DNA of 64,000 nucleotides from assembly GCF_003697815.1 (NCBI RefSeq), contig NZ_RDQG01000085.1, forward strand, positions 124,001 to 188,000, given 5' to 3'. How positions within the stretch are numbered: the stretch's first letter is position 1; the number at the start of each line of letters is the position of its first letter. Made by a program: the position numbers and the translations under genes. Under the pieces are notes generated by a model that did not search any database, was not told the DNA's origin, and saw only the letters and a program-made list of their open reading frames with translations. Positions 1 to 64,000 of the stretch are shown here, one piece after another. Origin of the DNA: Halalkalicoccus subterraneus. Its GTDB lineage: Archaea; Halobacteriota; Halobacteria; Halobacteriales; Halalkalicoccaceae.

Positions 1-635
1 GTAAAACGGTGGAATCGCATTAGTCGGGGCACATAATGATCGTTCATGGATCGACAGACGTCCGTCGCGGTATCGGTCGCTCGGTTCGCTTCCGTATGTA
101 GGATGACTTGGCCAACCCATCGGTGATGCGTGTTGAACAGTCCTCGTGAGCGATGGAGATCAATCACGACATCCGGATCAGCGTCCGTGATGACGCGCCA
201 GATCGCGCGAGCGAGGGCACTTTCGGGCGGTTGCTCGCTGGGAAACGATCGATTGAGGTCGCCATCTGGTCCTCGGCGATCGTTTCGCTCGATAGCGAGG
301 ATAGTGGCAAAAGGGATTACGACTAATCGACCAGCGTCTATGTCCCAACTCGTGATATTGGCTGCGACCCGATAGCCGTTGATCTCGTTGCCATGCATTC
401 CGCCAAGAATCACTGCCGTTGGTCCCTCCGCCGACCCGGTGACTTCGTAGACCGCCGTTTCGTGAGCAGTATTTTCCATGATGGTTTCGACGATTCGATC
501 CCGATCGAGCGCGTTCTTGGCCCGGTCAAGCGAACGACCTGGAGAGTGTTGGAATGATCGAATCGCCGCCATACCGGCGATCAGGCCACTAGTCAAGGTA
601 GTGGCCCCTGAAGGAACGGAAGGTCGTCGTCTCAC
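1..635 (-). CDS. Succinylglutamate desuccinylase/aspartoacylase family protein, partial (3' end outside window)
   Basis: Zinc carboxypeptidase-like family that cleaves N-acyl amino acids; the substrate here is unknown. The minus-strand translation shows the metal-binding GGMHGNE motif, then DGDLNRSFP and VIDLHRS, in the order typical of AstE/AspA proteins. The gene runs off the left edge of the window, so the C-terminal part is missing. Two starts are possible: ATG at 572, or GTG at 635. The GTG start adds a leader beginning RRRPSVPSG followed by a weakly hydrophobic stretch, which could be a Tat-type signal. A TATA-like TTATAT lies about 24 bases upstream of the GTG, which is why I prefer it. 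Family call is firm; start and export are uncertain. Confidence 0.75.
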   Translation of the reverse strand, partial: MRRRPSVPSGATTLTSGLIAGMAAIRSFQHSPGRSLDRAKNALDRDRIVETIMENTAHETAVYEVTGSAEGPTAVILGGMHGNEINGYRVAANITSWDIDAGRLVVIPFATILAIERNDRRGPDGDLNRSFPSEQPPESALARAIWRVITDADPDVVIDLHRSRGLFNTHHRWVGQVILHTEANRATDTATDVCRSMNDHYVPRLMRFHRF

Positions 636-1121
636 TACTGGATGTACAGGGCGAGATATAATAAGAACGAGGAAGTTCGATACGGCCCACAGAAGACCGG
701 AAACCAGTGTAGTACTTCATTGGATCCCAGTACGTCGATTACAAACGCCAGTTCTACCCTCGGTTTCTCGAACTAATTCCAGTACCACTGACTCACAACT
801 ACTGAGGTTTTCTACGTGAAGACGGAGCTACCAAGGTGTACACCCGCTAGAACTCACAACGAATGATTCTATACAGGAAGTTATTGATCGCTCGTTCACC
901 CGACGATACGCAATGTGAGGACCATCGAAGCGACGAGTAGGATACTATCACGCCTTATTCGGAGATACCGTCCGCTACGGGGATCTCGACGAACTCGAAT
1001 CATCAAAAATAGTATGGTCTGGAAATCATGCAATAATCGACGTTACAGGTAGGACTCGTTGTAGACGGTCAAGCCGTAGAGCGGTACTCACAGGTAGAGA
1101 TACTCTTACTCGTCATACGAG
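636..1121. other. Intergenic stretch, no supported gene
   Basis: It holds the TATA-like element for the leftward gene near 655-660. On the minus strand near 956-1000 a short piece with strong G/C third positions reads FEFVEIPVADGISE and then stops; it lacks a start and could be debris of an older gene. I see no RNA gene or repeat here. Confidence 0.4.
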
Positions 1122-2045
1122 TCAGAAAAACAGCGCCGGAATCGTGTTCCGGAAGATGTTGAGCGAGATAACGAACAGAAGCGTGATGACGAACCACGTG
1201 AATTTCTGCTCGTCGATCTCGATGCGTCGTAGATAGGTCCCAAGCAACAAGCCCACGATAGTGACGACGGCGATAACCGACCCGAGCCAGAGGCGATACG
1301 GCGTCATCAGGTCGGTAAAGAACGTCATCACTACGAGACGAGTAGCGAAAATCGTCCCGAGCGTCATCGAAAGCCCGCCAATGTACCGCTCCGCGTCGCG
1401 TTCGAACGTATGGAAATACGCCGGGAGAACCGGACCGAGGTTCGCAGCGGCAAGCAGGAATCCCTCGAGGAGTCCAATACCACCGAGCGCAACGGGATGG
1501 TGAGCCTCCTCGATGACGACGAAGTTCTTCACCACCTGGAAGACGACATACCCCAGGACGATCAGCCCGATGAGAAACGGGACGAGTGGCCCAGTGCTAA
1601 ACCACGAGAGAAAAGCCACACCGATGAGAGTCCCGACGATAGCGAGACCAAGCAGTGGCCACTCCTTCCGAACGAACTCGATACCGGTGCCCGTTTCACC
1701 CATCTGAAACACGTTGACCATCAATGGCGGGACGGCCAGAACGACAACCGTGAGCGTCGGATCAATAACACTAGCGAAGACGGGTGTCACGATCAGCGAG
1801 AACCCGAACCCGAGCATACCCATGACCGTCCCAGCGAGGATTGCAATGCCAATGAATAGAACGAAGAGTCCCACTGAAACGTCCGACTGAATCCCTTGCG
1901 TGACGTTCTCTGCACCCGGAAAGAGCACGATTGCTACGGTGATAACGGCGAGTGTCGCTCCCGTCATCAGTACCTCGCGGTACTGGAAATCCAGAAGATT
2001 CGTCACGAACTGTTCGACGTCTATTTTTGATTCACTCGTACCCAT
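1122..2045 (-). CDS. TauE/SafE family sulfite exporter-like membrane protein
   Basis: Predicted cytoplasmic-membrane anion exporter of the TauE/SafE (DUF81) family, whose members move sulfite, sulfoacetate or related organosulfur anions. The 307-residue protein has a short acidic N-terminus followed by about eight or nine hydrophobic helices. The first half contains GTVMGMLGFGFSLIVTP, matching the Gly-rich signature of the family, and the second half carries the matching repeat-like LLEGFLLAAANLGPVLPAY. I chose ATG at 2045; a TTG at 2105 would add 20 residues and lies close behind a CATATATAC box. A siroheme nitrite/sulfite reductase starts 1.3 kb away on the other strand, so sulfite is a reasonable but unproven substrate. 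Confidence 0.82.
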   Translation of the reverse strand: MGTSESKIDVEQFVTNLLDFQYREVLMTGATLAVITVAIVLFPGAENVTQGIQSDVSVGLFVLFIGIAILAGTVMGMLGFGFSLIVTPVFASVIDPTLTVVVLAVPPLMVNVFQMGETGTGIEFVRKEWPLLGLAIVGTLIGVAFLSWFSTGPLVPFLIGLIVLGYVVFQVVKNFVVIEEAHHPVALGGIGLLEGFLLAAANLGPVLPAYFHTFERDAERYIGGLSMTLGTIFATRLVVMTFFTDLMTPYRLWLGSVIAVVTIVGLLLGTYLRRIEIDEQKFTWFVITLLFVISLNIFRNTIPALFF

Positions 2046-2460
2046 TGTTTCGGAAGCGAGGAGCAGTCGACCTCGATAATCGACCGCCGACTCAACAGAC
2101 GACAAAAGGAGTCGCGTATATATGGGCTCCCGGTAGTCGGTCAGAACTGGGCGTATACGAGTCAGTCTCTATTCCGGAAAGTGCCAGTAGAAGCCCTGTG
2201 TGGGCCCAGATATGCTACACGAGCGTATATCTTCTGTACTGGGAACCAGAATACAGTACCGCTATCAAAACAGCACACGAGCAGCGGAAGCACTACCGGT
2301 TCGTAATACAGGATCAGTTCCTGCCGATTAGATCTCTATCCCGTTTCTAGAAGTAAAATCTATTCCAAACTCGAACCCTGTAGGATTACAGTGATAACGT
2401 ACTAGAGGGGTTGTACTCCCCCTTCACAGCACCAAACGGATACCTACTAGTCGCCACGAA
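2046..2460. other. Intergenic stretch
   Basis: Separates two leftward genes. It contains a CATATATAC promoter-like element near 2121-2129, usable for the TauE-type gene, and a small hairpin with arms AGGGG (2406-2410) and CCCCT (2419-2423) just past the stop of the small membrane-protein gene, which could act as a weak terminator. No coding sequence is supported. Confidence 0.35.
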
Positions 2461-2700
2461 CTATTTCGATAATCGAGGATGGTCACCCTTGTGGTTGTGA
2501 GTTTCATCCAGATAGACAACGGTTGTGAACGCGAATGCAGCAACTACGAAGCAGACGACTCCGAGATAGGATCCCCATGGTGTGAGTGCGATCTGGCTGA
2601 GTGCCTCGAAAAACTCTTTGAACAGCACGAACAGCAGCCCGAAGAACGTAAAGAACGTTCCTATCGTAGCGAACCGCTCGCGCAGCCTCTGGTTTTCCAT
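2461..2700 (-). CDS. Small two-helix membrane protein, unknown function
   Basis: A 79-residue protein with a charged N-terminus (MENQRLRERF), two hydrophobic segments at about residues 12-27 and 38-62, and a charged, His-rich tail (DETHNHKGDHPRLSK). Such proteins are common and uncharacterised in haloarchaea. It lies upstream of the TauE/SafE-type gene on the same strand with a 415-base gap, so co-transcription is doubtful. No family recognised. Confidence 0.6.
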   Translation of the reverse strand: MENQRLRERFATIGTFFTFFGLLFVLFKEFFEALSQIALTPWGSYLGVVCFVVAAFAFTTVVYLDETHNHKGDHPRLSK

Positions 2701-3199
2701 CAGAAGAGCGAACGCTGTACAGGAAGTAAGTAATGCAGTTGCTTATACATGAGCAACGATCAGTAACGACGATAAACTCAGTTGAATCGACCGAATCGAG
2801 ACCCGTTTCATCTGCTGGTTGAACCCCCATTGCGAACATTAATCGAGTGAACGGATCTCGTGTCTCATTCATCCGGTCCTCTCGTTCCTACCTCGGGTTG
2901 TCACGTGACACGTCTACCGGATAAAATTGCTGGTATATCGACGACGTTTGGAACGAACGCATCACATGAAAGGGAGTCTAATTAGTCCTCTCACGGATAG
3001 ATGCAGTAATCACCGCTAATCGGTATCCCTGACAGTCTTCGCCTGAATGAAGTCGCCTATACGGCTCGACACCTACCTATCGTATGAACAGTGTCAACAG
3101 CTATCAATGCCAAATGCGACCCTTATAATCGATATGAATCGAGTATGCATAATCGAGCGGAGTATCGACGCGATATCGGGAATAATGGGCCGACAAGCA
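2701..3199. other. Intergenic stretch ahead of the reductase leader region
   Basis: No supported gene. Open frames on either strand have poor codon bias and no recognisable motifs. The AT-richer part around 3120-3155 (CTTATAATCG, ATGCATAATCG) is the likeliest place for the promoter of the downstream mini-ORF/reductase transcript. Confidence 0.35.
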
Positions 3200-3240
3200 A
3201 TGAACGCCCGGGCGGAAATGTGGATTGCGGGGCGATCGGC

Positions 3241-3303
3241 GTGAACACGGTCACGGCGAATCCGTTCCTTATCCGGCTTCACCACCGGAGGTGGCTCAGA
3301 TGA
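3241..3303 (+). CDS. 20-codon leader ORF 1, coupled by start/stop overlaps
   Basis: A GTG-started ORF beginning MNTVTANPF and ending HHRRWLR. Its GTG overlaps the TGA of a preceding short ORF (ATG 3200, stop 3242-3244, starting MNARAE), and its own TGA overlaps the ATG of the next mini-ORF as ATGA. A GGGG-rich stretch precedes it. No function is known. The overlaps, and a start-to-start spacing of exactly 59 bases repeated in the next unit, suggest tandem duplication of a translation-initiation region rather than an ordinary protein gene. Confidence 0.4.
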   Translation: MNTVTANPFLIRLHHRRWLR

Positions 3304-3362
3304 ACACCGCCAGAGCGAGCTCTGGCGATCCCACATTCGGTCACGGAGGTGATCTCACATGA
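3300..3362 (+). CDS. 20-codon leader ORF 2, coupled to the siroheme reductase
   Basis: Begins MNTARASSG and ends HGGDLT. It has its own Shine-Dalgarno GGAGGTG at 3287-3293. Its TGA overlaps the ATG of the reductase gene as ATGA. Within it lies a perfect inverted repeat with arms CCAGAGC and GCTCTGG separated by GA, able to form a compact hairpin in the mRNA. Translation of this ORF could couple to, or attenuate, reductase translation. Whether the peptide is made is unknown. Confidence 0.45.
   Translation: MNTARASSGDPTFGHGGDLT
3345..3354 (+). promoter_or_regulatory. Very strong Shine-Dalgarno of the siroheme reductase gene
   Basis: GGAGGTGATC matches the anti-Shine-Dalgarno at the 3' end of archaeal 16S rRNA over its full length and sits at normal spacing before the ATG at 3359. 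It fixes the start of the reductase. Haloarchaeal genes are often leaderless, so such a complete site inside a polycistronic leader is notable. Confidence 0.75.
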
Positions 3363-5056
3363 ACACAGTCGAGGAGTGGAAACGGGAGAAACACCCGCTT
3401 GACGTCATCGACGACGTTTACGAGTACGCCGAGGAGGAGCTCTCGTTCGACGAGATCGAGGAGCGTGCGGGCGAGGGCGTCTGGGAGCGCATGAAGTGGA
3501 CCGGGATGTACACCCACGGCCGCCAGCGGGGCTACTTAATGATGCGCACGAAGGTCCCTGGGGGGTATCTCACACCCGAACAGGCCAAGGTAATCGGCGA
3601 GGTCGCAGACGAGTTCGCCACCGCCCCCGAAGAGTACGGCGGCAGCGAGCAGAACGAGCTGTGGGGCGACGCCTTCCTTGATATCACGACCCGGCAGGAC
3701 GTTCAAACACATTGGATCGAGATCGAGGACGTCCCCGAGGTCTGGGAGCGCTACGACGACGTGGGGCTGACGACGATACAGGGCTGTGGGGACGGCGCGC
3801 GGAACGTGCTCGGCTGTCCGGCTGCAGGCCTCGACGATCACGAGTGTTTCGATGCCCAGCCCGTGATCGACGCGGTCTCGGAGTTCTTCACGGGCAACCG
3901 CGAGTACGGCAACCTCCCCCGGAAGTTCAAGATGACGATCACGGGCTGCCGGCAGGACTGCGCCCAATCCCAGATCAACGACGTCGGGCTGGTGCCCGCC
4001 CGCAAGGACATCGCGGGCGAGCCCCACTACGGATTCCACGTCCGCGTCGGCGGCGGCCTCTCGGACGGCCCGCGGATGGGATCGGAACTCGACGTGTTCG
4101 TTCGCCCGGAGGACGCCGTCGAGTTCTGCCGTGCCGTGGCCCAGACGTTCAAGGAACTGGGCGACCGGCACAACCGCGGGGTCTGCCGGATGCGCTACCT
4201 CGTCCAGCAGATGGGCCCCGACGGGTTCGAACAGGCGGTTCGCGACCGGTGTTCGGTCGACCTGCGCTCTCGCGGGCGCGATCTCACCGAGGGCTATACC
4301 GGGGATCACGTCGGCGTCCACGACCAGCGCGAGGACGGCCTGCAGTACGTCGGCTTCAACGTGATCACGGGCCGGATGGGCGGTGATGAGTTCGTCGAGG
4401 CGGCCCGCGCGGCTCGCGAGTACGGTACCGAAGAGACGTCGATTCGGCTCGCGACCGATCAGAACTTCCTGATCAGCCACATTCCCGAGGAGAACGTCTC
4501 CAGCCTGCTCGCCGAACCCTTCGCCGCGGACTACCAGCCCGACCCCGGTCCCTTCTCGCGGGGCGCGGTCGGCTGTACCGGAAGCGAGTTCTGTAACTAC
4601 GGCATCATCGAGACCAAGAATCGAGTAAAGCGCTGGGCGCGCGAGCTCGACGAGCGCATCGAGACGCCCGACGACCTCGAAGTAGTCCGGATGCACATGA
4701 GCGGCTGTTCGGCCTCGTGTGCCCAGCCCCAGATCGCGGACATTGGCTTCCGCGGCGAGACAGTCCAACTGGACACCGACGGCGACGGAGACCCCGATGA
4801 CATCGTCGAGGGAATGGACTTCGGCCTCGGCGGCAGCCTCGGTCCCGACAACGACTTTCTCGACTGGGTCGAGACCGCGGTCCCCGCCGACGCCGTCATT
4901 CCCGCCTTGGAGGAGCTCTTTGCGGCCTACGGCGAGGAGCACGAGGACGGCGAGCGATTCTACGAGTGGACCCGGCGGGTCGACAACGACCGCTTGCGGA
5001 CGGTGATGCAGGGTGCGGAGGCACCCGTCTCAAAGGGGGTGGCCGCCGATGACTGA
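3359..5056 (+). CDS. Siroheme nitrite/sulfite reductase family protein
   Basis: A 565-residue assimilatory-type nitrite/sulfite reductase with two ferredoxin-like half domains around a siroheme/[4Fe-4S] centre. The cluster ligands are Cys406 and Cys412 (CTGSEFC) and Cys450 and Cys454 (CSASC), the usual C-x5-C plus C-x3-C pattern. The N-terminal half also contains a CRQDC motif followed by AQSQINDVG. The family reduces nitrite to ammonia or sulfite to sulfide by six electrons; sequence alone does not decide which. The gene overlaps the next gene by eight bases. That neighbour encodes an FrhB-type F420/ferredoxin protein, so electrons may come from F420H2 or ferredoxin. A sulfite-exporter-like gene nearby favours sulfite, while a second, distinct reductase at 51.4-53.2 kb looks like the nitrite enzyme. 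Confidence 0.88.
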   Translation: MNTVEEWKREKHPLDVIDDVYEYAEEELSFDEIEERAGEGVWERMKWTGMYTHGRQRGYLMMRTKVPGGYLTPEQAKVIGEVADEFATAPEEYGGSEQNELWGDAFLDITTRQDVQTHWIEIEDVPEVWERYDDVGLTTIQGCGDGARNVLGCPAAGLDDHECFDAQPVIDAVSEFFTGNREYGNLPRKFKMTITGCRQDCAQSQINDVGLVPARKDIAGEPHYGFHVRVGGGLSDGPRMGSELDVFVRPEDAVEFCRAVAQTFKELGDRHNRGVCRMRYLVQQMGPDGFEQAVRDRCSVDLRSRGRDLTEGYTGDHVGVHDQREDGLQYVGFNVITGRMGGDEFVEAARAAREYGTEETSIRLATDQNFLISHIPEENVSSLLAEPFAADYQPDPGPFSRGAVGCTGSEFCNYGIIETKNRVKRWARELDERIETPDDLEVVRMHMSGCSASCAQPQIADIGFRGETVQLDTDGDGDPDDIVEGMDFGLGGSLGPDNDFLDWVETAVPADAVIPALEELFAAYGEEHEDGERFYEWTRRVDNDRLRTVMQGAEAPVSKGVAADD

Positions 5057-6659
5057 TCCCGAACGCGATCGGGGTCCGCTTCCGAGCGTGCCCAAGGCGG
5101 GCAATGACGCCTCTGGAACGAGCGTCCCACCGACGAGTGGGGCACGCGACCCCGAAGGAACCGACCCCGACGCGAAGCCGATCCGGTACCGGCGGGCCGA
5201 TGAGGACGCCGAAACGGCCACGGACGATGTCGCCGACGGCTGTGGCTGTGGGAGCTGTGGCTGTGGCGACGGTGCAAGCGAGCGGGCCGATACGGCGGTC
5301 GCCGCCGACGGCAGCGGCGGCGCGGTCAACGTCGGTTCCGATGGAAGCCTCGGCGACGTCCAGTTCACCGAGCCCTCGACGGAGCCGACCCAGGACCTCT
5401 CGGACAACCCTGCCGAGCGCGTCGGCGTCCCCGACGGCGTCGAGCTCGACACTCCATCCTACTCGATCCGGAGCGAGATGAACGACATCGAGACGCCGGA
5501 CGAGAAGACCTGGTTCATGGAGCTCGACGCGGCCGTCATCGACGACGGCCGCTGTATCCAGTGTGGTACCTGCGTCGCCGCGTGTCCCTCCGACTCGATC
5601 GGGATCGGCGACGACGACCTGCCCGAGCTCGTAAAGATGTGTACCGGCTGTTCGCTCTGCTGGGACTTCTGTCCCCGCGGCGGCCTGCGCTACGAGCGCC
5701 AGTGGAAGATCACGGGCGGCGAGGACAACGTCAAGGGCGCGGGCGACCCGATCACGGAGTTCTCCGCGAAGGTCGGCGAGTCCTGGCAGCGAAACGCCCA
5801 GGACGGCGGCGTCGTCACCAGCGTCCTCTCGCACCTGCTCGAGGCTGGCGAGATTGACGGCGCGCTGATCGCCACCGAGTCCGACGACGAGCCCTGGAAG
5901 GCAGAAAGCTTCCTCGCGACGAGCCACGAGGAGGTCGTCGCGAACGCGGGCAGTTTCTATAACCAGACGATGGCGCTCGGTAACCTCGATCTGGATCGCT
6001 GGGAACACAAGCTGCCTGACAAGCCCGCGGAGGAGATCAGCCTCGCGATGGTAGGGACGCCCTGCGAGATCGAGGGGATCCGCGCGCTGCAGGACTTCGA
6101 GTGGGACTACCAGTCCCAGAACGCGGGCGTTCGCGCGATCGACTACACCATCGCGCTGATGTGTACGAAGAACTTCAACTATCACAGGCTCATCGGCGAG
6201 CAGCTAGCGGAGAAACGCGGAATCACCACCGATGAAATCGGGAAGATGGACGTGCTTCACGGCGACATGATCGTCTACGACCACGAGGGTGAGGAGATCC
6301 TGCGCGAGGACGTCACGGAGTTCCACGACGCCACCCTCAAGGGCTGTGACGAGTGTGCGGACTTCACGGGCTTCTGTGCGGATCTCACCGTCGGCTCCGT
6401 GGGATCGGGCGACGAGTACTCGAGCGTCATCGTCCGCACCGAGCGCGGAATGGACGCCTGGGAACTGACCGCGCCGGATCTCGACTACCACGACTTGGAG
6501 GACAAGAGCGCGGTCGGTAAGCTCCAGGGCTGGGACAAGAAGAAGGCCTTCGAGTCGCTCGAACGCCCGTTTGACCCCGATGCACCGCGGTTCATTGAGT
6601 ACACCGAGCACGCCGAGAACTACGGGACGACGCTCAACCCTCACGAGAGCGATCACTAA
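5049..6659 (+). CDS. Coenzyme F420 hydrogenase/dehydrogenase beta-subunit (FrhB-type) protein with 4Fe-4S domain
   Basis: A 536-residue soluble electron-transfer protein. Residues 1 to about 160 are acidic and low in complexity, with an unusual Cys-Gly run CGCGSCGCG at about 65-73. Two ferredoxin-type clusters follow: CIQCGTCVAACP at about 169-180 and CTGCSLCWDFCP at about 198-209. The rest is the FrhB-type flavin/F420 region with MVGTPCEIEGIRALQ, ALMCTKNFNYH and GCDECADFTGFCADLTVGSVGSGDEYSSV. I chose ATG at 5049, which overlaps the reductase stop. Members of this family pass electrons between F420H2, FAD and FeS partners. The tight overlap with a siroheme reductase suggests it is the electron donor, like a split version of methanogen F420-dependent sulfite reductase (Fsr). 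That role is inference. Confidence 0.85.
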   Translation: MTDPERDRGPLPSVPKAGNDASGTSVPPTSGARDPEGTDPDAKPIRYRRADEDAETATDDVADGCGCGSCGCGDGASERADTAVAADGSGGAVNVGSDGSLGDVQFTEPSTEPTQDLSDNPAERVGVPDGVELDTPSYSIRSEMNDIETPDEKTWFMELDAAVIDDGRCIQCGTCVAACPSDSIGIGDDDLPELVKMCTGCSLCWDFCPRGGLRYERQWKITGGEDNVKGAGDPITEFSAKVGESWQRNAQDGGVVTSVLSHLLEAGEIDGALIATESDDEPWKAESFLATSHEEVVANAGSFYNQTMALGNLDLDRWEHKLPDKPAEEISLAMVGTPCEIEGIRALQDFEWDYQSQNAGVRAIDYTIALMCTKNFNYHRLIGEQLAEKRGITTDEIGKMDVLHGDMIVYDHEGEEILREDVTEFHDATLKGCDECADFTGFCADLTVGSVGSGDEYSSVIVRTERGMDAWELTAPDLDYHDLEDKSAVGKLQGWDKKKAFESLERPFDPDAPRFIEYTEHAENYGTTLNPHESDH

Positions 6660-6757
6660 CGAGGTCACGTCACCGTTCCGTTGTGGATGAAGGACGGCGC
6701 TTCGTCCGCTCAATCTCCTCTCGTCGAATTTCCGAGGAAGCCGAGGACAGTGGCTGC

Positions 6758-7531
6758 TTACTCCTTACTTCCCCAACCGAACGCGAGCCATCCGCCGTCG
6801 GGATGCAGGATCTCGCCGGTCATGAAGTGAGCCCCTTCCGCGAGGAACGCCACACAGTTCGCGACTTCGTCGACGGTTCCGAACCGACCCAGCGGCGTTC
6901 TGTCGACGACGTCCTGTTTCTCGAACCCGATCTGGTCCTGTGCGTCATCGACCATGTCGGTTTGGATGTATCCCGGCGCAACGGCGTTGACCTGGATGTC
7001 GTGTTCCGCCCATTCGACGGCCAGACACCGCGTGAGATTGTTCACACCGCCTTTCGACGTGTTATACGGTGTTCGACCGGTTTGGCCCTGTTCTCCCATC
7101 ATACTCGAGATGTTGATGATGTTCCCGCCCGTTCCCTGCTCGATCATCCGGTTTCCAGCGACCCGGGCGCCGTAGAACGTCCCACTGAGATTGACGTCGA
7201 GAACGGTCTGCCAATCGTCCAGCGAGATGTCTTCGGCGGGGCCGCGAATGTTAATGCCGGCGTTGTTCACCCAGATATCCAGCGACCCGAACTCGTCGAC
7301 GGTTTGCTCGGCAAGCGATCGAAGCGAACTGTAATCCGTGACGTCGGCCTCGATCGGCAGGACGCCACTGCTACAGTCGATCTCCTCGGCGGCCTCTTGG
7401 GCTCGGGTCTGCGAGCGAGAATTGATGACGACGTTCGCCCCCTCCGTCGCGAGGTGTTGAGCGATAGCGAACCCGATACCGTTACTCGAACCGGTGACAA
7501 CAGCGGTTTTCTCGTCGAGTGAACCGGCCAT
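6758..7531 (-). CDS. SDR family oxidoreductase
   Basis: A 257-residue classical short-chain dehydrogenase/reductase. It shows the nucleotide-binding TGSSNGIG at 13-20, NNAG at 89-92, the catalytic Ser in NISSMMG near 142-143, and Tyr156/Lys160 in YNTSK, so it should be active with NAD(P). The C-terminal FMTGEILHPDGG is typical of glucose-dehydrogenase or 3-ketoacyl-reductase-like members. It converges on the F420-protein gene and sits at the edge of the sugar-catabolism island, where oxidation of a sugar or sugar acid is the likely job. The substrate cannot be read from the sequence. Confidence 0.9.
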   Translation of the reverse strand: MAGSLDEKTAVVTGSSNGIGFAIAQHLATEGANVVINSRSQTRAQEAAEEIDCSSGVLPIEADVTDYSSLRSLAEQTVDEFGSLDIWVNNAGINIRGPAEDISLDDWQTVLDVNLSGTFYGARVAGNRMIEQGTGGNIINISSMMGEQGQTGRTPYNTSKGGVNNLTRCLAVEWAEHDIQVNAVAPGYIQTDMVDDAQDQIGFEKQDVVDRTPLGRFGTVDEVANCVAFLAEGAHFMTGEILHPDGGWLAFGWGSKE

Positions 7532-7612
7532 ACGTGAGAACTACTCGACTCCCTTGTGGTTGTTTCGATGCTCGCGTTCTGTTCTTCGGGACGGGGACCC
7601 ACTCATACGGCT

Positions 7613-7773
7613 TTAGTCGTCGACGACGGAGGCAACTTTCCTGCCGTGTCGCAGTTCGGCGATCGGACTCCCCGTGAGCGGGCGGTCAAGGTTCGAAATC
7701 GTCACCGTACTTCGAGCAACTCCCCACCATCCACAGGTCGGTCATCGATTTCGATAGCGAACGAGTCCGTCTC
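7613..7773 (-). pseudogene. Fragment of a LarA-like (DUF2088, nickel-dependent racemase family) gene
   Basis: Two consecutive minus-strand reading frames give protein-like sequence. The first reads SFAIEIDDRPVDGGELLEVR and then hits TGA. Shifting frame continues as TISNLDRPLTGSP, IAELRHGRKVASVVDD, then TAA. The second piece matches the early LarA pattern in which an Asn/Pro-rich segment and a Gly-Lys stretch lead into VVDD before the TRPTP loop. No start codon and no remainder of the gene are present, so this looks like debris of a 5' portion with a frameshift. LarA relatives include racemases and epimerases of hydroxy or sugar acids, which fits the neighbourhood. Confidence 0.45.
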
Positions 7774-7799
7774 TATAGTATAGTTGTATAGTATAGTTG
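7774..7799. repeat. Two tandem copies of a 13-base AT-rich unit
   Basis: The unit TATAGTATAGTTG occurs twice in a row and is followed at 7804-7815 by CTATAGCTATTA. The core ATAGTATAGTT and the 9-mer TATAGCTAT both recur in the inverted repeat upstream of parA at 48.45-48.51 kb. The remainder of the gap between the SDR and DapA-family genes (7532-7612 and 7816-8027) shows nothing I can support. Confidence 0.55.
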
Positions 7800-8027
7800 T
7801 ATTCTATAGCTATTAGTAATAGATAGTAGATATAACTGGAGAGGCAAAACGACTGGGAGATGGCGCCTACGGGGCGGGGAGACGGGCTCAGTTTACCGTC
7901 GGATGGTGACTGTGAGGGCGTTCATGGAGTCGTCTATGGACGAAATGGCGCGATCGGACGATGTATGCCGACGTTTCATCGTTGAAGGAGTTTCGAGCTA
8001 CGAAGCGATGATGCCCAATCGACCTGA

Positions 8028-8954
8028 TTACTCGACGTCGACCCGCTCGATCTCATCGAGGTACGTTTCGACACGGTTCCGATCCTCCTCGGAAAGTTCG
8101 ACGAGCGGTTCGCGGACGGGGCCGCCGTACATGCCCCGTCGATCCAAGCCGAGTTTCACTGCGGGGACGTTCTTCGCAGCGCCGAACGGCGGCCTATTTC
8201 CGGCCTCCTCGCGGAGGTCCTCGAACGGACGAAGGACGTCCCGGATCCGTTTCGCCCGGGTCCAGTCGCTCTCTGCGAGCGCTCTCGATAGCTCCAAGAC
8301 CGGTTCGGGGACGAAGTTTCCGATTCCGGTCGTGAACCCGTCCGCACCCTCAAGCGCGTACGCCGGCGCGTACCGTTCGGCGACGCCGTTGAGCCAGACG
8401 AGGTCGCCGGAGACGGTTTCGACCAGTCTCGAGAAGGCCTTCACGTCGTTGACGGCGTATTTCACGGCGACGACGTTCCCGATCGACGCGAGTTCGTCGA
8501 TGACCCGTTCGGTGATGTACGGCCCGCGCTTGTAGAGGACGATTCCGAGATCGGTCGACGATGCGAGCGTTCGGTAGTACTCGATCAGCCCCCGTTCGTG
8601 AATATAGGCGTGAGCGGGGCTCATGATCATCGCCGCGTCGGCCCCCGCGTCCTCGTAGGCCTCGAGTAGTTCGATCGTGTCTTTCGTGCTGCCGCCCGCT
8701 CCGCCGATAACGGTTGCGTCGTCGGGGAGTGACTCGACCGTCGTCCGAACGACGTCGATCCGTTCGGTCCGTGAAAGCGAGTAGTACTCGCCGGTGTTGC
8801 CACACGGGACGAAGACGCGGGCACCGGCCTCATACAGCGTCCGCACGTTCCGCTCGATTTCGTCAGTGAGAACCCTATCCCCGTCGTCGCCGAACGGCGT
8901 CGCCGTGGTAAAGGCGACCGCAGCCAGATCGGTTTGTAACTCGTCGTAGCTCAT
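8028..8954 (-). CDS. DapA/KDG-aldolase family lyase (dihydrodipicolinate synthase family)
   Basis: A 308-residue class I aldolase-type TIM barrel. It carries the GNTGEYYSL motif near 52-60, the conserved Tyr in LYKRGPY near 140, and the Schiff-base lysine in VVAVKYAVND near 163. Family members include dihydrodipicolinate synthase, 2-keto-3-deoxygluconate aldolase and 5-dehydro-4-deoxyglucarate dehydratase. The YKRGPY sequence departs from the YN-x-P of true DapA enzymes and the gene lies in a sugar-acid island, so a 2-keto-3-deoxy-sugar-acid aldolase or dehydratase is more likely than lysine synthesis. It is leftward, with a small membrane-protein gene 71 bases upstream. Confidence 0.87.
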   Translation of the reverse strand: MSYDELQTDLAAVAFTTATPFGDDGDRVLTDEIERNVRTLYEAGARVFVPCGNTGEYYSLSRTERIDVVRTTVESLPDDATVIGGAGGSTKDTIELLEAYEDAGADAAMIMSPAHAYIHERGLIEYYRTLASSTDLGIVLYKRGPYITERVIDELASIGNVVAVKYAVNDVKAFSRLVETVSGDLVWLNGVAERYAPAYALEGADGFTTGIGNFVPEPVLELSRALAESDWTRAKRIRDVLRPFEDLREEAGNRPPFGAAKNVPAVKLGLDRRGMYGGPVREPLVELSEEDRNRVETYLDEIERVDVE

Positions 8955-9025
8955 GCGTCGCTCCGAGAACGTCTACGCTGACGGATCATTATGGTTCCGG
9001 CCACTCGTCTCTCCGTAGACACGAC

Positions 9026-9274
9026 TCATCGACCGCGATCAGCCGCCGTGGTCGGGGCGTTCTGTGTGCGCCCGTCGAGGTCCTCGAACCGGGGTACGAT
9101 AGCGACGTGGTAGTACCCGATCCAACCGAACGCGACGACGAACAGCGACACCCAGAGCAGCGGGTCGTCGAACCCGCCCAACCGCTGACTGAGGAAGACG
9201 CCCGTCACCATCACGCCGAGCGTGTAGACGTACCGAACGAGGTTCGCTTTCGACATCGCTTTGCGTGTACCCAT
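9026..9274 (-). CDS. Small membrane protein, unknown function
   Basis: An 82-residue protein with two hydrophobic segments around 13-29 and 39-58 and a polar tail. ATG at 9274 is preceded by GGGGAGAACGTC, giving a usable ribosome-binding site and supporting this start over a longer frame to 9358. It lies just upstream of the DapA-family gene on the same strand and may share its transcript. One small two-helix protein also accompanies the ABC importer genes at 15.1 kb and another at 17.9 kb, but they are not obviously related to each other. Confidence 0.6.
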   Translation of the reverse strand: MGTRKAMSKANLVRYVYTLGVMVTGVFLSQRLGGFDDPLLWVSLFVVAFGWIGYYHVAIVPRFEDLDGRTQNAPTTAADRGR

Positions 9275-9403
9275 GACGTTCTCCCCGTGGATGCGCGCCA
9301 GTAAAGGTGTTTCCCGCTTGGCTCCTCGCGAGTACCGCCCGTCAGCGTCCGCGAACACTTGCCGGTGGGACAGTCGATTTGTTATTTACAATTTATTTTT
9401 AAT

Positions 9404-9420
9404 TATATTAATTTAATATA
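9404..9420. promoter_or_regulatory. AT-rich dyad in the divergent promoter region
   Basis: Arms TATATTAA and TTAATATA flank one T in a perfect 17-base dyad. It lies about 40-56 bases upstream of the oxidoreductase ATG at 9460, between divergently oriented genes. It could be an operator or simply part of the AT-rich promoter. Confidence 0.35.
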
Positions 9421-9459
9421 TATCGAAGAGTACAAGAGGGTTTCGACGCAGTAGGTGGC

Positions 9460-10431
9460 ATGGAGATCGGATTCGTCGGGGCCGGCAAGATGGCCGGCAC
9501 GCTAATAAACAAGGTAGACGCAGTCGATGATGCGACCATCACCGGGATCTGCGACGTGAACGAAGCGGCCGCTCTCGAGGCGGCGGAACCGCGCGGCGCG
9601 ACGGTCTACACCGACCACGAGACACTGTACGCCGAGGAGTCGCTCGACGCCGTTTTCCTCGCGATTCCGCCCTTTGCGTACGACGACCAGGCGTCCTTGG
9701 CCGCCGAACACGGCATCGACGTCTTCGTCGAGAAGCCAGTCGCGCTGAAACCCGATCAGGGCAGGGAGACGCTGGCGGCGATCGAGGAGACCGATATCCT
9801 CACCGGGACCGGCTACGTGTTTCGCTACGACGAGCTCACCGACGTCGCGCTCGAACTCCTCGAAGACCGCGAGATATCCCTCCTGAACGGTCGGTACTGG
9901 AGCGGCCTGCTCGCCAGTTCGTGGGGGAACGAACTCGACCTTTCGGGCGGTGAGATCGTCACGCGGACGACCCACATCTACGATACGATCCGTTATCTCG
10001 GCGGTGACGTCGAGCAGGTATCCGCGAACGGGACCGACCGCCTCGGGACCGACGGGATCGATTACCCGGACGCGACCGCCGCGCGACTGGACCACGAAAA
10101 CGGGATCGTCAGTACGGTGAGTTCGGGCGTCACCTCACCCGAGTGGGTCGCCGAACTCGACGTCCTCGGCGATGACGTCTCGCTCCGACTCGACTACGCT
10201 GCCCAGGAGCTGACCGGCACGGTCGCCGGCGACGAGATCCACTACGAGTTCGCGACCGACCGATACGGACGAGAGGTCGAGGCGTTCCTCGATGCGGTGC
10301 GCTCGGGCGATCGGTCCCACGTCAGGTCCGAGTTCGCCGACGCGCTCCGGACCTTATCGCTCAACTGGACGGTCATCGACGCCGCCGAAACGGGTGAGAT
10401 CGCCACGGTCGGCGAGACGCGCCGTTCGTGA
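9460..10431 (+). CDS. Gfo/Idh/MocA family oxidoreductase
   Basis: A 323-residue NAD(P)-dependent sugar or cyclitol dehydrogenase. The Rossmann fold begins IGFVGAGKMAGTL, a canonical GxGxxA loop. The family catalytic lysine is in VFVEKPVAL near 89-97. A His/Asp-containing region (TRTTHIYDTIRYLGGD) near 168-183 corresponds to the substrate-binding C-terminal domain. It is transcribed rightward, divergent from the membrane-protein/DapA pair, behind a long AT-rich promoter with a dyad at 9404-9420. It is the first of eight relatives in the island. The exact substrate is unknown. Confidence 0.9.
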   Translation: MEIGFVGAGKMAGTLINKVDAVDDATITGICDVNEAAALEAAEPRGATVYTDHETLYAEESLDAVFLAIPPFAYDDQASLAAEHGIDVFVEKPVALKPDQGRETLAAIEETDILTGTGYVFRYDELTDVALELLEDREISLLNGRYWSGLLASSWGNELDLSGGEIVTRTTHIYDTIRYLGGDVEQVSANGTDRLGTDGIDYPDATAARLDHENGIVSTVSSGVTSPEWVAELDVLGDDVSLRLDYAAQELTGTVAGDEIHYEFATDRYGREVEAFLDAVRSGDRSHVRSEFADALRTLSLNWTVIDAAETGEIATVGETRRS

Positions 10432-10476
10432 TCGACGACCGGGCCGTCGGCGGTCGCCGTCGAATCGAACGAGACC

Positions 10477-11670
10477 TCAGATCGTCTCCGTCCGCCAGAA
10501 ATAGAACTCGACTGGGAAGATAGCGTCCAAAAACGGTTCCGATCGCTTGATCGAGCGGAGGACGTCCTGCGAACCGAAGAGCAGATCGACCGTTTCCCAC
10601 CGGCCGAGCGAAACGTCCGGGTCGCGGTCGGTTCGCTCGACGCTCACGCCCGACGCGTCGTACGCGATCGTCGCCGACTGCCGGTCCGTGGCAGCCATGG
10701 TATCCACGGATCGACCCGTCGGATCAACCATTTCGAGAGTAAGATCCCCGACAGTACTTCCGAACGCCTCGACCGTGTTCGACCATCGTTCCTCCAGCAG
10801 CGGCCGATACGCGGCGAGCGTCGCCGGGAGGTCGAGCACGTTCAGTTTTCGGTGTGGGCGTTGGCTCCAGCTGGTCGCGACGGTACGAAAGAATCCGGTC
10901 AGGGGATGGCGTGGATGCGTATAAACGACGATGTCGTCCGCCGTGACGTCGAGGACTCGAGCGAGTAGCGCCGTAACCCCGTCGCGAGAGCCGCCGAACT
11001 CGAGGATGGAGACGGGGCCGTCGCCGCGATAACAGAGATACGCCGGCCGAACCGCGTCGTAGACGAGCGTCTCGAGTCCGGCCTGCTCGAGGAGGCGTTT
11101 GTAGCGACGGCGGTCGCGACCCACGCGGTAGCGTTCGGATTCGTGAATCCGTTGTACTACTGCGAGGTCGGTCCGCGGGCGAAAGTGACGAACGGCCTCG
11201 AAGTCGGCGTATCCCTCTCCAAACGCGGCGGTGAACGAACGCTTCGTCACCCGATAGCAGTTCTCTCGACCCGCGTTCTCCCATCCGTATCGGCCGTAGC
11301 GCACCCGGTCGCCCTCAAGTTCTGCGAGCGGTACGCCACGGTCATCAAGTTGGTCGAGCCAGAACGCGAGTAATCGGTGCATATACCCGTTTCCGCGGTG
11401 GTCTGGGTCGGTCGCGACGCCGGCGATCCCGCCGCACTCGACGTATGCGTCACCAGCCCATAGCTCCGCGGGAACGCAGGCGACGTGACTCACGATGCTG
11501 CCGTTCGCCTCGATGATCGCGTGTCGTTCAGGGTGGGCCGGGTCGAAACAGTGGGGCATCCGCTCTTCGAGTCCGCCGGGTTCGAACCCGAAACATCGGT
11601 TCGTGAGCGCCATCGTCTCCCGGAACTCGTCGGGTCGGGCAAGTCGCGGGCCGTCGAAGGACACGGTCAT
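10477..11670 (-). CDS. GNAT N-acetyltransferase, Eis-like tandem domain protein
   Basis: A 397-residue protein with an N-terminal GNAT domain: VSHVACVPAELWAG, then GGIAGVATDPDHRGNGYMHRLL, the acetyl-CoA-binding R/Q-x-x-G-x-G/A region, at about residues 70-105. A second GNAT-like half and a C-terminal sterol-carrier-like region are as in Eis proteins, which acetylate amines including aminoglycosides. I use ATG at 11670 because the longer frame starts with TTG. It is the last gene of a leftward run of three acetyltransferases. Their clustering in a catabolic island suggests modification of an amino-sugar or similar amine, but a detoxifying role is equally possible. Confidence 0.82.
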   Translation of the reverse strand: MTVSFDGPRLARPDEFRETMALTNRCFGFEPGGLEERMPHCFDPAHPERHAIIEANGSIVSHVACVPAELWAGDAYVECGGIAGVATDPDHRGNGYMHRLLAFWLDQLDDRGVPLAELEGDRVRYGRYGWENAGRENCYRVTKRSFTAAFGEGYADFEAVRHFRPRTDLAVVQRIHESERYRVGRDRRRYKRLLEQAGLETLVYDAVRPAYLCYRGDGPVSILEFGGSRDGVTALLARVLDVTADDIVVYTHPRHPLTGFFRTVATSWSQRPHRKLNVLDLPATLAAYRPLLEERWSNTVEAFGSTVGDLTLEMVDPTGRSVDTMAATDRQSATIAYDASGVSVERTDRDPDVSLGRWETVDLLFGSQDVLRSIKRSEPFLDAIFPVEFYFWRTETI

Positions 11671-11751
11671 GAGAGCTGGTTTCAGCCGCATCGGCAACAC
11701 CGTTGTGGCTGACAGAGCGCTTTCCGAAGTGAGTCGGGACCGGCCGTTCGG

Positions 11752-12522
11752 TCAGACGGCGTCGGCGATCCGCTCGCGCGCGTACTGACAGCGATCACAG
11801 CCGGGAACGGAACAGAGAAGTGCCCCGGGATCGGCTTCGAGCAGTTCGACGACGACCGAGAGGAGCGAGCGCCCGTCGAGCAGTCGCGCGTTCGCCTGAC
11901 CGATCTCACCGCGGGCGACGATTCCGGCGTGTTCGGCGAGCGGGCGGACCACCTCGAACCCGCGGGAACAATGGACCCGATTGACCTCGACCGACTCGAC
12001 CGAGCCGTCGATCGTGGTCTCGGTCCACGCGGTCTGATCGCGATACGGGACGTTCGCGAGCCGTTCGGCGACGTGGATCGCGGAGTTCGCGGTGTGGTCG
12101 ACGCCGAGGAGGAGCACGCGACCGTCCCGCTCGAGTAGCCGGTGGAGCGGGCTCTCGGGGCCGAGCGAGTTCGCCGGGGTGTGGTCGGCGACGAGCGCGT
12201 CCGCGTCGGGGCCGATGGCCGCGATGGATTTCGTCGGATGTGGACTCCGAACGGCCTCGTCGCGCTGGCGAAGCGCCTCCGTCACTGCGCCCGTCGTCGA
12301 CGGCGATTCGTCGGGGTCGTATGGCTCGTCGTATCTCGTGAACGTCGGTGCTGCAACCGTTCCACCAGGGCCGACGGCATCGAGGAGTGCATTGACGACC
12401 GCCTCGGCCCCGCCCTCGATCCGGCCGAGATTGCTGACGGAACTGTGGACCACGACCCGCGACCCGGACTCGAGTCCGAGGCCACGAAGGCCGGCTCGGA
12501 GTTCGTCCCGTGAGAGCGACAT
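11752..12522 (-). CDS. AAC(3)-type aminoglycoside N-acetyltransferase family protein
   Basis: A 256-residue member of the Antibiotic_NAT fold, which transfers acetyl from acetyl-CoA to amino groups of aminoglycosides or related amines. Recognisable parts are VVVHSSVSNLGRIEGG near the N-terminus, TVAAPTFTRYDEPYD, the LGPESPLHRLLERDGRVLLLGVDHTANSAIHVAE segment, and CSRGFEVVRPL toward the end. The C-terminus has four Cys residues (CSVPGCDRCQYA tail plus an earlier one), which could bind metal. Many genomic homologues are not resistance genes. Here it sits between two GNAT acetyltransferase genes on the same strand, so a metabolic acetylation step is plausible. Start ATG 12522. Confidence 0.85.
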   Translation of the reverse strand: MSLSRDELRAGLRGLGLESGSRVVVHSSVSNLGRIEGGAEAVVNALLDAVGPGGTVAAPTFTRYDEPYDPDESPSTTGAVTEALRQRDEAVRSPHPTKSIAAIGPDADALVADHTPANSLGPESPLHRLLERDGRVLLLGVDHTANSAIHVAERLANVPYRDQTAWTETTIDGSVESVEVNRVHCSRGFEVVRPLAEHAGIVARGEIGQANARLLDGRSLLSVVVELLEADPGALLCSVPGCDRCQYARERIADAV

Positions 12523-12580
12523 CGATCTCACGAGCGCGCCGAACCCCCAAAGCCGTTTCGACGAGCGACTCCCTCTCGGA

Positions 12581-13441
12581 TCAGCCCCATTCGAATCCTG
12601 CCGCGGCCACGACGGCATCCCCGTCCAGGACCGACCGCGGATCCCCTTCCGTCATCCGGTGGAGTCGGCGCCGGACGTCGAGTCCGAACCGGCGAAGCAG
12701 CGACTCGGTTCGCTCGCCACGGAGGGCGTCGACGATGACCGGCCCGTCGACCCGTTTTGCGACGCCCGAGAGGAGTGCGGACGTGTCCGTGTCGTCTACC
12801 GCAACGAGCGGCCCGACCTGCTTTCGCCTGCGGCCGGATCGGACCACGGCATAGCCTCGAACCCGTCCGCCACGGTTCACGCACAGCGCGGCCGAGTCAT
12901 CAGCACCGATCACGTGTTCGAGCAGTACACGCCGGTCAGTACCGACGTGCGTGCGGTCGAAGTCGGCGATCGGCCCGGCCGTCTCGATCGGCTCGACGCG
13001 GACGGAATCGTCGTCGTATCCCTGGATTCCATCGGTGACCGGTCGCCGGAGGGGACCGGCCCACCGATCGATTCCAACCGTCGTCTCGAACCCGTACTGG
13101 CGGTAGACCTCTCGGCCCGCGTCGGTCGCGTCGAGCCCGATCACATCTAGAGCTCCATCGTGGCCGGCAGCGAGCGCCCGCTCGAAGAGTTCGCTGCCGT
13201 ACCCACGTCGTCGGTAGGCCTCGTCGACGAGGACCATGCCGATCCAGCCGACGTCCCCGTACGTCGCGAGCGTACTCGTCGCGACGAGGTCGCCATCGAG
13301 ACGGCCCGCGAAACACGTGCTCGGAAATAGCTCGAGAAGACGCTGCCAGTCGTCTTTCGTCTGGTTCCAACCGACCTGTGACGACAGCCGCCAGGCGTCG
13401 TCGATGTCGTCGGTCGACAATCGATCGATATCGAGGGTCAT
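12581..13441 (-). CDS. GNAT N-acetyltransferase (YitH-like, two-domain)
   Basis: A 286-residue protein with an N-terminal GNAT domain that includes SSQVGWNQTKDDW near 20-32, IGMVLVDEAYRRRGYGSELF near 66-85 (acetyl-CoA loop RRRGYGS) and GLDATDAGREVYRQYGF, followed by a C-terminal acetyltransferase-like domain. It opens the leftward three-gene acetyltransferase run; about 58 bases separate it from the AAC(3) gene. ATG at 13441 has TTTAGT about 28 bases upstream, consistent with a leaderless transcript, so I prefer it over a GTG at 13462. Substrate unknown. Confidence 0.83.
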   Translation of the reverse strand: MTLDIDRLSTDDIDDAWRLSSQVGWNQTKDDWQRLLELFPSTCFAGRLDGDLVATSTLATYGDVGWIGMVLVDEAYRRRGYGSELFERALAAGHDGALDVIGLDATDAGREVYRQYGFETTVGIDRWAGPLRRPVTDGIQGYDDDSVRVEPIETAGPIADFDRTHVGTDRRVLLEHVIGADDSAALCVNRGGRVRGYAVVRSGRRRKQVGPLVAVDDTDTSALLSGVAKRVDGPVIVDALRGERTESLLRRFGLDVRRRLHRMTEGDPRSVLDGDAVVAAAGFEWG

Positions 13442-13865
13442 AGGACAGTGAGGGTAGTACACACTACTAAAGGTACTGTCGCGTGATCACAGGTTCAGAC
13501 GACTGATCGAACGATACCGCATCCCACCTGTTTGGAACAGCAAAACCCCGGCCAGCAGTAGTGGATGGGATATTACAGATGCACTATCGTAAGATCATGG
13601 TGTTCCCTTCGGGTTTGACGCTCGTGAACGCCCCATCGGGTCGCTAGTACCGGCTATCGGCAACTATTTATTTTGTTTACTATAGTAAAATATTTTTGTT
13701 AGAATATCGAATTGAAGTGGTACGGGGTGCGATCCACGCCGCCAACCGAGGTGGTACTGGTCACTACGGAACGAACTGTTTGGTGACACGAAACGAACCT
13801 GCCGAACGACCAGCATGGACCACAGCGGCAGGAACCGTTTTACCATGGATCTACCTCGTAGGGGT
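13442..13865. other. Divergent promoter region with palindromes
   Basis: Lies between the leftward acetyltransferase operon and the rightward TIM-barrel gene. It holds GTTTGGAACAGCAAAAC at 13530-13546, nearly identical to a site upstream of the iclR gene, and a perfect 14-base palindrome at 13676-13689. The AT-rich block 13665-13705 is the likely promoter of the rightward gene. Confidence 0.5.
13676..13689. promoter_or_regulatory. Perfect 14-base palindrome TTTACTATAGTAAA
   Basis: It reads the same on both strands and sits in the middle of a strongly AT-rich block about 180 bases upstream of the TIM-barrel gene. This is a typical form for a dimeric repressor site, and it could belong to the IclR protein encoded at 47.7 kb, but no experiment or close match shows that. 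Confidence 0.45.
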
Positions 13866-15041
13866 ATGGCAGCACTGTGGACCTATCCGTGGACGATGGT
13901 CCAGGAGGGCCTCGACGAGGCATGTGAGTCAATCGTCGAACGTGGCCTCGACGCGATAACCGTTTCGAGCCACTACCACTCGGTTCGATCGCTCCAGCCT
14001 CAACACCCAACCGCGCTCTTTCGGCAGTTTCCGGGCGGGTGTCACTTCTCGCCGGACGCGGACCGGTTCGATGAGTGTCCTATCATCCCGCCCACGGTCA
14101 CCATAGACGGCTTCGAGGACCCGCTCGCGGAGATCACGGCCGTCGCGCACGACCACGGGCTCACCGTCAACGCCTGGATGGTGTGTCTCCACAACACTCG
14201 CCTCGGGGCAATGAACCCCGAGTATCGGATCGAGAGCGCGTTCGGCGACAGCCACGACCACTCGCTGTGTCCGTCTCACCCGGCGGTTCGCGAGTACTTT
14301 GCGACGGTCGTGGAGGCGCTCGTCGACCGGTCCGTCGACGGGATTCACCTCGAGTCGATCGGATTCCCGAGCGCGTTCCACGGCCACGGACGGGAGTTCG
14401 GTCACGACAAGCGGCAGGTGCTGACCGATCCGGCCGAAACGGTGCTGCTCTCGCAGTGTTTCTGTACCGGATGCCAGCACGCGGCCGAATCACGTCCGGT
14501 CGACCTCGCTCGTGCGAAAGCGCGCGTCAGGGATCTCCTCGGGAGGGCGTTGGCGGATCCGACGACCGAAACGCCATCGCTCGAAAGCCTGATCCGGGAC
14601 GAACCGATCCTCGATGCCCTGTTCGAGTTCCGGGCGATGGTCGTGGAGGCACTCGTCGGACGACTCGCTGACGCCGCCGGAACCGTCCCGCTGAACTACT
14701 ACGTCGCGGAGTCACCCGGCGGTGCCGACCCGGAGGCCGTGTGGCCGGCGGGTGTCAGACCCGACCGACTCGATGCGTCCCTCGACCACATGACCGCGAT
14801 GTGTTACGTCACGGATCCGACGCTCGCTCGGGAGCGGGTTCGGACGCTCAAGGGGATGGTCGATAGTCCCGTCGACGCCGGCTTGACGCTCGACCCGGGC
14901 GTCGTTGGAACTCCGTCGGAACTGCATGCACTCGTCGACATTCTTGAGGATGATCTGGACGGTCAGCTGTCGTTCTACCACCATGGTCTCCTGTCTGAGA
15001 CCCAGCTCGATTGGATCGGATCAGCGATAGGGGGATCCTGA
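13866..15041 (+). CDS. Glycoside-hydrolase-like TIM-barrel protein, function unknown
   Basis: A 391-residue protein that looks like a (beta/alpha)8 barrel of the hypothetical glycosyl hydrolase type. Features include an early AITVSSHYHSV, the middle block DRSVDGIHLESIGF, which would place a Glu (HLES) on a barrel strand as in retaining glycosidases, the paired-Cys motif QCFCTGCQH also found in GHL6-like proteins, and DHMTAMCYV late in the chain. No signal peptide is seen, so it would act in the cytoplasm on an imported glycoside. Start at ATG 13866 (MAALW); ATGs at 13815 and 13845 are possible. Family assignment is by pattern only. Confidence 0.6.
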   Translation: MAALWTYPWTMVQEGLDEACESIVERGLDAITVSSHYHSVRSLQPQHPTALFRQFPGGCHFSPDADRFDECPIIPPTVTIDGFEDPLAEITAVAHDHGLTVNAWMVCLHNTRLGAMNPEYRIESAFGDSHDHSLCPSHPAVREYFATVVEALVDRSVDGIHLESIGFPSAFHGHGREFGHDKRQVLTDPAETVLLSQCFCTGCQHAAESRPVDLARAKARVRDLLGRALADPTTETPSLESLIRDEPILDALFEFRAMVVEALVGRLADAAGTVPLNYYVAESPGGADPEAVWPAGVRPDRLDASLDHMTAMCYVTDPTLARERVRTLKGMVDSPVDAGLTLDPGVVGTPSELHALVDILEDDLDGQLSFYHHGLLSETQLDWIGSAIGGS

Positions 15042-15116
15042 TCGCCGGCGAGATATAGAGGAACGGGACGCAACAGTAGTTACGACGTCGGTGATCCGCC
15101 TCGATCGGGCACCCGC

Positions 15117-15353
15117 TTACGTTTCTCGCCTCAGCACCCGTAACGCCACGTAGGCAGCCGTGGAGACGAGTATCGCCGAGACGCCGTAGATTCCCATCAT
15201 TCCGGCCATCACACCGACCTGCAGTATCAACCCGACCGCGACGAGAACCAGTCCGAAGACGATCCCCAGTAACGGTTTCGACCGTCGGATCGTCCCGAGA
15301 TAGGAGGTGACGGCTGGAGGTTCCTCGCGCGATATCGTCGTATCGGTAGCCAT
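15117..15353 (-). CDS. Small two-helix membrane protein
   Basis: A 78-residue protein with a polar N-terminus (MATDTTISREEPP), then two hydrophobic helices at about 29-46 and 49-70, ending ALRVLRRET. ATG 15353 is chosen; a second ATG 15 bases upstream is also possible. It lies downstream of, and on the same strand as, the dppB-dppC pair with a 218-base gap. Function unknown. Confidence 0.6.
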   Translation of the reverse strand: MATDTTISREEPPAVTSYLGTIRRSKPLLGIVFGLVLVAVGLILQVGVMAGMMGIYGVSAILVSTAAYVALRVLRRET

Positions 15354-15571
15354 GGTATATGGTTGCATAATTATATTACTTCATATATAAATATTTCTAT
15401 CTTAAACTTAAATACTAGTTCGGGTAACGAGGCAAGCCAACGATTGGTAGTTATCGGCGGAGCCGAGGATTCGAGTCGTGTACACGACGTGACCGGCCGC
15501 GCCGAACGCACGTAATCGAGGGATGCTTCCGTCCGAATCGGCGGTGAGTCCTGACAACGGGTTTTTCGGCG

Positions 15572-16594
15572 TTACCTGTTCGTCATCTCCGCTCCGTCGT
15601 CGTCGACGGTTTTCGAGTGGCGGGCTCTGAGGCGGGGGTTGAAGACTTTATCGAGCCCCTGTGAGAGCAATACTAGGGCGAACGAGAGGAGGACGAGGGC
15701 GAACATCGGTGGGTACAGCCAGTGCGCTGCACGTTGTGGGTTCGAGAGCGCACCGCCGGTCGCGTACGCGTCATTCATCATACTACCCCAGTTCGGATCC
15801 GAGTATGGAAGGAACCCGAGGAAGTACAGCGCGACCGACGCGAAGATGACACCTCTGGCCGCCTGTGCGGAGTTGATCAGTACGTAGGGCATGAGCTGCG
15901 GGACGATGTCCTTTTGCAGGATGGACGGGATCGAGACGCCCATCGACCGGGACGCCTCGACGTACTCCTCCTCCCGAAGCGTCAGGACCTGCGATCGGAT
16001 CGTCCTCGCCAACCCCGGCCAACTGTCTATCGCCAGGATCACGCCGATAGTGAACGGATCTCGTGGCTGCCAGATCGCCGCGAGCACCACGATGAGCGGC
16101 AGCCCCGGGATGACCATCAGGATGTCGGAGAGCAACATCAACACGTAGTCCGTGAGTCCGCCCCTGTACCCGGCGACCGTCCCGACGACGACCGCGACGC
16201 CGGCCGCGAAGATGGCGCCGGCCAAGCCCATCTTGAGAACGGCCGGCGTCGCGTGGACGAGTTGCTTGTGGATCGGCCGACCCATGTTGTCGGTGCCGAG
16301 CGGGTATTCCCACGACTGGAACCACGTCATGTACGTTTCGGCCTCGTTGATCCCCGGCTCGGGGACGAGATGGACACCGACCGTCCCGGCGAAGACGAAC
16401 AGGCCGAGGACGATGATGCCGAACCGGGTTCGCCAATCGGTCCACGCGATTCTGGCCTGTGTCAGGACGTACCGATCGATAAAGCGTGTCGCGCGTTCCG
16501 TCCTCGAGACGTTCGGTCCGGACGATGCGGGTGTGTCTACGAGAAAGTCGGGGACTGTTCCTCCGTCGGTCATCGTGTCGTTTTCGTCTGACAT
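15572..16594 (-). CDS. ABC transporter permease, DppC/OppC type
   Basis: A 340-residue inner permease of a peptide/nickel-type (Dpp/Opp) ABC importer. It has the long hydrophilic N-terminus and single helix typical of DppC, the YPLGTDNMGRP motif of the OppC N-terminal region, about six membrane helices, and the EAA loop near YVEASRSMGVSIPSILQKDIVPQ for contact with the ATPase. It follows dppB by 16 bases and is clearly co-transcribed. Despite the name, archaeal Dpp/Opp systems often import oligosaccharides or sugar derivatives, which suits this island. Confidence 0.93.
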   Translation of the reverse strand: MSDENDTMTDGGTVPDFLVDTPASSGPNVSRTERATRFIDRYVLTQARIAWTDWRTRFGIIVLGLFVFAGTVGVHLVPEPGINEAETYMTWFQSWEYPLGTDNMGRPIHKQLVHATPAVLKMGLAGAIFAAGVAVVVGTVAGYRGGLTDYVLMLLSDILMVIPGLPLIVVLAAIWQPRDPFTIGVILAIDSWPGLARTIRSQVLTLREEEYVEASRSMGVSIPSILQKDIVPQLMPYVLINSAQAARGVIFASVALYFLGFLPYSDPNWGSMMNDAYATGGALSNPQRAAHWLYPPMFALVLLSFALVLLSQGLDKVFNPRLRARHSKTVDDDGAEMTNR

Positions 16595-16610
16595 TGTTGG
16601 TGCTCCGTGT

Positions 16611-17630
16611 TCAGTATGCTTCGCGATCGCTCGTTCCCGCTCGTGGATCGACCACGCCGTAGGTGAGGTCGGCTATCAGGATTCCCACGATGGTGATCGT
16701 CGAGAAGAAGATGAGCAGCCCCATGAGAAGCGGGTAGTCCCGCTGGGTGAGTGCCTCGAACGTGTACCAGCCGATCCCGGGATAGGTGAAGATCTGTTCC
16801 ATGATGATCGAGCTGCTGAATATCGCGGCGATACCGAGCATGAACCGCGTATACAGGGGTAGGATGGCGTTCCGGCCGACGTATCGGAGTGCGATCCGGT
16901 TGTCGCTGATCCCTCGAAGTCGGGCGACGTGGAGGTAGTTCTCGCCGATCACACGGATGCAGTTGCCCCGCATCGACAGTGCCGTTCCACCGAACCCGAC
17001 GATGATGCCCGAAGCGATCGGGAGGATGGAGTGGTGGACGACGCTTGCCATGAAGTAGACGTTGAACCCGGGGACGGTGTTCGGGTCGTACCTCCCTCTG
17101 GTCGGAAACAGTTCGAGCTGAAAGCCGAGAAACGACAGCATCAGGATGGCCCCGACGTAGTAGGGGACGGAGTTGAGGAACGTCGCACCGATCGAGCCGA
17201 CGTTGTCGAAGTAGCTCCCCTCCTTGTAGGCCATCACTGCCCCGAGCAGGATGTTCGCGGTAAACCCGATCAGGAGACTATAGACGCTGATGAAGATCGA
17301 CCACGGCATCGCCCTGAAGAGGATGTCGAAGACGGGTTCACGTCGCCAGATGGATTCGCCGAAATCCTGATAGACGATGATGTCCACGAGATACTGGTAG
17401 TACGCGACGTGAATGGGCTGGTCCGGATCGACGTTCGTCCGGAGTTCGATGATCCGGTTCACCTGACCGATATTGACGCTTTGGCCCTGTTGGACAGCGT
17501 CCTGTATCATCTGCTCTCGCATCACCTCGAGCGGACCACCGGGCATCAATCGATACAGAACGAACGTTATCGTTATAACAGAGAACAACGTGATGATCGC
17601 TTGCCCTATTCTTCTCACGTAATAATTCAT
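16611..17630 (-). CDS. ABC transporter permease, DppB/OppB type
   Basis: A 339-residue permease starting MNYYVRRIGQAIITLFSV, the usual DppB N-terminal helix. It continues with YRLMPGGPLEVM and has about six helices and the EAA loop ENYLHVARLRGISDNRIALRYVGRNA. ATG 17630 was chosen over an upstream frame extension because it gives the family N-terminus. It pairs with dppC downstream. The ATPase genes lie upstream on the same strand but are separated by a small gene on the opposite strand. Confidence 0.93.
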   Translation of the reverse strand: MNYYVRRIGQAIITLFSVITITFVLYRLMPGGPLEVMREQMIQDAVQQGQSVNIGQVNRIIELRTNVDPDQPIHVAYYQYLVDIIVYQDFGESIWRREPVFDILFRAMPWSIFISVYSLLIGFTANILLGAVMAYKEGSYFDNVGSIGATFLNSVPYYVGAILMLSFLGFQLELFPTRGRYDPNTVPGFNVYFMASVVHHSILPIASGIIVGFGGTALSMRGNCIRVIGENYLHVARLRGISDNRIALRYVGRNAILPLYTRFMLGIAAIFSSSIIMEQIFTYPGIGWYTFEALTQRDYPLLMGLLIFFSTITIVGILIADLTYGVVDPRAGTSDREAY

Positions 17631-17861
17631 AAGATATATCTCATATGGTATGATTATAAGCTTTGCGTACTGTGCGACCATTGAACAGGACTCGTCGGTC
17701 GGTTTCGTCGCTCGCGCGGCTTGCGAACCGCCTTCGACGGTGAACGGAAAGTGACTCCGCGACGGGAGAGGATCACGGCCCGGCTAGCCGTCCACTGCAG
17801 CTGCCCTTCCCCCTTCGAAATCGAAGCGTTTGCTTCAGCACACCGGGAGACCCTGAGTAGC

Positions 17862-17874
17862 CACAATACTTATC
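17862..17874 (+). promoter_or_regulatory. TATA-type promoter of the small membrane-protein gene
   Basis: CACAATACTTATC is centred about 28 bases before ATG 17898, the spacing expected for a leaderless archaeal transcript. The same 13 bases occur before the oxidoreductase gene at 35846. Confidence 0.55.
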
Positions 17875-17897
17875 GCCGCATGGTGGCCTTCGACGGT

Positions 17898-18131
17898 ATG
17901 GAACGTTCGTTCGCCGAGGAGCTGGCGAGGGAGATCGGTGCATACAGACACTACTTCGTCCTCGGCATCGCGTTCTCGATCGTGTTCCTCCTCCTGTCGG
18001 TCGTCTCGCTTACCGTCGTTGCGACGGGAAGCGGGGCCTATTACATCACTATTGTAAACATCGGAACCCTCGTGCTCGTCATCGGCCTGTGTTGCGGTGG
18101 GATCCTGATCGCGAAGCGTCGCGGTCGGTGA
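17898..18131 (+). CDS. Small two-helix membrane protein on the opposite strand inside the importer locus
   Basis: A 77-residue protein: charged N-terminus MERSFAEELAREIGAYRHYF, two hydrophobic helices at about 20-43 and 47-70, and a basic end AKRRGR. The TATA-like box at 17862-17874 sets the start at ATG 17898 rather than 17880 or further upstream. It interrupts the leftward importer genes between the ATPase pair and the permease pair. Function unknown. Confidence 0.6.
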   Translation: MERSFAEELAREIGAYRHYFVLGIAFSIVFLLLSVVSLTVVATGSGAYYITIVNIGTLVLVIGLCCGGILIAKRRGR

Positions 18132-18153
18132 GGAGGAGACAGGTATCGACCGG

Positions 18154-19230
18154 CTACGCGATCTCGTTGCTCTGCCAGTATTCGTCCGTCTCGTCGCGTC
18201 TGAAGCAGGCGACTCCCGATTCGATGGCTTCGTCGGTTCGCGTCAGCTGCGGGGCGCGGTTCACGCAGGCTTCACGGGCTTCGGGACACCGCGTGTGGAA
18301 CCGACAGCCACTCGGCGGGTTTTTCGGGTCCGGAATGTCGATCCGTCGGATCGGCGGCTCGTCGGAGCCCTCCGATATCGAGTCCGGGTCCATCGAGGGT
18401 GTCGCCCACCGGAGCACCTTGGTATACGGGTGTCGGGGGTTCCGTATGATCTCCTCGGCCGGGCCGATCTCGACGAGCTTTCCGAGGTACATGATCCCGA
18501 TCCGTCCTCCGACCTTCTCGGCGAAGTAGTAGGCGTTCGCGAGGTCATGGGAGATGTTCAGGTACGACGTGTTGAACTCCCGCTGCAGGTCGTGCATGAG
18601 GTCCATCATCTCGATTCGAAGCGAGACGTCGAGGGCGCTGACGGCTTCGTCCGCGAGTATCAGATCCGGGTTCATCAACAGCGCTCGCCCCAGCGCGACC
18701 CGTTGTTGTTCGCCGCCGCTGAGCTGGTGGGGATATCGGGACGCGTACGACGAGGCGGGTTTCATGCCGACGTACTCCAGTAGCTTGTAGATCCGCTCTT
18801 CCCGTTCTTCGGTACCGATCTGCGGGTAGTGTTCCTTGAGCGGTACCGAGAGGGAGTTGAGGATCGTTCTGTTCGGGTTCAACGAACTGCCCGGGTCCTG
18901 GTGAATGATCTGCAGCGACTTCCGGATCTCCGCGAACGGGACGGTGGTGTCGCCGGTTCCGTCCTTCGCGTCCCAGATGTCCTGTCCCCGATATATCACG
19001 GAGCCGCTGGTCGGGCGCTGGAGGCCCACGGCCGTCTTCCCGAGTGTCGTCTTCCCACAGCCGCTCTCGCCGACGAGAACGATGACCTCGTTCTCGCGGA
19101 TGTCGAGCGAGACGTCGTCGACCGCCGTCACGACTTCCTTGTCCCTACGAAGCGTCTGGAGCAGTGACGCGTTCGAGAACTCGACGCCGACGTTCTCGAG
19201 CGAGACGACCGTCTCCTCACTTCGCGTCAT
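18154..19230 (-). CDS. ABC transporter ATP-binding protein, DppF/OppF type
   Basis: A 358-residue ATPase. Walker A is VGESGCGKTT, the ABC signature is LSGGEQQRVALGRAL, Walker B is DLILADEAVSALD, and a later switch His is in LNISHDLA. The C-terminal PPSGCRFHTRCPEA is the oligopeptide/dipeptide-type extension with Cys residues that bind an iron-sulfur cluster in some members. It overlaps the preceding ATPase gene by 14 bases, so the two are translated together and should form the heterodimeric motor of the importer. Confidence 0.94.
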   Translation of the reverse strand: MTRSEETVVSLENVGVEFSNASLLQTLRRDKEVVTAVDDVSLDIRENEVIVLVGESGCGKTTLGKTAVGLQRPTSGSVIYRGQDIWDAKDGTGDTTVPFAEIRKSLQIIHQDPGSSLNPNRTILNSLSVPLKEHYPQIGTEEREERIYKLLEYVGMKPASSYASRYPHQLSGGEQQRVALGRALLMNPDLILADEAVSALDVSLRIEMMDLMHDLQREFNTSYLNISHDLANAYYFAEKVGGRIGIMYLGKLVEIGPAEEIIRNPRHPYTKVLRWATPSMDPDSISEGSDEPPIRRIDIPDPKNPPSGCRFHTRCPEAREACVNRAPQLTRTDEAIESGVACFRRDETDEYWQSNEIA

Positions 19231-20299
19231 CGATCATCACCTCGGACGTCTCGTTGCCGAGCGTGTACGGGAGTTCCTCCCGTGCCTCCGACCAGTGATG
19301 ACAGGCCGCTCGATGGCGATCGCTCACGTCCCGAAGCGGCGGCTGGGTTTCGACGCACTGCTCGTCTGCGAGCGGGCACCGGGAGTGATACGAACAGCCG
19401 ACGGGGACGTTGACGGGATCCGGACTGTCTCCCTCGATCGGCCGCATCTCGTCGAGCGCCGCGGCGAGGTTCGGGACGGCCCTGAGGAGCGCTCTGGTGT
19501 ACGGGTGTGCGGCGTCCCGCAGAACGTCGTGACAGGGTCCCACCTCGACGAACTGGAACGCGTACATGACGGCCAGCCGGTCCGCCAGATCCGCGACCAG
19601 CGGGAGGTCATGCGTGATGAAGACGATCGTGATGTCGTACTCCTCGTGGAGCTTCGAGAGCAGACTCGTTATCGAGCGCTGCATGAGCAGATCCAGCGCC
19701 GCAGTCGGTTCGTCCATCACGAGCACGTTCGGCTTGAGGAGCAAGCTGAGCGCGATCAGCGCTCGCTGTGCCATCCCACCGCTGAGCTGGTGTGGGTACG
19801 ACTCCAAGACGCGATCCGGGTCGAGATACAGGTCTTCGAGGAGGCTTCGACCGTGCTCCATTCCCGCCTCGAGATCGTAGTCGTGAGCGTGAAGCGTCTC
19901 CTCGAAGTGCCCGCCGATCGTCATCGTCGGATTGAACGAGTCCATCGCACCCTGAAACACCATCGAGATCTCCTCCCAGCGGAACTCCTTGAGCTCCTGA
20001 TCGCTGAGTGTACGCACGTCGTACGGATCACCGTTCGGCGGATGATAGATGACCTCCCCCGAGAGAACGCCGGACTCGACGACCGCGTCCAGTAACGCCG
20101 AGGCGAACATGGACTTCCCGCTTCCACTCTCGCCGACGACGCCGATGATCTCGTCTCGGTAGATGTCGATCGAGACGTCGTCCAGTACCCTCGACGTTCC
20201 CCGGTCCATATCGAACGAAACGGACGCGTTTCTGACCTCGAGGAGGAGTTCTTGCTGATTCTCGCGCGCAGTCGGTCGTTGGGTTTCGTGTATCGTCAC
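19217..20299 (-). CDS. ABC transporter ATP-binding protein, DppD/OppD type
   Basis: A 360-residue ATPase with Walker A VGESGSGKSM, Q-loop SMVFQGAMDSFNP, signature LSGGMAQRALIAL, Walker B VLVMDEPTAALD and switch FITHDL, plus the C-terminal GCSYHSRCPLADEQC extension. Its promoter appears to lie near 20390-20415, with CTATTTCATAC just upstream of a TTTATAT box (minus strand), leaving a leader of about 90 bases. It works with the DppF, DppB and DppC products and the binding protein encoded upstream. Confidence 0.94.
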   Translation of the reverse strand: MTIHETQRPTARENQQELLLEVRNASVSFDMDRGTSRVLDDVSIDIYRDEIIGVVGESGSGKSMFASALLDAVVESGVLSGEVIYHPPNGDPYDVRTLSDQELKEFRWEEISMVFQGAMDSFNPTMTIGGHFEETLHAHDYDLEAGMEHGRSLLEDLYLDPDRVLESYPHQLSGGMAQRALIALSLLLKPNVLVMDEPTAALDLLMQRSITSLLSKLHEEYDITIVFITHDLPLVADLADRLAVMYAFQFVEVGPCHDVLRDAAHPYTRALLRAVPNLAAALDEMRPIEGDSPDPVNVPVGCSYHSRCPLADEQCVETQPPLRDVSDRHRAACHHWSEAREELPYTLGNETSEVMIDDAK

Positions 20300-20479
20300 A
20301 GGTTCTCACCGTTCGCCTCACTGCCGCCGGAAACGCTCCGTCCAGAGATCGAAGTCGGTAGTTCGTCCATACGGATGAGTAGTAACATTCTCATATAAAT
20401 TTTTGTATGAAATAGCATTGTTTGAGTGGAAAAATCAATCGGGTCAAGCAAGTGATAGCGAGTCGAATAGGGGTCAGTG

Positions 20480-22357
20480 CTACTTGTACCCGACCGTTCC
20501 GTCCTTGATCAGCGGATACGGTCCGTTGTTCGTCTGGAGTTTCCGGTCGTCGATCGGCCAGTCGAAGTCCTGGGTGTTCGCCCAGTGACCCGATTCACGG
20601 TATAGAACGTCGATATCGGGCATATAGAAGTTCCACAGCCAGCAGAGCTTCTTGATCTGGTCGTTCGTCCACTCGACGTCGTCGGTCCTGTGGATCTCCC
20701 GTACCGTCTCGTGGAGATTGATCTCCTCGGTTCCTCCGGAGAGGTCCTGCTGGCCGATCTCGGTCGGGACCTCCCACAGCAGCGCTTTGCCGTTGTACGG
20801 CGAGTGGGTGCGGCCCTCGTCGAGCCACTCGGTGATCTGTCCACGGGCCGCAGAGTCACCACCGAGTGCCGCCGTCGACGCGAGCCGTAACCCGAAGAGG
20901 TGGTGTGTCCGGAAGAAGCTGACCGGATGGAGCGTGTCGGCGGCGTAGTGGCTGTACATGCTGAGCCCCCAGTCCATGTCCTCCTCGATCCGATCGTTCA
21001 CGGTCGATTGCTCCGCGCCTTCGAACTCGATCGGGAAGCCGTACTCCTCGAGTTGACCACGGACGGTCTGTCCCGGCACGTTGAAGAAACCGTCCGTACC
21101 GATCGTCATGACGATCGGGTCGATCTCGTTGCCGTCGGGCCCGTATATCGTCCCGTCCTCCCGGCTGTAGCCACCCTGTTCGAGGAAGCCGTCGGCGAGG
21201 TCGTAGTCGGAGGTCTTCGGTGCGTAGTCGATGAAGTCATCGAGGTCGTCGCCGACATAGGTCTCATTCCATTCGCGTTCGATCCCCGTATGCACCTCGA
21301 TCGGGAACCCGGTCTCGAAGTTCGTGACCACGTTCTGGGTATCGATGACGGCCGCCATCGCGCGACGCACCGCGTAGTCGGCGAGGGCGTCGGTGTGGTT
21401 CCAGTTGATCAGCACCTTGTACATGAACTTCGAGGGGTACCGGGCGATGTTCTGGTAGTGATCCGGAAGCCCCTCCGCGTACTTGCTTTCCAGTGCGACC
21501 GTTCCCAGATCGATCTGCTGGTTCATTATCATCTCGTCCTCCGCGGCCCCTCCCGCGATCAGTTCCTCGTACTGCTCGATCTGAACGGCGTCGGAGTGAC
21601 GGTGGTGCTCGGCGGGTTCGAACGTGACCGACTCCATGGACCAGTCGACGATCTCGTAGGACCCGGTTCCGAGCCCCTCGTCGATGTACTGGTCCATCCC
21701 GATGGTGACGTCGAGGATCTCCGCTGCCACCTCGTCGCGAGCGTCGTCCGACGATGCGTCCTGCAGCCGCTCGAGGTACGGCTTCCAGGTCGCCGTGTTG
21801 AGGGTGTGGAGGTTCTCACCCATCTCGACGCCGAGGTTAAGCGTCTCGATGAGGGCGGGGTTCTTCGGCTCCTTCAGCCGGTATTTGATCGTCAACTCGT
21901 CTTCCTGGCGGATCTCGCCGTAGTCGCTCCCTTCAGGGGACATGAGGCGGTTCATCTCCTCCCAGGTGTACATGTCCTCGGCGGTGTACTGATCGCCGTT
22001 CCAGAACGCCAAATCGTCCCGAAGCGTCTTCGTCAGGACCTGTTCGTTCCCGTCGTAGTCCCACGATTCGAGGGCGGGCGTTCCGACTTCGCCGTCGTTG
22101 TACGGGATGTAGAGGCGATCGTTGGCGAAGTCGACCATACGGGACGGCCAGTTCTCCCCGTACGGGCTCCAGTTATACTCGTCGGGGAGGGTGTTTCCAG
22201 CGACACGCGTTAGCGTCGGGTTGCTATCGGTCTGTTCGGTACCCATACATCCCGCGAGTCCGGCCACCGTCCCCCCCGTCAGGGCGAGGAATCGCCGTCG
22301 ATCGATCGAGTTCGCTCCCGAGAGATAGCTGTGACGTTGATTGATATCATCAACCAT
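20480..22357 (-). CDS. ABC transporter substrate-binding lipoprotein, family 5 (Dpp/Opp type)
   Basis: A 625-residue exported binding protein. The N-terminus has a Tat signal and lipobox: DRRRFLALTGGTVAGLAGC, so Cys near residue 37 would be lipidated at the outer face of the membrane. The mature part has the SBP_bac_5 layout, with GTGSYEIVDWSMESVTFEP in the central region and ADYAVRRAMAAVID later. It begins the importer locus; 180 bases separate it from dppD. A TATA-like TTATTATAG at 22377-22385 and a dyad at 22427-22446 lie upstream. The ligand cannot be predicted; island content suggests a sugar derivative rather than a peptide. Confidence 0.92.
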   Translation of the reverse strand: MVDDINQRHSYLSGANSIDRRRFLALTGGTVAGLAGCMGTEQTDSNPTLTRVAGNTLPDEYNWSPYGENWPSRMVDFANDRLYIPYNDGEVGTPALESWDYDGNEQVLTKTLRDDLAFWNGDQYTAEDMYTWEEMNRLMSPEGSDYGEIRQEDELTIKYRLKEPKNPALIETLNLGVEMGENLHTLNTATWKPYLERLQDASSDDARDEVAAEILDVTIGMDQYIDEGLGTGSYEIVDWSMESVTFEPAEHHRHSDAVQIEQYEELIAGGAAEDEMIMNQQIDLGTVALESKYAEGLPDHYQNIARYPSKFMYKVLINWNHTDALADYAVRRAMAAVIDTQNVVTNFETGFPIEVHTGIEREWNETYVGDDLDDFIDYAPKTSDYDLADGFLEQGGYSREDGTIYGPDGNEIDPIVMTIGTDGFFNVPGQTVRGQLEEYGFPIEFEGAEQSTVNDRIEEDMDWGLSMYSHYAADTLHPVSFFRTHHLFGLRLASTAALGGDSAARGQITEWLDEGRTHSPYNGKALLWEVPTEIGQQDLSGGTEEINLHETVREIHRTDDVEWTNDQIKKLCWLWNFYMPDIDVLYRESGHWANTQDFDWPIDDRKLQTNNGPYPLIKDGTVGYK

Positions 22358-22376
22358 AGCGATACGTTCCGCTACT

Positions 22377-22385
22377 CTATAATAA
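22377..22385 (-). promoter_or_regulatory. TATA box of the substrate-binding protein gene
   Basis: TTATTATAG on the minus strand is centred about 24 bases upstream of the ATG at 22357, consistent with a near-leaderless transcript. Confidence 0.5.
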
Positions 22386-22426
22386 GCTTTTTCCGAGTGT
22401 GAACATCTCTATGATATTGATTATTA

Positions 22427-22446
22427 TAGTATGAAATAGTATACTA
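22427..22446. promoter_or_regulatory. Operator-like dyad between the importer and LLM-oxidoreductase genes
   Basis: Arms TAGTAT and ATACTA flank GAAATAGT. On the minus strand it includes CTATTTCATAC, found identically upstream of dppD near 20405-20415. It sits in the divergent region 22358-22590 that serves both transcription directions, so it may be a site for the island regulator. Confidence 0.4.
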
Positions 22447-22590
22447 AGGCGCAATGTGTCCGATATCAGCGGTCGATGAGAGCGTACGACAACGGGGTTC
22501 TTCCCATCACAACGTACATTATAGTGGGCTCCCTCGACGCGGACGGATCATGTACGTCTGCCAGACAAACCGGGCGGAGGAGCGTAACCA

Positions 22591-23571
22591 ATGAAGTTCG
22601 GCGTCTTTCTGAACCAATACTACACGCCAGAGAGCGGGTTCTCGGTGACGGACCTGTACGAACAGGCTGAGGCGATAGAACGGTTCGGGTTCGACGGTGC
22701 GGCCCTCGGCGAGCGCCACGTTCACGAGGAGGGGTTCGTCGAGCCGATCACCGCATTGGCGGCGATCGCGGCGCGAACGGAGACGCTAGATCTCTCGACG
22801 ATGGCGATGTTGCCGATGCTCTACGACCCGCTTCACCTCGCCGAACAGGTCGCGATGATCGATCGCCTCTCGGACGGCCGAATGCACTTCGGGGCGGCCA
22901 TCGGCTACCGGGAGCGGGAGATCGAACCGTTCGGCGTCCCGATGGACGATCGGAGTTCGGCCTTCATCGAATCGCTGCACGTCCTCAAGCGCCTCTGGAA
23001 CGAGGAGAGCGTGAGCCACGACGGCGAGTACTGGTCGTTCGACGACGTCTTCATCAGTCCGCGCCCGGAGACCGAACTCCCGGTCTGGATCGGCGGGCAC
23101 GCCGACATCGCCATCAAACGAGCCGCCTACCGCGGCAACGGCTGGATCGCCAGCGCCTCGTCGACGACCGAGGACCTCGAACACCAGATCGGCGTCTACG
23201 AGGACTCCCTCGAGGAGTTCGGCGAGGCGCGGTCGGATCACGACGTCGTGTTGATGCGCGATTGCTTCGTCGGCGACTCGGTCGCGGACGCCCGTGAGAC
23301 GATCGAGCCGTACCTCCTGCAGATGTACGAGTGGTACGCTCGCTGGGGACAGACCTACATGGACGAGAACGAGGTGGAAGTCGATTACGAGGAACTGGAA
23401 GAGAAGTTCGTCCTCGGGTCACCCGACGACTGCATCGAGCAGCTCCGTGAGTACGAGGCCCTCGGCGTCGACCAGATATACCTTCGCTGTCAGTTCCCCG
23501 GCCAGCCACAGGACGTCACGCTCGGGACGCTCGAACGCTTCGGAACCGAGGTCATGCCGGCATTTCGATGA
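22591..23571 (+). CDS. LLM class flavin-dependent oxidoreductase
   Basis: A 326-residue luciferase-like monooxygenase-fold protein using FMN or F420. It starts MKFGVFLNQYYTP, continues FDGAALGERHVHEEGFVEP, has LSDGRMHFGAAIGYREREIEPFGVP in the middle and ends with the typical LGSPDDCIEQLREYEALGVDQIYLR. An SD-like GGAGG precedes the ATG. It overlaps the following oxidoreductase gene by four bases (ATGA), so the two are co-translated. Haloarchaea make F420, but I cannot tell which flavin it uses. An oxygen-dependent cleavage or alcohol oxidation in the catabolic route is possible. Confidence 0.88.
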   Translation: MKFGVFLNQYYTPESGFSVTDLYEQAEAIERFGFDGAALGERHVHEEGFVEPITALAAIAARTETLDLSTMAMLPMLYDPLHLAEQVAMIDRLSDGRMHFGAAIGYREREIEPFGVPMDDRSSAFIESLHVLKRLWNEESVSHDGEYWSFDDVFISPRPETELPVWIGGHADIAIKRAAYRGNGWIASASSTTEDLEHQIGVYEDSLEEFGEARSDHDVVLMRDCFVGDSVADARETIEPYLLQMYEWYARWGQTYMDENEVEVDYEELEEKFVLGSPDDCIEQLREYEALGVDQIYLRCQFPGQPQDVTLGTLERFGTEVMPAFR

Positions 23572-24629
23572 CCGACCGAACCGTCGGCTACGTCGGCCTG
23601 GACCACCACCACGCGGACCCGTACCTACGGACGCTCGGGGAGCTGCCGGCGAGGGTTACGGGCGCGTGCGAACCGAACCCCGCGTTCGATCCGTCCTCGG
23701 TCCCGAGCCTCGGCGACGTTCCGATCTACGACGACCTCGAATCGCTGCTGGCGACGTCGACGCCCGACGTCGTGTTCCTGACGGTGCCCAATCGGGATAC
23801 CCCGGCCGCGATCGAGCGGGCACTCGACGCCGGCGTCGACGTCTATACGGAGAAACCGGCCGCTCGGACCGCAGCGGAACTCGAAACGCTCATCGAACGT
23901 GCCGAGGAGAGCAATGCGACCGTCGGCGTCTCGTATCCCTGGCAGTCCCACCCGATCGCACGGGAACTCGCCTCGCTCGTCGAGGACGGGTTCTTCGGCG
24001 AACTGCGGGCCTTCGACGTGCGGTTCATCGCCTCACAGTTGGCCTACCGGGAGACGTCACACTTCGTCTTCGACGAGGCGGCCAGTCGGGGCGGCATCCT
24101 CCAGTGGCTCGGGATCCACTGGATCCAGTTGCTCACTCGCCTCCTCGCGGAGCCGATCAGCCGCGTCAACGCCAGTATGGTCGCCGGAACCGACGGCGTC
24201 GACGTCGAGGACGGCGCGACCCTCCAGTTCGAGACGTCGACAGGTGCGCTCGGTACGCTCCAGTGTGGCTACTATCTGAGTGAGGCCCTCTACGACACGA
24301 AACTCGACATCTACGGGACCGCCGGTCGGAGCAGTTGGGACCCGATGGGTCGGGAGTTCGGCTTCGATGGGACGACGACGCTCGAACTCGACGACGCGAG
24401 CGGCGAGTGGGCCAGCACTCCACACCGGACCATCACCCACGAGTACGACCCGACACCGGGATACGGCGGTGCGTGGGGCAGGGAGTTCGTCGAGTCGTTC
24501 TTCGACGCCTGTGACGGTGACGGTGACCCGCCGGTGACGCTCGCGGACGCACTGGTCGTCCTCCGGATCCTCGATGCGGCCTACGAGTCCGCCGAAACGG
24601 GGCGTTGGGTCGACGTCGAAACGGCGTAG
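23568..24629 (+). CDS. Gfo/Idh/MocA family oxidoreductase with atypical nucleotide loop
   Basis: A 353-residue member. The N-terminal loop reads VGYVGLDHHHADPYLRTL instead of the usual GxGxxG/A, with three consecutive His. The catalytic lysine region is VYTEKPAAR near 87-95, followed by SYPWQSHPIAREL. The C-terminal domain includes RGGILQWLGIHWIQLLTRLL, where the His/Gln positions line up with the family active site. It is co-translated with the LLM oxidoreductase. The altered loop suggests different cofactor handling or a structurally variant subfamily. Confidence 0.82.
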   Translation: MTDRTVGYVGLDHHHADPYLRTLGELPARVTGACEPNPAFDPSSVPSLGDVPIYDDLESLLATSTPDVVFLTVPNRDTPAAIERALDAGVDVYTEKPAARTAAELETLIERAEESNATVGVSYPWQSHPIARELASLVEDGFFGELRAFDVRFIASQLAYRETSHFVFDEAASRGGILQWLGIHWIQLLTRLLAEPISRVNASMVAGTDGVDVEDGATLQFETSTGALGTLQCGYYLSEALYDTKLDIYGTAGRSSWDPMGREFGFDGTTTLELDDASGEWASTPHRTITHEYDPTPGYGGAWGREFVESFFDACDGDGDPPVTLADALVVLRILDAAYESAETGRWVDVETA

Positions 24630-24719
24630 TCATCGGGACACGATAACGCGATGTCGTGTCCCGATCTTCGATCCCGGTGGCGCTCGCGCGGGTTCATCAG
24701 AAATGGCGTGGTCGGCGTG

Positions 24720-26000
24720 CTACCGGGCGACCTTCTCGAAGGCGCGGGCGACCTGATCGACGAACTCCTCTTCCGGTTCGATGTACGAGGCGACGGTGAC
24801 CACGCGCTCGTCGAGCGCCTCCGAGATCGGGAAGTCCCCCTCCTGATACCCCTCGTAGGCGGGGAGGCCACAGAACTCGCCGTCGATCGGGCTCCGTCCG
24901 CGACCCCAGAGGTCGTATCCCTCCCGGAAGATCCTCCGGCGGTGTTCCATGTACGAGAACCCCGGGCCGCGGACGGGTGCGCCCTCGGCCGCGAGCGCGT
25001 CGACGACGGTTTCGGGGGAGCGGCCGAGTTCGTCGGGTTCGAGGACCACTTTCAGCCCGCCGTACAGGCCGTCCGTTTCGGACTCTTCGTACGGCCACAC
25101 CGGTCTGATACCCGGTAGCTCATCGAGGTGTTCGAACAGCCGGTCGCGATATCGCAGTCGCCGCTCGACCCGGTAATCGAGGTTCTCGAGGCCGACTGTC
25201 GCGATGCCGAGCGCGAGCGGGTGGGCACGGTACTTCAGCCCCAGCACCTCCCAGTCGAGGCCGTCGTAGGGTTCGAGCGTGAGTTCGTCGTTGACGCCGG
25301 ACCGATGCAGGTGACAGTACGATAGCTGGCGCTCGTAGTACTCCCGGACGTTGGTCGTGACGATGCCGCCCTCGCCGGCGGCGATCGGCTTTCCGTGAGG
25401 AGAGACGCCCTGCAGACTGAAACAGGCGATGTCGCCGACGCTCCCGACGTGTTCGTCCTTCCATTCGGAGGCGTGTGCGTGGGCGGCGTCCTCGACGACC
25501 GGGATGTCGTATCGGTCGCTGATGTCGAGTATCGCGTCCATATCGCAGACCCGCCCGTTCCAGTGGGTGATCGCGATCGCGGCGGTCCGGTCGGTGATCC
25601 GGCGCTCGATGTCGGTCGGGTCCGGCAGGAGCGTCTCGGGATCGATCTCACAGAAGACCGGTCGCGCGCCGAGATGGAGCGCGCCGGCGTACGCGCCGAT
25701 GTAGCCGACCGTCGGGGTGATGACCTCGTCGCCGGGGCCGACGCCGACCGCGTAGAACGCGCTCTCGATCGCCGTCGAGCCATGATCGACGGTCAGACAG
25801 TACTCGGCGCCGCTGTACTCTCGAAACTTCTCCTCGAACTCGAGCGGAAAGCCCGAGCCCGACCCGGAGATCACTCCCGATTCGAGGAGATCCGTGACGA
25901 TCTCCCGTTCGGCCTCGATTGGCCGTTCCCACCGTTCCGGATCGTCGATCGTGACGGCCGGATCGCCGCCATCGATCGCGAGGGTGCTCGCTCTGGACAT
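24720..26000 (-). CDS. DegT/DnrJ/EryC1/StrS family PLP aminotransferase
   Basis: A 426-residue sugar aminotransferase-type enzyme. It begins with LAIDGGDPAV, shows EEKFREYSGAEYCLTVDHGSTAIESAFYAVGVGPGDEVITPTVGYIG-type sequence in short conserved blocks, then VVEDAAHAHASEWKDEHVGSVGDIACFSLQG with the PLP aspartate in VVEDAAHAH, and the Schiff-base lysine in HGKPIAAGEGG. Relatives transaminate keto-sugars or scyllo-inosose. In a catabolic island it could run in reverse to remove an amino group, or modify a sugar. A TTTTATAT box about 26 bases upstream supports ATG 26000. It converges on the rightward LLM/Gfo pair. Confidence 0.9.
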   Translation of the reverse strand: MSRASTLAIDGGDPAVTIDDPERWERPIEAEREIVTDLLESGVISGSGSGFPLEFEEKFREYSGAEYCLTVDHGSTAIESAFYAVGVGPGDEVITPTVGYIGAYAGALHLGARPVFCEIDPETLLPDPTDIERRITDRTAAIAITHWNGRVCDMDAILDISDRYDIPVVEDAAHAHASEWKDEHVGSVGDIACFSLQGVSPHGKPIAAGEGGIVTTNVREYYERQLSYCHLHRSGVNDELTLEPYDGLDWEVLGLKYRAHPLALGIATVGLENLDYRVERRLRYRDRLFEHLDELPGIRPVWPYEESETDGLYGGLKVVLEPDELGRSPETVVDALAAEGAPVRGPGFSYMEHRRRIFREGYDLWGRGRSPIDGEFCGLPAYEGYQEGDFPISEALDERVVTVASYIEPEEEFVDQVARAFEKVAR

Positions 26001-26051
26001 ATCGTATTCACCGATTGTACTTCATTTCATATAAAACAGCTCGTCAATCAT

Positions 26052-26945
26052 TTAGTAAAACGGCTCGTAGGTCTCCGTAAACGAACCGCCGTCGTGCGTG
26101 ACATCGGCCAGCAGCGGGTTCTCGGGGGTCACTGCCACGTCGAACTCTAGTGTGGCCTGGACGCCGAGAAGGAGCGTCGCGGCGTCGAACAGCCGGTCGC
26201 TCTCGTCGCGATCTCCGCGGGCGGTTTCGACGAACGTCTCGATGAACGGGTCGTACATCCGGTCGAGTTCCTCCGCGGTGCCGTCGATTCGAGCGGTGCG
26301 GGTCGTCCCGCCGACGTCGAGCACCCCGAACGCCGGGTTCTCGGTCGGGCCGTCGAATCGGAGCGTCGCGCTCGATCCGTCGGCGAAGGTGACGGTCGTC
26401 GCCACACCGTGATCGACAGGGACGATTCGGGTCCAGTCCGCACCGCAGATCGTACGTGCGGTGTCGGTGATGTGAACGCCGTAGTAGAACGGATCGTTGT
26501 ACCCGGCGGCGAACAGGTCATGTGTCCCGTCGTCCCCACGCATGACTGCCAGAGAGGGATGATAGGGAACGGCCGACCCGCCGTAGAACGGCGTCCCGTT
26601 CCGTTCGACGGTGCGTCGCAGCGCTTCGACGTCGTCGATCGAACCGGCGATTGGTTTGTCGACGAACGTCGGGACGCCGGCCTCGAGGAACCGGACCGCG
26701 ATCGGGCGATGGCGATCCCAGTCGACCGTCAGTACCATCACCGCGTCGACGTGGTCGATCATCTCCTCGGGGCGATCGTATCTGCGTGCGCGATGGTCCC
26801 GGCAGAACGCCTCGGTGTACGCATCGGAGCGGACGTCGCCGCCGTCCCAGACCCCACGAACGGTCGTATCCGACCGGTCTGATAGCAGTTCGGCGAACTT
26901 CTCGGAATGGCTCGTATCGAGCCCGATGATGCCGACGTTGATCAT
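26052..26945 (-). CDS. Gfo/Idh/MocA family oxidoreductase with LDTSH loop
   Basis: A 297-residue member starting MINVGIIGLDTSHSEKFAEL, where the glycine-rich loop is replaced by LDTSHS. The lysine motif is FVDKPIAG near 93-100. GVHITDTARTICG near 160-172 is the C-terminal catalytic region. It lies 51 bases upstream of the DegT aminotransferase gene on the same strand, so the pair probably forms one operon that oxidises and transaminates the same molecule. I use ATG 26945 rather than a GTG nine bases upstream. Confidence 0.84.
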   Translation of the reverse strand: MINVGIIGLDTSHSEKFAELLSDRSDTTVRGVWDGGDVRSDAYTEAFCRDHRARRYDRPEEMIDHVDAVMVLTVDWDRHRPIAVRFLEAGVPTFVDKPIAGSIDDVEALRRTVERNGTPFYGGSAVPYHPSLAVMRGDDGTHDLFAAGYNDPFYYGVHITDTARTICGADWTRIVPVDHGVATTVTFADGSSATLRFDGPTENPAFGVLDVGGTTRTARIDGTAEELDRMYDPFIETFVETARGDRDESDRLFDAATLLLGVQATLEFDVAVTPENPLLADVTHDGGSFTETYEPFY

Positions 26946-27270
26946 GTAACCCACGAGCTACCTCGAGGAGGACTCGCTGTTCCTTCGATCTCCCTCTACC
27001 CCCTTAACGATGCCTATCGAACGTCTCCCCCGGCCTACGCCCACGCGAGCGTAGTCGGAACGCGATTCGAGGTTGATCAGCACTCGGACGCGATACGGGG
27101 ACTCGGATAGTTCTGACTCCCTTACTGAATACTTCCGTGGTATCGACTCCCACATGAGTTTTGTAATGCTAAACGATCTCGCTCCGAGATGCGAGACACA
27201 CCGAACCGAGCCGGATCCGAGGGGTACCATTTCCTATATTTTCCTTCAATAAAAATATAATATGGAACTA

Positions 27271-27288
27271 TGTAAACTCATGTTTACA
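27271..27288. promoter_or_regulatory. Operator-like dyad TGTAAAC-TCAT-GTTTACA
   Basis: Perfect seven-base arms around a four-base centre, placed about 15 bases after the AT-rich box AATAAAAATATAATATGG (27249-27264). It would overlap the start of a rightward transcript and could be a repressor site. The whole gap 26946-27499 otherwise holds no supported gene; a 73-codon frame at 27262-27483 has no recognisable features. If transcription starts here, the amidase mRNA has a leader of about 220 bases. Confidence 0.45.
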
Positions 27289-27499
27289 AATCGGTACGAG
27301 CTACAAATCCGTCGTCATTTACAGTCGTACAGACGTAAGAGCATGAGGGGAGTCGACGCACATCGTTTGGAGATACAAAACGCGACGAGGGCGACGCTAC
27401 TCGAGGGTCATCCTATCTCGATCGAGGCTCGATGGCGGCCCGTTCAATGCTTGATCGACCAGTATACTTTTCTCGCTGCATGAACCTCCTCAAACACTG

Positions 27500-28963
27500 A
27501 TGAGCAGTACCCCTCGGTACGCACCCGCGTCCGAACTGGCAGCACGGATACGGGACGGTGACGTCTCGCCGCTCGAGGTCGTCGACGCGTCTTTAGCACG
27601 TATTGACGACCGGAACGACGACGTGAACGCCTTCATCACGGTAGCGCCCGACCACGCCAGAGCGCAGGCTCGTGAGGCCGAGCGGGCGCTCGAACGTGGC
27701 AACGACGTCGGGCCGCTCCACGGCGTCCCGATCGCGCTCAAGGACCTGACCGGTTTTCGCGAGGGGATCCGCCACACGTTCGGCTGTCGGGCGTTCTCCG
27801 AGAACGTCGCCACACATACCGCCGCGTTCGTGCAGCGACTCGAAGAGGCCGGCGCGATCGTCGTCGGGAAGACCAACACGCCGGAGTTCGGTCACCGGCC
27901 AGTGACGGACAACCTGCTCGTCGGGCCGACGTCGACGCCGTTCGATCCGACACGCAACGCCGGCGGCTCCTCGGGCGGGAGCGCGGCCGCCGTGGCCGAT
28001 GGGATGGTCGCGATCGGCCAGGGAAGCGACGCCGCAGGCTCCGTTCGGATTCCGGCGGCGTGCTGTGGCGTTTACGGGCTGAAACCCTCGTTCGGTCGGA
28101 TTCCCAAACCGGCACGGCCGAACCCGTTCCAGTACCACTCCCCGTTCATCGATAAGGGCGTCCTGACGCGGTCGGTCGCCGACGCCGCGATCGCCCTCGA
28201 GGTCATGGCCGGCCCACACCCGCGCGATCCGTTCTCGCTCCCGGCGAGCGACTCGAACTACCGCAGAGCCCTCGACCGGCCGCTCGACGACTGGTCGATC
28301 GCCTACAGCCCCGATCTCGGTGCGTTCCCGGTCGCCGGAACCGTTCGCGAGCGGATCGAGAACGCTCTATCGGCGTTCGAACGGGAGGGTGCGACCGTCG
28401 ACCGCGTCGACGTCGATCTCGGCGCTCCGCTCGACGAACTCGCCGAGAAGACGCGCTTCGGGCTGATGCAGGCGTTCTCGGCCAAGATCGCGGATTCCAT
28501 CGAACGACGACACGGAATCGACTTCCTCGGTGATGCGGCCGACGACGTCCCGGCGTCGTTTCGCGACCGGATCGAGGCCGGGCGACGCTTCTCGCCGGTC
28601 GACATCGGACGGATGAATCAGGTTCGGACCGTGCTGTTCGACGGCATTCAGGACGTCTTCGACGACTACGACCTCCTCGTCACGCCGACGCTATCGAGAC
28701 CACCGCTTCGAAACGACTCGCTCGAAGACGTCGGCGTCGACGGGGAGCCGGTCGATCCGCGGGCGGGGTGGCTACTAACGTGGCCGATCAACATGACCGG
28801 CCATCCGGCCGCGTCGATCCCGGCGGCGTTCCTCGACGAGGGCCCCATCGGCATGCAGCTCGTCGGCCCGCGATTCGGCGACGAGGCGGTCCTCGCCGCG
28901 AGTGCGGCGTTCGAACGACGACGGCCATGGGCCGACGCCTACCGGACGAAACCCGACGCCTGA
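27500..28963 (+). CDS. Amidase signature family hydrolase
   Basis: A 487-residue cytoplasmic amidase. The Ser-cisSer-Lys triad is visible: Lys81 in PIALKDLTG, Ser157 in the GGSSGGS box (155-161), and the nucleophile Ser181 in GSDAAGSVRIPA. The C-terminal WPINMTGHPAASIPA and GPIGMQLVGPRF are standard for the family. Relatives include GatA, acylamidases and aryl amidases; lack of gatB/C neighbours argues against tRNA amidation. In this island it may cleave an N-acyl group or a carboxamide. It converges on the enolase-superfamily gene, whose stop is only six bases away. Confidence 0.92.
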   Translation: MSSTPRYAPASELAARIRDGDVSPLEVVDASLARIDDRNDDVNAFITVAPDHARAQAREAERALERGNDVGPLHGVPIALKDLTGFREGIRHTFGCRAFSENVATHTAAFVQRLEEAGAIVVGKTNTPEFGHRPVTDNLLVGPTSTPFDPTRNAGGSSGGSAAAVADGMVAIGQGSDAAGSVRIPAACCGVYGLKPSFGRIPKPARPNPFQYHSPFIDKGVLTRSVADAAIALEVMAGPHPRDPFSLPASDSNYRRALDRPLDDWSIAYSPDLGAFPVAGTVRERIENALSAFEREGATVDRVDVDLGAPLDELAEKTRFGLMQAFSAKIADSIERRHGIDFLGDAADDVPASFRDRIEAGRRFSPVDIGRMNQVRTVLFDGIQDVFDDYDLLVTPTLSRPPLRNDSLEDVGVDGEPVDPRAGWLLTWPINMTGHPAASIPAAFLDEGPIGMQLVGPRFGDEAVLAASAAFERRRPWADAYRTKPDA

Positions 28964-28969
28964 GCGATC

Positions 28970-30418
28970 CTAGGCGAGCATCGAGTCGACGTCCCACTCG
29001 TCGATCGGCGTGAATCGCGAGGGATCGAGATCGAAGTCCCGGCCGAACGGAGCGTCGATGACGCTCCCGAACCGGAACCGCCCGTCTTCGACGGCCATCG
29101 TGACGAAGCCGTCCTCGTGACGACGGTAGAGGTCGCCGTGGGCCTCGAGAACTCGGGTCTGGAGATCCTCCGGAAGGAAACTCAACCCGCGGTAGTAGTG
29201 GTGCCCGTTGCGCTCGATGTGGTCCAGCCCCATCGTCCCCATCACGGCGAGGTCCTGAAGCAGTTCGATCGGCCCGATCGTCGTCAGGTCCTCGCCGCTC
29301 ATGAGGTACTCGCCGCCGTCCTCCCGACGGCGCTTCTCGATCAGGCAGGCGTTGATCACGCCCTTGAAGACGCCCTTGCAGTTCTTGTGGCTCGTCCCCG
29401 CGTAGCCACACTCGAGGGCGCGCCCGGCGCTGTCGAGGTCGTCATCGGATTCGTCGATGATGATCGGCGGGCGTCCCTCCCAGTCGGTCAGCACGTCGCG
29501 GGTTTCGTCAGTTAGCGCCGCCGCCCGGGGAAGGGGCTGTTCGACGTACGCGACGTGATCGACGACCGGCGCGAGGGCGGAATTGGTCGCGTGGCGCTCC
29601 CACTGGTCCTTGAACGCACGGACGGTGTCGTACTGTTCGTTGGCGTCGAGCGTACACTGATAGGACTCGAGCGAACTCGCCTCGAGGACGGCACCAATCC
29701 GTGCGAGGCGATCCGCGTCGCGCTCCGCATCGGCCGAGAGCTTGATCTTGAAGTGGTCGATCCCCTGCTGTTCGACGTACGCCGAGAGCGCCTGCGGGAG
29801 GCCGTCGTCAAGACGGTCGGTCTCAGGTATCTCGTCGGGTTCGAGCGGATCCGAAAGGCCGACCGTGTGACGAACTGCGGCCTCGCGGGTCGGCTCGTCG
29901 GGCAGATCGGTCGCGAGGGAGACGCCGTCGAGTTCGTCGTAGATCCGGCCGGGTTCGACGCCCAATACGCCGCTACGGACCGCCTCGGCGAACGTGATTT
30001 CGTGATGGCGACAGAACGCGTCGATCACCGCCTGCTCGACCATGCTCACGCCGTAAGCCCACAGCAACGGCGGGTGTGACGTCCCGGCGGCCCACGCCCG
30101 CTGGCGCTCGAAGAGGTCGTACCAGAGGTCGAAGACGGTCGGCGACGGCTCCTGTCGCAGGGCGTTCTCGGTCGCAGCCCGAAAGACGTCGAGAAGGGCC
30201 GTCGTCGCCTCGGCGAGCGAGAGGTCGGGCTCCTTGAGGAACCACATCGGGGCCATTCCGACCATCGAGAGCCCGGTCGCCTCCTCGCCGTCGATCTCGA
30301 GGGTGAGTTCGAGGAAGTGGTGAGGTCCTTCGGTCGCGACGACGTTACCGAAGTAAAACGCCATTCGCTTGTCAAGATCACTCACGTACCGCTCCGCTCG
30401 CTTCACGCTGATTTCCAT
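28970..30418 (-). CDS. Enolase superfamily dehydratase (mandelate racemase/muconate lactonizing type), extended form
   Basis: A 482-residue protein, longer than the usual 370-420. Barrel residues can be placed: Lys224 and Lys226 in HFKIKL, metal ligands Asp258 (TLDANE), Glu293 (VEQPL) and Asp322 (IIDESDDD), and a later lysine in TSHKNCKGVFKG. This is the proton-abstraction set of sugar-acid dehydratases. It likely dehydrates an aldonate, aldarate or related acid to a 2-keto-3-deoxy acid, a step that would feed the DapA- or FAH-type enzymes. It is divergent from the alpha/beta hydrolase gene, with about 100 bases between starts. Confidence 0.84.
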   Translation of the reverse strand: MEISVKRAERYVSDLDKRMAFYFGNVVATEGPHHFLELTLEIDGEEATGLSMVGMAPMWFLKEPDLSLAEATTALLDVFRAATENALRQEPSPTVFDLWYDLFERQRAWAAGTSHPPLLWAYGVSMVEQAVIDAFCRHHEITFAEAVRSGVLGVEPGRIYDELDGVSLATDLPDEPTREAAVRHTVGLSDPLEPDEIPETDRLDDGLPQALSAYVEQQGIDHFKIKLSADAERDADRLARIGAVLEASSLESYQCTLDANEQYDTVRAFKDQWERHATNSALAPVVDHVAYVEQPLPRAAALTDETRDVLTDWEGRPPIIIDESDDDLDSAGRALECGYAGTSHKNCKGVFKGVINACLIEKRRREDGGEYLMSGEDLTTIGPIELLQDLAVMGTMGLDHIERNGHHYYRGLSFLPEDLQTRVLEAHGDLYRRHEDGFVTMAVEDGRFRFGSVIDAPFGRDFDLDPSRFTPIDEWDVDSMLA

Positions 30419-30521
30419 ATGATCAAGGCGGATGTCCGGCGAGATAAGTGTAGGTGGTCACTTCCGGCGGAGGCTCGGGGGTGCCACAACGTTGAAGACG
30501 GCAGTGACGAGAGGGTGGGTG

Positions 30522-32537
30522 ATGGACGGCTTTCGAGCGAACCTCGACGGGTACTACGACGTGGGCGATCAGCTCCCGCGACACCTCCGCGAACGGGCCG
30601 AAACGCGGTTCGAAGCCACACGGGAGCGAAAGGACGCGATCCGATCGGTGACCGATCACGAGCGCCGCGTCGAGCGCGTGCGAGCGGCGTTTCTGGACGC
30701 GCTGGGCGGGTTGCCCGACGAACGAACGCCGTTGTGTGCCGAGTGTACCGGAAGGGTGCGTCAGGAGGGGTATTCGGTCGAGAAGGTCGTCTACGAGAGC
30801 CTGCCGGGAATGCACGTGACGGGTAGCCTCTACCGGCCCGACGGCGACGGACCGTTTCCGGCCGTACTGTTCCTGTGCGGTCACGCCGCGACCGGCAAAG
30901 CGAGTCCGGCCTACCAGCGGGCCTGTATCGAACTCGCTCGAAACGGCTTCGTCGCGTTCGCGATCGATCCGATCGGACAGGGCGAGCGCATCCAGAGCTA
31001 CGACCCCGAAACGGGCGAGATCGCCCGGATGAACCTCCGTGAACACACGTATCTCGGCCAGCAGTGTCAGGTCGCCGGGTCGAACCTCGCGCGATACTTC
31101 GTCTGGGACATGGTGCGCGCGCTCGACTACCTCGAAGGGCGCTCGGACGTCGACGAGGACCGACTCGGCGCGACCGGAAACTCGGGCGGCGGCATGCAGA
31201 CGGGCTTTCTGCTGCTCGCCGACGACCGACTCGACGCGGCGGTTCCGTGTTGTTTCGTCACGTCCCGGGAGGAGTACATGAAGACCGGGCAGGCCCAGGA
31301 CGGCGAGCAGATCCTCTTCGGAGCCATCGAACGGGGGATCGACTACGACGACTTCATCGCCGCGTTCGCGCCGAAACCCGTGCTGATCGGCTCCGCGCAG
31401 TCGGACTTCCTCTGTATCGAGGGGAGCCGAAAGACGCTCCGACGAGCGCGTGACGTGTACGAACTCTACGACCGCCCCGAGAACGTGGACCTCGCGGTCG
31501 CCGACGACACGCACGGCCTCTCGGCACCACTTCGAGAGGCGATGATCAACTGGTTTCGCAAGCACCTCCGTGGTGTGGCCCCGACGTTCGAGACGGAGGA
31601 GCCACCCGTCGAGGACGAGGCGACGCTCCTGTGTACCGAAGTCGGGCAGGTCCACGGCGAGTACGAGGACGAGACTCACGTCGTCGAGTGCAACCGCGAG
31701 TTCGTTCACGAGCGCTATGATAACGCCGGGAGCGCACCCGCAGTCGACGACCGCGACGCGTACGCGGAATCGATCCGCGAGACCGTCATCGAGCGGTTCG
31801 GCCTCGCGAGACCGGCCTCCGAACCCCATCCGCGCCGCATCGAGGCGGAGATCGACGAGGTGGCCGGCGTTCGCTGGGAGAAGGTCTTCTTCTACGCCGA
31901 ACCCGACGTGCTCGTCGCCGGCATCGTCGCCGTCGCTCTCGAACCGCCCGAGCGAACCGTCCCGACGCTCGTCCTGTCGGATCACGGTACCGAGGAGTTC
32001 GAGGCTTTTGAGGAACGGATCGCGGCCCACGCCCGCGAGCGGGGGATCGCGATGGCGTTCGATCCTCGCGGCGTCGGTGCCGTCCGGTCACGGGCCGTGA
32101 ACACGCTGCTGGCCAACGGCGGCGAGTACTTCGACTACCACGGGACGGAGTACAAACTGACGAGCGACGCGCTCATGTTAGGGACCTCGCTGTTCGGGAT
32201 GCGCGTGTTCGACGTCCTCCGCGCACGCACGTACCTCGAACGACGCGTTCAGGATCACGATGACCTCGACCGTGTGGACGGCTATGCGCTCGACGGGACC
32301 GGTGTCGGTTCGCTGCACGCGCTCGTCGCCGCGGCGGCCGACCCGCAGTTTCGCCGGATCCACGCCGCGGACGTCCCGGCGGGGTTCTACGAGATCGCCA
32401 CCGCAACCGAATACGAGATCGACTTTCGCCTCGTTGTCCACGGTATCGTCGGAGAGTGCGACGTGCCACAGCTCCTGCCGGCACTCGAAGAGCGCGACCT
32501 GACCTGGGAACGGACGGACCCGAGTCGATTTCGGTAG
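30522..32537 (+). CDS. Large alpha/beta hydrolase (acetyl-xylan-esterase-like) with second hydrolase-fold domain
   Basis: A 671-residue cytoplasmic protein. The first domain has FLCGHAATGKASPAYQ near the oxyanion position, the nucleophile in GATGNSGGGMQT (Gly-Asn-Ser-Gly-Gly, near residue 224), and DDTHGLSAPL with a candidate Asp/His. The second half (VLSDHGTEEFEAFEERI to AMAFDPRGVGAVRSRA) looks like another alpha/beta hydrolase core with a degenerate nucleophile region DGTGVGSLHAL. Similar proteins are annotated as acetyl xylan esterases or prolyl-oligopeptidase relatives. Start ATG 30522 follows GAGGGTGGGTG; longer frames lack support. Probably removes an ester from the imported compound. 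Confidence 0.78.
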   Translation: MDGFRANLDGYYDVGDQLPRHLRERAETRFEATRERKDAIRSVTDHERRVERVRAAFLDALGGLPDERTPLCAECTGRVRQEGYSVEKVVYESLPGMHVTGSLYRPDGDGPFPAVLFLCGHAATGKASPAYQRACIELARNGFVAFAIDPIGQGERIQSYDPETGEIARMNLREHTYLGQQCQVAGSNLARYFVWDMVRALDYLEGRSDVDEDRLGATGNSGGGMQTGFLLLADDRLDAAVPCCFVTSREEYMKTGQAQDGEQILFGAIERGIDYDDFIAAFAPKPVLIGSAQSDFLCIEGSRKTLRRARDVYELYDRPENVDLAVADDTHGLSAPLREAMINWFRKHLRGVAPTFETEEPPVEDEATLLCTEVGQVHGEYEDETHVVECNREFVHERYDNAGSAPAVDDRDAYAESIRETVIERFGLARPASEPHPRRIEAEIDEVAGVRWEKVFFYAEPDVLVAGIVAVALEPPERTVPTLVLSDHGTEEFEAFEERIAAHARERGIAMAFDPRGVGAVRSRAVNTLLANGGEYFDYHGTEYKLTSDALMLGTSLFGMRVFDVLRARTYLERRVQDHDDLDRVDGYALDGTGVGSLHALVAAAADPQFRRIHAADVPAGFYEIATATEYEIDFRLVVHGIVGECDVPQLLPALEERDLTWERTDPSRFR

Positions 32538-32662
32538 GCTGATCCCCGGACTGCAACCGTCGTGTACCGAGGTACGTAGTTTGCGACCCGTAGGCCATTT
32601 TTTGCATTATTATAATCTACGAAACCAGTCGTATTTTTCATGCCGGGGGTCGATGGGGGTGT

Positions 32663-33982
32663 ATGAGCGAAACCGATACTTCGACCGAATGGCTCGCCGG
32701 GACTGCGAGGGCGGACATCACGCCGTCCGAACCGATGCGGATGGCGGGCTACGGGGCCCGCGAGGAGCCCGCCGAAGGGACGTTAGAGCCGTTGCATGCG
32801 AAGGCCATCGCCCTCGAAGACGAGCGAGGAACGCGGTTCGTCGCCGTCGGCGTCGAGGTGCTCGCGATCTCGCGACCGCTGCATGCGGAGGTCGTGGCCG
32901 CCTGTGCGGACCGCTACGACCTCCCCGCATCGCATCTCCTGTTGAACGCTTCACACACCCACTGTGGCCCGGTGTACCGGGAGCGAAAGACCGAGGTGTT
33001 CTCCCTGAACGACGAGGAGCGCACCCGGGCCCGTGAGTATCGGTCGTTCCTCGTCGAAACGCTCGTCGAGGTCATCGGCGAAGCCCTCGGGGACCTCGCT
33101 CCTACGTCGCTCGCGTACAGCCACGCTCGCTGCGGAATCGCGATGAACCGGCGTCTTCCCCTGGAGGAGGGGATCGGCTTCCAGCCGCATCCGGACGGTC
33201 CGGTCGATCACGACGTGCCCGTCCTCGCCGTCGAATCGCCGGACGGCGAGACGCTTCGAGGCATTCTCTTCGGTTACGCGTGTCACCCGACGAGCCTGTT
33301 CATCCGCGAGTGGAGCGGCGACTGGGCGGGATACGCCATGAACCATCTCGAGGAGGTGTACCCCGAGGCGACTGCCGTTTTCATTCAGGGCTGTGGCGGC
33401 GATCAGAAGGCCTACCCCCAGCGCGATCTCGAACTCACGAAACACTACGGGACGTCGCTCGCGACGGCGGTTCGCGGTGCGCTCGTCGCAAAGCGCCGGA
33501 CGGTTCACGGCCCGCTTCGCTGCGTGAAGGCGGAGGTCGACCTCGAGTTCGAGGAACCGCCGTCCCGGGCTGAACTCGAGGAACAACTGGAGTCCGAGGA
33601 GCGCTACGAGCGCCGCCACGCCGAGCACCTGTTGGGGGAACTCGACGAGCACGGCGAACTGCCGCGCACGCACCCCTATCCGATCCAGGCGATCGGGTTC
33701 GGCGACGATCTGACGATGGTGGCGTTGACGGGCGAGGTGCTCGTCGGCTACTCGCTGAAACTCAAAGAACGGCTGTCCGGGCCACTATGGGTCGCCGGCT
33801 ACTCGAACAACTACATGACGTACATCCCGACGGTCGAGGACCTCTACGCCGGCGGCTACGAATCGGATCGGTTCGTCCACCTCACCGAACTGCCCGCGAA
33901 GTTCGACCACAGCGTCGAGGATCGGGTCCTCTCGACGGCGACGGCGCTGGCTCGCCGCGTCGGCCCGCCGGACGAACGCTAA
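32663..33982 (+). CDS. Neutral/alkaline ceramidase N-terminal-domain protein
   Basis: A 439-residue protein matching the catalytic N-terminal domain of neutral ceramidases. TARADITPSEPMRMAGYG at the start, then LLLNASHTHCGPV with two zinc-type His, and GYACHPTSLF and FIQGCGGDQKAYP carrying further active-site positions. It lacks the C-terminal immunoglobulin-like domain of true ceramidases and has no signal peptide. Archaea lack ceramides, so a different N-acyl or amide substrate is likely; in this island an N-acyl amino-sugar or alditol is conceivable. It follows the alpha/beta hydrolase gene by 125 bases, with its own AT-rich upstream block. Confidence 0.85.
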   Translation: MSETDTSTEWLAGTARADITPSEPMRMAGYGAREEPAEGTLEPLHAKAIALEDERGTRFVAVGVEVLAISRPLHAEVVAACADRYDLPASHLLLNASHTHCGPVYRERKTEVFSLNDEERTRAREYRSFLVETLVEVIGEALGDLAPTSLAYSHARCGIAMNRRLPLEEGIGFQPHPDGPVDHDVPVLAVESPDGETLRGILFGYACHPTSLFIREWSGDWAGYAMNHLEEVYPEATAVFIQGCGGDQKAYPQRDLELTKHYGTSLATAVRGALVAKRRTVHGPLRCVKAEVDLEFEEPPSRAELEEQLESEERYERRHAEHLLGELDEHGELPRTHPYPIQAIGFGDDLTMVALTGEVLVGYSLKLKERLSGPLWVAGYSNNYMTYIPTVEDLYAGGYESDRFVHLTELPAKFDHSVEDRVLSTATALARRVGPPDER

Positions 33983-34090
33983 CGGTGGGTTCGCGTTCAG
34001 ATCGGTTCCGGCGCCCGTGGTCACTACGATTCCATCGAAGTCCGGGCGGATCCCTTGGGCGTGCCCGAAGGGGCCTCGTTCGCGACCTCG

Positions 34091-35695
34091 TCACCACCAG
34101 TCGTTCTGGTAGGTCTCCAAGTCCGTGACGCCGCCGTCATGAAGGTCGTCGACGGCGTGGAACTCCGAGAGGCGCACCCGAAGGCCGTCGATCGGGCCCT
34201 GAACGATCGTATCCGTGTTCCAGACCTTACAGCCGTGGATCCGGACGTTCGAGAGCGCGCCCACCGAGGGCTGGTCGCCCTCCGGCGTGTGCTCGATGAA
34301 CGCGCGCGGTTCGTCGCCGTCCGCGACGTCGAACGCACAGTCGCTGAAGTCGATGTACCGGACCGACGACGTCTCCGAAAGGATCCGACACTCGACGAAC
34401 GTATCGAGACCCCGTGCAGTGCAGTCGCTGAAACTGACGTTCTCGATCAGGTCGTCGCCCCACGTCCAGAGGACGACTGCCGCCGGGATCCGTTCGTCGT
34501 GGTCGGGGTAGCGCGGCCCCATTGTACACGAGTCGACGCGGCCGTTCCGGATCTCGCCGGTGAACGCCGAGAACGCGATCGTATCGACGTCACAATCGGA
34601 GATGCGAAAGCCGTCGACCTCCTGGAGAATGCCGATGCGCCGAACCGAACAGCCGTGAACGGCGACGTCGGTGATGCCGCCGCGGACGCCGTGGATCGCC
34701 AGGTGTTCGTCCATTCGGCAGTCGATGAAGTTCAGGTTGTGGCCGCCGGTTCCCCCCTCGCCGATGCTCGGGGCCGCCTGGATGCCCGGGCCGTTCACGT
34801 TGTCGTAGGTCGAACAGCGGACGACGTCGACGTGTCTGCAGGTACCGCGAAGGGTGATGCCGTCGTAGCCGGTGTTGCGGGCGAGGCAGTCGACCATCTT
34901 CGAGCGCGTACAGTCGGTGAAGACCATCCCGTAGCGCCAGTCGACGTTCTCGACGGTGATCGAGTCGAACAGCGCGTTGTCGACGGTGTGAAGCCAGACC
35001 GGGCCCCACCGAATGTCGTCCTGGGAACTGTCGACGCCTTCGAAGTCGATGTGACCGCCGCGAACCGTGATGTCGTGATTGCCGTTCTCGTGGTCGTCGT
35101 TCGTGATGAGTGCGGCGCCGCCGTGGAATACCTCGGTGTCCGACTCGTTCATCGTGGACGTGATCGTGACGCCGTCGAGGATTTCGAGCGTGAACTCGCT
35201 GGGAAGGTAGACCGTTCGATTCCACTCTCCCTCGTCGCCGTAGACGACGACCTTGTTGTGGCCCTCGGCGTCGGCTTCATCGACGGCGCGTTGTACCGCA
35301 GCGGCACCGTCCGCGACTTCGACGTAGCGGACGTTGGTGATCACGTCATCGTCCGCGGCGTTCAGGACGCCGTTCTCGATGGAGAGGTTCTCGCCCGAGA
35401 AATCGACGATCGGTTCCGAGCCGCCCATCTCGATAGCACCCAGATCGTGCAGAGCGTGTCCTTGGGCGTCGACGTCCCGATTCCACGGGTGCGATCGGGA
35501 GTTCTGTCCGGTATCAGCGGTCCCAGTGCCGGTCAGAAACCCCATACCGGCGATTCCAGCGGCCGCCATCACCGCCCGTCGGCCGAGTGGCGCCGCAGGT
35601 GGTGATCCGGTCGGCGTCTCGTCTGTTAGCTGTTCGTCCCTGGTTCTGGACGACTCGTCCGACTCGGACGAGTCGCCGTCTCGACTACTGGTCAT
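34091..35695 (-). CDS. Exported right-handed parallel beta-helix protein (Tat signal)
   Basis: A 534-residue protein. A polar leader of about 45 residues rich in Ser, Asp and Glu precedes a twin-arginine signal (GRRAVMAAAGIAGMGFL). The rest consists of short repeats such as VENVDWRYGMVFTDC, DGITLRGTCRHVDVVRC and NGRVDSCTMG, typical of pectate-lyase/polygalacturonase-like beta-helices (PbH1 repeats). It probably acts outside the cell as a polysaccharide lyase, hydrolase or binding protein. It is the only obvious extracellular degradative candidate in the island. Start at ATG 35695; the longer frame begins with TTG. Confidence 0.8.
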   Translation of the reverse strand: MTSSRDGDSSESDESSRTRDEQLTDETPTGSPPAAPLGRRAVMAAAGIAGMGFLTGTGTADTGQNSRSHPWNRDVDAQGHALHDLGAIEMGGSEPIVDFSGENLSIENGVLNAADDDVITNVRYVEVADGAAAVQRAVDEADAEGHNKVVVYGDEGEWNRTVYLPSEFTLEILDGVTITSTMNESDTEVFHGGAALITNDDHENGNHDITVRGGHIDFEGVDSSQDDIRWGPVWLHTVDNALFDSITVENVDWRYGMVFTDCTRSKMVDCLARNTGYDGITLRGTCRHVDVVRCSTYDNVNGPGIQAAPSIGEGGTGGHNLNFIDCRMDEHLAIHGVRGGITDVAVHGCSVRRIGILQEVDGFRISDCDVDTIAFSAFTGEIRNGRVDSCTMGPRYPDHDERIPAAVVLWTWGDDLIENVSFSDCTARGLDTFVECRILSETSSVRYIDFSDCAFDVADGDEPRAFIEHTPEGDQPSVGALSNVRIHGCKVWNTDTIVQGPIDGLRVRLSEFHAVDDLHDGGVTDLETYQNDWW

Positions 35696-35806
35696 AGCCA
35701 ATGTCAACAACGACCACGGTATCTAAATAATTTTAGTACTAGTATATATCAATTTTAACTGAATACGAACAAGGTAGCGTAGTATTTCATAACGACTGCG
35801 TACTGT

Positions 35807-35819
35807 CACAATACTTATC
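35807..35819 (+). promoter_or_regulatory. TATA-type promoter of the first duplicated oxidoreductase cassette
   Basis: CACAATACTTATC lies about 30 bases upstream of ATG 35846 and is identical to the 13-base element before the gene at 17898. TATTTCATA at 35783-35791 lies just upstream and resembles the element found at the importer promoters. Confidence 0.5.
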
Positions 35820-35845
35820 ATGCGGCTTTCTGTTGATCACGTGTA

Positions 35846-36835
35846 ATGGAACGGATCGGAATCCTCGGCCGCGGGTTCATGGCGAGGGTCCACGCCCAGC
35901 GATACGGTCGGATCGACGGCGTCGACGTCGCGGCGGTCGCCTCGCCGGGTGGCCCGACCGCGTTCGCCGACGAGTACGCCGACGGTGCGGCGGTCTACGA
36001 CGATGCCCCCGAGATGTACGACTCGATACCGCTCGACGCGGTGGACGTCTGTACGCCGACGCACACCCACCGCGAACTGGTCGTTCCGGCGCTCGACCGC
36101 GGGCTAGACGTGCTCTGTGAGAAACCCATCGCGCGGACGATGGCGGGTGCGCGAGCGATCGCCGACGCGGCCACGGACGCGGACGCGACGGTCGTTCCCG
36201 GACACACGATCCGGTTCTTCCCCGAGTACGCGAAAGCTCGCGATCGGGTCCAAGCCGGGGACGTCGGCTCGCCCGGGAACGTCAGAACGTTCCGCCAGTC
36301 GCCGTTCGAGGACCGGTCCGACTGGTTCGCGGACGACGAGAAGAGCGGCGGCGTCCTTCTGGATCTGGCGATCCACGACTTCGATTTCCTCCGGTGGACC
36401 GTCGGCGAGGTCGATCGGGTTTTCGCCCGCCGTCGGCAGTGGAACGCACACGAGTACGCGCTCGCGACCGTCCGCTTCGAGAGCGGCGCCGTCGGCCACG
36501 TCGACGCCCGCTGGCCCCGGCGTCCCGACCTGCCCTTCGTGACCCGCTTCGAGATCGCCGGCGATGGAGGTCTTCTCGAGTTCGACAGCGAGGACGCGAC
36601 CCCGATCGAGGTGAGCAGCACGACGGCGGAGAAACTCGACCGGGACCCGATCGACGAACCCCTCGAAAAGGACCCGTACCTGCGCGAACTCGAGGCGTTC
36701 GTCGACTGCGTTCGGAGGGACGACGAGCCGGCGATCGCGCTCGAGGACGGCATCGAAACTCTGCGCGTCGCACTCGCCGCGCTCGAATCCGCAGAGCGCG
36801 GTGAGCCCGTTCGTCCCGCGGAGGTGAGGGCGTGA
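35846..36835 (+). CDS. Gfo/Idh/MocA oxidoreductase, cassette subunit A (copy 1)
   Basis: A 329-residue member with the canonical loop IGILGRGFMARVHAQRY and the lysine motif VLCEKPIAR near 93-101. GGVLLDLAIHDFDFLRWTVGEVDRVFARRR in the C-terminal domain carries the conserved His/Asp. Its stop overlaps the next gene as GTGA. It closely resembles the protein from 46500-47459 (shared blocks such as DVCTPTHTH, GHVVRF/GHTIRF, WFADxEKSGG, VGEVDRVFARRR, RFESGAVG), which is also followed by a partner of the second type. It likely oxidises a sugar or cyclitol, possibly in tandem with its partner. Confidence 0.9.
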   Translation: MERIGILGRGFMARVHAQRYGRIDGVDVAAVASPGGPTAFADEYADGAAVYDDAPEMYDSIPLDAVDVCTPTHTHRELVVPALDRGLDVLCEKPIARTMAGARAIADAATDADATVVPGHTIRFFPEYAKARDRVQAGDVGSPGNVRTFRQSPFEDRSDWFADDEKSGGVLLDLAIHDFDFLRWTVGEVDRVFARRRQWNAHEYALATVRFESGAVGHVDARWPRRPDLPFVTRFEIAGDGGLLEFDSEDATPIEVSSTTAEKLDRDPIDEPLEKDPYLRELEAFVDCVRRDDEPAIALEDGIETLRVALAALESAERGEPVRPAEVRA

Positions 36836-37818
36836 TCCGGATGGGGCTGCTCTCGACGGCCCACGTCCACACGGGCGGGTTCGCGTCGCGACTCGCGGCC
36901 GCCGAGGGCGTGGAGTTCGTCGGCGTCACCGATGACGACGCGGCGCGCGGTCGCGAGGCGGCCGCAGAACACGAGACGACCTTCTACGAACCGGCGGCCC
37001 TCGTCGAGCACGTCGACGCCGCCATCGTCTCGTCGACCAACACGACCCACCGTCGATGGGTGGAACTGGCGGCCGACGCGGGCCTCGACGTGCTCTGTGA
37101 GAAGCCGCTGGCGACGACGATGGCCGACGCACGGGCGATCGTCGACGCCTGCGAGGCGGCGGGCGTCCGGCTGGGGCTCTGTATGCCGCTCCCGTTCAGC
37201 GTCCCCGCACGGCGGGCGAAGGCGGCGTTCGACGCCGGCGAGATAGGCGAGTTACGCGTTGCCGTCGGGACGAACCGCGCCTGGTTGCGCGATCGTCACC
37301 TGACGGGCTGGTCGGCCGATCCGGAACACGCGGGCGGCGGCGCGGCGATGGATCACACGGTCCACATCGTAAACCTCGTACGCTGGATCACGGGCGAGGA
37401 GGTCGTCGAGGTCTCCGCCGAACTGTCGACGATGCACGACGGCCTCGCCGTCGAGGACGTCACCGTCCTCTCGATGGAGCTCTCGGACGGCAGCGTGTTC
37501 ACGCTCGACGGCTCGTGGGATCGGCCCGACGACTGGGACTACTGGGGCGACGCGACGCTGAACCTGATTGGAACTGAGGGCGAGATCGCACTCGACTGTT
37601 TCGACCAGACGCTCAAGCGGACTCGCGAGGGCGAGGGGGTCGACGGCGTCTACTGGGGGTCGATTCCGGACGACGGGCTTCTCCGGGACTTCCTCGATGC
37701 GATCGAGGACGACCGGCCGCCGCTCGTCTCGGGCGAGGACGGCCTTCGGGAGACGGCCGTCGTCCTCGCGGTCTACGAGTCCGACGAGCGGGGCGAACCG
37801 GTCGCGGTGGAGTACTGA
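36832..37818 (+). CDS. Gfo/Idh/MocA oxidoreductase, cassette subunit B (copy 1), STAHVHT loop
   Basis: A 328-residue member that starts with GTG inside a GTGA overlap with the preceding gene. The nucleotide loop is MGLLSTAHVHTGGFASRL, not GxGxxG. The lysine motif is VLCEKPLATTMADARAIVD. C-terminal blocks AGGGAAMDHTVHIVNLVRWITG and LSMELSDGSVFTLDGSWDRP match almost word for word those of the protein at 45514-46503. The two A/B pairs therefore represent duplication of a whole two-gene cassette. Its activity may depend on subunit A or follow it in sequence. Confidence 0.88.
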   Translation: MIRMGLLSTAHVHTGGFASRLAAAEGVEFVGVTDDDAARGREAAAEHETTFYEPAALVEHVDAAIVSSTNTTHRRWVELAADAGLDVLCEKPLATTMADARAIVDACEAAGVRLGLCMPLPFSVPARRAKAAFDAGEIGELRVAVGTNRAWLRDRHLTGWSADPEHAGGGAAMDHTVHIVNLVRWITGEEVVEVSAELSTMHDGLAVEDVTVLSMELSDGSVFTLDGSWDRPDDWDYWGDATLNLIGTEGEIALDCFDQTLKRTREGEGVDGVYWGSIPDDGLLRDFLDAIEDDRPPLVSGEDGLRETAVVLAVYESDERGEPVAVEY

Positions 37819-37842
37819 GCGGACGGGGCCGCGGCGAGTAGC

Positions 37843-37850
37843 TTTTTGTA
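37843..37850 (+). promoter_or_regulatory. TATA box setting the start of the third oxidoreductase gene
   Basis: TTTTTGTA is centred 27 bases upstream of ATG 37874, the ideal distance for a leaderless transcript, and only 15 before ATG 37862. This decides for the downstream start. Confidence 0.55.
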
Positions 37851-37873
37851 TCGGTCCGACGATGGTTTCCTCG

Positions 37874-38914
37874 ATGGTTCCAGACACGCCGGTCCGCGTC
37901 GGTATCGTCGGACTCGGCACGATCGGCCGAATCCACGCGGAGCGAATCGACACGCTCGGCGGCGAACTCGCGGGTGCCGACCTCGATCCCGCTGCCAGAA
38001 CGGACTTCGAAATCGAGTTCGACGCCCCGACCTATCCCGACCACGACGCGTTGCTCGAATCGGGCGTCGACGCCGTGATCGTCGGCGTCCCGAACGGCGT
38101 TCACGAGACGGTCGCGGTCGATGCACTTGAGGCCGGCGTCGACGTCCTCCTCGAGAAGCCGCTCGCCCACACGGTCGAGAGCGCAGAACGGATCGCCGCC
38201 GCCGCCCGCGACGCCGAGGGGTTCTGTACGGTCGGGTTTACGATGCGCCACTCGGCCCAGACCGAGCGCGTCAGGGCGCTTCGCGAGGTGGGGGCGTTCG
38301 GCTCGATCTCGCACATTGAGGTGACCTACCTGCGACGGGGCGGCGTCCCCGGCAGCGGCGACGGCTGGTTCACGGATCCGGACCTCGCCGGCGGCGGCGT
38401 GTTGATGGATCTCGGCGTCCACGTCATCGACCTCGCGCTCCACGTCCTCGGGCATCCCGACATCGTGGAGGTGAGCGGGACCACGCGCTCCGAGTACGGC
38501 GAGTACGCCGTCGACGATTCGGCGACGGGACTGCTCCGGACGGCCGACGGCCGGACGATCGCCATCGACACCGCCTGGCACGGGACCTGCGAGCCCGAGC
38601 GGGCGTGTGTCGTCCGGGGCACCGACGCCGGTGCGGCGTTCGAGATCGGCGGATCGGAGCTATCGCTCGTGAGCGCGGACGCCGCGGAGCCCGTCGAAGT
38701 CGTCTCAGTCGACGAGACGGACATGCATCTCGCCGAGGACCGGACCTTCCTCGAGGCCGTCGCCGGTGAGCGCGACCCACCTAACGGAATCGTCGAGGAG
38801 GCGCTGTCCGTCCAGCGCGTTATCGAGACGCTCTACGAGTCGGGTACGTCCGGGACGGCGGTTCGTCTCGACTCGCCGGTCGCGGCCGCCGACGGTTCGG
38901 GTGCGAACGAATGA
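37874..38914 (+). CDS. Gfo/Idh/MocA family oxidoreductase
   Basis: A 346-residue member starting MVPDTPVRVGIVGLGTIGRIHAERI with a canonical GxGxxG/A loop. VLLEKPLAHTVESAERIAAAA supplies the catalytic lysine. GGVLMDLGVHVIDLALHVLGHPD has the conserved Asp and His of the active site. Family relatives include inositol 2-dehydrogenase and related sugar dehydrogenases. It overlaps the isomerase gene by four bases (ATGA), indicating co-translation and possibly successive reactions on one substrate. The promoter box at 37843-37850 supports the start. Confidence 0.9.
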   Translation: MVPDTPVRVGIVGLGTIGRIHAERIDTLGGELAGADLDPAARTDFEIEFDAPTYPDHDALLESGVDAVIVGVPNGVHETVAVDALEAGVDVLLEKPLAHTVESAERIAAAARDAEGFCTVGFTMRHSAQTERVRALREVGAFGSISHIEVTYLRRGGVPGSGDGWFTDPDLAGGGVLMDLGVHVIDLALHVLGHPDIVEVSGTTRSEYGEYAVDDSATGLLRTADGRTIAIDTAWHGTCEPERACVVRGTDAGAAFEIGGSELSLVSADAAEPVEVVSVDETDMHLAEDRTFLEAVAGERDPPNGIVEEALSVQRVIETLYESGTSGTAVRLDSPVAAADGSGANE

Positions 38915-39711
38915 ACGTCGATATCGGGCTCTGTACCGTCTCGAGCAAGGAGCGCGCCGTCGAGGCCGTCATCGAACTGGCCGCCGAGGCCGGCTACGAC
39001 GGCGTCGAACTCTGGGGACGCGATCACGTCGGCGACGGTTCCGTGGACGACTGTCGTCGGATCGTCGACGCGGTCGACGCGAACGGGCTCGGAATTCCCG
39101 TCTATGGTTCGTACCTCCGCTGTGGAACCGACGAGTTCGACGACAGGGTGGAACACGAACTCGCGATCGCGGGGCGACTCGACGCCGACCTGATCCGCGT
39201 CTGGGCCGGCCGGCAGGAGTATGAGGACCACGATGCCGAGCACTGGAACCGGGTCGTCTGTGATCTCGAACGCCTGACCGACCGGGCGGCCGCGTACGGC
39301 GTCGGTGTCACGGTCGAGAAGCATGCGGGCACGCTGACTGACACCCTAGAAGGGGCTCGACGACTGATCGAGGCGGTCGACGACGAACACTGCGGGCTCA
39401 ACTACCAGCCGGGGTTTTCGGTCCCGAAAGACGAGATCGAACGCGAGGCGACCGAACTCGCACCCCGCTCGAACAACCTCCATCTCCAGGCCGTCCGCGA
39501 GTGCGGCGAGAGCCGTCGTTGTCCGCTCTCGGAGGCGTTCTACGACCTCGAGACCGTCCTCGCGCCGTTCCTCGACGCCGGGTTCGACGGCTCCGCGAAC
39601 GTCGAGTTCGTGACTGACGAGCGGCCGTACCCGGCCGCGATCGAGGCCGACCGTCGGTATGTAGCGTCGATCCTGCAGGCCGACTCCCACGAGCGAGCGC
39701 ACACCCGTTGA
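38911..39711 (+). CDS. Sugar phosphate isomerase/epimerase-type TIM barrel (AP_endonuc_2 fold)
   Basis: A 266-residue xylose-isomerase-like barrel. It begins VDIGLCTVSSKERAVEAVIELAAEAGYDGVELWG in short conserved blocks. LIRVWAGRQEYEDHDAEHW and VTVEKHAGTLTDTLEGA supply a metal-binding Glu near 139 (VEKH), and FDGSANVEFVTDE provides the final Glu of the metal site. Relatives include IolE/IolH-like inosose dehydratases or isomerases and hydroxypyruvate isomerase. Overlap with an inositol-dehydrogenase-like gene makes isomerisation or dehydration of a keto-sugar or inosose its likely role. Confidence 0.86.
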   Translation: MNVDIGLCTVSSKERAVEAVIELAAEAGYDGVELWGRDHVGDGSVDDCRRIVDAVDANGLGIPVYGSYLRCGTDEFDDRVEHELAIAGRLDADLIRVWAGRQEYEDHDAEHWNRVVCDLERLTDRAAAYGVGVTVEKHAGTLTDTLEGARRLIEAVDDEHCGLNYQPGFSVPKDEIEREATELAPRSNNLHLQAVRECGESRRCPLSEAFYDLETVLAPFLDAGFDGSANVEFVTDERPYPAAIEADRRYVASILQADSHERAHTR

Positions 39712-39864
39712 GTGGCGGCCGTCAACAGCGAGAAGATCTCTCGACGACGTGCCTCGAGGTCCCACAGCGGGCACTGGACGGCGATTTCCTGCCAGTAGGG
39801 CCGAGCAGCGCCCGGTCGGCGGTGACCTCCGAGAGGCGCTCGGGTGGGGCGGAGGATTTAGGGT

Positions 39865-39884
39865 CTCACCCGTGAAGGGGTGAG
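39865..39884. promoter_or_regulatory. Dyad CTCACCC-GGGTGAG directly before the deacylase start
   Basis: Perfect seven-base arms separated by GTGAAG, ending two bases before ATG 39887. A TTTAGGG box at 39858-39864 could direct a leaderless transcript, which would place the dyad between TATA and start, a classic repressor-site position. In a longer mRNA it would form a hairpin at the start codon. Confidence 0.45.
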
Positions 39885-39886
39885 TC

Positions 39887-41485
39887 ATGTCGCCCGAGCT
39901 GTGCATCGAGAACGCGCGTATCGTCGACGGAACGGGCGCGCCCTGGTTTCGGGGCGCGGTCGGCGTCGAGGACGGAACGATCACCCACGTCTGCAGGGAA
40001 CGTGAACCCGAGTTCGACGCCGCGGTCCACGTCGACGCCGCGGGGAGCGTCGTCTGTCCCGGCTTCGTCGACGCCCATTCGCATTCGGATCTGGAGCTGT
40101 TCTCGGATCCGACGCTCGCGCCGAAGACGCGCCAGGGAATTACCACCGAAATCCTCGGCCAGGACGGCTTCTCGATGGCGCCGCTCTCCGACGCCGACGA
40201 CATCGAGGCATGGCAGGGGTACGTTAGCGGCCTCGCGGGTCGCCTCGAACGCGAGTGGTCGTGGCGCTCGGTGGCCGACTATCTGGACGCGATCGACGAC
40301 GCCGGCGTCGCGCCGAACGTCGCGACGCTGGTCGGCCACGGGACGGCCCGCTACGAGGTCCTCGGGATGGACGACGTCGAACCGACCGACGCCGAACTCG
40401 AGGAGATGGCCTCCGTGGTCGCCGAGGGGCTGGCCGACGGCGCGGTGGGGTTCTCGAGCGGGCTCGTCTACACGCCGCAGGTGTACTCGAGTACCGCGGA
40501 GGTGTCGCGTCTCGCCGCCGAACTCGAACCGTACGGCCGCCCCTTTGTTGCCCACATCCGAAGCGAGGGCCGGTGGATCTGGGAGGCGATGGACGAGTTC
40601 ATCGACATCGGCGCCGAGTACGACGTCCCGATCCACCAGTCACACTTCAAACTCACCGGCAGCGGGCAACGGGGCAAGGTCGAACGCGTGCTCGAACGGG
40701 TCGAACTCGCCCGCGAGCGCGGCGTCGACATGACGGCCGACCAGTACCCCTACACCGCCGGCAGCAGCATGTTGACGTCCTTGCTTCCCCCGTGGATGCA
40801 GTCGAAGGGGGCAGACGAGATGCGCGCGGCGCTTGCCGATCCCGAACAGCGCGAGGCCGTTCGACGGGACATCGAGGAGTGGCGCATCGACGGCTGGGAG
40901 AACGTCGGGGGAAAGACCGGCTGGGATCGCGTCGAGATCACGAACCTCGCCTCCGAGGAGTACCGCGCCGACGCGGGAAAGGATCTCGCGACCGTCGCGA
41001 ACGAGCGCGACAGCGACCCCGCAGAGGTGCTCTGTGACGTCCTGCTCGCGGAGGACCTCGATGCGGCCATGATCGCCCACGGCATGATCGAATCGGACGT
41101 CCGGGAGATTCTCCGAAGCGACCGCGTGGCGGTCGGGACCGACGGACTGTTCGGTTCGCGACCCCACCCTCGCGTCTACGGGTCGTTCCCGCGCGTCCTG
41201 TCGCACTACGTCCGCGAGGAGGGCGTGCTCTCGATCGAGCGGGCCATCTACAAGATGACGGCGCTGCCCGCACGGATCCACGGCCTCGACTCGAAGGGGG
41301 TCGTTCGGCCGGGGCTGGACGCCGATCTGGTCGTCTTCGATCCCCACGTCGTCGCCGACCGGGCGACCTTCGACGACCCGCGCCGGTACCCGCGGGGCAT
41401 CGAACACGTGTTCGTCGACGGGACGGCCGTCGTCCGAGACGGCGCCGTCACTGACGCCCGCCCTGGCTCCGCCATTCGTGCCTGA
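39887..41485 (+). CDS. D-aminoacylase/N-acyl-D-amino-acid deacylase family amidohydrolase
   Basis: A 532-residue metal-dependent amidohydrolase. The HxH metal motif is in VDAHSHSDLEL near 63-73. GITTEILGQDGFSMAP follows, where classical D-aminoacylases have a bridging Cys (NCG) and this protein has Asp (QDG). GHGTARYEVLG, FVAHIRSEG and PIHQSHFKLTG supply further ligands, and VGTDGLFG the late Asp. The C-terminal NGL-type segment is VFVDGTAVVRDGAVTD. It should remove an acyl group from an amine on the import product. Similar proteins act on N-acyl-D-amino acids, but the Cys to Asp change and context leave the substrate open. Confidence 0.87.
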   Translation: MSPELCIENARIVDGTGAPWFRGAVGVEDGTITHVCREREPEFDAAVHVDAAGSVVCPGFVDAHSHSDLELFSDPTLAPKTRQGITTEILGQDGFSMAPLSDADDIEAWQGYVSGLAGRLEREWSWRSVADYLDAIDDAGVAPNVATLVGHGTARYEVLGMDDVEPTDAELEEMASVVAEGLADGAVGFSSGLVYTPQVYSSTAEVSRLAAELEPYGRPFVAHIRSEGRWIWEAMDEFIDIGAEYDVPIHQSHFKLTGSGQRGKVERVLERVELARERGVDMTADQYPYTAGSSMLTSLLPPWMQSKGADEMRAALADPEQREAVRRDIEEWRIDGWENVGGKTGWDRVEITNLASEEYRADAGKDLATVANERDSDPAEVLCDVLLAEDLDAAMIAHGMIESDVREILRSDRVAVGTDGLFGSRPHPRVYGSFPRVLSHYVREEGVLSIERAIYKMTALPARIHGLDSKGVVRPGLDADLVVFDPHVVADRATFDDPRRYPRGIEHVFVDGTAVVRDGAVTDARPGSAIRA

Positions 41486-41563
41486 CCCGATTCACGACGA
41501 TAGGCGTCCGACTACGTCGCCCCGACGGCCGAAAGAACGTTAGTGTCCCGCGAGAAGTACCGG

Positions 41564-42304
41564 ATGACAATGCGCACGGTACGATTCAGCGACCCGTCCG
41601 GCTACGCCCGAACGGGTGAATGGACCGACGACGGCATCGAGACCACCGACCGGACGTACGACCCCAACGAGGTGTCGCTTCTGGCGCCGACCGAACCGAC
41701 GAAGGTCGTCTGTCAGGCCGGCGGCTACATGGACCACCGCGAGGAGTCGGGCCTCGAGGACCGCCCCGAGCGCCCCGAACTGTTCTTGAAGACGCCCAAC
41801 TGCGTCTCCGGGCACGGCGACGCCATCGAACTGCCGCCGGGCCGTGACCTCGTCGAGTTCGAAGCGGAGTTCGGCATCGTCATCGGCGAGCAGTGTCGCG
41901 GGGTTTCGCAAGAAGACGCGATGGACGTCGTCGCGGGGTTCACCTGCGTCAACGACGTTTCGAACCGCGACGACCAGCGCGAGGAGCGAAACTGGGTCCG
42001 CGGGAAGGCCTTCGACGGCTCGCTCCCGATGGGGCCGGTCGTCGCCACGCCCGACGAGGTGCCCGAAGACGCGACGCTCACCCTCCGGCACAACGGCGAG
42101 GTGAAACAGGAGACCACCCGCGAGATGATGATCTTCTCCGTCGAGGAACTCGTCGCGGACGTCTCGGAACTGATCACGCTCGAGGCCGGTGACGTCATCG
42201 CGACGGGGACGCCGTTCGGGCCCGACGCGCTCTCCGAGGGCGACACCGTCGAGGTCGACTTCGAGGGCGTCGGCACCCTCGAAAACCACGTCACGAGCCG
42301 ATGA
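41564..42304 (+). CDS. Fumarylacetoacetate hydrolase (FAH) family protein
   Basis: A 246-residue member of the FAHD1-like group. Metal ligands lie in LVEFEAEFGIVIGE (Glu-x-Glu) near 104-117 and the following NDVSNRDDQRE. KAFDGSLPMGPVV and the terminal VIATGTPFGPDALSEGDTVEVDFEGVG are standard. Such enzymes hydrolyse or decarboxylate beta-diketo acids, e.g. 2,4-diketo-3-deoxy-sugar acids, or dehydrate 2-keto-3-deoxypentonates, consistent with a late step in sugar-acid breakdown. The stop overlaps the SelA-like gene by four bases. I chose ATG 41564; ATG 41570 is equally possible. Confidence 0.88.
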   Translation: MTMRTVRFSDPSGYARTGEWTDDGIETTDRTYDPNEVSLLAPTEPTKVVCQAGGYMDHREESGLEDRPERPELFLKTPNCVSGHGDAIELPPGRDLVEFEAEFGIVIGEQCRGVSQEDAMDVVAGFTCVNDVSNRDDQREERNWVRGKAFDGSLPMGPVVATPDEVPEDATLTLRHNGEVKQETTREMMIFSVEELVADVSELITLEAGDVIATGTPFGPDALSEGDTVEVDFEGVGTLENHVTSR

Positions 42305-43512
42305 CGGACCGGAACACGATCTACGACGAACTGGGCGTTCCGTCGGTCGTGAACGCGACCGGCACCAAGACCCGCATCGGCGGGACGCTCATCCGCGAGG
42401 AGGCCCGCGAAGCGATGGACCGGGCCGCGGAGGCGTTCGTCCGCCTCTCGGACCTGCAGGCCGCCGCCTCCGAGCGGATCGCCGACGTCACGGGAGCCGA
42501 GGCGGGTTACGTGACCAACGGGGCGAGCTCCGCGCTCGCACTTGCCGCCGCGGCGTGTATCGCGGGCGACGACCTCGAAACGATGGCGAGGCTCCCCGAC
42601 ACTGAGGGGATCCCCGATGAGATCGTCATGGCGCGCACCCATCGAAACGGCTACGACCATGCGCTCCGCCTCTCGGGCGCCGAGATCGTCGACGTCGGCG
42701 CGAACGACTACCACCTCGGGACCGGCTCGGAGAACACCGAGCCCTGGGAGATCGCCGAAGCGATCACCGAGGAGACGGTCGCCGTCGCCTACATGCAAAA
42801 GCCGTTCACGCGACCGCCGCTCCCCGAGATCGTCGAGATCGCCCACGAGCACGACCTCCCGGTGATCGTCGACGCGGCAGCGGAACTACCGCCGACGAGG
42901 AACCTGCGGACGTTCGTCGAGCAGGGCGCCGACCTCGTCGCGTTCAGCGGCGGCAAGGCGATCCGCGGGCCGCAGTCGTCGGGCATCCTCGCCGGGCGCG
43001 AGGCCCTCGTCAGGTCCGTCGCGCGCCAGCACCTCGACATGCACGCCGAGAGCTCCGTCTACGAGCCGCCGGAGGCGCTCGTCGACGCCGACGGGCTTCC
43101 CGGGGTCCCCCGACAGGGGATCGGCCGATCGATGAAGGTCGGCAAGGAGGAACTCGCCGGCCTGCTCGCCGCGCTCGACGCGTTCATCGAGGAGGACGAC
43201 GAGGCCGTCCTGGGCGAGTGGCACGAGCGCGCAGAACGGATCGCCGCCGCGCTCGAATCCGTCGATAGCCTCGAGGTCGAACTCGCCAACGCGGCGAAGA
43301 CCGACGCCGTCTCGACCGTCGCCGTCACCGTCGGCGAGGACGCCCCGTTGACCGCCGCCGAACTCGTTCTGTCGTTGCGCCGGGAGAACCCGCGGGTGTT
43401 CGTTGGCGCCGACGACGTCCACCGGTCGCGGTTCACGATCAATCCCCGGTGTCTGCCCGACTCCGAGGTCGACTACGTCGTCGATCGGATCGTCGCCCAC
43501 CTCGAACGCTGA
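42301..43512 (+). CDS. SelA-like PLP-dependent lyase/aminotransferase (class V fold)
   Basis: A 403-residue fold-type-I PLP enzyme of the L-seryl-tRNA selenium transferase-like group. YVTNGASSALALAAAACIAGDD binds the cofactor phosphate, LPVIVDAAAELPP holds the PLP aspartate, and the Schiff-base lysine is in FSGGKAIRGPQSSGIL near 214-229. Non-SelA members include D-glucosaminate-6-phosphate ammonia-lyase and related amino-sugar-acid lyases. There is no sign of a selenocysteine system nearby, and co-translation with an FAH-family gene supports an amino-sugar-acid deaminating role. That is inference. Confidence 0.85.
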   Translation: MTDRNTIYDELGVPSVVNATGTKTRIGGTLIREEAREAMDRAAEAFVRLSDLQAAASERIADVTGAEAGYVTNGASSALALAAAACIAGDDLETMARLPDTEGIPDEIVMARTHRNGYDHALRLSGAEIVDVGANDYHLGTGSENTEPWEIAEAITEETVAVAYMQKPFTRPPLPEIVEIAHEHDLPVIVDAAAELPPTRNLRTFVEQGADLVAFSGGKAIRGPQSSGILAGREALVRSVARQHLDMHAESSVYEPPEALVDADGLPGVPRQGIGRSMKVGKEELAGLLAALDAFIEEDDEAVLGEWHERAERIAAALESVDSLEVELANAAKTDAVSTVAVTVGEDAPLTAAELVLSLRRENPRVFVGADDVHRSRFTINPRCLPDSEVDYVVDRIVAHLER

Positions 43513-43645
43513 CCGACTGAACACTTCGTCAGAGATCGTTTCTACGGCAGCCAGTGGGAGAAAAACGACGAGAAGTTGACCACAGCGCGCCGTGGCTGGC
43601 GATTTCGGCCCATATCGTTAAGAGGAGCTACCGAGAATCGGATGC

Positions 43646-44482
43646 ATGAAGGTGCTGGTAACCGGAGCGAGCGGCGTCGTCGGGCGGGCGATCCTCGACG
43701 AACTCGGCGACGGGGACGCCTACTCGTTTACGGCGCTGGACATCGAGGACCACCCCGACCCCGACGTCGAGACGATCCGAGCGAGCGTCACCGACTACGA
43801 CGCGATCCGGCCCGCGTTCGACGGCGTCGATGCGGTCATCCACCTAGCGGTGTACGCGCCGGGGTTCGTCGACGAGGACTGGGACCGGATCATGGCGGTG
43901 AACGTCGACGGGACGCGAAACGTCCTCCGGGCGGCGAGGGAGGCCGAGGTCGACACCGTGATCTTCGCGTCGACGAACCACGTCGTCGGGATGTACGAAC
44001 GGGAGTTCTCGCCGGAGATCTACGATCCGGCCTTCGAACTGTCCGTCGACCACACCGACCCTGTCCGACCCGATTCGACCTACGGCGTCTCGAAGCTCTG
44101 CAACGAACACGACGGTCGGTTCTTCGTCGAGACGAACGAGTACCCGAAACGGTTCTACGCGCTTCGGATCTGCTCGGTCCGCGACCCCGAGTACGACCAC
44201 CCGTACGGCGACGCCGAGAAGGGGGTGGACGACGGCCGGTGGGAGCGAAACAGCGAGGAGTACGAACGACAGGTCGCCCGACTGAAGGCGACGTGGTTCT
44301 CCCGACGCGATCTGGGAGGAATGATCGACCGACTGCTTGCCGACGAGTCCGTCACCTTCGACGTCTTCTACGGCGTCAGCGACAACGACGGGCGCTGGTT
44401 CGACATCGACCACGCACGAAGCGTCCTCGGCTACGACCCCGAGGACGACGGGGCGGAGTGGGACGGCCCACCGACGCCGTAG
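43646..44482 (+). CDS. NAD-dependent epimerase/dehydratase family protein, uronate-dehydrogenase-like
   Basis: A 278-residue extended SDR. The cofactor loop is VTGASGVVGRAI (5-16), FASTNHVVGMYERE near 108-120 carries the substrate-binding segment seen in uronate dehydrogenases, and the catalytic pair is Tyr146/Lys150 in YGVSK. Uronate dehydrogenases oxidise hexuronic acids to aldarolactones with NAD. That would feed an aldarate dehydratase, matching the enolase-superfamily gene in the same island. A CGTTAAG box about 29 bases upstream supports the start. Other sugar dehydratase or epimerase roles are possible. Confidence 0.83.
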   Translation: MKVLVTGASGVVGRAILDELGDGDAYSFTALDIEDHPDPDVETIRASVTDYDAIRPAFDGVDAVIHLAVYAPGFVDEDWDRIMAVNVDGTRNVLRAAREAEVDTVIFASTNHVVGMYEREFSPEIYDPAFELSVDHTDPVRPDSTYGVSKLCNEHDGRFFVETNEYPKRFYALRICSVRDPEYDHPYGDAEKGVDDGRWERNSEEYERQVARLKATWFSRRDLGGMIDRLLADESVTFDVFYGVSDNDGRWFDIDHARSVLGYDPEDDGAEWDGPPTP

Positions 44483-44629
44483 CGGTCGTCTATCGGGTAG
44501 GGAATGGGGAGCCGGAAACACGCTTGATCGCCGTGTCATCGCATCATTTCCCGGTTCCGACGAGTCCGTACGTGAGAATCACCGGACGAACGTCGGGAAA
44601 AACTCGGAAGAAGCGTCGGCAGAATTCGA

Positions 44630-45451
44630 TCAGTACGAGAACAGTCCCTCGGCGAGGGCGGGCGTGAGGTCGCCGCCGTATTCGGAGACCTCGAACGCCT
44701 CAACGTACTCGATCTCCTGGGCACGGTCGGATCCGTAACGCTCGGCCAGCAGGTCGCGGAACCGATCGGCCGTGGTTCGCATCTCTTCGAGCCCCCCGAT
44801 CGGATCGGTGGCGAGCCACTCGCGACGCGCGTCGGGCTCGTCGGGAACCGATTCGAGGATCCCCTCGGTGTAGGGGAGCCACTCGTACATCTGGGACTCG
44901 TGACGATCGAGTGCGTCGTACTTCCGTTCGACCTGTTCGTCGTCGATCGGGACGATCACGTCGGGATCGAACGGATAGGGGCGCTCGAACCCGTCCAGCA
45001 CGTAGGAGAAGACCGGGTTATACTCAAGGGCCGGGACGTTCGGGCAGACGTTCGGCACCATGACCATGTAGGCGGCGTCGCGGACCAATTGTGAGGTGTA
45101 GCGGTGGTCCGGGTGGTAGTCGTTCGTCCGGTGGGTGAGGACGACGTCGGGTTCGAACTCGCGGATCAGCTGGATGAGCGTCTTTCGGTTCTCCAGGGCC
45201 GGTCTGAGTTCGCCGTCGGGGACATCGAGGACGTCGTATTCGATGCCGGCGACCGCCGCGGCCGCCGCCGCTTCCTCGCGTCGTCTCCGCACGAGTTCGT
45301 CGCCGGCCTGTTCGTGGTGGCCGCCCCGGCCGTCGGTCATTGAGACGAATTTGACGTCGTGGCCGGCCGCCGCGGCCGTACAGGCGAGCCCGCCCGCTCG
45401 AATGTCCGGATCGTCAGGGTGTGCACCGATGACGAGGAGTCTGTAGGGCAT
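44630..45451 (-). CDS. PIG-L family deacetylase (LmbE-like)
   Basis: A 273-residue zinc hydrolase that de-N-acetylates sugars such as GlcNAc derivatives. The N-terminal motif is VIGAHPDDPDIRAGG, where the usual HPDDxE has Asp in place of Glu. THRTNDYHPDHRYTS near 106-120 carries the second zinc site (HPDH). It starts at ATG 45451; the longer open frame upstream is overlapped by the neighbouring gene. It is convergent with the uronate-dehydrogenase-like gene and downstream of the second oxidoreductase cassette on the same strand with about 60 bases between, so it may share that transcript. Confidence 0.88.
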   Translation of the reverse strand: MPYRLLVIGAHPDDPDIRAGGLACTAAAAGHDVKFVSMTDGRGGHHEQAGDELVRRRREEAAAAAAVAGIEYDVLDVPDGELRPALENRKTLIQLIREFEPDVVLTHRTNDYHPDHRYTSQLVRDAAYMVMVPNVCPNVPALEYNPVFSYVLDGFERPYPFDPDVIVPIDDEQVERKYDALDRHESQMYEWLPYTEGILESVPDEPDARREWLATDPIGGLEEMRTTADRFRDLLAERYGSDRAQEIEYVEAFEVSEYGGDLTPALAEGLFSY

Positions 45452-45513
45452 GCCCCGAGACGCACTCCCGGATACCGAAAAGCTTCCGGCCGGTGTCGTA
45501 TCGTCCGTCGCGT

Positions 45514-46503
45514 TCAGCGGTCGACGCGGACCGGCTTTCCGGTCTCGGCGGACTCGTAGGCGGCCTCGACGACCGCGACGGCTTCGAAACCCTCGTCCGG
45601 CGTCGTCATCGGATCGCGGTTGTCGCGAACGGCGCCAACGAAGTCGTCGATCAGCGCCTCCGTCGTGTTCGTCCCGTGGAAGACGCGGTTGACGCCGGCG
45701 TCCGGCCCGGATGCGGACGTGTGAACGATCGACTGATCCGTGTAGTCGACCGCCACCGTCCCGTCGCTGCCGGTCAGTTCGACGGTGGCGTCGCCCCACG
45801 TGTGCCACGCATCGGGCTTGCTCCAGGAGCCGTCGAGGAGGAACACCGTTCCGTCCGAGAGCTCCATCGAGAGGACGTTTGCGTCCTCGACGGGGATGTC
45901 GTGAAAGCGCGTATCGATCTCGGCGTACACCTCGACGACGTGCTGGCCGGTAAGATGGGCGACGAGGTCGACGACGTGGACCGTGTGGTCCATGACGGCA
46001 CCGCCGCCGGACAGGTAGGGATCGACGAACCAGCCGCCGGGCATTCGTCCCCGATTGGTCCCGGAGATCGACCGGATCGTTCCGATCCCGCCGGCTTCGA
46101 GTGTCTCCTTGGCCCGGCGAGCGGGTTCGCAAAAGCGAAGCGGCATCGCGACGCCGATCCGGACGTCCGACGCTCGCCACCGGTCGACGATGGCGCGTGC
46201 GTTCTCGACGGTCGTCGCGAGCGGCTTCTCACAGAGCACGTCGACGTTCGCCGCGGCCGCCCGGTCGATCCACTCGCGATGGTCGACGTTCGGCGAGCAG
46301 ACGACGCCGGCGTCGATCCGTCTGAGCAACGCCTCGACGTCCTCGACGTACTCGGTCCCGTGGCGCTGTGCGGTTTCGCGCCCGCGCTCCGGGTCCTCGT
46401 CGACGACGCCCACGAACTCGACGTCCTCGCGGGCCGCGAGTTGTCCGGCGTAAGCGTCGGTGTGGACGTGCGCCGACGAGAGGACGCCGACCGAGACCGT
46501 CAC
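45514..46503 (-). CDS. Gfo/Idh/MocA oxidoreductase, cassette subunit B (copy 2), SSAHVHT loop
   Basis: A 329-residue member starting with GTG in a GTGA overlap with the upstream gene. The loop is VGVLSSAHVHTDAYAGQL; lysine motif VLCEKPLATTVENARAIVD. SGGGAVMDHTVHVVDLVAHLTG and LSMELSDGTVFLLDGSWSKP parallel the copy-1 protein at 36832-37818, as does the order of genes. The duplication is in the opposite orientation 10 kb away. The product probably acts with subunit A encoded just upstream; specificity may differ between copies. Confidence 0.88.
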   Translation of the reverse strand: MTVSVGVLSSAHVHTDAYAGQLAAREDVEFVGVVDEDPERGRETAQRHGTEYVEDVEALLRRIDAGVVCSPNVDHREWIDRAAAANVDVLCEKPLATTVENARAIVDRWRASDVRIGVAMPLRFCEPARRAKETLEAGGIGTIRSISGTNRGRMPGGWFVDPYLSGGGAVMDHTVHVVDLVAHLTGQHVVEVYAEIDTRFHDIPVEDANVLSMELSDGTVFLLDGSWSKPDAWHTWGDATVELTGSDGTVAVDYTDQSIVHTSASGPDAGVNRVFHGTNTTEALIDDFVGAVRDNRDPMTTPDEGFEAVAVVEAAYESAETGKPVRVDR

Positions 46504-47459
46504 GCGACCACCTCCTCGGGTCGGACGGGTTCGCCCCGCTCGGCAGAGCGCTCCGCGGCGAGCGCAAGGCGCAGCGATTCGGTCGCGTCCGCGACACCGA
46601 CCTCGGGTTCGGTTCCCGACTCGAGACAGGCGATGAAGTGCTCGAGTTCGCGTCGATAGGCGTTTTTCGCGACCGGACGTTCGACGACCGCGTCGTCGGC
46701 CCACTCTCGATACGGCGATTCGTCCGCACTCGAGAGTTCGACCAGTCCGTCGTCGCCCGCGAACTCGAGTTCCGTCGTGAACGGCCGCGAATCGGGCTGA
46801 CTCCACGAGGATTCGACGTAGCCGACGGCGCCGCTCTCGAATCGGAGCGTGACGAAACCGTGTTCAGCACTGGCATCGCGCCGCCGGCGCGCGAAGACCC
46901 GATCGACCTCGCCCCAGCACCAGCGCAGGTAATCGAGATCGTGGATCCCGAGGTCGACGAAGATCCCGCCGCTCTTCTCGCGGTCGGCGAACCAGTCGTC
47001 GGATCCCCAGTCGGGAAACGGCGAGAGTCGTCGCGCGCGAGCGACGCCGTGGGAACCGATCTCGAGGTCCTTGGCCGCCCTGTAGGCCTGATCGAACCGA
47101 ACGACGTGACCCACCATGAACGTCAGGTCGGCCTCGTCGACGATGTCGGCGATCTTATGGGCTTCCCCGAGCGTTCCCGCGACCGGTTTCTCGACGAAGA
47201 CGTCGACGCCCGCCTCCGCCGCGGTCCGAACGAGATCGAGATGAGTGTGCGTCGGCGTGCAGACGTCGAGATAGTCGATATCGGTCCGCTTGCACAACGT
47301 CGCGACGTCAGTATGGGCTGTAGCATCTAGTCCGAGTTCGTCGATGAACCCCTGCGGCCCGCTTCGTGAGGCGACGGCGGCGACCTCGACACCCATCCCT
47401 GCGTACTCCTCCGCGTGGGTACGGGCCATGAAGCCCGCTCCCGCGATACCAACTCGCAT
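46500..47459 (-). CDS. Gfo/Idh/MocA oxidoreductase, cassette subunit A (copy 2)
   Basis: A 319-residue member with the canonical loop VGIAGAGFMARTHAEEY, lysine motif VFVEKPVAG near 90-98, and the active-site region GGIFVDLGIHDLDYLRWCWGEVDRVFARRR. Start ATG 47459 (MRVGIAG) is preferred over 47474. It heads a leftward operon with subunit B and probably the PIG-L deacetylase, divergent from the iclR gene, whose product is well placed to control it through the 47460-47668 region. Confidence 0.9.
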   Translation of the reverse strand: MRVGIAGAGFMARTHAEEYAGMGVEVAAVASRSGPQGFIDELGLDATAHTDVATLCKRTDIDYLDVCTPTHTHLDLVRTAAEAGVDVFVEKPVAGTLGEAHKIADIVDEADLTFMVGHVVRFDQAYRAAKDLEIGSHGVARARRLSPFPDWGSDDWFADREKSGGIFVDLGIHDLDYLRWCWGEVDRVFARRRRDASAEHGFVTLRFESGAVGYVESSWSQPDSRPFTTELEFAGDDGLVELSSADESPYREWADDAVVERPVAKNAYRRELEHFIACLESGTEPEVGVADATESLRLALAAERSAERGEPVRPEEVVA

Positions 47460-47668
47460 ACTGAGAAAGCACACATCAGCGCGGTAATAAGCCTTTTGCG
47501 CAATAGTTCTTATGATCTAATTAATAGAAATATCGATGGGAGAACACTGAATCAGATGCGAGAATACGTTCGTTTCGTAACGGATTCAATATCGTTCTCC
47601 ATAGAAGAGCCGTCGTTTGGAATAGCAAAACATTTATTTTATCTCGATTATACAAAGCATTTAACTAC

Positions 47669-48430
47669 ATGAATAAGGCGAAGAATCCGGTGCAGGCGGT
47701 TCAGCGGACCATCGATATCGTCGATTACCTTCGTAATACTGGCGGCGCACGCGTGACCGAGATCGCGGACGCAGTCGACGTCTCGAAGGGGACGGCACAC
47801 TGCCATCTGGCCACGCTTGAGCAGAACGGGTACGTGATCAATGAGGGGAACGGGTACAAACTCGGCTTACAGTTCATCGACCTCGCCCACCACGCGAAGG
47901 CCCGAATCGATATCTACGACGTGACGACGACGGAAGTCGACGCACTCGCCGAGGAGTCGGGGGAGATGGCCCTGTTCACCGTCGAAGAGGGCGACGACGG
48001 CGTCTGTCTGTACGTCGCAAGAGGGGACGATGCGGTACGGACCGAGGTCTACGTCGGCTATCGAACCGGTCTCTATCACACCGCCGTCGGAAAGGCAATA
48101 CTCGCCTTCCTCCCCGCCGAAAGGCGCGACACGCTCATCAACGGAATGAGGTTCGAGCCGATGACCCCGAACACGATCACTGACCCACGGACGCTTCGGG
48201 ACGAACTCGAACGGATCCGCAAGGACGGGATCGCCTACAACCACGAGGAGACCATCAAGGGACTCGTCGGCGCCGGCGCGCCGATCCGAGACCAGAGTGG
48301 CACGGTCTATGGTGCGATCAGTGTCATCGGTCCGGCCCGGCGAATGAGCGACGAGCGGTTGACCAACGATATTCCGGAGATGATCCGGCGAGCGGTCAAC
48401 ATCGTCGAGATCAATATCACGTCGCTATAG
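47669..48430 (+). CDS. IclR family transcriptional regulator
   Basis: A 253-residue regulator. An N-terminal winged helix-turn-helix spans about 8-65 (VQRTIDIVDYLRNTGGARVTEIADAV then SKGTAHCHLATLEQNGYV). The effector-binding IclR domain follows, with GYRTGLYHTAVGKAILAFLP and YNHEETIKGLVGAGAPIRDQSG, sites that bind small carboxylates or sugar acids in this family. It is divergent from the cassette-2 operon. A sequence upstream, GTTTGGAATAGCAAAAC at 47615-47631, nearly repeats at 13530-13546, so it may recognise several island promoters. It is the only obvious dedicated regulator in the island. Confidence 0.92.
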   Translation: MNKAKNPVQAVQRTIDIVDYLRNTGGARVTEIADAVDVSKGTAHCHLATLEQNGYVINEGNGYKLGLQFIDLAHHAKARIDIYDVTTTEVDALAEESGEMALFTVEEGDDGVCLYVARGDDAVRTEVYVGYRTGLYHTAVGKAILAFLPAERRDTLINGMRFEPMTPNTITDPRTLRDELERIRKDGIAYNHEETIKGLVGAGAPIRDQSGTVYGAISVIGPARRMSDERLTNDIPEMIRRAVNIVEINITSL

Positions 48431-48447
48431 GCGACTGATGCTTACAG

Positions 48448-48514
48448 GTTAAGTAGTCATATAGTATAGTTATATATTATACCTATGGAATATAGCTATA
48501 CTGTCTGACTTAAC
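48448..48514. promoter_or_regulatory. Imperfect inverted repeat upstream of parA (operator or partition site)
   Basis: Left arm GTTAAGT (48448-48454) leads on to ATAGTATAGTTATAT (48461-48475). The right arm, ATATAGCTATACTGT (48490-48504) then ACTTAAC (48508-48514), is its near-complement. The repeat ends exactly where the parA TATA box begins, a position suited to ParA/ParB autoregulation or a centromere-like site. Confidence 0.6.
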
Positions 48515-48520
48515 TTTATA
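48515..48520 (+). promoter_or_regulatory. TATA box of parA
   Basis: TTTATA centred about 28 bases before ATG 48546 predicts a leaderless parA transcript. It abuts the right arm of the inverted repeat. Confidence 0.6.
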
Positions 48521-48545
48521 CTCATGGCACGGCATTACTCCGGTT

Positions 48546-49403
48546 ATGTTGACCTATACCCCGGTTTCGGAAGCGGGCGGAGTCGGCAAGACGACGACCG
48601 CAGCGACTCTCGCCGTTAGTCACGCGCGAGCGGGATACGACGTGCTGGCGATCGATATGGATACGCAAAACGGGAGCCTCACGTACTTCTTCGGACCCGA
48701 TTACGACCGGGGGAACCCCGAGAGCGACAACTTGGTCCGCCATCTGGTCGGTCGACCGAACGGTGAATTCCAAGCGCTCACCCACGAAGTCGAACATGGC
48801 GTCGATCTGATCCCCTCACACAACATGCTAGAGGACATCCACGAGTTCCTGTTGAACGAGAAAAACCAGGCCGAGCGACTGGGCGAATCGTATAGCATGT
48901 ATCACCAGCTCCATCGAGTCCTCCAGGAAGCGAACGTCCGTGAGAACTACGACGTCATCATCGTAGATTCGGCCGGGAAAGCCGGTCCGATCCTCTACAA
49001 CGCGCTGGTTGCCGTTCGTAACGTCGTGATTCCGTTCGAGGCTACCGCAAAGGGACAAGAGTCCATCGAAGGACTCGACGATCTGGTCGATGGACTCGAG
49101 GGAAGTGTCGGGGCCGACGTCGGCGTTCTAGCCGTCGTTCCGATCGGGTATAAGGACACGCGTGACCAGCGAGAGATCCTCGGTGAACTGCGCGAAAGCG
49201 GGTTTGCAGTGCCGGTTGTCATCGGCGAGCGAGGGTCGCTGATCGAGGGCTGTTGGAAACAGCAATGCAGTCCCTACACCTACGTCGAGAACCACCGGAG
49301 TCGAAAACGGGAGTACGAGCTCGAAACCCTCGACCAGTTCGACGAGCTCGCTCGCCACTTGGAACGCCAAGCGAAACTCGAAACCTCGGAGGTGACGGCG
49401 TAA
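48546..49403 (+). CDS. parA: ParA family partition ATPase
   Basis: A 285-residue ATPase of the Soj/ParA type used for plasmid or chromosome segregation. The deviant Walker A is SEAGGVGKTTTAA at 8-20, followed by LAIDMDTQNGSLTYFF and YDVIIVDSAGKAG (Walker B region, near 138-150). The C-terminal half is of the size usual for haloarchaeal plasmid ParA proteins. The stop overlaps the start of the next gene (TAATG), so both are co-translated. An inverted repeat and TATA box lie just upstream. Its presence implies that this DNA is, or derives from, a separate replicon. Confidence 0.9.
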   Translation: MLTYTPVSEAGGVGKTTTAATLAVSHARAGYDVLAIDMDTQNGSLTYFFGPDYDRGNPESDNLVRHLVGRPNGEFQALTHEVEHGVDLIPSHNMLEDIHEFLLNEKNQAERLGESYSMYHQLHRVLQEANVRENYDVIIVDSAGKAGPILYNALVAVRNVVIPFEATAKGQESIEGLDDLVDGLEGSVGADVGVLAVVPIGYKDTRDQREILGELRESGFAVPVVIGERGSLIEGCWKQQCSPYTYVENHRSRKREYELETLDQFDELARHLERQAKLETSEVTA

Positions 49404-49858
49404 TGGGACTCAAATCCGGTTCACGGGACGCAGGACTCGATGAAACGAACGACGACGAGGAACACCAACCGGATCGGAACACGACTGAGACGAACGAATC
49501 GAACTCAGCCAACGAGCAGTCCGATCAGGAACCCATCGCTAAATCGGAAGAACCCCTCGTGGATTCTTCTGCGAACTCCAACGCAAAATCGGATCAAACG
49601 GACGACCGACCCACGATAGACTCAATTCCGTACAAGTTACGTCGAAATAAGGTGAACGAAGGGCGCGACCAGGTTCCGTATTTCCTTCGGAAGGAGGTCA
49701 TCAGCGCCGAAGGTGACCTCCAAGACACGCTCGAAGAAATGCTGGGTGAAACGGTCTATAAATCGGATTACAGGGAGGCAGCGATGGTCGTCGCACAGCG
49801 CAATCCGGAGTTCGTCGCCGAGGTGCTTCGAGAATGGGGATACGATCTCGAGGTCTAG
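49403..49858 (+). CDS. Small ParA-linked partner protein (ParB-like role proposed)
   Basis: A 151-residue acidic protein. Residues 1 to about 75 are low in complexity and rich in Asp, Glu, Ser, Asn and Thr. The C-terminal part (PYKLRRNKVNEGRD, VPYFLRKEVISAEGD, EEMLGETVYKSDYREAAMVVAQRN) looks compact and possibly helical. It is not a classical ParB with a HTH domain. Overlap with parA suggests it is the adaptor that links DNA to ParA, as small partners do in other archaeal and plasmid systems. Function is inferred only from position. Confidence 0.65.
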   Translation: MGLKSGSRDAGLDETNDDEEHQPDRNTTETNESNSANEQSDQEPIAKSEEPLVDSSANSNAKSDQTDDRPTIDSIPYKLRRNKVNEGRDQVPYFLRKEVISAEGDLQDTLEEMLGETVYKSDYREAAMVVAQRNPEFVAEVLREWGYDLEV

Positions 49859-49872
49859 CAAGTCACAAAGTA

Positions 49873-50049
49873 CTAAACGAGAGTACGAGATGTCCACACC
49901 AGATGGTTTCTCAATGAGCCAAATGCGAGGGTTACGGACTGGCGAGCATCGACGATTTCCAGGTCGTTGAGACGCTCTAACAGCGGACCGTACACTCGGT
50001 AGTTCCAGCCTCCTTTGTGGTGTTCATCGATTCGGTAGCTCGGATCAAT
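49873..50049 (-). pseudogene. Possible remnant of a DNA-binding or replication-type gene
   Basis: The minus-strand frame reads in short blocks IDPSYRIDEHHKGGWNY, RVYGPLLERLNDLEIV and DARQSVTLAFGSLRN before a stop at 49873-49875. It has coding-like composition and a winged-helix flavour, but no start: an in-frame stop precedes it. It looks like the 3' end of a lost gene beside the parA locus. The rest of 50050-50494 shows no supported gene, although a 129-codon plus-strand frame is open at 50127-50516. Confidence 0.3.
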
Positions 50050-50494
50050 CGTTATCCACTATAGATAGATCTCTCAGATGTGAGGAATCGTCTCCATTTG
50101 CTTGATCGGGCCAACCCACACACCCCTTGTCCGACAAGTACACTCTGGATCCTCCAAGCCCTTCACTGAGTCCATTGATCGGCCCTGTTTTCGTTTCGAC
50201 AGCGGCGCCGCTACGGAAACCAAACCGCGTTCGGCGGACTCACTGCCGTGATCAGTTTCGTTACGTCGATTCCGGTTCGGGCGGGTATCACTCCGTGAAA
50301 ACTCCCGTCGAAGCGAACTGGATCTTGGGGCCGGGGGCTGCGCTCGTCAGCGGGGGACGACTGTCGGGCGGGAAACATCGTTTCCCAACCACGACGTCTG
50401 AGACGGGGTATCGTGCGGGTGGTCGCTCTTCGTCCCGATCATCGCAGGGTGCACGTTGTCCCGTCTCTAATTTCTATTCATATAGAGTTAATTT

Positions 50495-50528
50495 AAATCT
50501 TTCTAATAAGATTTGACCTTTCGAAAGG
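50495..50528. repeat. Two adjacent dyads: AAATCTT/AAGATTT and CCTTTCGAAAGG
   Basis: The first has perfect seven-base arms around a six-base loop (50495-50514). The second is a perfect 12-base palindrome two bases later (50517-50528). They lie downstream of the parA pair and downstream of the leftward gene at 50619, in an AT-rich island of otherwise GC-rich DNA. They could be terminators, a partition site or a regulator site. Confidence 0.45.
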
Positions 50529-50618
50529 AGATTTAGTCCCCGATGAGGGTGGCGACGGCGCACCCCAAGCCGATTCCGGGTCTCGTGCGTTTCGTTCGGA
50601 ATCCCGGTGGTGTCCGTG

Positions 50619-51191
50619 CTATCGGTACAAAAGGGCCTCCCGGAACCGGACGAAGTGGCTGTCGCGACTCGTCGCGGGCACGGCGTCGCCGTCGACGAAC
50701 TGGTAGCGTTCGTCCGATAGTACGTTCAGACAGGTCGCGAGCGCGTCGACGTTCCGTTGTGCGATGAGGCCACTTTTTCCGGGGTCGTGCTCGGCGATAC
50801 GGATGTTCTCCTCGATTCGTGCGGCATTAAGGACGACCACGTTCGTGTCGCGTCGCCGGAACACGTGTGCGAGCCGGTCGAGGACCGAGAGGACGTCCTG
50901 CAGTCGATTCGTCGAGTCGTCCGTATCGAACAGGCTCGCGCCCGGCGGAAACAGGGAGGGATAGCCCTCCGAGTCGTTCCACTCGGCTGCGAGCCCGTTT
51001 CGATGCGTTTCCGCCAGCAGGGTCGTCACGGCGCGCTCGGCCTCCGGTGGTAGATCCTCCGGTAGTTCGATCAGCAGGTACTCGGCGGTCAGGTCGTCGA
51101 CCGAGATCGGGGCGGCGTACTGCTTCGAATCCCGGCGGGGAATCGAGAGGCGGCGCAAAGCGCTGCCGATGAACGGCTTGAGAGCGGGCAT
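50619..51191 (-). CDS. Conserved-type hypothetical protein
   Basis: A 190-residue soluble protein with no recognised domain. It begins MPALKPFIGSALRRLSIPRRD, continues with a hydrophobic strand-turn-strand pattern (LTAEYLLIELPEDLPPEAERAV) and ends RDSHFVRFREALLYR. Third-codon bias and composition match neighbours, so it is probably real. It is followed on the left by the dyads at 50495-50528. It lies 213 bases from the end of the nitrite reductase gene on the same strand. Function unknown. Confidence 0.6.
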   Translation of the reverse strand: MPALKPFIGSALRRLSIPRRDSKQYAAPISVDDLTAEYLLIELPEDLPPEAERAVTTLLAETHRNGLAAEWNDSEGYPSLFPPGASLFDTDDSTNRLQDVLSVLDRLAHVFRRRDTNVVVLNAARIEENIRIAEHDPGKSGLIAQRNVDALATCLNVLSDERYQFVDGDAVPATSRDSHFVRFREALLYR

Positions 51192-51404
51192 GCACGAACC
51201 TACGTGCGGTTCACCGGTAAACGCTTCTATCGAAACATTCAGTAAAATAAAATACGAATTAAAATGACGAGAATAGGAACATTCGCCCTGCGTCTCATGT
51301 CGACCTAGGAGGCACTCCGGATACTCTCGTTTCGAGCGAGCTTCGCGGTCGACGAACGTGTTTCCATCGGTGTATCCCGATTTCGAGTTTCGTCGTGATG
51401 CGAG

Positions 51405-53171
51405 TCAGTCGTCCATAGCGATCGGAACCCCGTTCTCGTTGGTCGGTGCGGGACTCTCGCTGTCGTCGAACGGGTACCACGACTGCTTCGCGTCGGTCAG
51501 AGAGAGGTCCTCGTAGCCGTCTACCTCCTCGGGCTCGGCGAGTTCGACGATGGTTTCGTGGCCGGTCGCATCGACCCAGTCGCGGAACGTCTGCTCGTCC
51601 GTCCGCAGCGCGGCGTAGGCCTCGATGATGTTTTTGAGCATGCCGGGCACCTCGTCGGCCGGAACGCGCTGGCGAACCCACTCGATGAACGCCGGTTCGG
51701 TCCCGATACCGCCGCCGATACCGACGTCCATCGCCTCGACCATCTCCCCGTCCTTGCGCGCGCGCATCCCCTGGAGGCCGATATCCGCGGTCATCGCCTG
51801 GCCGCAGTCGGCGGTACACCCTGAGACGTGGATCTTGATCCGATCGATGTCGTCCGGCACCTCGACGTTGTTCCGGAGCCAGCGCAGCAAGCGCGCCGTT
51901 CGTGCCTTCGTTTCGACGAGCGCGATCGAGCAGAACTCCGTTCCGGTACACGCCATTCCCCCCTGAACGAACGGGTTGGGCTCAGGCGTGTGAGTTCCCA
52001 GAAGCGGTTCGGCGAGCAGCTCGTCGAGCCGGTCGTCGGGGACGTCCATGATCAGCGGGTTCTGTCGACGGGTCAGGCGAACCTCGCCGCTCCCGTATTC
52101 GTCGGCGAGATCCGCAAGCTCGATGGCCTCCTCGGCCGGGAGACGCCCGACCGGGACCGAGAGCCCGACGTAGTTCCGATCGTCCTCCTGATCGTAGACG
52201 CCGACGTGATCGTGGGCGCCCTGCTCCGCCGGGAGACCGGCGTTGTAGGTGTACTCGCCGCGGAAGTTCGTCCCCGCGGTTTCGAGCGGGAACGAAAGGC
52301 GCTCTTCGAGGGCTTCCCGGATCGCGTCGGTCCCCCAGTCGTCGACGAAAAAGCGCGCGCGGTTCTTCGAGCGGTTCTGCCGGTTGCCCTCCTCGTGGTA
52401 GAGCTCGACGAACGCTCGGACGGTTTCGACAGCATGCTCCGGGCGAACGAACAGATCCAACGATCGGGCGGGCCGCGGTTCGCGACCGCCGAGTCCGCCG
52501 CCGACTCGCACGTTGAACCCTTCGACCTCCGTCCCGTCGATGAACTTGTGGGCCGGTTCGAGGCCGATGTCGTTGATCGAGTCCTGCGCGCAGCCCTGTC
52601 GACAGCCCGACACGGAGATGTTGAACTTCCGGGGCATGTTCGAGAGGGCGTCGTCGTCCCGGATCGTCTCCTGGATCTCGTCGAGGATCGGCCGGGAGTC
52701 GACGTACTCCTCGGCCTTGCCGGCGACGGGACAGCCCGAGATGTTACGCATCGTATCCCCGCCGGCCGACCGCGACGAGACGCCGACGGCTTCGAGCTTG
52801 TCCCAGATCTCCGGGACGTCCTCCAGTTTGAGCCAGTGCAGCTGCACGGACTGGCGGGTGGTGAGGTCGATCCACCCGTTCCCGAACTCGGGGTTCTCTG
52901 CGGGACCCTTAGCATACTCGCGTGCGATCTCGCCGATCGCGCGGAGCTGGTCCGGTTCGAGGATCCCGCCGCAGTTGGTCAGGCGCATCATGAAGTACGA
53001 TTCCTGACCGCTGCGTTGGTGGAAGATACCCCAAAACTTGAACCGCGTGAACCAGTCCTCGCGTTCGTCCTCCGGGATCGCGTCCCACCCCTTCTCGGCG
53101 AACGCTTCGAGTTTCTCCCTGACTGCGTCGCCGTACAACTCCTCTTTGACGTGCTCTTTTTTGTGAACCAT
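51405..53171 (-). CDS. nasD: Ferredoxin-nitrite reductase type siroheme enzyme (assimilatory)
   Basis: A 588-residue nitrite/sulfite reductase. Cluster ligands are Cys408/Cys414 (CTGTEFC) and Cys452/Cys456 (CTADC). GCRQGCAQDSINDIGLEPA lies in the N-terminal half and ISGCPVAGKAEE precedes it. From memory, the N-terminal segment MVHKKEHVKEELYGDAV and FKFWGIFHQR resembles haloarchaeal assimilatory nitrite reductase NasD, which reduces nitrite to ammonium with ferredoxin. It differs clearly from the reductase at 3359-5056. A NarK-type transporter is encoded 5 kb away, but no nitrate reductase is in the window. Gene name is by resemblance and should be treated as provisional. Confidence 0.86.
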   Translation of the reverse strand: MVHKKEHVKEELYGDAVREKLEAFAEKGWDAIPEDEREDWFTRFKFWGIFHQRSGQESYFMMRLTNCGGILEPDQLRAIGEIAREYAKGPAENPEFGNGWIDLTTRQSVQLHWLKLEDVPEIWDKLEAVGVSSRSAGGDTMRNISGCPVAGKAEEYVDSRPILDEIQETIRDDDALSNMPRKFNISVSGCRQGCAQDSINDIGLEPAHKFIDGTEVEGFNVRVGGGLGGREPRPARSLDLFVRPEHAVETVRAFVELYHEEGNRQNRSKNRARFFVDDWGTDAIREALEERLSFPLETAGTNFRGEYTYNAGLPAEQGAHDHVGVYDQEDDRNYVGLSVPVGRLPAEEAIELADLADEYGSGEVRLTRRQNPLIMDVPDDRLDELLAEPLLGTHTPEPNPFVQGGMACTGTEFCSIALVETKARTARLLRWLRNNVEVPDDIDRIKIHVSGCTADCGQAMTADIGLQGMRARKDGEMVEAMDVGIGGGIGTEPAFIEWVRQRVPADEVPGMLKNIIEAYAALRTDEQTFRDWVDATGHETIVELAEPEEVDGYEDLSLTDAKQSWYPFDDSESPAPTNENGVPIAMDD

Positions 53172-53475
53172 AGTTACGACTAGGCTGATCCGTAATCGTT
53201 CTGTTTTACTCCCTTTCGACCATCAACTGTCCTTGAAATCATGTCTGAGATGTGTGTCCGAGGATGTAAAAACGTATCCGTTTAATAAATAGAAAATATC
53301 ACGTCTCTAAAGCACATCCGGACAGAACTATAGTTACTGTATATAATATAGCGTCATTATACGTATTAATACAATATGTCCACTGCCGGTCGCCAGCACG
53401 ACGGTTCGTTGACTGGTCTCCTTCCGACTGGGGACTCCTCGCTCGGACGACCGGCGACCCGAGGCTTAACTCCGG
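53172..53475. other. Divergent AT-rich promoter region
   Basis: It serves the leftward nitrite reductase and the rightward gene at 53476. The AT-rich part 53275-53375 includes ACTATAGT (53328-53335), TATATAATATAG and TATTAATACAATATG. No clear long dyad or gene is present. Confidence 0.4.
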
Positions 53476-54351
53476 GTGGCACCTACGACGACCGTGTTCA
53501 AGCCGTCGGCTCGCGCCGTAGCGTTCGTCCTCGCCGTCCTCGGTGTCGCTGCTGTCGGGATAGAACGAGCGCGCCGTCGCGCGAGAGCTGTTCCCCTTTC
53601 CCCGCTCCACGGCGACGCTCGGATCGATCCGACGTGGCCGGAGCGCAAGGCGGTTCGCGGCGACCGAATCTCCGGCGAGATGGGGTCGCTCGCGGACTAC
53701 GCCCGCCCCGGATTCGATCCGGCCCGCGTCCATCCGAACGTCCGTGACCTCTACGAGCGAACGGACGACTTCGAGATGACGGTCGCTGCCACGTGGCACT
53801 TCCCCTACTCGCTCGGCGCGCCGATGGCCAGCCGATGGACGAGCCGAATCGAACAGTTGAACCTCCCCGGCCCGGGCGCCGATTCGAAGCGGGTATCGAG
53901 CGACCTGTTCGCGCTGGAGGAGTCGGCTGCGTCAGCCGACCCGCGGGACGACCCACGATTGTGGATCCGGACGGACGCCGCAACCGGCGAAGGGGTGTTC
54001 GTCGCCGTCTACGCCAGTTTCGTCGACGACGGCGAGCGCTTCGTCGATATCGCCGTGCCGCTTCCGGGAGCGAACCTCTCCACCGTTCTTCGAATGGACC
54101 ACTACGGCAAGGGAATCACGCTCACGACCGCCTGTCCCGGTGGGGGGCTGTACCTCCACACGGACGTGGGAGCCTTCGCGCTCCCGGCCAGCCAGTGCTT
54201 TCGCGTCTCGCCGGCCGGGGGTACGAAGGTTCCCGCCAGCACCGACGCTGCGCGAACGGAGGGCGACGTCCTGGCGGACCAGCGTATCTCCCTGTTCGGA
54301 CTCCCGCTCGTAACCGTTCGGTACGCCGCCACACGAAACCGGACAGCGTGA
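53476..54351 (+). CDS. Hypothetical protein with N-terminal membrane anchor
   Basis: A 291-residue protein starting with GTG. A hydrophobic segment at about 13-29 (AVAFVLAVLGVAAVGIE) is followed by a basic cluster RARRRAR and a soluble domain with many beta-strand-like stretches (LWIRTDAATGEGVFVAVYASFVDDGERFVDI in short blocks, and TVLRMDHYGKGITLTT). The soluble part ends with FGLPLVTVRYAAT. No family recognised. A downstream ATG at 53680 would remove the anchor. It precedes another membrane protein gene by 93 bases. Confidence 0.6.
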   Translation: MAPTTTVFKPSARAVAFVLAVLGVAAVGIERARRRARAVPLSPLHGDARIDPTWPERKAVRGDRISGEMGSLADYARPGFDPARVHPNVRDLYERTDDFEMTVAATWHFPYSLGAPMASRWTSRIEQLNLPGPGADSKRVSSDLFALEESAASADPRDDPRLWIRTDAATGEGVFVAVYASFVDDGERFVDIAVPLPGANLSTVLRMDHYGKGITLTTACPGGGLYLHTDVGAFALPASQCFRVSPAGGTKVPASTDAARTEGDVLADQRISLFGLPLVTVRYAATRNRTA

Positions 54352-54412
54352 CGAGCCTCATGTGGGATCCCGATCGGTCCGCCCTGACACGGGTGACGTA
54401 TCAGGGAGCGTA

Positions 54413-54420
54413 CTTTTATT
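54413..54420 (+). promoter_or_regulatory. TATA box of the membrane protein gene at 54445
   Basis: CTTTTATT is centred about 28 bases upstream of the ATG, the expected leaderless spacing. Confidence 0.55.
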
Positions 54421-54444
54421 TGCCAGTGGTTCCTATCGGCTGGT

Positions 54445-55371
54445 ATGTCCCGCCATCAGCGTGTGCCCTCCCTTCCGGAGACGCCCGGCGTGCCAGACGC
54501 CGGGTTCATGGCCGCAGCGGGGGCGTACGTCGCCGCGGTGTTCGTCGCGCTCGCCGTCGTTATCAGCGTCGCGGCCGACGCGTCGACGGCAAGCGCACTC
54601 GGGGCCGTCGCCTCGGCGATCACCGTCGGCCTTGTCGCGGGCGGGATCGCCTCGGGTCACGTTCGCGGCCTGCCCGAGCGTCTTGGCCGGGGAGGGCGTT
54701 CGATGGCGCTGCCGTTTGTCGTCCCCGTCGCGTTCGCCGCGAGCGCCCTGCTCGTCGCGCTGGTCCCGCGGCTGTCGATTGCGCTCGCGCTCGGAGCCGC
54801 GGTCGGGGCGGGGATCACCGCGGTTCCCGCGCTCGCCATCGCCTCCATGTCACGGACTCGCTACACCAAGGCGATGACTCCCGACGAGCCCCTTGCCTCG
54901 ACCCCGCTGTTGAACCCGAACCGGGACCGGCGCTGGATCGCGTTGGGCCTTCTCAATGCTCTCCTTCTCGTGCTCCTTTCCGCCGGCGAGAGTGTCAGTA
55001 CCGGCCAACTCTCAGTCGGGCTGGTATTTTTCACCCTGTACGCGCTTCTCTACGGGATCGCGCTCCGGTTCGAGTCCACGGATTCCGACGCCGGCGGCCG
55101 GCTGCGGCGGTATCTCTCCGACCGGTTCGAAGACGCGATGGAGCCACAGTGGCTTTCGGAGCTTCGGGTTCACGAGGCGGGATTGACCGTGAAACATCCG
55201 GCCCAGCGGCGGTTCTCCCCGTGGTCGGCCGTCGAGGACGTCCGGCTGACCGGCGAGGAACTCGTCGTCGAGCGCCGCCGATTCCCGGCTCTTCGGTGCG
55301 ATCGGACAGTGATCGAGGAGCCCGAGCACCTTCACGAGGCGATCGAACGGGCGCGAGGATCTCAACCCTGA
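54445..55371 (+). CDS. Membrane protein with C-terminal PH-like domain, unknown function
   Basis: A 308-residue protein. Four to six hydrophobic helices lie at about 20-160 and 175-205. A soluble tail contains WLSELRVHEAGLTVKHPAQRRFSPWSAVEDVRL and LVVERRRFPALRCDRTVI, a strand pattern reminiscent of bacterial PH domains. The TATA box at 54413-54420 supports the start. It converges on the SHOCT-domain gene with one base between stops. No specific function can be assigned. Confidence 0.65.
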   Translation: MSRHQRVPSLPETPGVPDAGFMAAAGAYVAAVFVALAVVISVAADASTASALGAVASAITVGLVAGGIASGHVRGLPERLGRGGRSMALPFVVPVAFAASALLVALVPRLSIALALGAAVGAGITAVPALAIASMSRTRYTKAMTPDEPLASTPLLNPNRDRRWIALGLLNALLLVLLSAGESVSTGQLSVGLVFFTLYALLYGIALRFESTDSDAGGRLRRYLSDRFEDAMEPQWLSELRVHEAGLTVKHPAQRRFSPWSAVEDVRLTGEELVVERRRFPALRCDRTVIEEPEHLHEAIERARGSQP

Positions 55372-55372
55372 A

Positions 55373-55735
55373 TCAGTCCGACCGTTCGATCGAGAGCTCC
55401 CGAGTCTCGACGCCTGCGCGCTCGGCGCGCTCGTTCGCATCGATCAATCGGTCGAGCGCCGCCTCGAACTCCGCCTCGGAGAGTTCGCCGGCGGCATAGC
55501 GCGCCTGCAGTTTCGTTATCGGATCCGGCTCGGGTTCGTCGTTCCTTTCCGACCCGATTCGCTGGGTCAGATACCACGTCAAAAAGACGCTGACGACGAG
55601 CAGTGCGGTGATCGCGACGGCGTACAGGGGATCGGCGAGCAACAACGCGGTGATGATGACGACATCGGCGAGAACGAACTTGATGATGAATATCTCCATG
55701 AGATCGTAGTTGCTTTCGGTGCCGTCGTTGCTCAT
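55373..55735 (-). CDS. SHOCT domain-containing small membrane protein
   Basis: A 120-residue protein. A short polar N-terminus and two hydrophobic helices at about 14-33 and 37-55 are followed by a linker and a C-terminal SHOCT module, ITKLQARYAAGELSEAEFEAAL, the short helical hairpin that mediates oligomerisation. Common in haloarchaea and of unknown role. Leftward, with 54 bases to the CopD-like gene upstream on the same strand. Confidence 0.82.
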   Translation of the reverse strand: MSNDGTESNYDLMEIFIIKFVLADVVIITALLLADPLYAVAITALLVVSVFLTWYLTQRIGSERNDEPEPDPITKLQARYAAGELSEAEFEAALDRLIDANERAERAGVETRELSIERSD

Positions 55736-55789
55736 ATCTGATATCTCTCGTCGACCGGGAATAACTGTGTGGGCCGACGATTCGGGTGC

Positions 55790-56923
55790 TCACCCGACGA
55801 GGTCGGACGCGCCGAGCTCGTATCCGAGCGCGAGTGAACCGACGAGCGCGATGGCGACCGCGCTGGTCTTGAGCAGCGTCGCGAACCCGATGGCAGCGCC
55901 GACGGCGAGCCGACCGGACGCGGCGACCGTTGCGCCGAAGAGCTCGTACGACGGGGTCATGGTGGTCAGGACGACCGACAGCGCAATGGCCACGACCAGC
56001 ACGGCGAGCTCCAGGCGAACCGAGCGTGTGACAGCCGAGACGGCGTCCGACGGGGCGATCCGAGGTTTCGCGACCGCGAGTAGCCCCGGAATCGCCGCCG
56101 TCGAGCGGGGCTCGTCCGCGGAGGTGGCGATGCGCTCGTGGACGACGACCCGGTTGAACCCGCCGATCGCGGCCGCAAGCGAGACGAGGCCGACCTTCGC
56201 CGAGAGGAGGAGCCCGTACGGGGTCGAAACGAGCGCCGAGAGCGTCGGGACGTGCCACGCGGCGATCACGATTCCGGTCGCGAAGGCGACCGTGACGCCG
56301 GCGACGGCGATCATCGAGAACCGGCGGATGATCGACCTGATCAACGGGGCCACCGTCGCCTCGTCGGGTTCGCTCCCCAACAGCGCGGGGAACGCCGCGA
56401 GGACGGCCAACCCGCCGACCCACAGTGCCGCACCCGTCATGTGACCGAACTTCGCGACGATCGCCACTGCCTCGCTGTCGACCGCTATCGAGTAGCGCGT
56501 CCAGCAGAACGCAAGCAACATTCCGAGCCCGCCGACGCAGACGGCGTCGAGCCAGTGGCGCGGCGAGAGGAATCGTCGGCCCGCCGTCAGGACACCCAGG
56601 AAACCGGCGACCGCGACGAGAGCCAGCCACGTTCGTCCGTCCGGCGTCGCGCTCGCCCACCCGACGAGCGAACCAACGCCGCTCGCTTCGACCGTGCTCA
56701 CCGCGAGTGCGCTTGCAGCGAGCACAGCGCCGACGAGCGCGGCGCCGACGGTCATCGAAGTGAAGCGATCCATGCGAGCCGTCTCCAAGCCGTAGCGTTC
56801 CAGTTCCGGGCGAACGACGTACCGAAGCGTCGGCGGTCCGCCGACTAACATCATTATCGCACCGATTAACACCCCCCGCAACACGGGAGACGAGATCCCT
56901 GCCAGTACCGATACTGCGCTCAT
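55790..56923 (-). CDS. CopD-like membrane protein
   Basis: A 377-residue polytopic membrane protein with about eight helices. KFGHMTGAALWVGGLAVLAAFPALLG near the middle is the conserved CopD/YcnJ-type segment in which a His and Trp lie in a helix. Further blocks are STPYGLLLSAKVGLVSLAAAIGGFNRVVV and LLAFCWTRYS. Relatives take part in copper uptake or resistance. The copper-dependent enzymes of denitrification are not seen here, so the link to neighbouring nitrogen genes is unclear. ATG 56923 chosen over GTG 56929. Confidence 0.82.
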   Translation of the reverse strand: MSAVSVLAGISSPVLRGVLIGAIMMLVGGPPTLRYVVRPELERYGLETARMDRFTSMTVGAALVGAVLAASALAVSTVEASGVGSLVGWASATPDGRTWLALVAVAGFLGVLTAGRRFLSPRHWLDAVCVGGLGMLLAFCWTRYSIAVDSEAVAIVAKFGHMTGAALWVGGLAVLAAFPALLGSEPDEATVAPLIRSIIRRFSMIAVAGVTVAFATGIVIAAWHVPTLSALVSTPYGLLLSAKVGLVSLAAAIGGFNRVVVHERIATSADEPRSTAAIPGLLAVAKPRIAPSDAVSAVTRSVRLELAVLVVAIALSVVLTTMTPSYELFGATVAASGRLAVGAAIGFATLLKTSAVAIALVGSLALGYELGASDLVG

Positions 56924-57399
56924 GGTCACTTCCGAATCAGTCAGTCGGTATAAATAAACGTCCAGTTAGATTTTTCGGCTCCATACCCCCTCAAATCTCA
57001 GACTCGTATCTGTCGAATGACCTGAGGGATTAGCGACTGGTTAGATAGTATATGTGATATGAAATTCAAGACCGGTGTGTCCCTCTCTCTTGTCCCTTTC
57101 GCCGGTCGAGAACTCGGACACGTCCGTGGTCGATCGCTCCCTCCTTTACGTTCTTCTCGCGATAACGGATGAAACAAGCGGGGAGTTCTCCACTGGCGCC
57201 CGTTGTGCGAACGGGGCCGTTCGAGGCGGTTTACGCGTCTCGGCCTGGCGAAGACGACGAATGAGGGACGGCTAGTCGCCCGGTTATCGTGCTTTCGTCG
57301 AGTAGCACTCGAAATTGTCCCGCAGTAAGATCCTTCCCCGCAGTTTTCGCTTCCGAACCCGTCGGATCGGCCCGTTGCCGTGTCGAGCCTGCTGCCGGT
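56924..57399. other. Intergenic stretch with possible replication-gene debris
   Basis: It contains an AT-rich promoter-like part near 57040-57062. A plus-strand frame near 57125-57210 reads VVDRSLLYVLLAITDETSGEFSTGA, shortened here to LLYVLLAITDETSGEF, then degenerates. That string recalls the start of the Orc1/Cdc6 winged helix, but the match is short and from memory. No intact gene is supported. Confidence 0.3.
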
Positions 57400-57675
57400 T
57401 CAGTTGTAGACCAGCCGGTGGAGTTTCGTGCGCTCTTGGTCGCGCAGTCGGGGGAGCGACGAGACGACGAGATCGTCGTCGTATCGTAGCGGGCTACAGG
57501 AAACCAGGCCGTCACCGCGCAGTTCTTCGAGGAGTCCCTGAGCGGTTCGTCCGTCGAGCGACAGCGTTTCGGTCAGTGCGCTGAGCCGAACGTTGTTCTC
57601 CCGTCGAACCGCCTCTAGGACCGCGAGTTTGTGCTCGGTGTCGTGTTCGGCTCCGCCGATGAGGTGAGTGCTCAT
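57400..57675 (-). CDS. Winged-helix DNA-binding protein
   Basis: A 91-residue protein with one winged helix-turn-helix: HKLAVLEAVRRENNVRLSAL, TETLSLDGRTAQGLLEELRGDGLV, then a wing-like SPLRYDDDLVVSS and a final helix. No effector domain is seen. It is divergent from the narK transcription unit, so it may regulate that transporter. ATG 57675 is preferred over a frame start at 57690. The Met-initiated product fits small haloarchaeal single-domain regulators. Confidence 0.65.
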   Translation of the reverse strand: MSTHLIGGAEHDTEHKLAVLEAVRRENNVRLSALTETLSLDGRTAQGLLEELRGDGLVSCSPLRYDDDLVVSSLPRLRDQERTKLHRLVYN

Positions 57676-57966
57676 AACACACGGTTGCACCGGGTGGATA
57701 GTAGTTCTTTCGGTGATTAACTACAGTTCGAAGCAATTTTCGTCCGGTAGCCGATGGACGATGGCAACCCGGTTCGAATCGTGATTCTGCACGGTAACTA
57801 TCTTCGACGATCGTTTCCTATTTCGGCCGATCAGATGATCTCTTCCTTATACTCCCCCTAAATCACCATATACCACTAGTTACCTCCCCTTCTATGGTGG
57901 GTTTATTAATATCAGTAGCGAAGCCGTTATTACGGTTGAGTGGTCAGCTGAAATCGAATTATCGAT

Positions 57967-58050
57967 ATGAACGTCATCGAATACGCGATAGTAGTGGAAG
58001 ATCGTAGTTATACCGCGATCGGAACCGGGCAAAGTGGAGGGGAACTGTGA
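57967..58050 (+). CDS. 27-codon leader ORF overlapping narK
   Basis: It begins MNVIEYAIVVEDRSY and ends GQSGGEL. Its TGA overlaps the GTG start of the transporter as GTGA, and the transporter's Shine-Dalgarno GGAGGGGA lies within its last codons. This arrangement suggests translational coupling. Whether the peptide matters is unknown. The upstream gap to 57675 is otherwise empty apart from GGTTTATTAATATC near 57899-57912, a likely promoter element. Confidence 0.4.
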   Translation: MNVIEYAIVVEDRSYTAIGTGQSGGEL

Positions 58051-59369
58051 TCCGCGGCAAGTGGAAGAACCTCCTGTTGGCGACCGCGATGTTCAACCTC
58101 GGGTTCGTGATCTGGTTCTCCTTTGCGCCCTTTACCGGCGGGATCGCCGAGGAGTTCGGACTCTCGGTGGCCGAACTCGGGATCGTCTCAAGCGCCGCGG
58201 TCATCGCCGTCCCGCTCGGCCGTATCGTGATCGGCCCGTTGACCGATAAGTTCGGCGCGCCGGTGACCGCCGGGGTCACGATGGTAACTGTGGGGGTGTT
58301 CTGTATCATCAGCGCCTACGCCACGACCTACGAGGTGTTTACGGCCTCGCGGATCGTCGCCTCGCTGGCGGGCATCACCTTCGTCATCGGCATCCAGCAC
58401 GTCTCCGAGTGGTTCGAGGAGGAGAACCTCGGCACCGCCGAGGGGATCTTCGCCGGCATCGGTAACGCCGGTGCGGGGATCGGCGCCTACTTCACCCTCC
58501 CGCGTATCTTCGGCGAGGACTATGCCGGCCCGCTCTTTACGACCAACTGGCGGGCCGCCTTCTTCTACACCGGTGTGCTCGCGATCGTTCTGGGGATCGT
58601 CTACTTCCTCTTCGGTGACGCCGCCAAAAACGTCGAGAAACGGGAGGCGACCAAGGCCGACGTGAGCCCCCGACGGTGGCTCTACATCGCCACCCGCTAC
58701 GGTGCGGTCGTGCTCTCGGTCGCCTACGTCATGACGTTCGGGCTCGAACTCGCGATGAACGGCTGGCTGGGCACCTACTACCGCGAGGCGTTCGGCGAGG
58801 GCGATATCGTGATCGCGGCGACGTTCGCGGCGACGTTCTCGATCGCCGCCGGGCTGCTCCGGCCGATCGGGGGCTACGTCAGCGACGTCGTCGCCCGCAA
58901 GGAGATCGAACTCCTGCCGTGGTTCGAGGGACGATACAGGGAACAGTGGACGTTCTCGACCCTCGTCCTCGTCGTCGTCGCGATGATCGGGATGACTATC
59001 GCCGGGCTCTCAGGTAACATCTATGCCGCCGTCGTCGCGGGCTTTTTCGTCGGGGTCGGCTGTGCGTTCTCAGAGGGAGCGATCTTCGCGCAGGTACCCG
59101 CGATGTTCCCCGATAGCTCGGGCAGCGTCGCGGGCATCGTCGGCGGAATCGGCTCCTCGGGCGGATCGATCTACCCGCTCGTCTTCTCGGCGACGCTTCT
59201 CCCGAACCTTCACTTGGGCTACGCGGTCGTCGCGGTCACGATGGTTCCCATCCTCGTCCTCGCGGCGTGGGTGTTCCAGCCCCATATCGCCGAGCAGGCG
59301 ACGACCGGCGGCTGGTTCGTCGACGAGCCCGATACCGGCGCCAGACCCGCCGTCAGCAGCGACGACTGA
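58047..59369 (+). CDS. narK: NarK-type nitrate/nitrite transporter (MFS)
   Basis: A 440-residue major facilitator with about twelve helices. Two nitrate-signature-like blocks are present: EGIFAGIGNAGAGIGAYF near 132-149 and AGIVGGIGSSGGSIYP near 362-377, one in each half, as in NarK/NasA-type carriers. The first half ends before a loop rich in Lys and Glu. GTG start at 58047 follows a GGAGGGGA site and overlaps a leader ORF. Together with the nitrite reductase at 51.4 kb and the MOSC gene downstream it suggests nitrate or nitrite assimilation. Transport direction is unknown. Confidence 0.9.
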   Translation: MIRGKWKNLLLATAMFNLGFVIWFSFAPFTGGIAEEFGLSVAELGIVSSAAVIAVPLGRIVIGPLTDKFGAPVTAGVTMVTVGVFCIISAYATTYEVFTASRIVASLAGITFVIGIQHVSEWFEEENLGTAEGIFAGIGNAGAGIGAYFTLPRIFGEDYAGPLFTTNWRAAFFYTGVLAIVLGIVYFLFGDAAKNVEKREATKADVSPRRWLYIATRYGAVVLSVAYVMTFGLELAMNGWLGTYYREAFGEGDIVIAATFAATFSIAAGLLRPIGGYVSDVVARKEIELLPWFEGRYREQWTFSTLVLVVVAMIGMTIAGLSGNIYAAVVAGFFVGVGCAFSEGAIFAQVPAMFPDSSGSVAGIVGGIGSSGGSIYPLVFSATLLPNLHLGYAVVAVTMVPILVLAAWVFQPHIAEQATTGGWFVDEPDTGARPAVSSDD

Positions 59370-59432
59370 TCCGTCCTCGCTCGTAGCTTTCCTCGACGCA
59401 ACGATTGATGGTCGAGAGCCCGTAGAGGTACC

Positions 59433-59912
59433 ATGAGTACACCAGCCTCCGGAACGGTTTCCACGATCCACATCGCGCCCGAAGCCAGCGCCACGACCGA
59501 GTCCCACGAGACGGTCGAGGCCGTTGCCGGACGCGGGCTGCGCGGGGATCGCTACTTCGCCGAGCAGGGGACCTACTCCCGATCCGCCCGCGGGACCTCA
59601 CGGGAGATCACGCTCATCGAAGCGGAGACGCTCGCCGCGCTCGAACGCGACTTCTCGATCGAGATTCCTCCTGGGGCCCACCGGCGGAACGTCACCACAC
59701 GGGGAGTCGCGCTCAACCACCTCGTCGACGAGCGCTTTTCGGTCGGAGAGGTCGTCTGCGAGGGCGTCGAACTCTGCGAGCCGTGTTCGTATCTCGAAGG
59801 ACTGCTCGATATCGACGGGCTGCACGACGCGCTCGTCCACCGCGGCGGGCTGCGCGCGCGGATCGTCGACTCCGGTCGGATCGCGGTCGGCGACGGCGTC
59901 ACACCTCGGTGA
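59433..59912 (+). CDS. MOSC domain protein
   Basis: A 159-residue single-domain protein of the molybdenum-cofactor sulfurase C-terminal type. GRGLRGDRYFAEQGTYS near 33-49, ITLIEAETLAALER, HRRNVTTRGVALNHLVDERF and GVELCEPCSYLEGL, where Cys residues include the conserved one of the domain. Such proteins bind or transfer molybdenum cofactor sulfur, which would suit a molybdenum nitrate reductase encoded elsewhere. It follows narK by 63 bases on the same strand and converges on the permease gene with no gap. Confidence 0.87.
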   Translation: MSTPASGTVSTIHIAPEASATTESHETVEAVAGRGLRGDRYFAEQGTYSRSARGTSREITLIEAETLAALERDFSIEIPPGAHRRNVTTRGVALNHLVDERFSVGEVVCEGVELCEPCSYLEGLLDIDGLHDALVHRGGLRARIVDSGRIAVGDGVTPR

Positions 59913-61751
59913 TCAGAGGCCGGTGTTCTCGCCGCCGAGCCGGTCGATGATCACGAAGCTGATCGTCGTCACAACCAGGAGAACGACGCCCATCGCGGTC
60001 GCCGGTCCGAGGCGGCGACCGATGAATCGCTCGATCGCCACCGGCATCGTGTACTGGGCGGTGCCGGTCGCGAGGATCACCGTCGAGGAGAACTCACCGA
60101 TCGAGACGGCGACGGCGAAGGCCGCCCCGGCGATTACCCCCGGCCAGACGAGCGGTAGTTCGATATCGATCAGCGCGCGCATCCGGGAGGCGCCGAGCGC
60201 GCGCGCCGAATCGACGAGTCGCCCGTCGATCGATTCGAGCCCCGGCGCAACGGTCCGGACGACGAAGGGGTAACAGGAGACGGCGTGGGCGGCGACGATG
60301 GCGAGGGCACCGCCGACGGAGAGACGCCAGCCGGCGACCTCGATCCCGAAGACCGGTCCGCGGAGCAGCCCGATCCCGACGATGATTCCCGAAACCGCGA
60401 GCGGCGCCATCGAGACCGTATCGACCAGCTTCCGGCCCCGGTACCGCCGGGTCGTCAGCACCGAGACCACCACTCCCATCGGCAGGGCAAGCGACAGCGC
60501 ACCGACGGCGTACAGAAGCGAGTTGCGGATCGCCGGCCACGGCCGAACCTGATAGGCCGCCCCGGTCGCCTGCCGATCCACCAGGAACCGGTAGTGGTCG
60601 AGAGTGAGCCCGCTCGGGCCGGTAACGCTCGTATACACCATGCTCACGATCGGCGAGACGAACACGAACAGCGTAACGAGGGCGTAGATCCCGAGCCCGA
60701 GACGGGGAAGCAGCTCGCGAACCGAGAACTCGCTGGGGACGAGCGACCGGCGGGAAAGCGGGCGGATCCCGCGCGAGCGGACGGTGTGTTCGGCCTCGTA
60801 GCGTAGGTAACCGTAGAGAACGCCCAATGAGACGGCCAGTTCGACGATCGCGAGGGCGGCCGCCTCGGTGTAGTTCAGTTCGCGCACGAGCTGGTAGACG
60901 AACACCTCAATGGTCGCGAGTTCGAACCCGCCGAGTGCGAGGACGATGGGAAAACTCCCGAACGTGAAGACGAACACCAACGCCGAGCCCATCAACACCG
61001 CCGGGTAGAGCTGCGGGGCGATCACGTCCACGAACGCGCGAAACGGGCTCGCCCCGAGGCTCCGGGCGGTCTCGACCGCGCTCGCGTCGACCGACTCCCA
61101 GGCGGCGGTCGTGACCCGCGCGATCAGCGGTGCGTTGTAGAAGGCGTGGGCGATCAGAACTCCCTCGAGGGTAAAGAGGAGCTCGACCGGTCCGAGTCCG
61201 ACGAGCCCGAGCGCGCCGTTGAGGGTTCCGTTTCGCCCGAAGGTGGCGACGAAGCCGATCGCGACCATGATCGAGGGGAGCACGAACGGCAGGATCGTCA
61301 GCGAGCGAAGCGTCCGGCGACCCCGGAACTCGAAGCGTGCGAGCAGGTACGCCGCGGGAAGTCCGAGCGCGAGACTCAGCAGCGTCGAGAGGACCGCCTG
61401 ATAGGCGGTGAACCCGACGACCCCGAGGCGGATCTCCCCCGAGAGGACGTCTCGGGCGACCGAGAGGGGCGATTCGCCGGCGAACACGCGCACGAGGCCG
61501 CCGAAGTAGAACGGATCGCGAAGCAACTCGGTGAACACTCCCAGTGTCGGGCGTCCCGCGACGACGAGCGCCTCGACCAGCACCGTCGCGACCGGGTAGT
61601 AAAACAGCAACAGCAGAACGAGGGTGGTTCCGACCGCGAGCAGGGCGAGCGCCCGGCGTTCGAGCGAATCGCGTACCCGACGGACACCTTGCCGTCCGGT
61701 CTCGGACCCCGCGACCCCGTCGGAACGGGGGACGGGCGAATCGTCACTCAT
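59913..61751 (-). CDS. ABC transporter permease of the ThiP/iron(III) type (fused dimer)
   Basis: A 612-residue permease with two homologous halves of about six helices. Each half has an EAA-type loop: ETARSLGASPFRAFVDVIAPQ in the first and DSARALGASRMRALIDIELPL in the second. Such fused permeases import thiamine (ThiP) or ferric iron. The upstream gene encodes a thiamine-type binding protein, which favours thiamine. No ATP-binding gene is adjacent; downstream is the convergent MOSC gene. The ATPase must come from elsewhere or from another system. Confidence 0.88.
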   Translation of the reverse strand: MSDDSPVPRSDGVAGSETGRQGVRRVRDSLERRALALLAVGTTLVLLLLFYYPVATVLVEALVVAGRPTLGVFTELLRDPFYFGGLVRVFAGESPLSVARDVLSGEIRLGVVGFTAYQAVLSTLLSLALGLPAAYLLARFEFRGRRTLRSLTILPFVLPSIMVAIGFVATFGRNGTLNGALGLVGLGPVELLFTLEGVLIAHAFYNAPLIARVTTAAWESVDASAVETARSLGASPFRAFVDVIAPQLYPAVLMGSALVFVFTFGSFPIVLALGGFELATIEVFVYQLVRELNYTEAAALAIVELAVSLGVLYGYLRYEAEHTVRSRGIRPLSRRSLVPSEFSVRELLPRLGLGIYALVTLFVFVSPIVSMVYTSVTGPSGLTLDHYRFLVDRQATGAAYQVRPWPAIRNSLLYAVGALSLALPMGVVVSVLTTRRYRGRKLVDTVSMAPLAVSGIIVGIGLLRGPVFGIEVAGWRLSVGGALAIVAAHAVSCYPFVVRTVAPGLESIDGRLVDSARALGASRMRALIDIELPLVWPGVIAGAAFAVAVSIGEFSSTVILATGTAQYTMPVAIERFIGRRLGPATAMGVVLLVVTTISFVIIDRLGGENTGL

Positions 61752-61782
61752 CGTCCCCCAAGTCCCGTCGCCACGCGGGCGC

Positions 61783-62856
61783 TCACTGGCCGCCGGCGAT
61801 CGCTCGCCCCCAGTCGTCGACCCAGGTCGAGAGGTTCTCCGAGAGCACGTCGTAGCCGAAGAGCACGGGCTCGTCGGGGTCCTTGGCGTACTCCCGGTAG
61901 ATCTCGGGCAACTCGGTTTCCACGTTGACCGGACTGGTGACGTTTCGCTCGGCGATCACCGCTTGGACCTCCGGCGAGAGGACGAAATCGACGAACGTGG
62001 TGGCCAACTCGTAGTTCGTGCCCTCGGCGAAGCGGGCGATCCCGGCGACGTCCGCGTACCCCTCGTCGTGCAGCAGCGAGACCCGATGTTTCTCCATGTC
62101 GTTACCGGAGCGCTCGGCGTAGATCCGGTCGTTCGAGTACGACACGATCACTGGCACCTCCTCCTCCTCGAACTGCGTGTAGACGTCCTCCCACGAGTCG
62201 AGGATCCGAATGTCGTTGTTCCGCAGCTCCTCCCAGTACTCGAGATAGCCGTCCTCGCCGAAGTGATCGATCGTCCAGAGCAAAAACAGGAGTCCCGTGG
62301 TCCCCTGTTGGGGGTTCGCCAGCGCGACCCGTCCCTCGTATTCGGGCGAGAGGAGGTCCTCGAACGTCTCCGGCTTTTCGACGGTTCGTCCATCGTAGAC
62401 GATCGCACAGTAACTACTGTAGATCGGAATCGCCCGGTCGTTCGGGTCGAAGTAGTACTGTTCATCGATGTCCTCGGCGTGTTCGAGTTCGCTCCCGTCG
62501 AGTTCGGCGAACAGCTCGTTTTCGGTGTTTTCATCGATCCGCACGAGGTCGTGAGGACCGAGGCCGAGATAGAGCCCGGGTTCGATCCCGGCGTCCTCGT
62601 TGTGGCGCTCGATGTAGTGGTTGATCTCCTGATCGGGCGTATGCCACTCGAGTTCGACGTCGTGGCGCGCTTCGAACTCCTCTTTGATCCATTGTCCCGG
62701 ACTGTCGCTGGGCGCGTCGACGAACGACCCGTAGGTCGCGACCGGCAGCGTATCGTCGTCAGTTCCTTCGTTGCCGCTGTCGACCGGGTTCGCGGAACAG
62801 CCGGCCAAGCCGGTCGTTATCGCAGCCCCCGACGCGAGAAACGCTCGTCGTCTCAT
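61783..62856 (-). CDS. Thiamine-type ABC transporter substrate-binding lipoprotein
   Basis: A 357-residue exported protein. The N-terminus MRRRAFLASGAAITTGLAGC combines a Tat motif with a lipobox Cys at residue 20. The mature part matches TbpA/ThiB-like proteins: VATYGSFVDAP near 43-53, LGLGPHDLVRI, IPIYSSYCAIVYD, FEDLLSPEYEGRVALANPQQGT (short blocks) and NYELATTFVDFVLSPEVQAVIAE. It precedes the permease gene by 31 bases on the same strand and forms an importer with it. No TPP-riboswitch-like element was seen upstream. Confidence 0.88.
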   Translation of the reverse strand: MRRRAFLASGAAITTGLAGCSANPVDSGNEGTDDDTLPVATYGSFVDAPSDSPGQWIKEEFEARHDVELEWHTPDQEINHYIERHNEDAGIEPGLYLGLGPHDLVRIDENTENELFAELDGSELEHAEDIDEQYYFDPNDRAIPIYSSYCAIVYDGRTVEKPETFEDLLSPEYEGRVALANPQQGTTGLLFLLWTIDHFGEDGYLEYWEELRNNDIRILDSWEDVYTQFEEEEVPVIVSYSNDRIYAERSGNDMEKHRVSLLHDEGYADVAGIARFAEGTNYELATTFVDFVLSPEVQAVIAERNVTSPVNVETELPEIYREYAKDPDEPVLFGYDVLSENLSTWVDDWGRAIAGGQ

Positions 62857-62980
62857 TACCCGGTGTAATCACCGAGTGATGTATAGTCCTCTCGCTTTCA
62901 GTTCGCTGGTCCGCGTGGTGGTCTTCGGCGGGGATCCGATATCGCTAGCGGTGCTTCGCCAACGCCACGCGAGTAGCTCC

Positions 62981-64000
62981 TCAGAGTTCGACGCGCTCGC
63001 CGCGCTCGGCGCTCTCGTAGACGGCCGCGAGCGTCCGCATGTCGACCAGTCCGTGTTCGGGCGTTCCCTCGGGGTCGCGTCCCGAGAGCAGGCAGTCCGC
63101 GAAGTAGTCGAACTCCTCTTCCATCTGGTCGACCCCTGGCGTGTCGAGGACGGCCGACGTCTCTCCTTTCACCAGTTCGAGGTTGCTCTCACCGTGGAAC
63201 GCGGGCTCGATCAGGATCGTTCCCTCGGTCCCGACGATCCGCAGGTGGCTGCCCTGCTGAGCGTTCTGGCTCGCGGTGCAGGTCGCGTAGACGTCGCCTT
63301 CGAGGGCGACGGTAAATGCCGCGACCTCGTCGGGGACCTCGGAGAAGTACTCGTGGTCGCTGTGCATCATCGCCTGTGCGGCGACCGGGTCGCGATCCAG
63401 GACGAACCGCGTCGTGTTGATCGAGTAGATGCCCAGGTCCGTCACGCTCGCCCCGTCGCCCGCGAGTTCGGGATCGAGACGCCACTGATCGGCTCCCCAG
63501 CCGACGATTCCCTGGGACATGTCACCGTGGACGTGGACCGGCTTGCCGATCGCACCGGCCCGCACCAGTTCGCGGGCCCGCCTGATGGTCGGCTCGGTGT
63601 GCATCCGGTAGGCGATCATTGCCGTCGCGTCCGCCTCGCTGTAAGCCTCGACGATCGCCTCGCTCCGCTCGACGGATGCCTCCATGGGCTTCTCACAGAG
63701 GATCGCCTTTCCCTGATCGGCGGCCGTCTCGACGTGTTCGAGGTGTGTGGCGTTCGGGGTGCAGACGTAGACCGCGTCGTAGGCGTCGCTTGCCTCGCCG
63801 TTCTGGAACTGGTCGTAGGTGAGCCCGGCTTCGATGGTTTCGTGTTCGTTCGCCACTTTCTCTGCCTTCTCGGCCGAGCCGCTGACGACGACGGTCGTCT
63901 CACAGAACGTCGAGTTCTCGACGGCGGGCATCGCCTCGTCCTGGGTCCACCAGCCGAGTCCGACCATCGCGAACCGGATCGGGCCCGCACCGTCGTCTGC
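62981..64000 (-). CDS. Gfo/Idh/MocA family sugar dehydrogenase, XacA-like, partial at N-terminus
   Basis: The right edge of the window cuts the 5' end. The frame stays open upstream of Met at 63967, with IRFAMVGLGWWTQDEAMPAV spanning it, so the true start lies beyond 64000. ILCEKPMEAS carries the catalytic lysine. VTDLGIYSINTTRFVL has the conserved Asp/Tyr, and ATCTASQNAQQGSHLRIVGTEG and DQMEEEFDYFADCLL follow. From memory these blocks resemble haloarchaeal D-xylose 1-dehydrogenase XacA. It is separate from the large island and may oxidise xylose, arabinose or glucose. Confidence 0.88.
   Translation of the reverse strand, partial: ADDGAGPIRFAMVGLGWWTQDEAMPAVENSTFCETTVVVSGSAEKAEKVANEHETIEAGLTYDQFQNGEASDAYDAVYVCTPNATHLEHVETAADQGKAILCEKPMEASVERSEAIVEAYSEADATAMIAYRMHTEPTIRRARELVRAGAIGKPVHVHGDMSQGIVGWGADQWRLDPELAGDGASVTDLGIYSINTTRFVLDRDPVAAQAMMHSDHEYFSEVPDEVAAFTVALEGDVYATCTASQNAQQGSHLRIVGTEGTILIEPAFHGESNLELVKGETSAVLDTPGVDQMEEEFDYFADCLLSGRDPEGTPEHGLVDMRTLAAVYESAERGERVEL

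Follow-up and report, generated by a model that had tools for sequence, protein, structure and literature searches.

We analysed the leader of a siroheme reductase gene in the window, by which we mean the whole 64-kb stretch of DNA under study. The features of this locus are given below, with the basis of each in brackets.

3030..3043, plus strand: promoter-proximal motif TGACAGTCTTCGCC (upstream alignment of six Halalkalicoccus genomes and one remnant copy)
3056..3064, plus strand: TATA-box-like element CCTATACGG, 23-26 nt before ATG 3084 (sister-species alignment)
3084..3128, plus strand: probable leaderless starter ORF MNSVNSYQCQMRPL (alignment; predicted translation)
3134..3244, plus strand: second leader ORF (MNRVCII...RSA, then stop), which includes ATG 3200 and whose TGA overlaps GTG 3241 (open frame)
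3241..3303, plus strand: element copy 1, a 59-nt unit with terminal NTGA, mini-ORF VNTVTANPFLIRLHHRRWLR followed by a stop (covariance model R1)
3282..3294, plus strand: inner stem of hairpin H2 of copy 1, CCACC-GGA-GGTGG, around the Shine-Dalgarno (SD) site GGAGGTG 3287-3293 (sequence; family covariation)
3300..3362, plus strand: element copy 2, mini-ORF MNTARASSGDPTFGHGGDLT followed by a stop (covariance model R1)
3308..3327, plus strand: hairpin H1 of copy 2, CGCCAGAGC/GCTCTGGCG (fold; family covariation)
3339..3354, plus strand: hairpin H2 of copy 2, GGTCACGGAGGTGATC, around the reductase SD 3345-3351 (fold; family covariation)
3359..5056, plus strand: host gene, NIR_SIR-family siroheme reductase (Pfam PF01077, E 3.5e-52; PF03460, E 2.3e-27)
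5049..6659, plus strand: next gene, FrhB/FdhB-like iron-sulfur protein, start overlapping the reductase end (Pfam PF04432, PF04422)

The reductase at 3359 was 88% identical to that of Halalkalicoccus paucihalophilus, its closest named relative. It did not reach the NCBIfam cut-offs for assignment as a nitrite or sulfite reductase. A paralogous siroheme reductase lies on the minus strand of the window at 51552-53102 (42% identical to the one at 3359), and a third paralogue was identified on contig C73. In another genome we observed the remnant of a second reductase copy (L095, G001:C2:403415-403543), which comprises the first ~42 codons with an in-frame TAA and keeps a TATA-like box and a short leader ORF, MNIVTEYQYSPVGDHVRWSL, ahead of it. 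Within the motif at 3030-3043 the string TTCGCC was invariant across Halalkalicoccus in the upstream alignment. It apparently also stands before the reductases of other genera and may be a regulator site. ATG 3084 was retained in six of the seven aligned reductase upstream regions. The distance between the TATA-like element and this ATG is typical for leaderless haloarchaeal genes.

GTG 3241, ATG 3300 and ATG 3359 follow one another in steps of 59 nt, and each opens with (A/G)TGAACAC, as the first-pass annotation had stated. This string was found six times on the plus strand of the 64-kb window, three of them at this leader. The stop-over-start overlaps reported there are also real: the ORFs 3200-3244, 3241-3303 and 3300-3362 each place their TGA on the next start (NTGA). 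A GGAGGTG-like site had been assigned to all three starts. We observed it before 3300 (3287-3293) and 3359 (3345-3351), but only GGGGCG before 3241. The early ORF had been taken to begin at ATG 3200; its overlap with 3241 stands, but its proposed beginning does not, as the frame is open back to ATG 3134, and the open frame does not fix the choice between these two starts. The hairpin described in the second unit was confirmed, with GCCAGAGC (3309-3316) pairing with GCTCTGGC (3319-3326). Any gene that begins with Met-Asn supplies NTGA for free, and therefore the overlap alone is no evidence.

Alignment of 20 units defined the element as a unit of ~59 nt with NTGA at both ends, composed of a start codon, H1, a spacer and H2. 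H1 is a hairpin of variable sequence that follows the start codon of the unit. H2 encloses the SD site of the next gene and, for most copies, its start codon as well. In the outer stem of H2, UCANGC is paired with a GCNUGA located at that start codon; the inner stem flanks the SD. In the 20-unit set we observed two-sided changes in 13 of 18 pairs, and the covariation score was 0.529, compared with 0.190 for shuffled alignments and at most 0.17 for controls in which the partner was slid. The larger alignment of 82 rows, which was fitted to the model and includes a few antisense or weak rows, gave two-sided changes in 15 of 17 pairs (score 0.491, shuffled 0.176); for H1 these were found in 8/8 pairs. 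H1 and H2 are maintained by compensatory change. Model R2 lacks H1 owing to misalignment by MAFFT, hence it was used for searching only. Rfam covariance models returned only a tRNA, and no match to the unit, in the window and five loci.

The two copies in the window differ in how clearly they display this structure. Against model R1, copy 2 (3300) scored 60.9 bits (E 6.5e-17) and copy 1 (3241) 35.7 bits (E 4e-9 in the window), each copy being itself part of the training set. The fold of copy 2 (-22.6 kcal/mol) was lower than that of 300/300 mononucleotide shuffles. Copy 1 has a weak H1 and, folded alone, was no better than its shuffles. The stability of the 140-nt region as a whole was unremarkable (z -0.63).

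Units were first recognised before orthologous reductases of Halalkalicoccus and of other genera, among them Salinigranum, Halegenticoccus, Salinarchaeum, Halosimplex, Saliphagus and Natronoglomus. Within Halalkalicoccus the leaders of these orthologues carry 0, 1 or 2 units, and the reductases of genome G003 and of H. paucihalophilus have none. The covariance model identified further junctions in the same genus, before genes for a DtxR/MntR-type regulator, an aminotransferase, methionine synthase, MnhB, a permease, LeuC and GatA (the last two names, like EtfA below, were read off the sequence or follow the broad Pfam family). At the dtxR junction there are one to three units, in several genera. 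Further junctions, in Halalkalicoccus and in other genera, place the unit ahead of LysX/RimK-like ligases, an amino-acid kinase, an SBF-family transporter, GcvP, a DEAD-box helicase, and EtfA-like, SucD and MoeA proteins. By models R1 and R2, about 19 or more unrelated host groups carry the unit at a stop/start junction.

Across the order, at least 46 of 146 genomes and at least 22 of 49 sampled haloarchaeal genera gave matches at E<=1e-5; both figures are lower bounds, since few candidates were scored per genome. When 197 genomes were drawn from the phylum, ten gave matches, all in the same order. In 1.2 Mb of a sister chromosome the model gave five matches with E below 1e-3. Four loci account for these (aminotransferase, reductase, SucD-like and EtfA-like), all of them co-oriented NTGA junctions, and the fifth match was an antisense echo. 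A body-only HMM without the NTGA ends recovered above noise, in the same 1.2 Mb, only NTGA-flanked copies. Strong matches, checked on both strands, were co-oriented with the downstream gene (4/4 loci in the 1.2-Mb sample).

Several weak model matches (L209, L210, L211, L212, L215, L219 and L227) were rejected as other palindromic repeats and not junction units. L209 (G037:C2:1043650-1044085) consists of at least seven identical tandem 53-bp repeats with an H1-like palindrome; the array lies where an apparent cyclophilin-type gene has its 3' end and is antisense to that gene. The repeat length of 53 is 2 mod 3, so that open frames chain; a coupled gene was not established. L166-L169 (G071), L179, L189, L210, L215 and L227 are short palindromic repeats away from start/stop overlaps. 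They share H1 plus CTCNC...CTCGC with the unit and possibly belong to a wider family. At L158:2034-2267 several unit-like segments are fused into one open frame of 77 codons, whose stop still lies in the NTGA belonging to a gene for an ABC-2 type membrane protein.

We counted 63 distinct units bounded by NTGA on either side, 60 of them with a length of 2 mod 3 and three with a length of 0 mod 3. The latter are 57 nt long, run in frame into the following segment and end at the next NTGA, and none of the 63 interrupts the reading path. When only lengths other than 59 nt were considered, 18 of 21 units were 2 mod 3 (p=1e-6 assuming independence, a value that is inflated if indel lengths partly share ancestry). 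The peptides themselves were not conserved (pN/pS 0.94; control frames gave 0.59 and 1.30, so this measure is also distorted by structure), which speaks against a peptide function. Because frame lengths are kept while pN/pS is 0.94, selection appears to act on the continuity of translation and not on the peptide. A screen for sandwiched mini-ORFs by frame only was abandoned, as its 65 candidates in 1.2 Mb were mostly chance or antisense.

We also compared orthologous stop/start sites among Halalkalicoccus genomes. The metE (methionine synthase) junction was bare in four genomes, e.g. GGTGACGGC ATGA GCAATC, and in two genomes it held a 59-nt unit with ATGA on either side. The mnhB junction was bare in three genomes, filled in two, and in one it had an 86-nt coupled variant. 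For the aminotransferase, two junctions were bare and five carried one or two units, some of only 41-44 nt. The number of tandem units per junction was 0-3. Clean insertion at NTGA would leave just such a pattern of bare and filled sites. An empty site does not by itself tell gain from loss, and loss may account for individual cases.

Mycobacterial interspersed repetitive units (MIRUs) were reportedly described by Supply et al. in 1997. We consider it likely that the mini-ORFs before the reductase are two copies of a dispersed, MIRU-like insertion element of haloarchaea that preserves coupling by termination and reinitiation. The mechanism that we infer from sequence is a relay. A ribosome finishing the upstream ORF would reinitiate on the mini-ORF, translate its ~20 codons, melting H1 and H2, stop at the terminal TGA of the unit and then reinitiate on the next ORF. 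Until it arrives, H2 would keep the next SD and start covered and limit de novo entry. Because NTGA stands at both ends of the unit, neither the stop upstream nor the start downstream is lost, and insertion would be nearly silent for operon expression. In the window the cascade would probably run from the leaderless ORF 3084 through 3134, 3241 and 3300 to the reductase at 3359.

What is known of Haloferax volcanii bears on such a relay. In overlapping gene pairs, translation of the downstream gene is strictly dependent on translation of the upstream one (PMC6728339). Termination-reinitiation studies found that removal of the SD reduces reinitiation in most tested pairs and abolishes it in none. 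Leaderless transcripts are described in haloarchaea, and SD sites are not used at 5'-UTRs in H. volcanii (PMC3986360). Reinitiation needs very short distances (PMC10666635), and therefore an insertion without NTGA ends of its own would be expected to uncouple the operon.

The first-pass annotation had read the leader as a repeated translation-initiation module kept as a chain of coupled mini-ORFs, and this holds, since overlaps and hairpins are conserved in other haloarchaea. It had further proposed tandem duplication of a translation-initiation region. Were this the start region of the reductase (SD plus Met-Asn-Thr), duplicated locally, the Met-Asn-Thr common to all three starts and the spacing of exactly 59 would fit, as would the resemblance between the second codon of the unit and that of the downstream gene (seen in 7.5 of 19 families where 3.2 would be expected; p about 0.007). 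However, the body of the unit is unrelated to the reductase coding sequence and is found elsewhere. Copies 1 and 2 agree at just 28/59 bases; their body identity (45%) is no higher than that of random family members (mean 51%), whereas copy 1 shares 75% identity with a Salinigranum unit and 67-69% with units at the dtxR and mnhB junctions. Different subtypes thus lie side by side in the window, which argues against recent local duplication, and we regard a simple event of this kind as improbable, although multi-unit arrays may be created by tandem duplication. The annotation had also suggested that a translational attenuator may control reductase synthesis. In a reductase-specific form of this idea, mini-ORFs and hairpins would sense a signal (e.g. 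sulfur or nitrogen status) and gate synthesis. Units or other coupled leader ORFs do stand ahead of many orthologous reductases, H2 covers the SD and start, and within the genus both the motif upstream and the starter ORF are conserved. Yet the same unit precedes many unrelated genes, its peptides are not conserved, and a residue-rich leader was not seen. Nor is an obligatory attenuator supported, given same-genus orthologues with 0, 1 or 2 units. We hold this explanation to be very doubtful.

It is conceivable, and we entertain it tentatively, that the unit is a domesticated translational relay, retained to tune the ratios of adjacent operon genes and spread by recombination or duplication instead of mobility. 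Compensatory changes hold both hairpins in diverged copies, whereas purely selfish dead copies would lose them, and the recurrence of one to three units at the dtxR junction in several genera points the same way. Against it, presence at one and the same junction is patchy between sister species, and the host genes have no common function. A domesticated relay and a MIRU-like insertion element are not mutually exclusive. That GC-rich DNA yields such open frames and NTGA overlaps by chance is barely credible for the units: NTGA is automatic for Met-Asn starts, and sandwiched open frames are common in the loose screen of 1.2 Mb, but covariation, model scores and empty sites refute it. For ORFs 3084 and 3134 a chance origin is possible.

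The MIRU-like insertion element that we favour can be placed among known systems. By definition a MIRU is a dispersed unit that lacks dyad symmetry and whose small ORF overlaps the ORFs on either side and runs in their direction (PMC4473831). MIRUs are regarded as mobile elements that insert at starts with a coupling of -4 (PMC12548453). The haloarchaeal units are likewise short, dispersed, sometimes tandem and oriented with the operon, in many operons and with variable tandem number. They sit at start/stop overlaps with -4 nt (NTGA) coupling, so that the downstream gene stays coupled, and their small ORF overlaps both neighbouring ORFs (60 of 63 run from NTGA to NTGA, three are fused in frame). 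In contrast to MIRUs, they contain dyad symmetry in the form of two covarying hairpins, and they are haloarchaeal and not mycobacterial, found here in one order only. We therefore liken the element to a MIRU in the way it works and do not class it as one, the comparison being with published descriptions of MIRUs.

The IS605-related PATEs of Haloquadratum have near-terminal palindromes and short terminal oligonucleotides (PMC3119063). The units share with them the haloarchaeal host, short length and lack of transposase coding. H1, H2 and the NTGA ends would fit PATE geometry, but translation selects the same features. PATEs are not described at stop/start overlaps or as translated, and no parent IS605-type element with common ends was found for the units in the fetched flanks of Halalkalicoccus TnpA genes. 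Overlapping pairs of H. volcanii (PMC6728339, PMC10666635) also have an NTGA overlap and an SD inside the upstream ORF, but those are ordinary genes, while here a repeated relay ORF of ~20 codons is interposed. Attenuators of the erm type resemble the units in having a leader ORF and a hairpin that hides the SD and start of the next gene; they differ in that the units show no stall peptide and stand at many unrelated host genes. By eye we saw no alternative pairing between H1 and H2.

With regard to mobility, no transposition event or mobilising enzyme was seen in the genomes examined. IS200-type TnpA (PF01797) was present in three of seven Halalkalicoccus genomes, and units in all seven. The fetched flanks of the TnpA genes of the genus contained no convincing unit (best match 15 bits, E 0.004). 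Copies within one genome have diverged, and therefore the spread is old. A target-site duplication beyond NTGA was not upheld, with only positions 1, 5 and 6 clearly above chance in comparison with the downstream gene, which is suggestive at most. One could picture a candidate archaeal mobile class that targets the stop/start overlap and inserts after NTGA as a single strand, in the manner of IS200/IS605. Pairing between the terminal NTGA and the foot of H2 on its 5' side (TCAN) would be the guide, and this pairing would afterwards act as a translational lock, opened only by a terminating ribosome. We regard this scheme as unlikely.

MIRU-type elements, which enter operons without breaking them by means of their own relay ORF, are described from mycobacteria, and we found no report of them from archaea in the literature searched. 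A haloarchaeal counterpart with covarying structure would amount to a parallel solution from a different domain, in hosts whose SD sites reportedly act in reinitiation and not at 5'-UTRs. Natural pairs of empty and filled junctions would offer a gauge of the cost of a relay ORF or of its tuning of expression. The units also reveal a class of ORFs, ~20 codons in length, that could be mistaken for functional microproteins in ribosome profiling or annotation.
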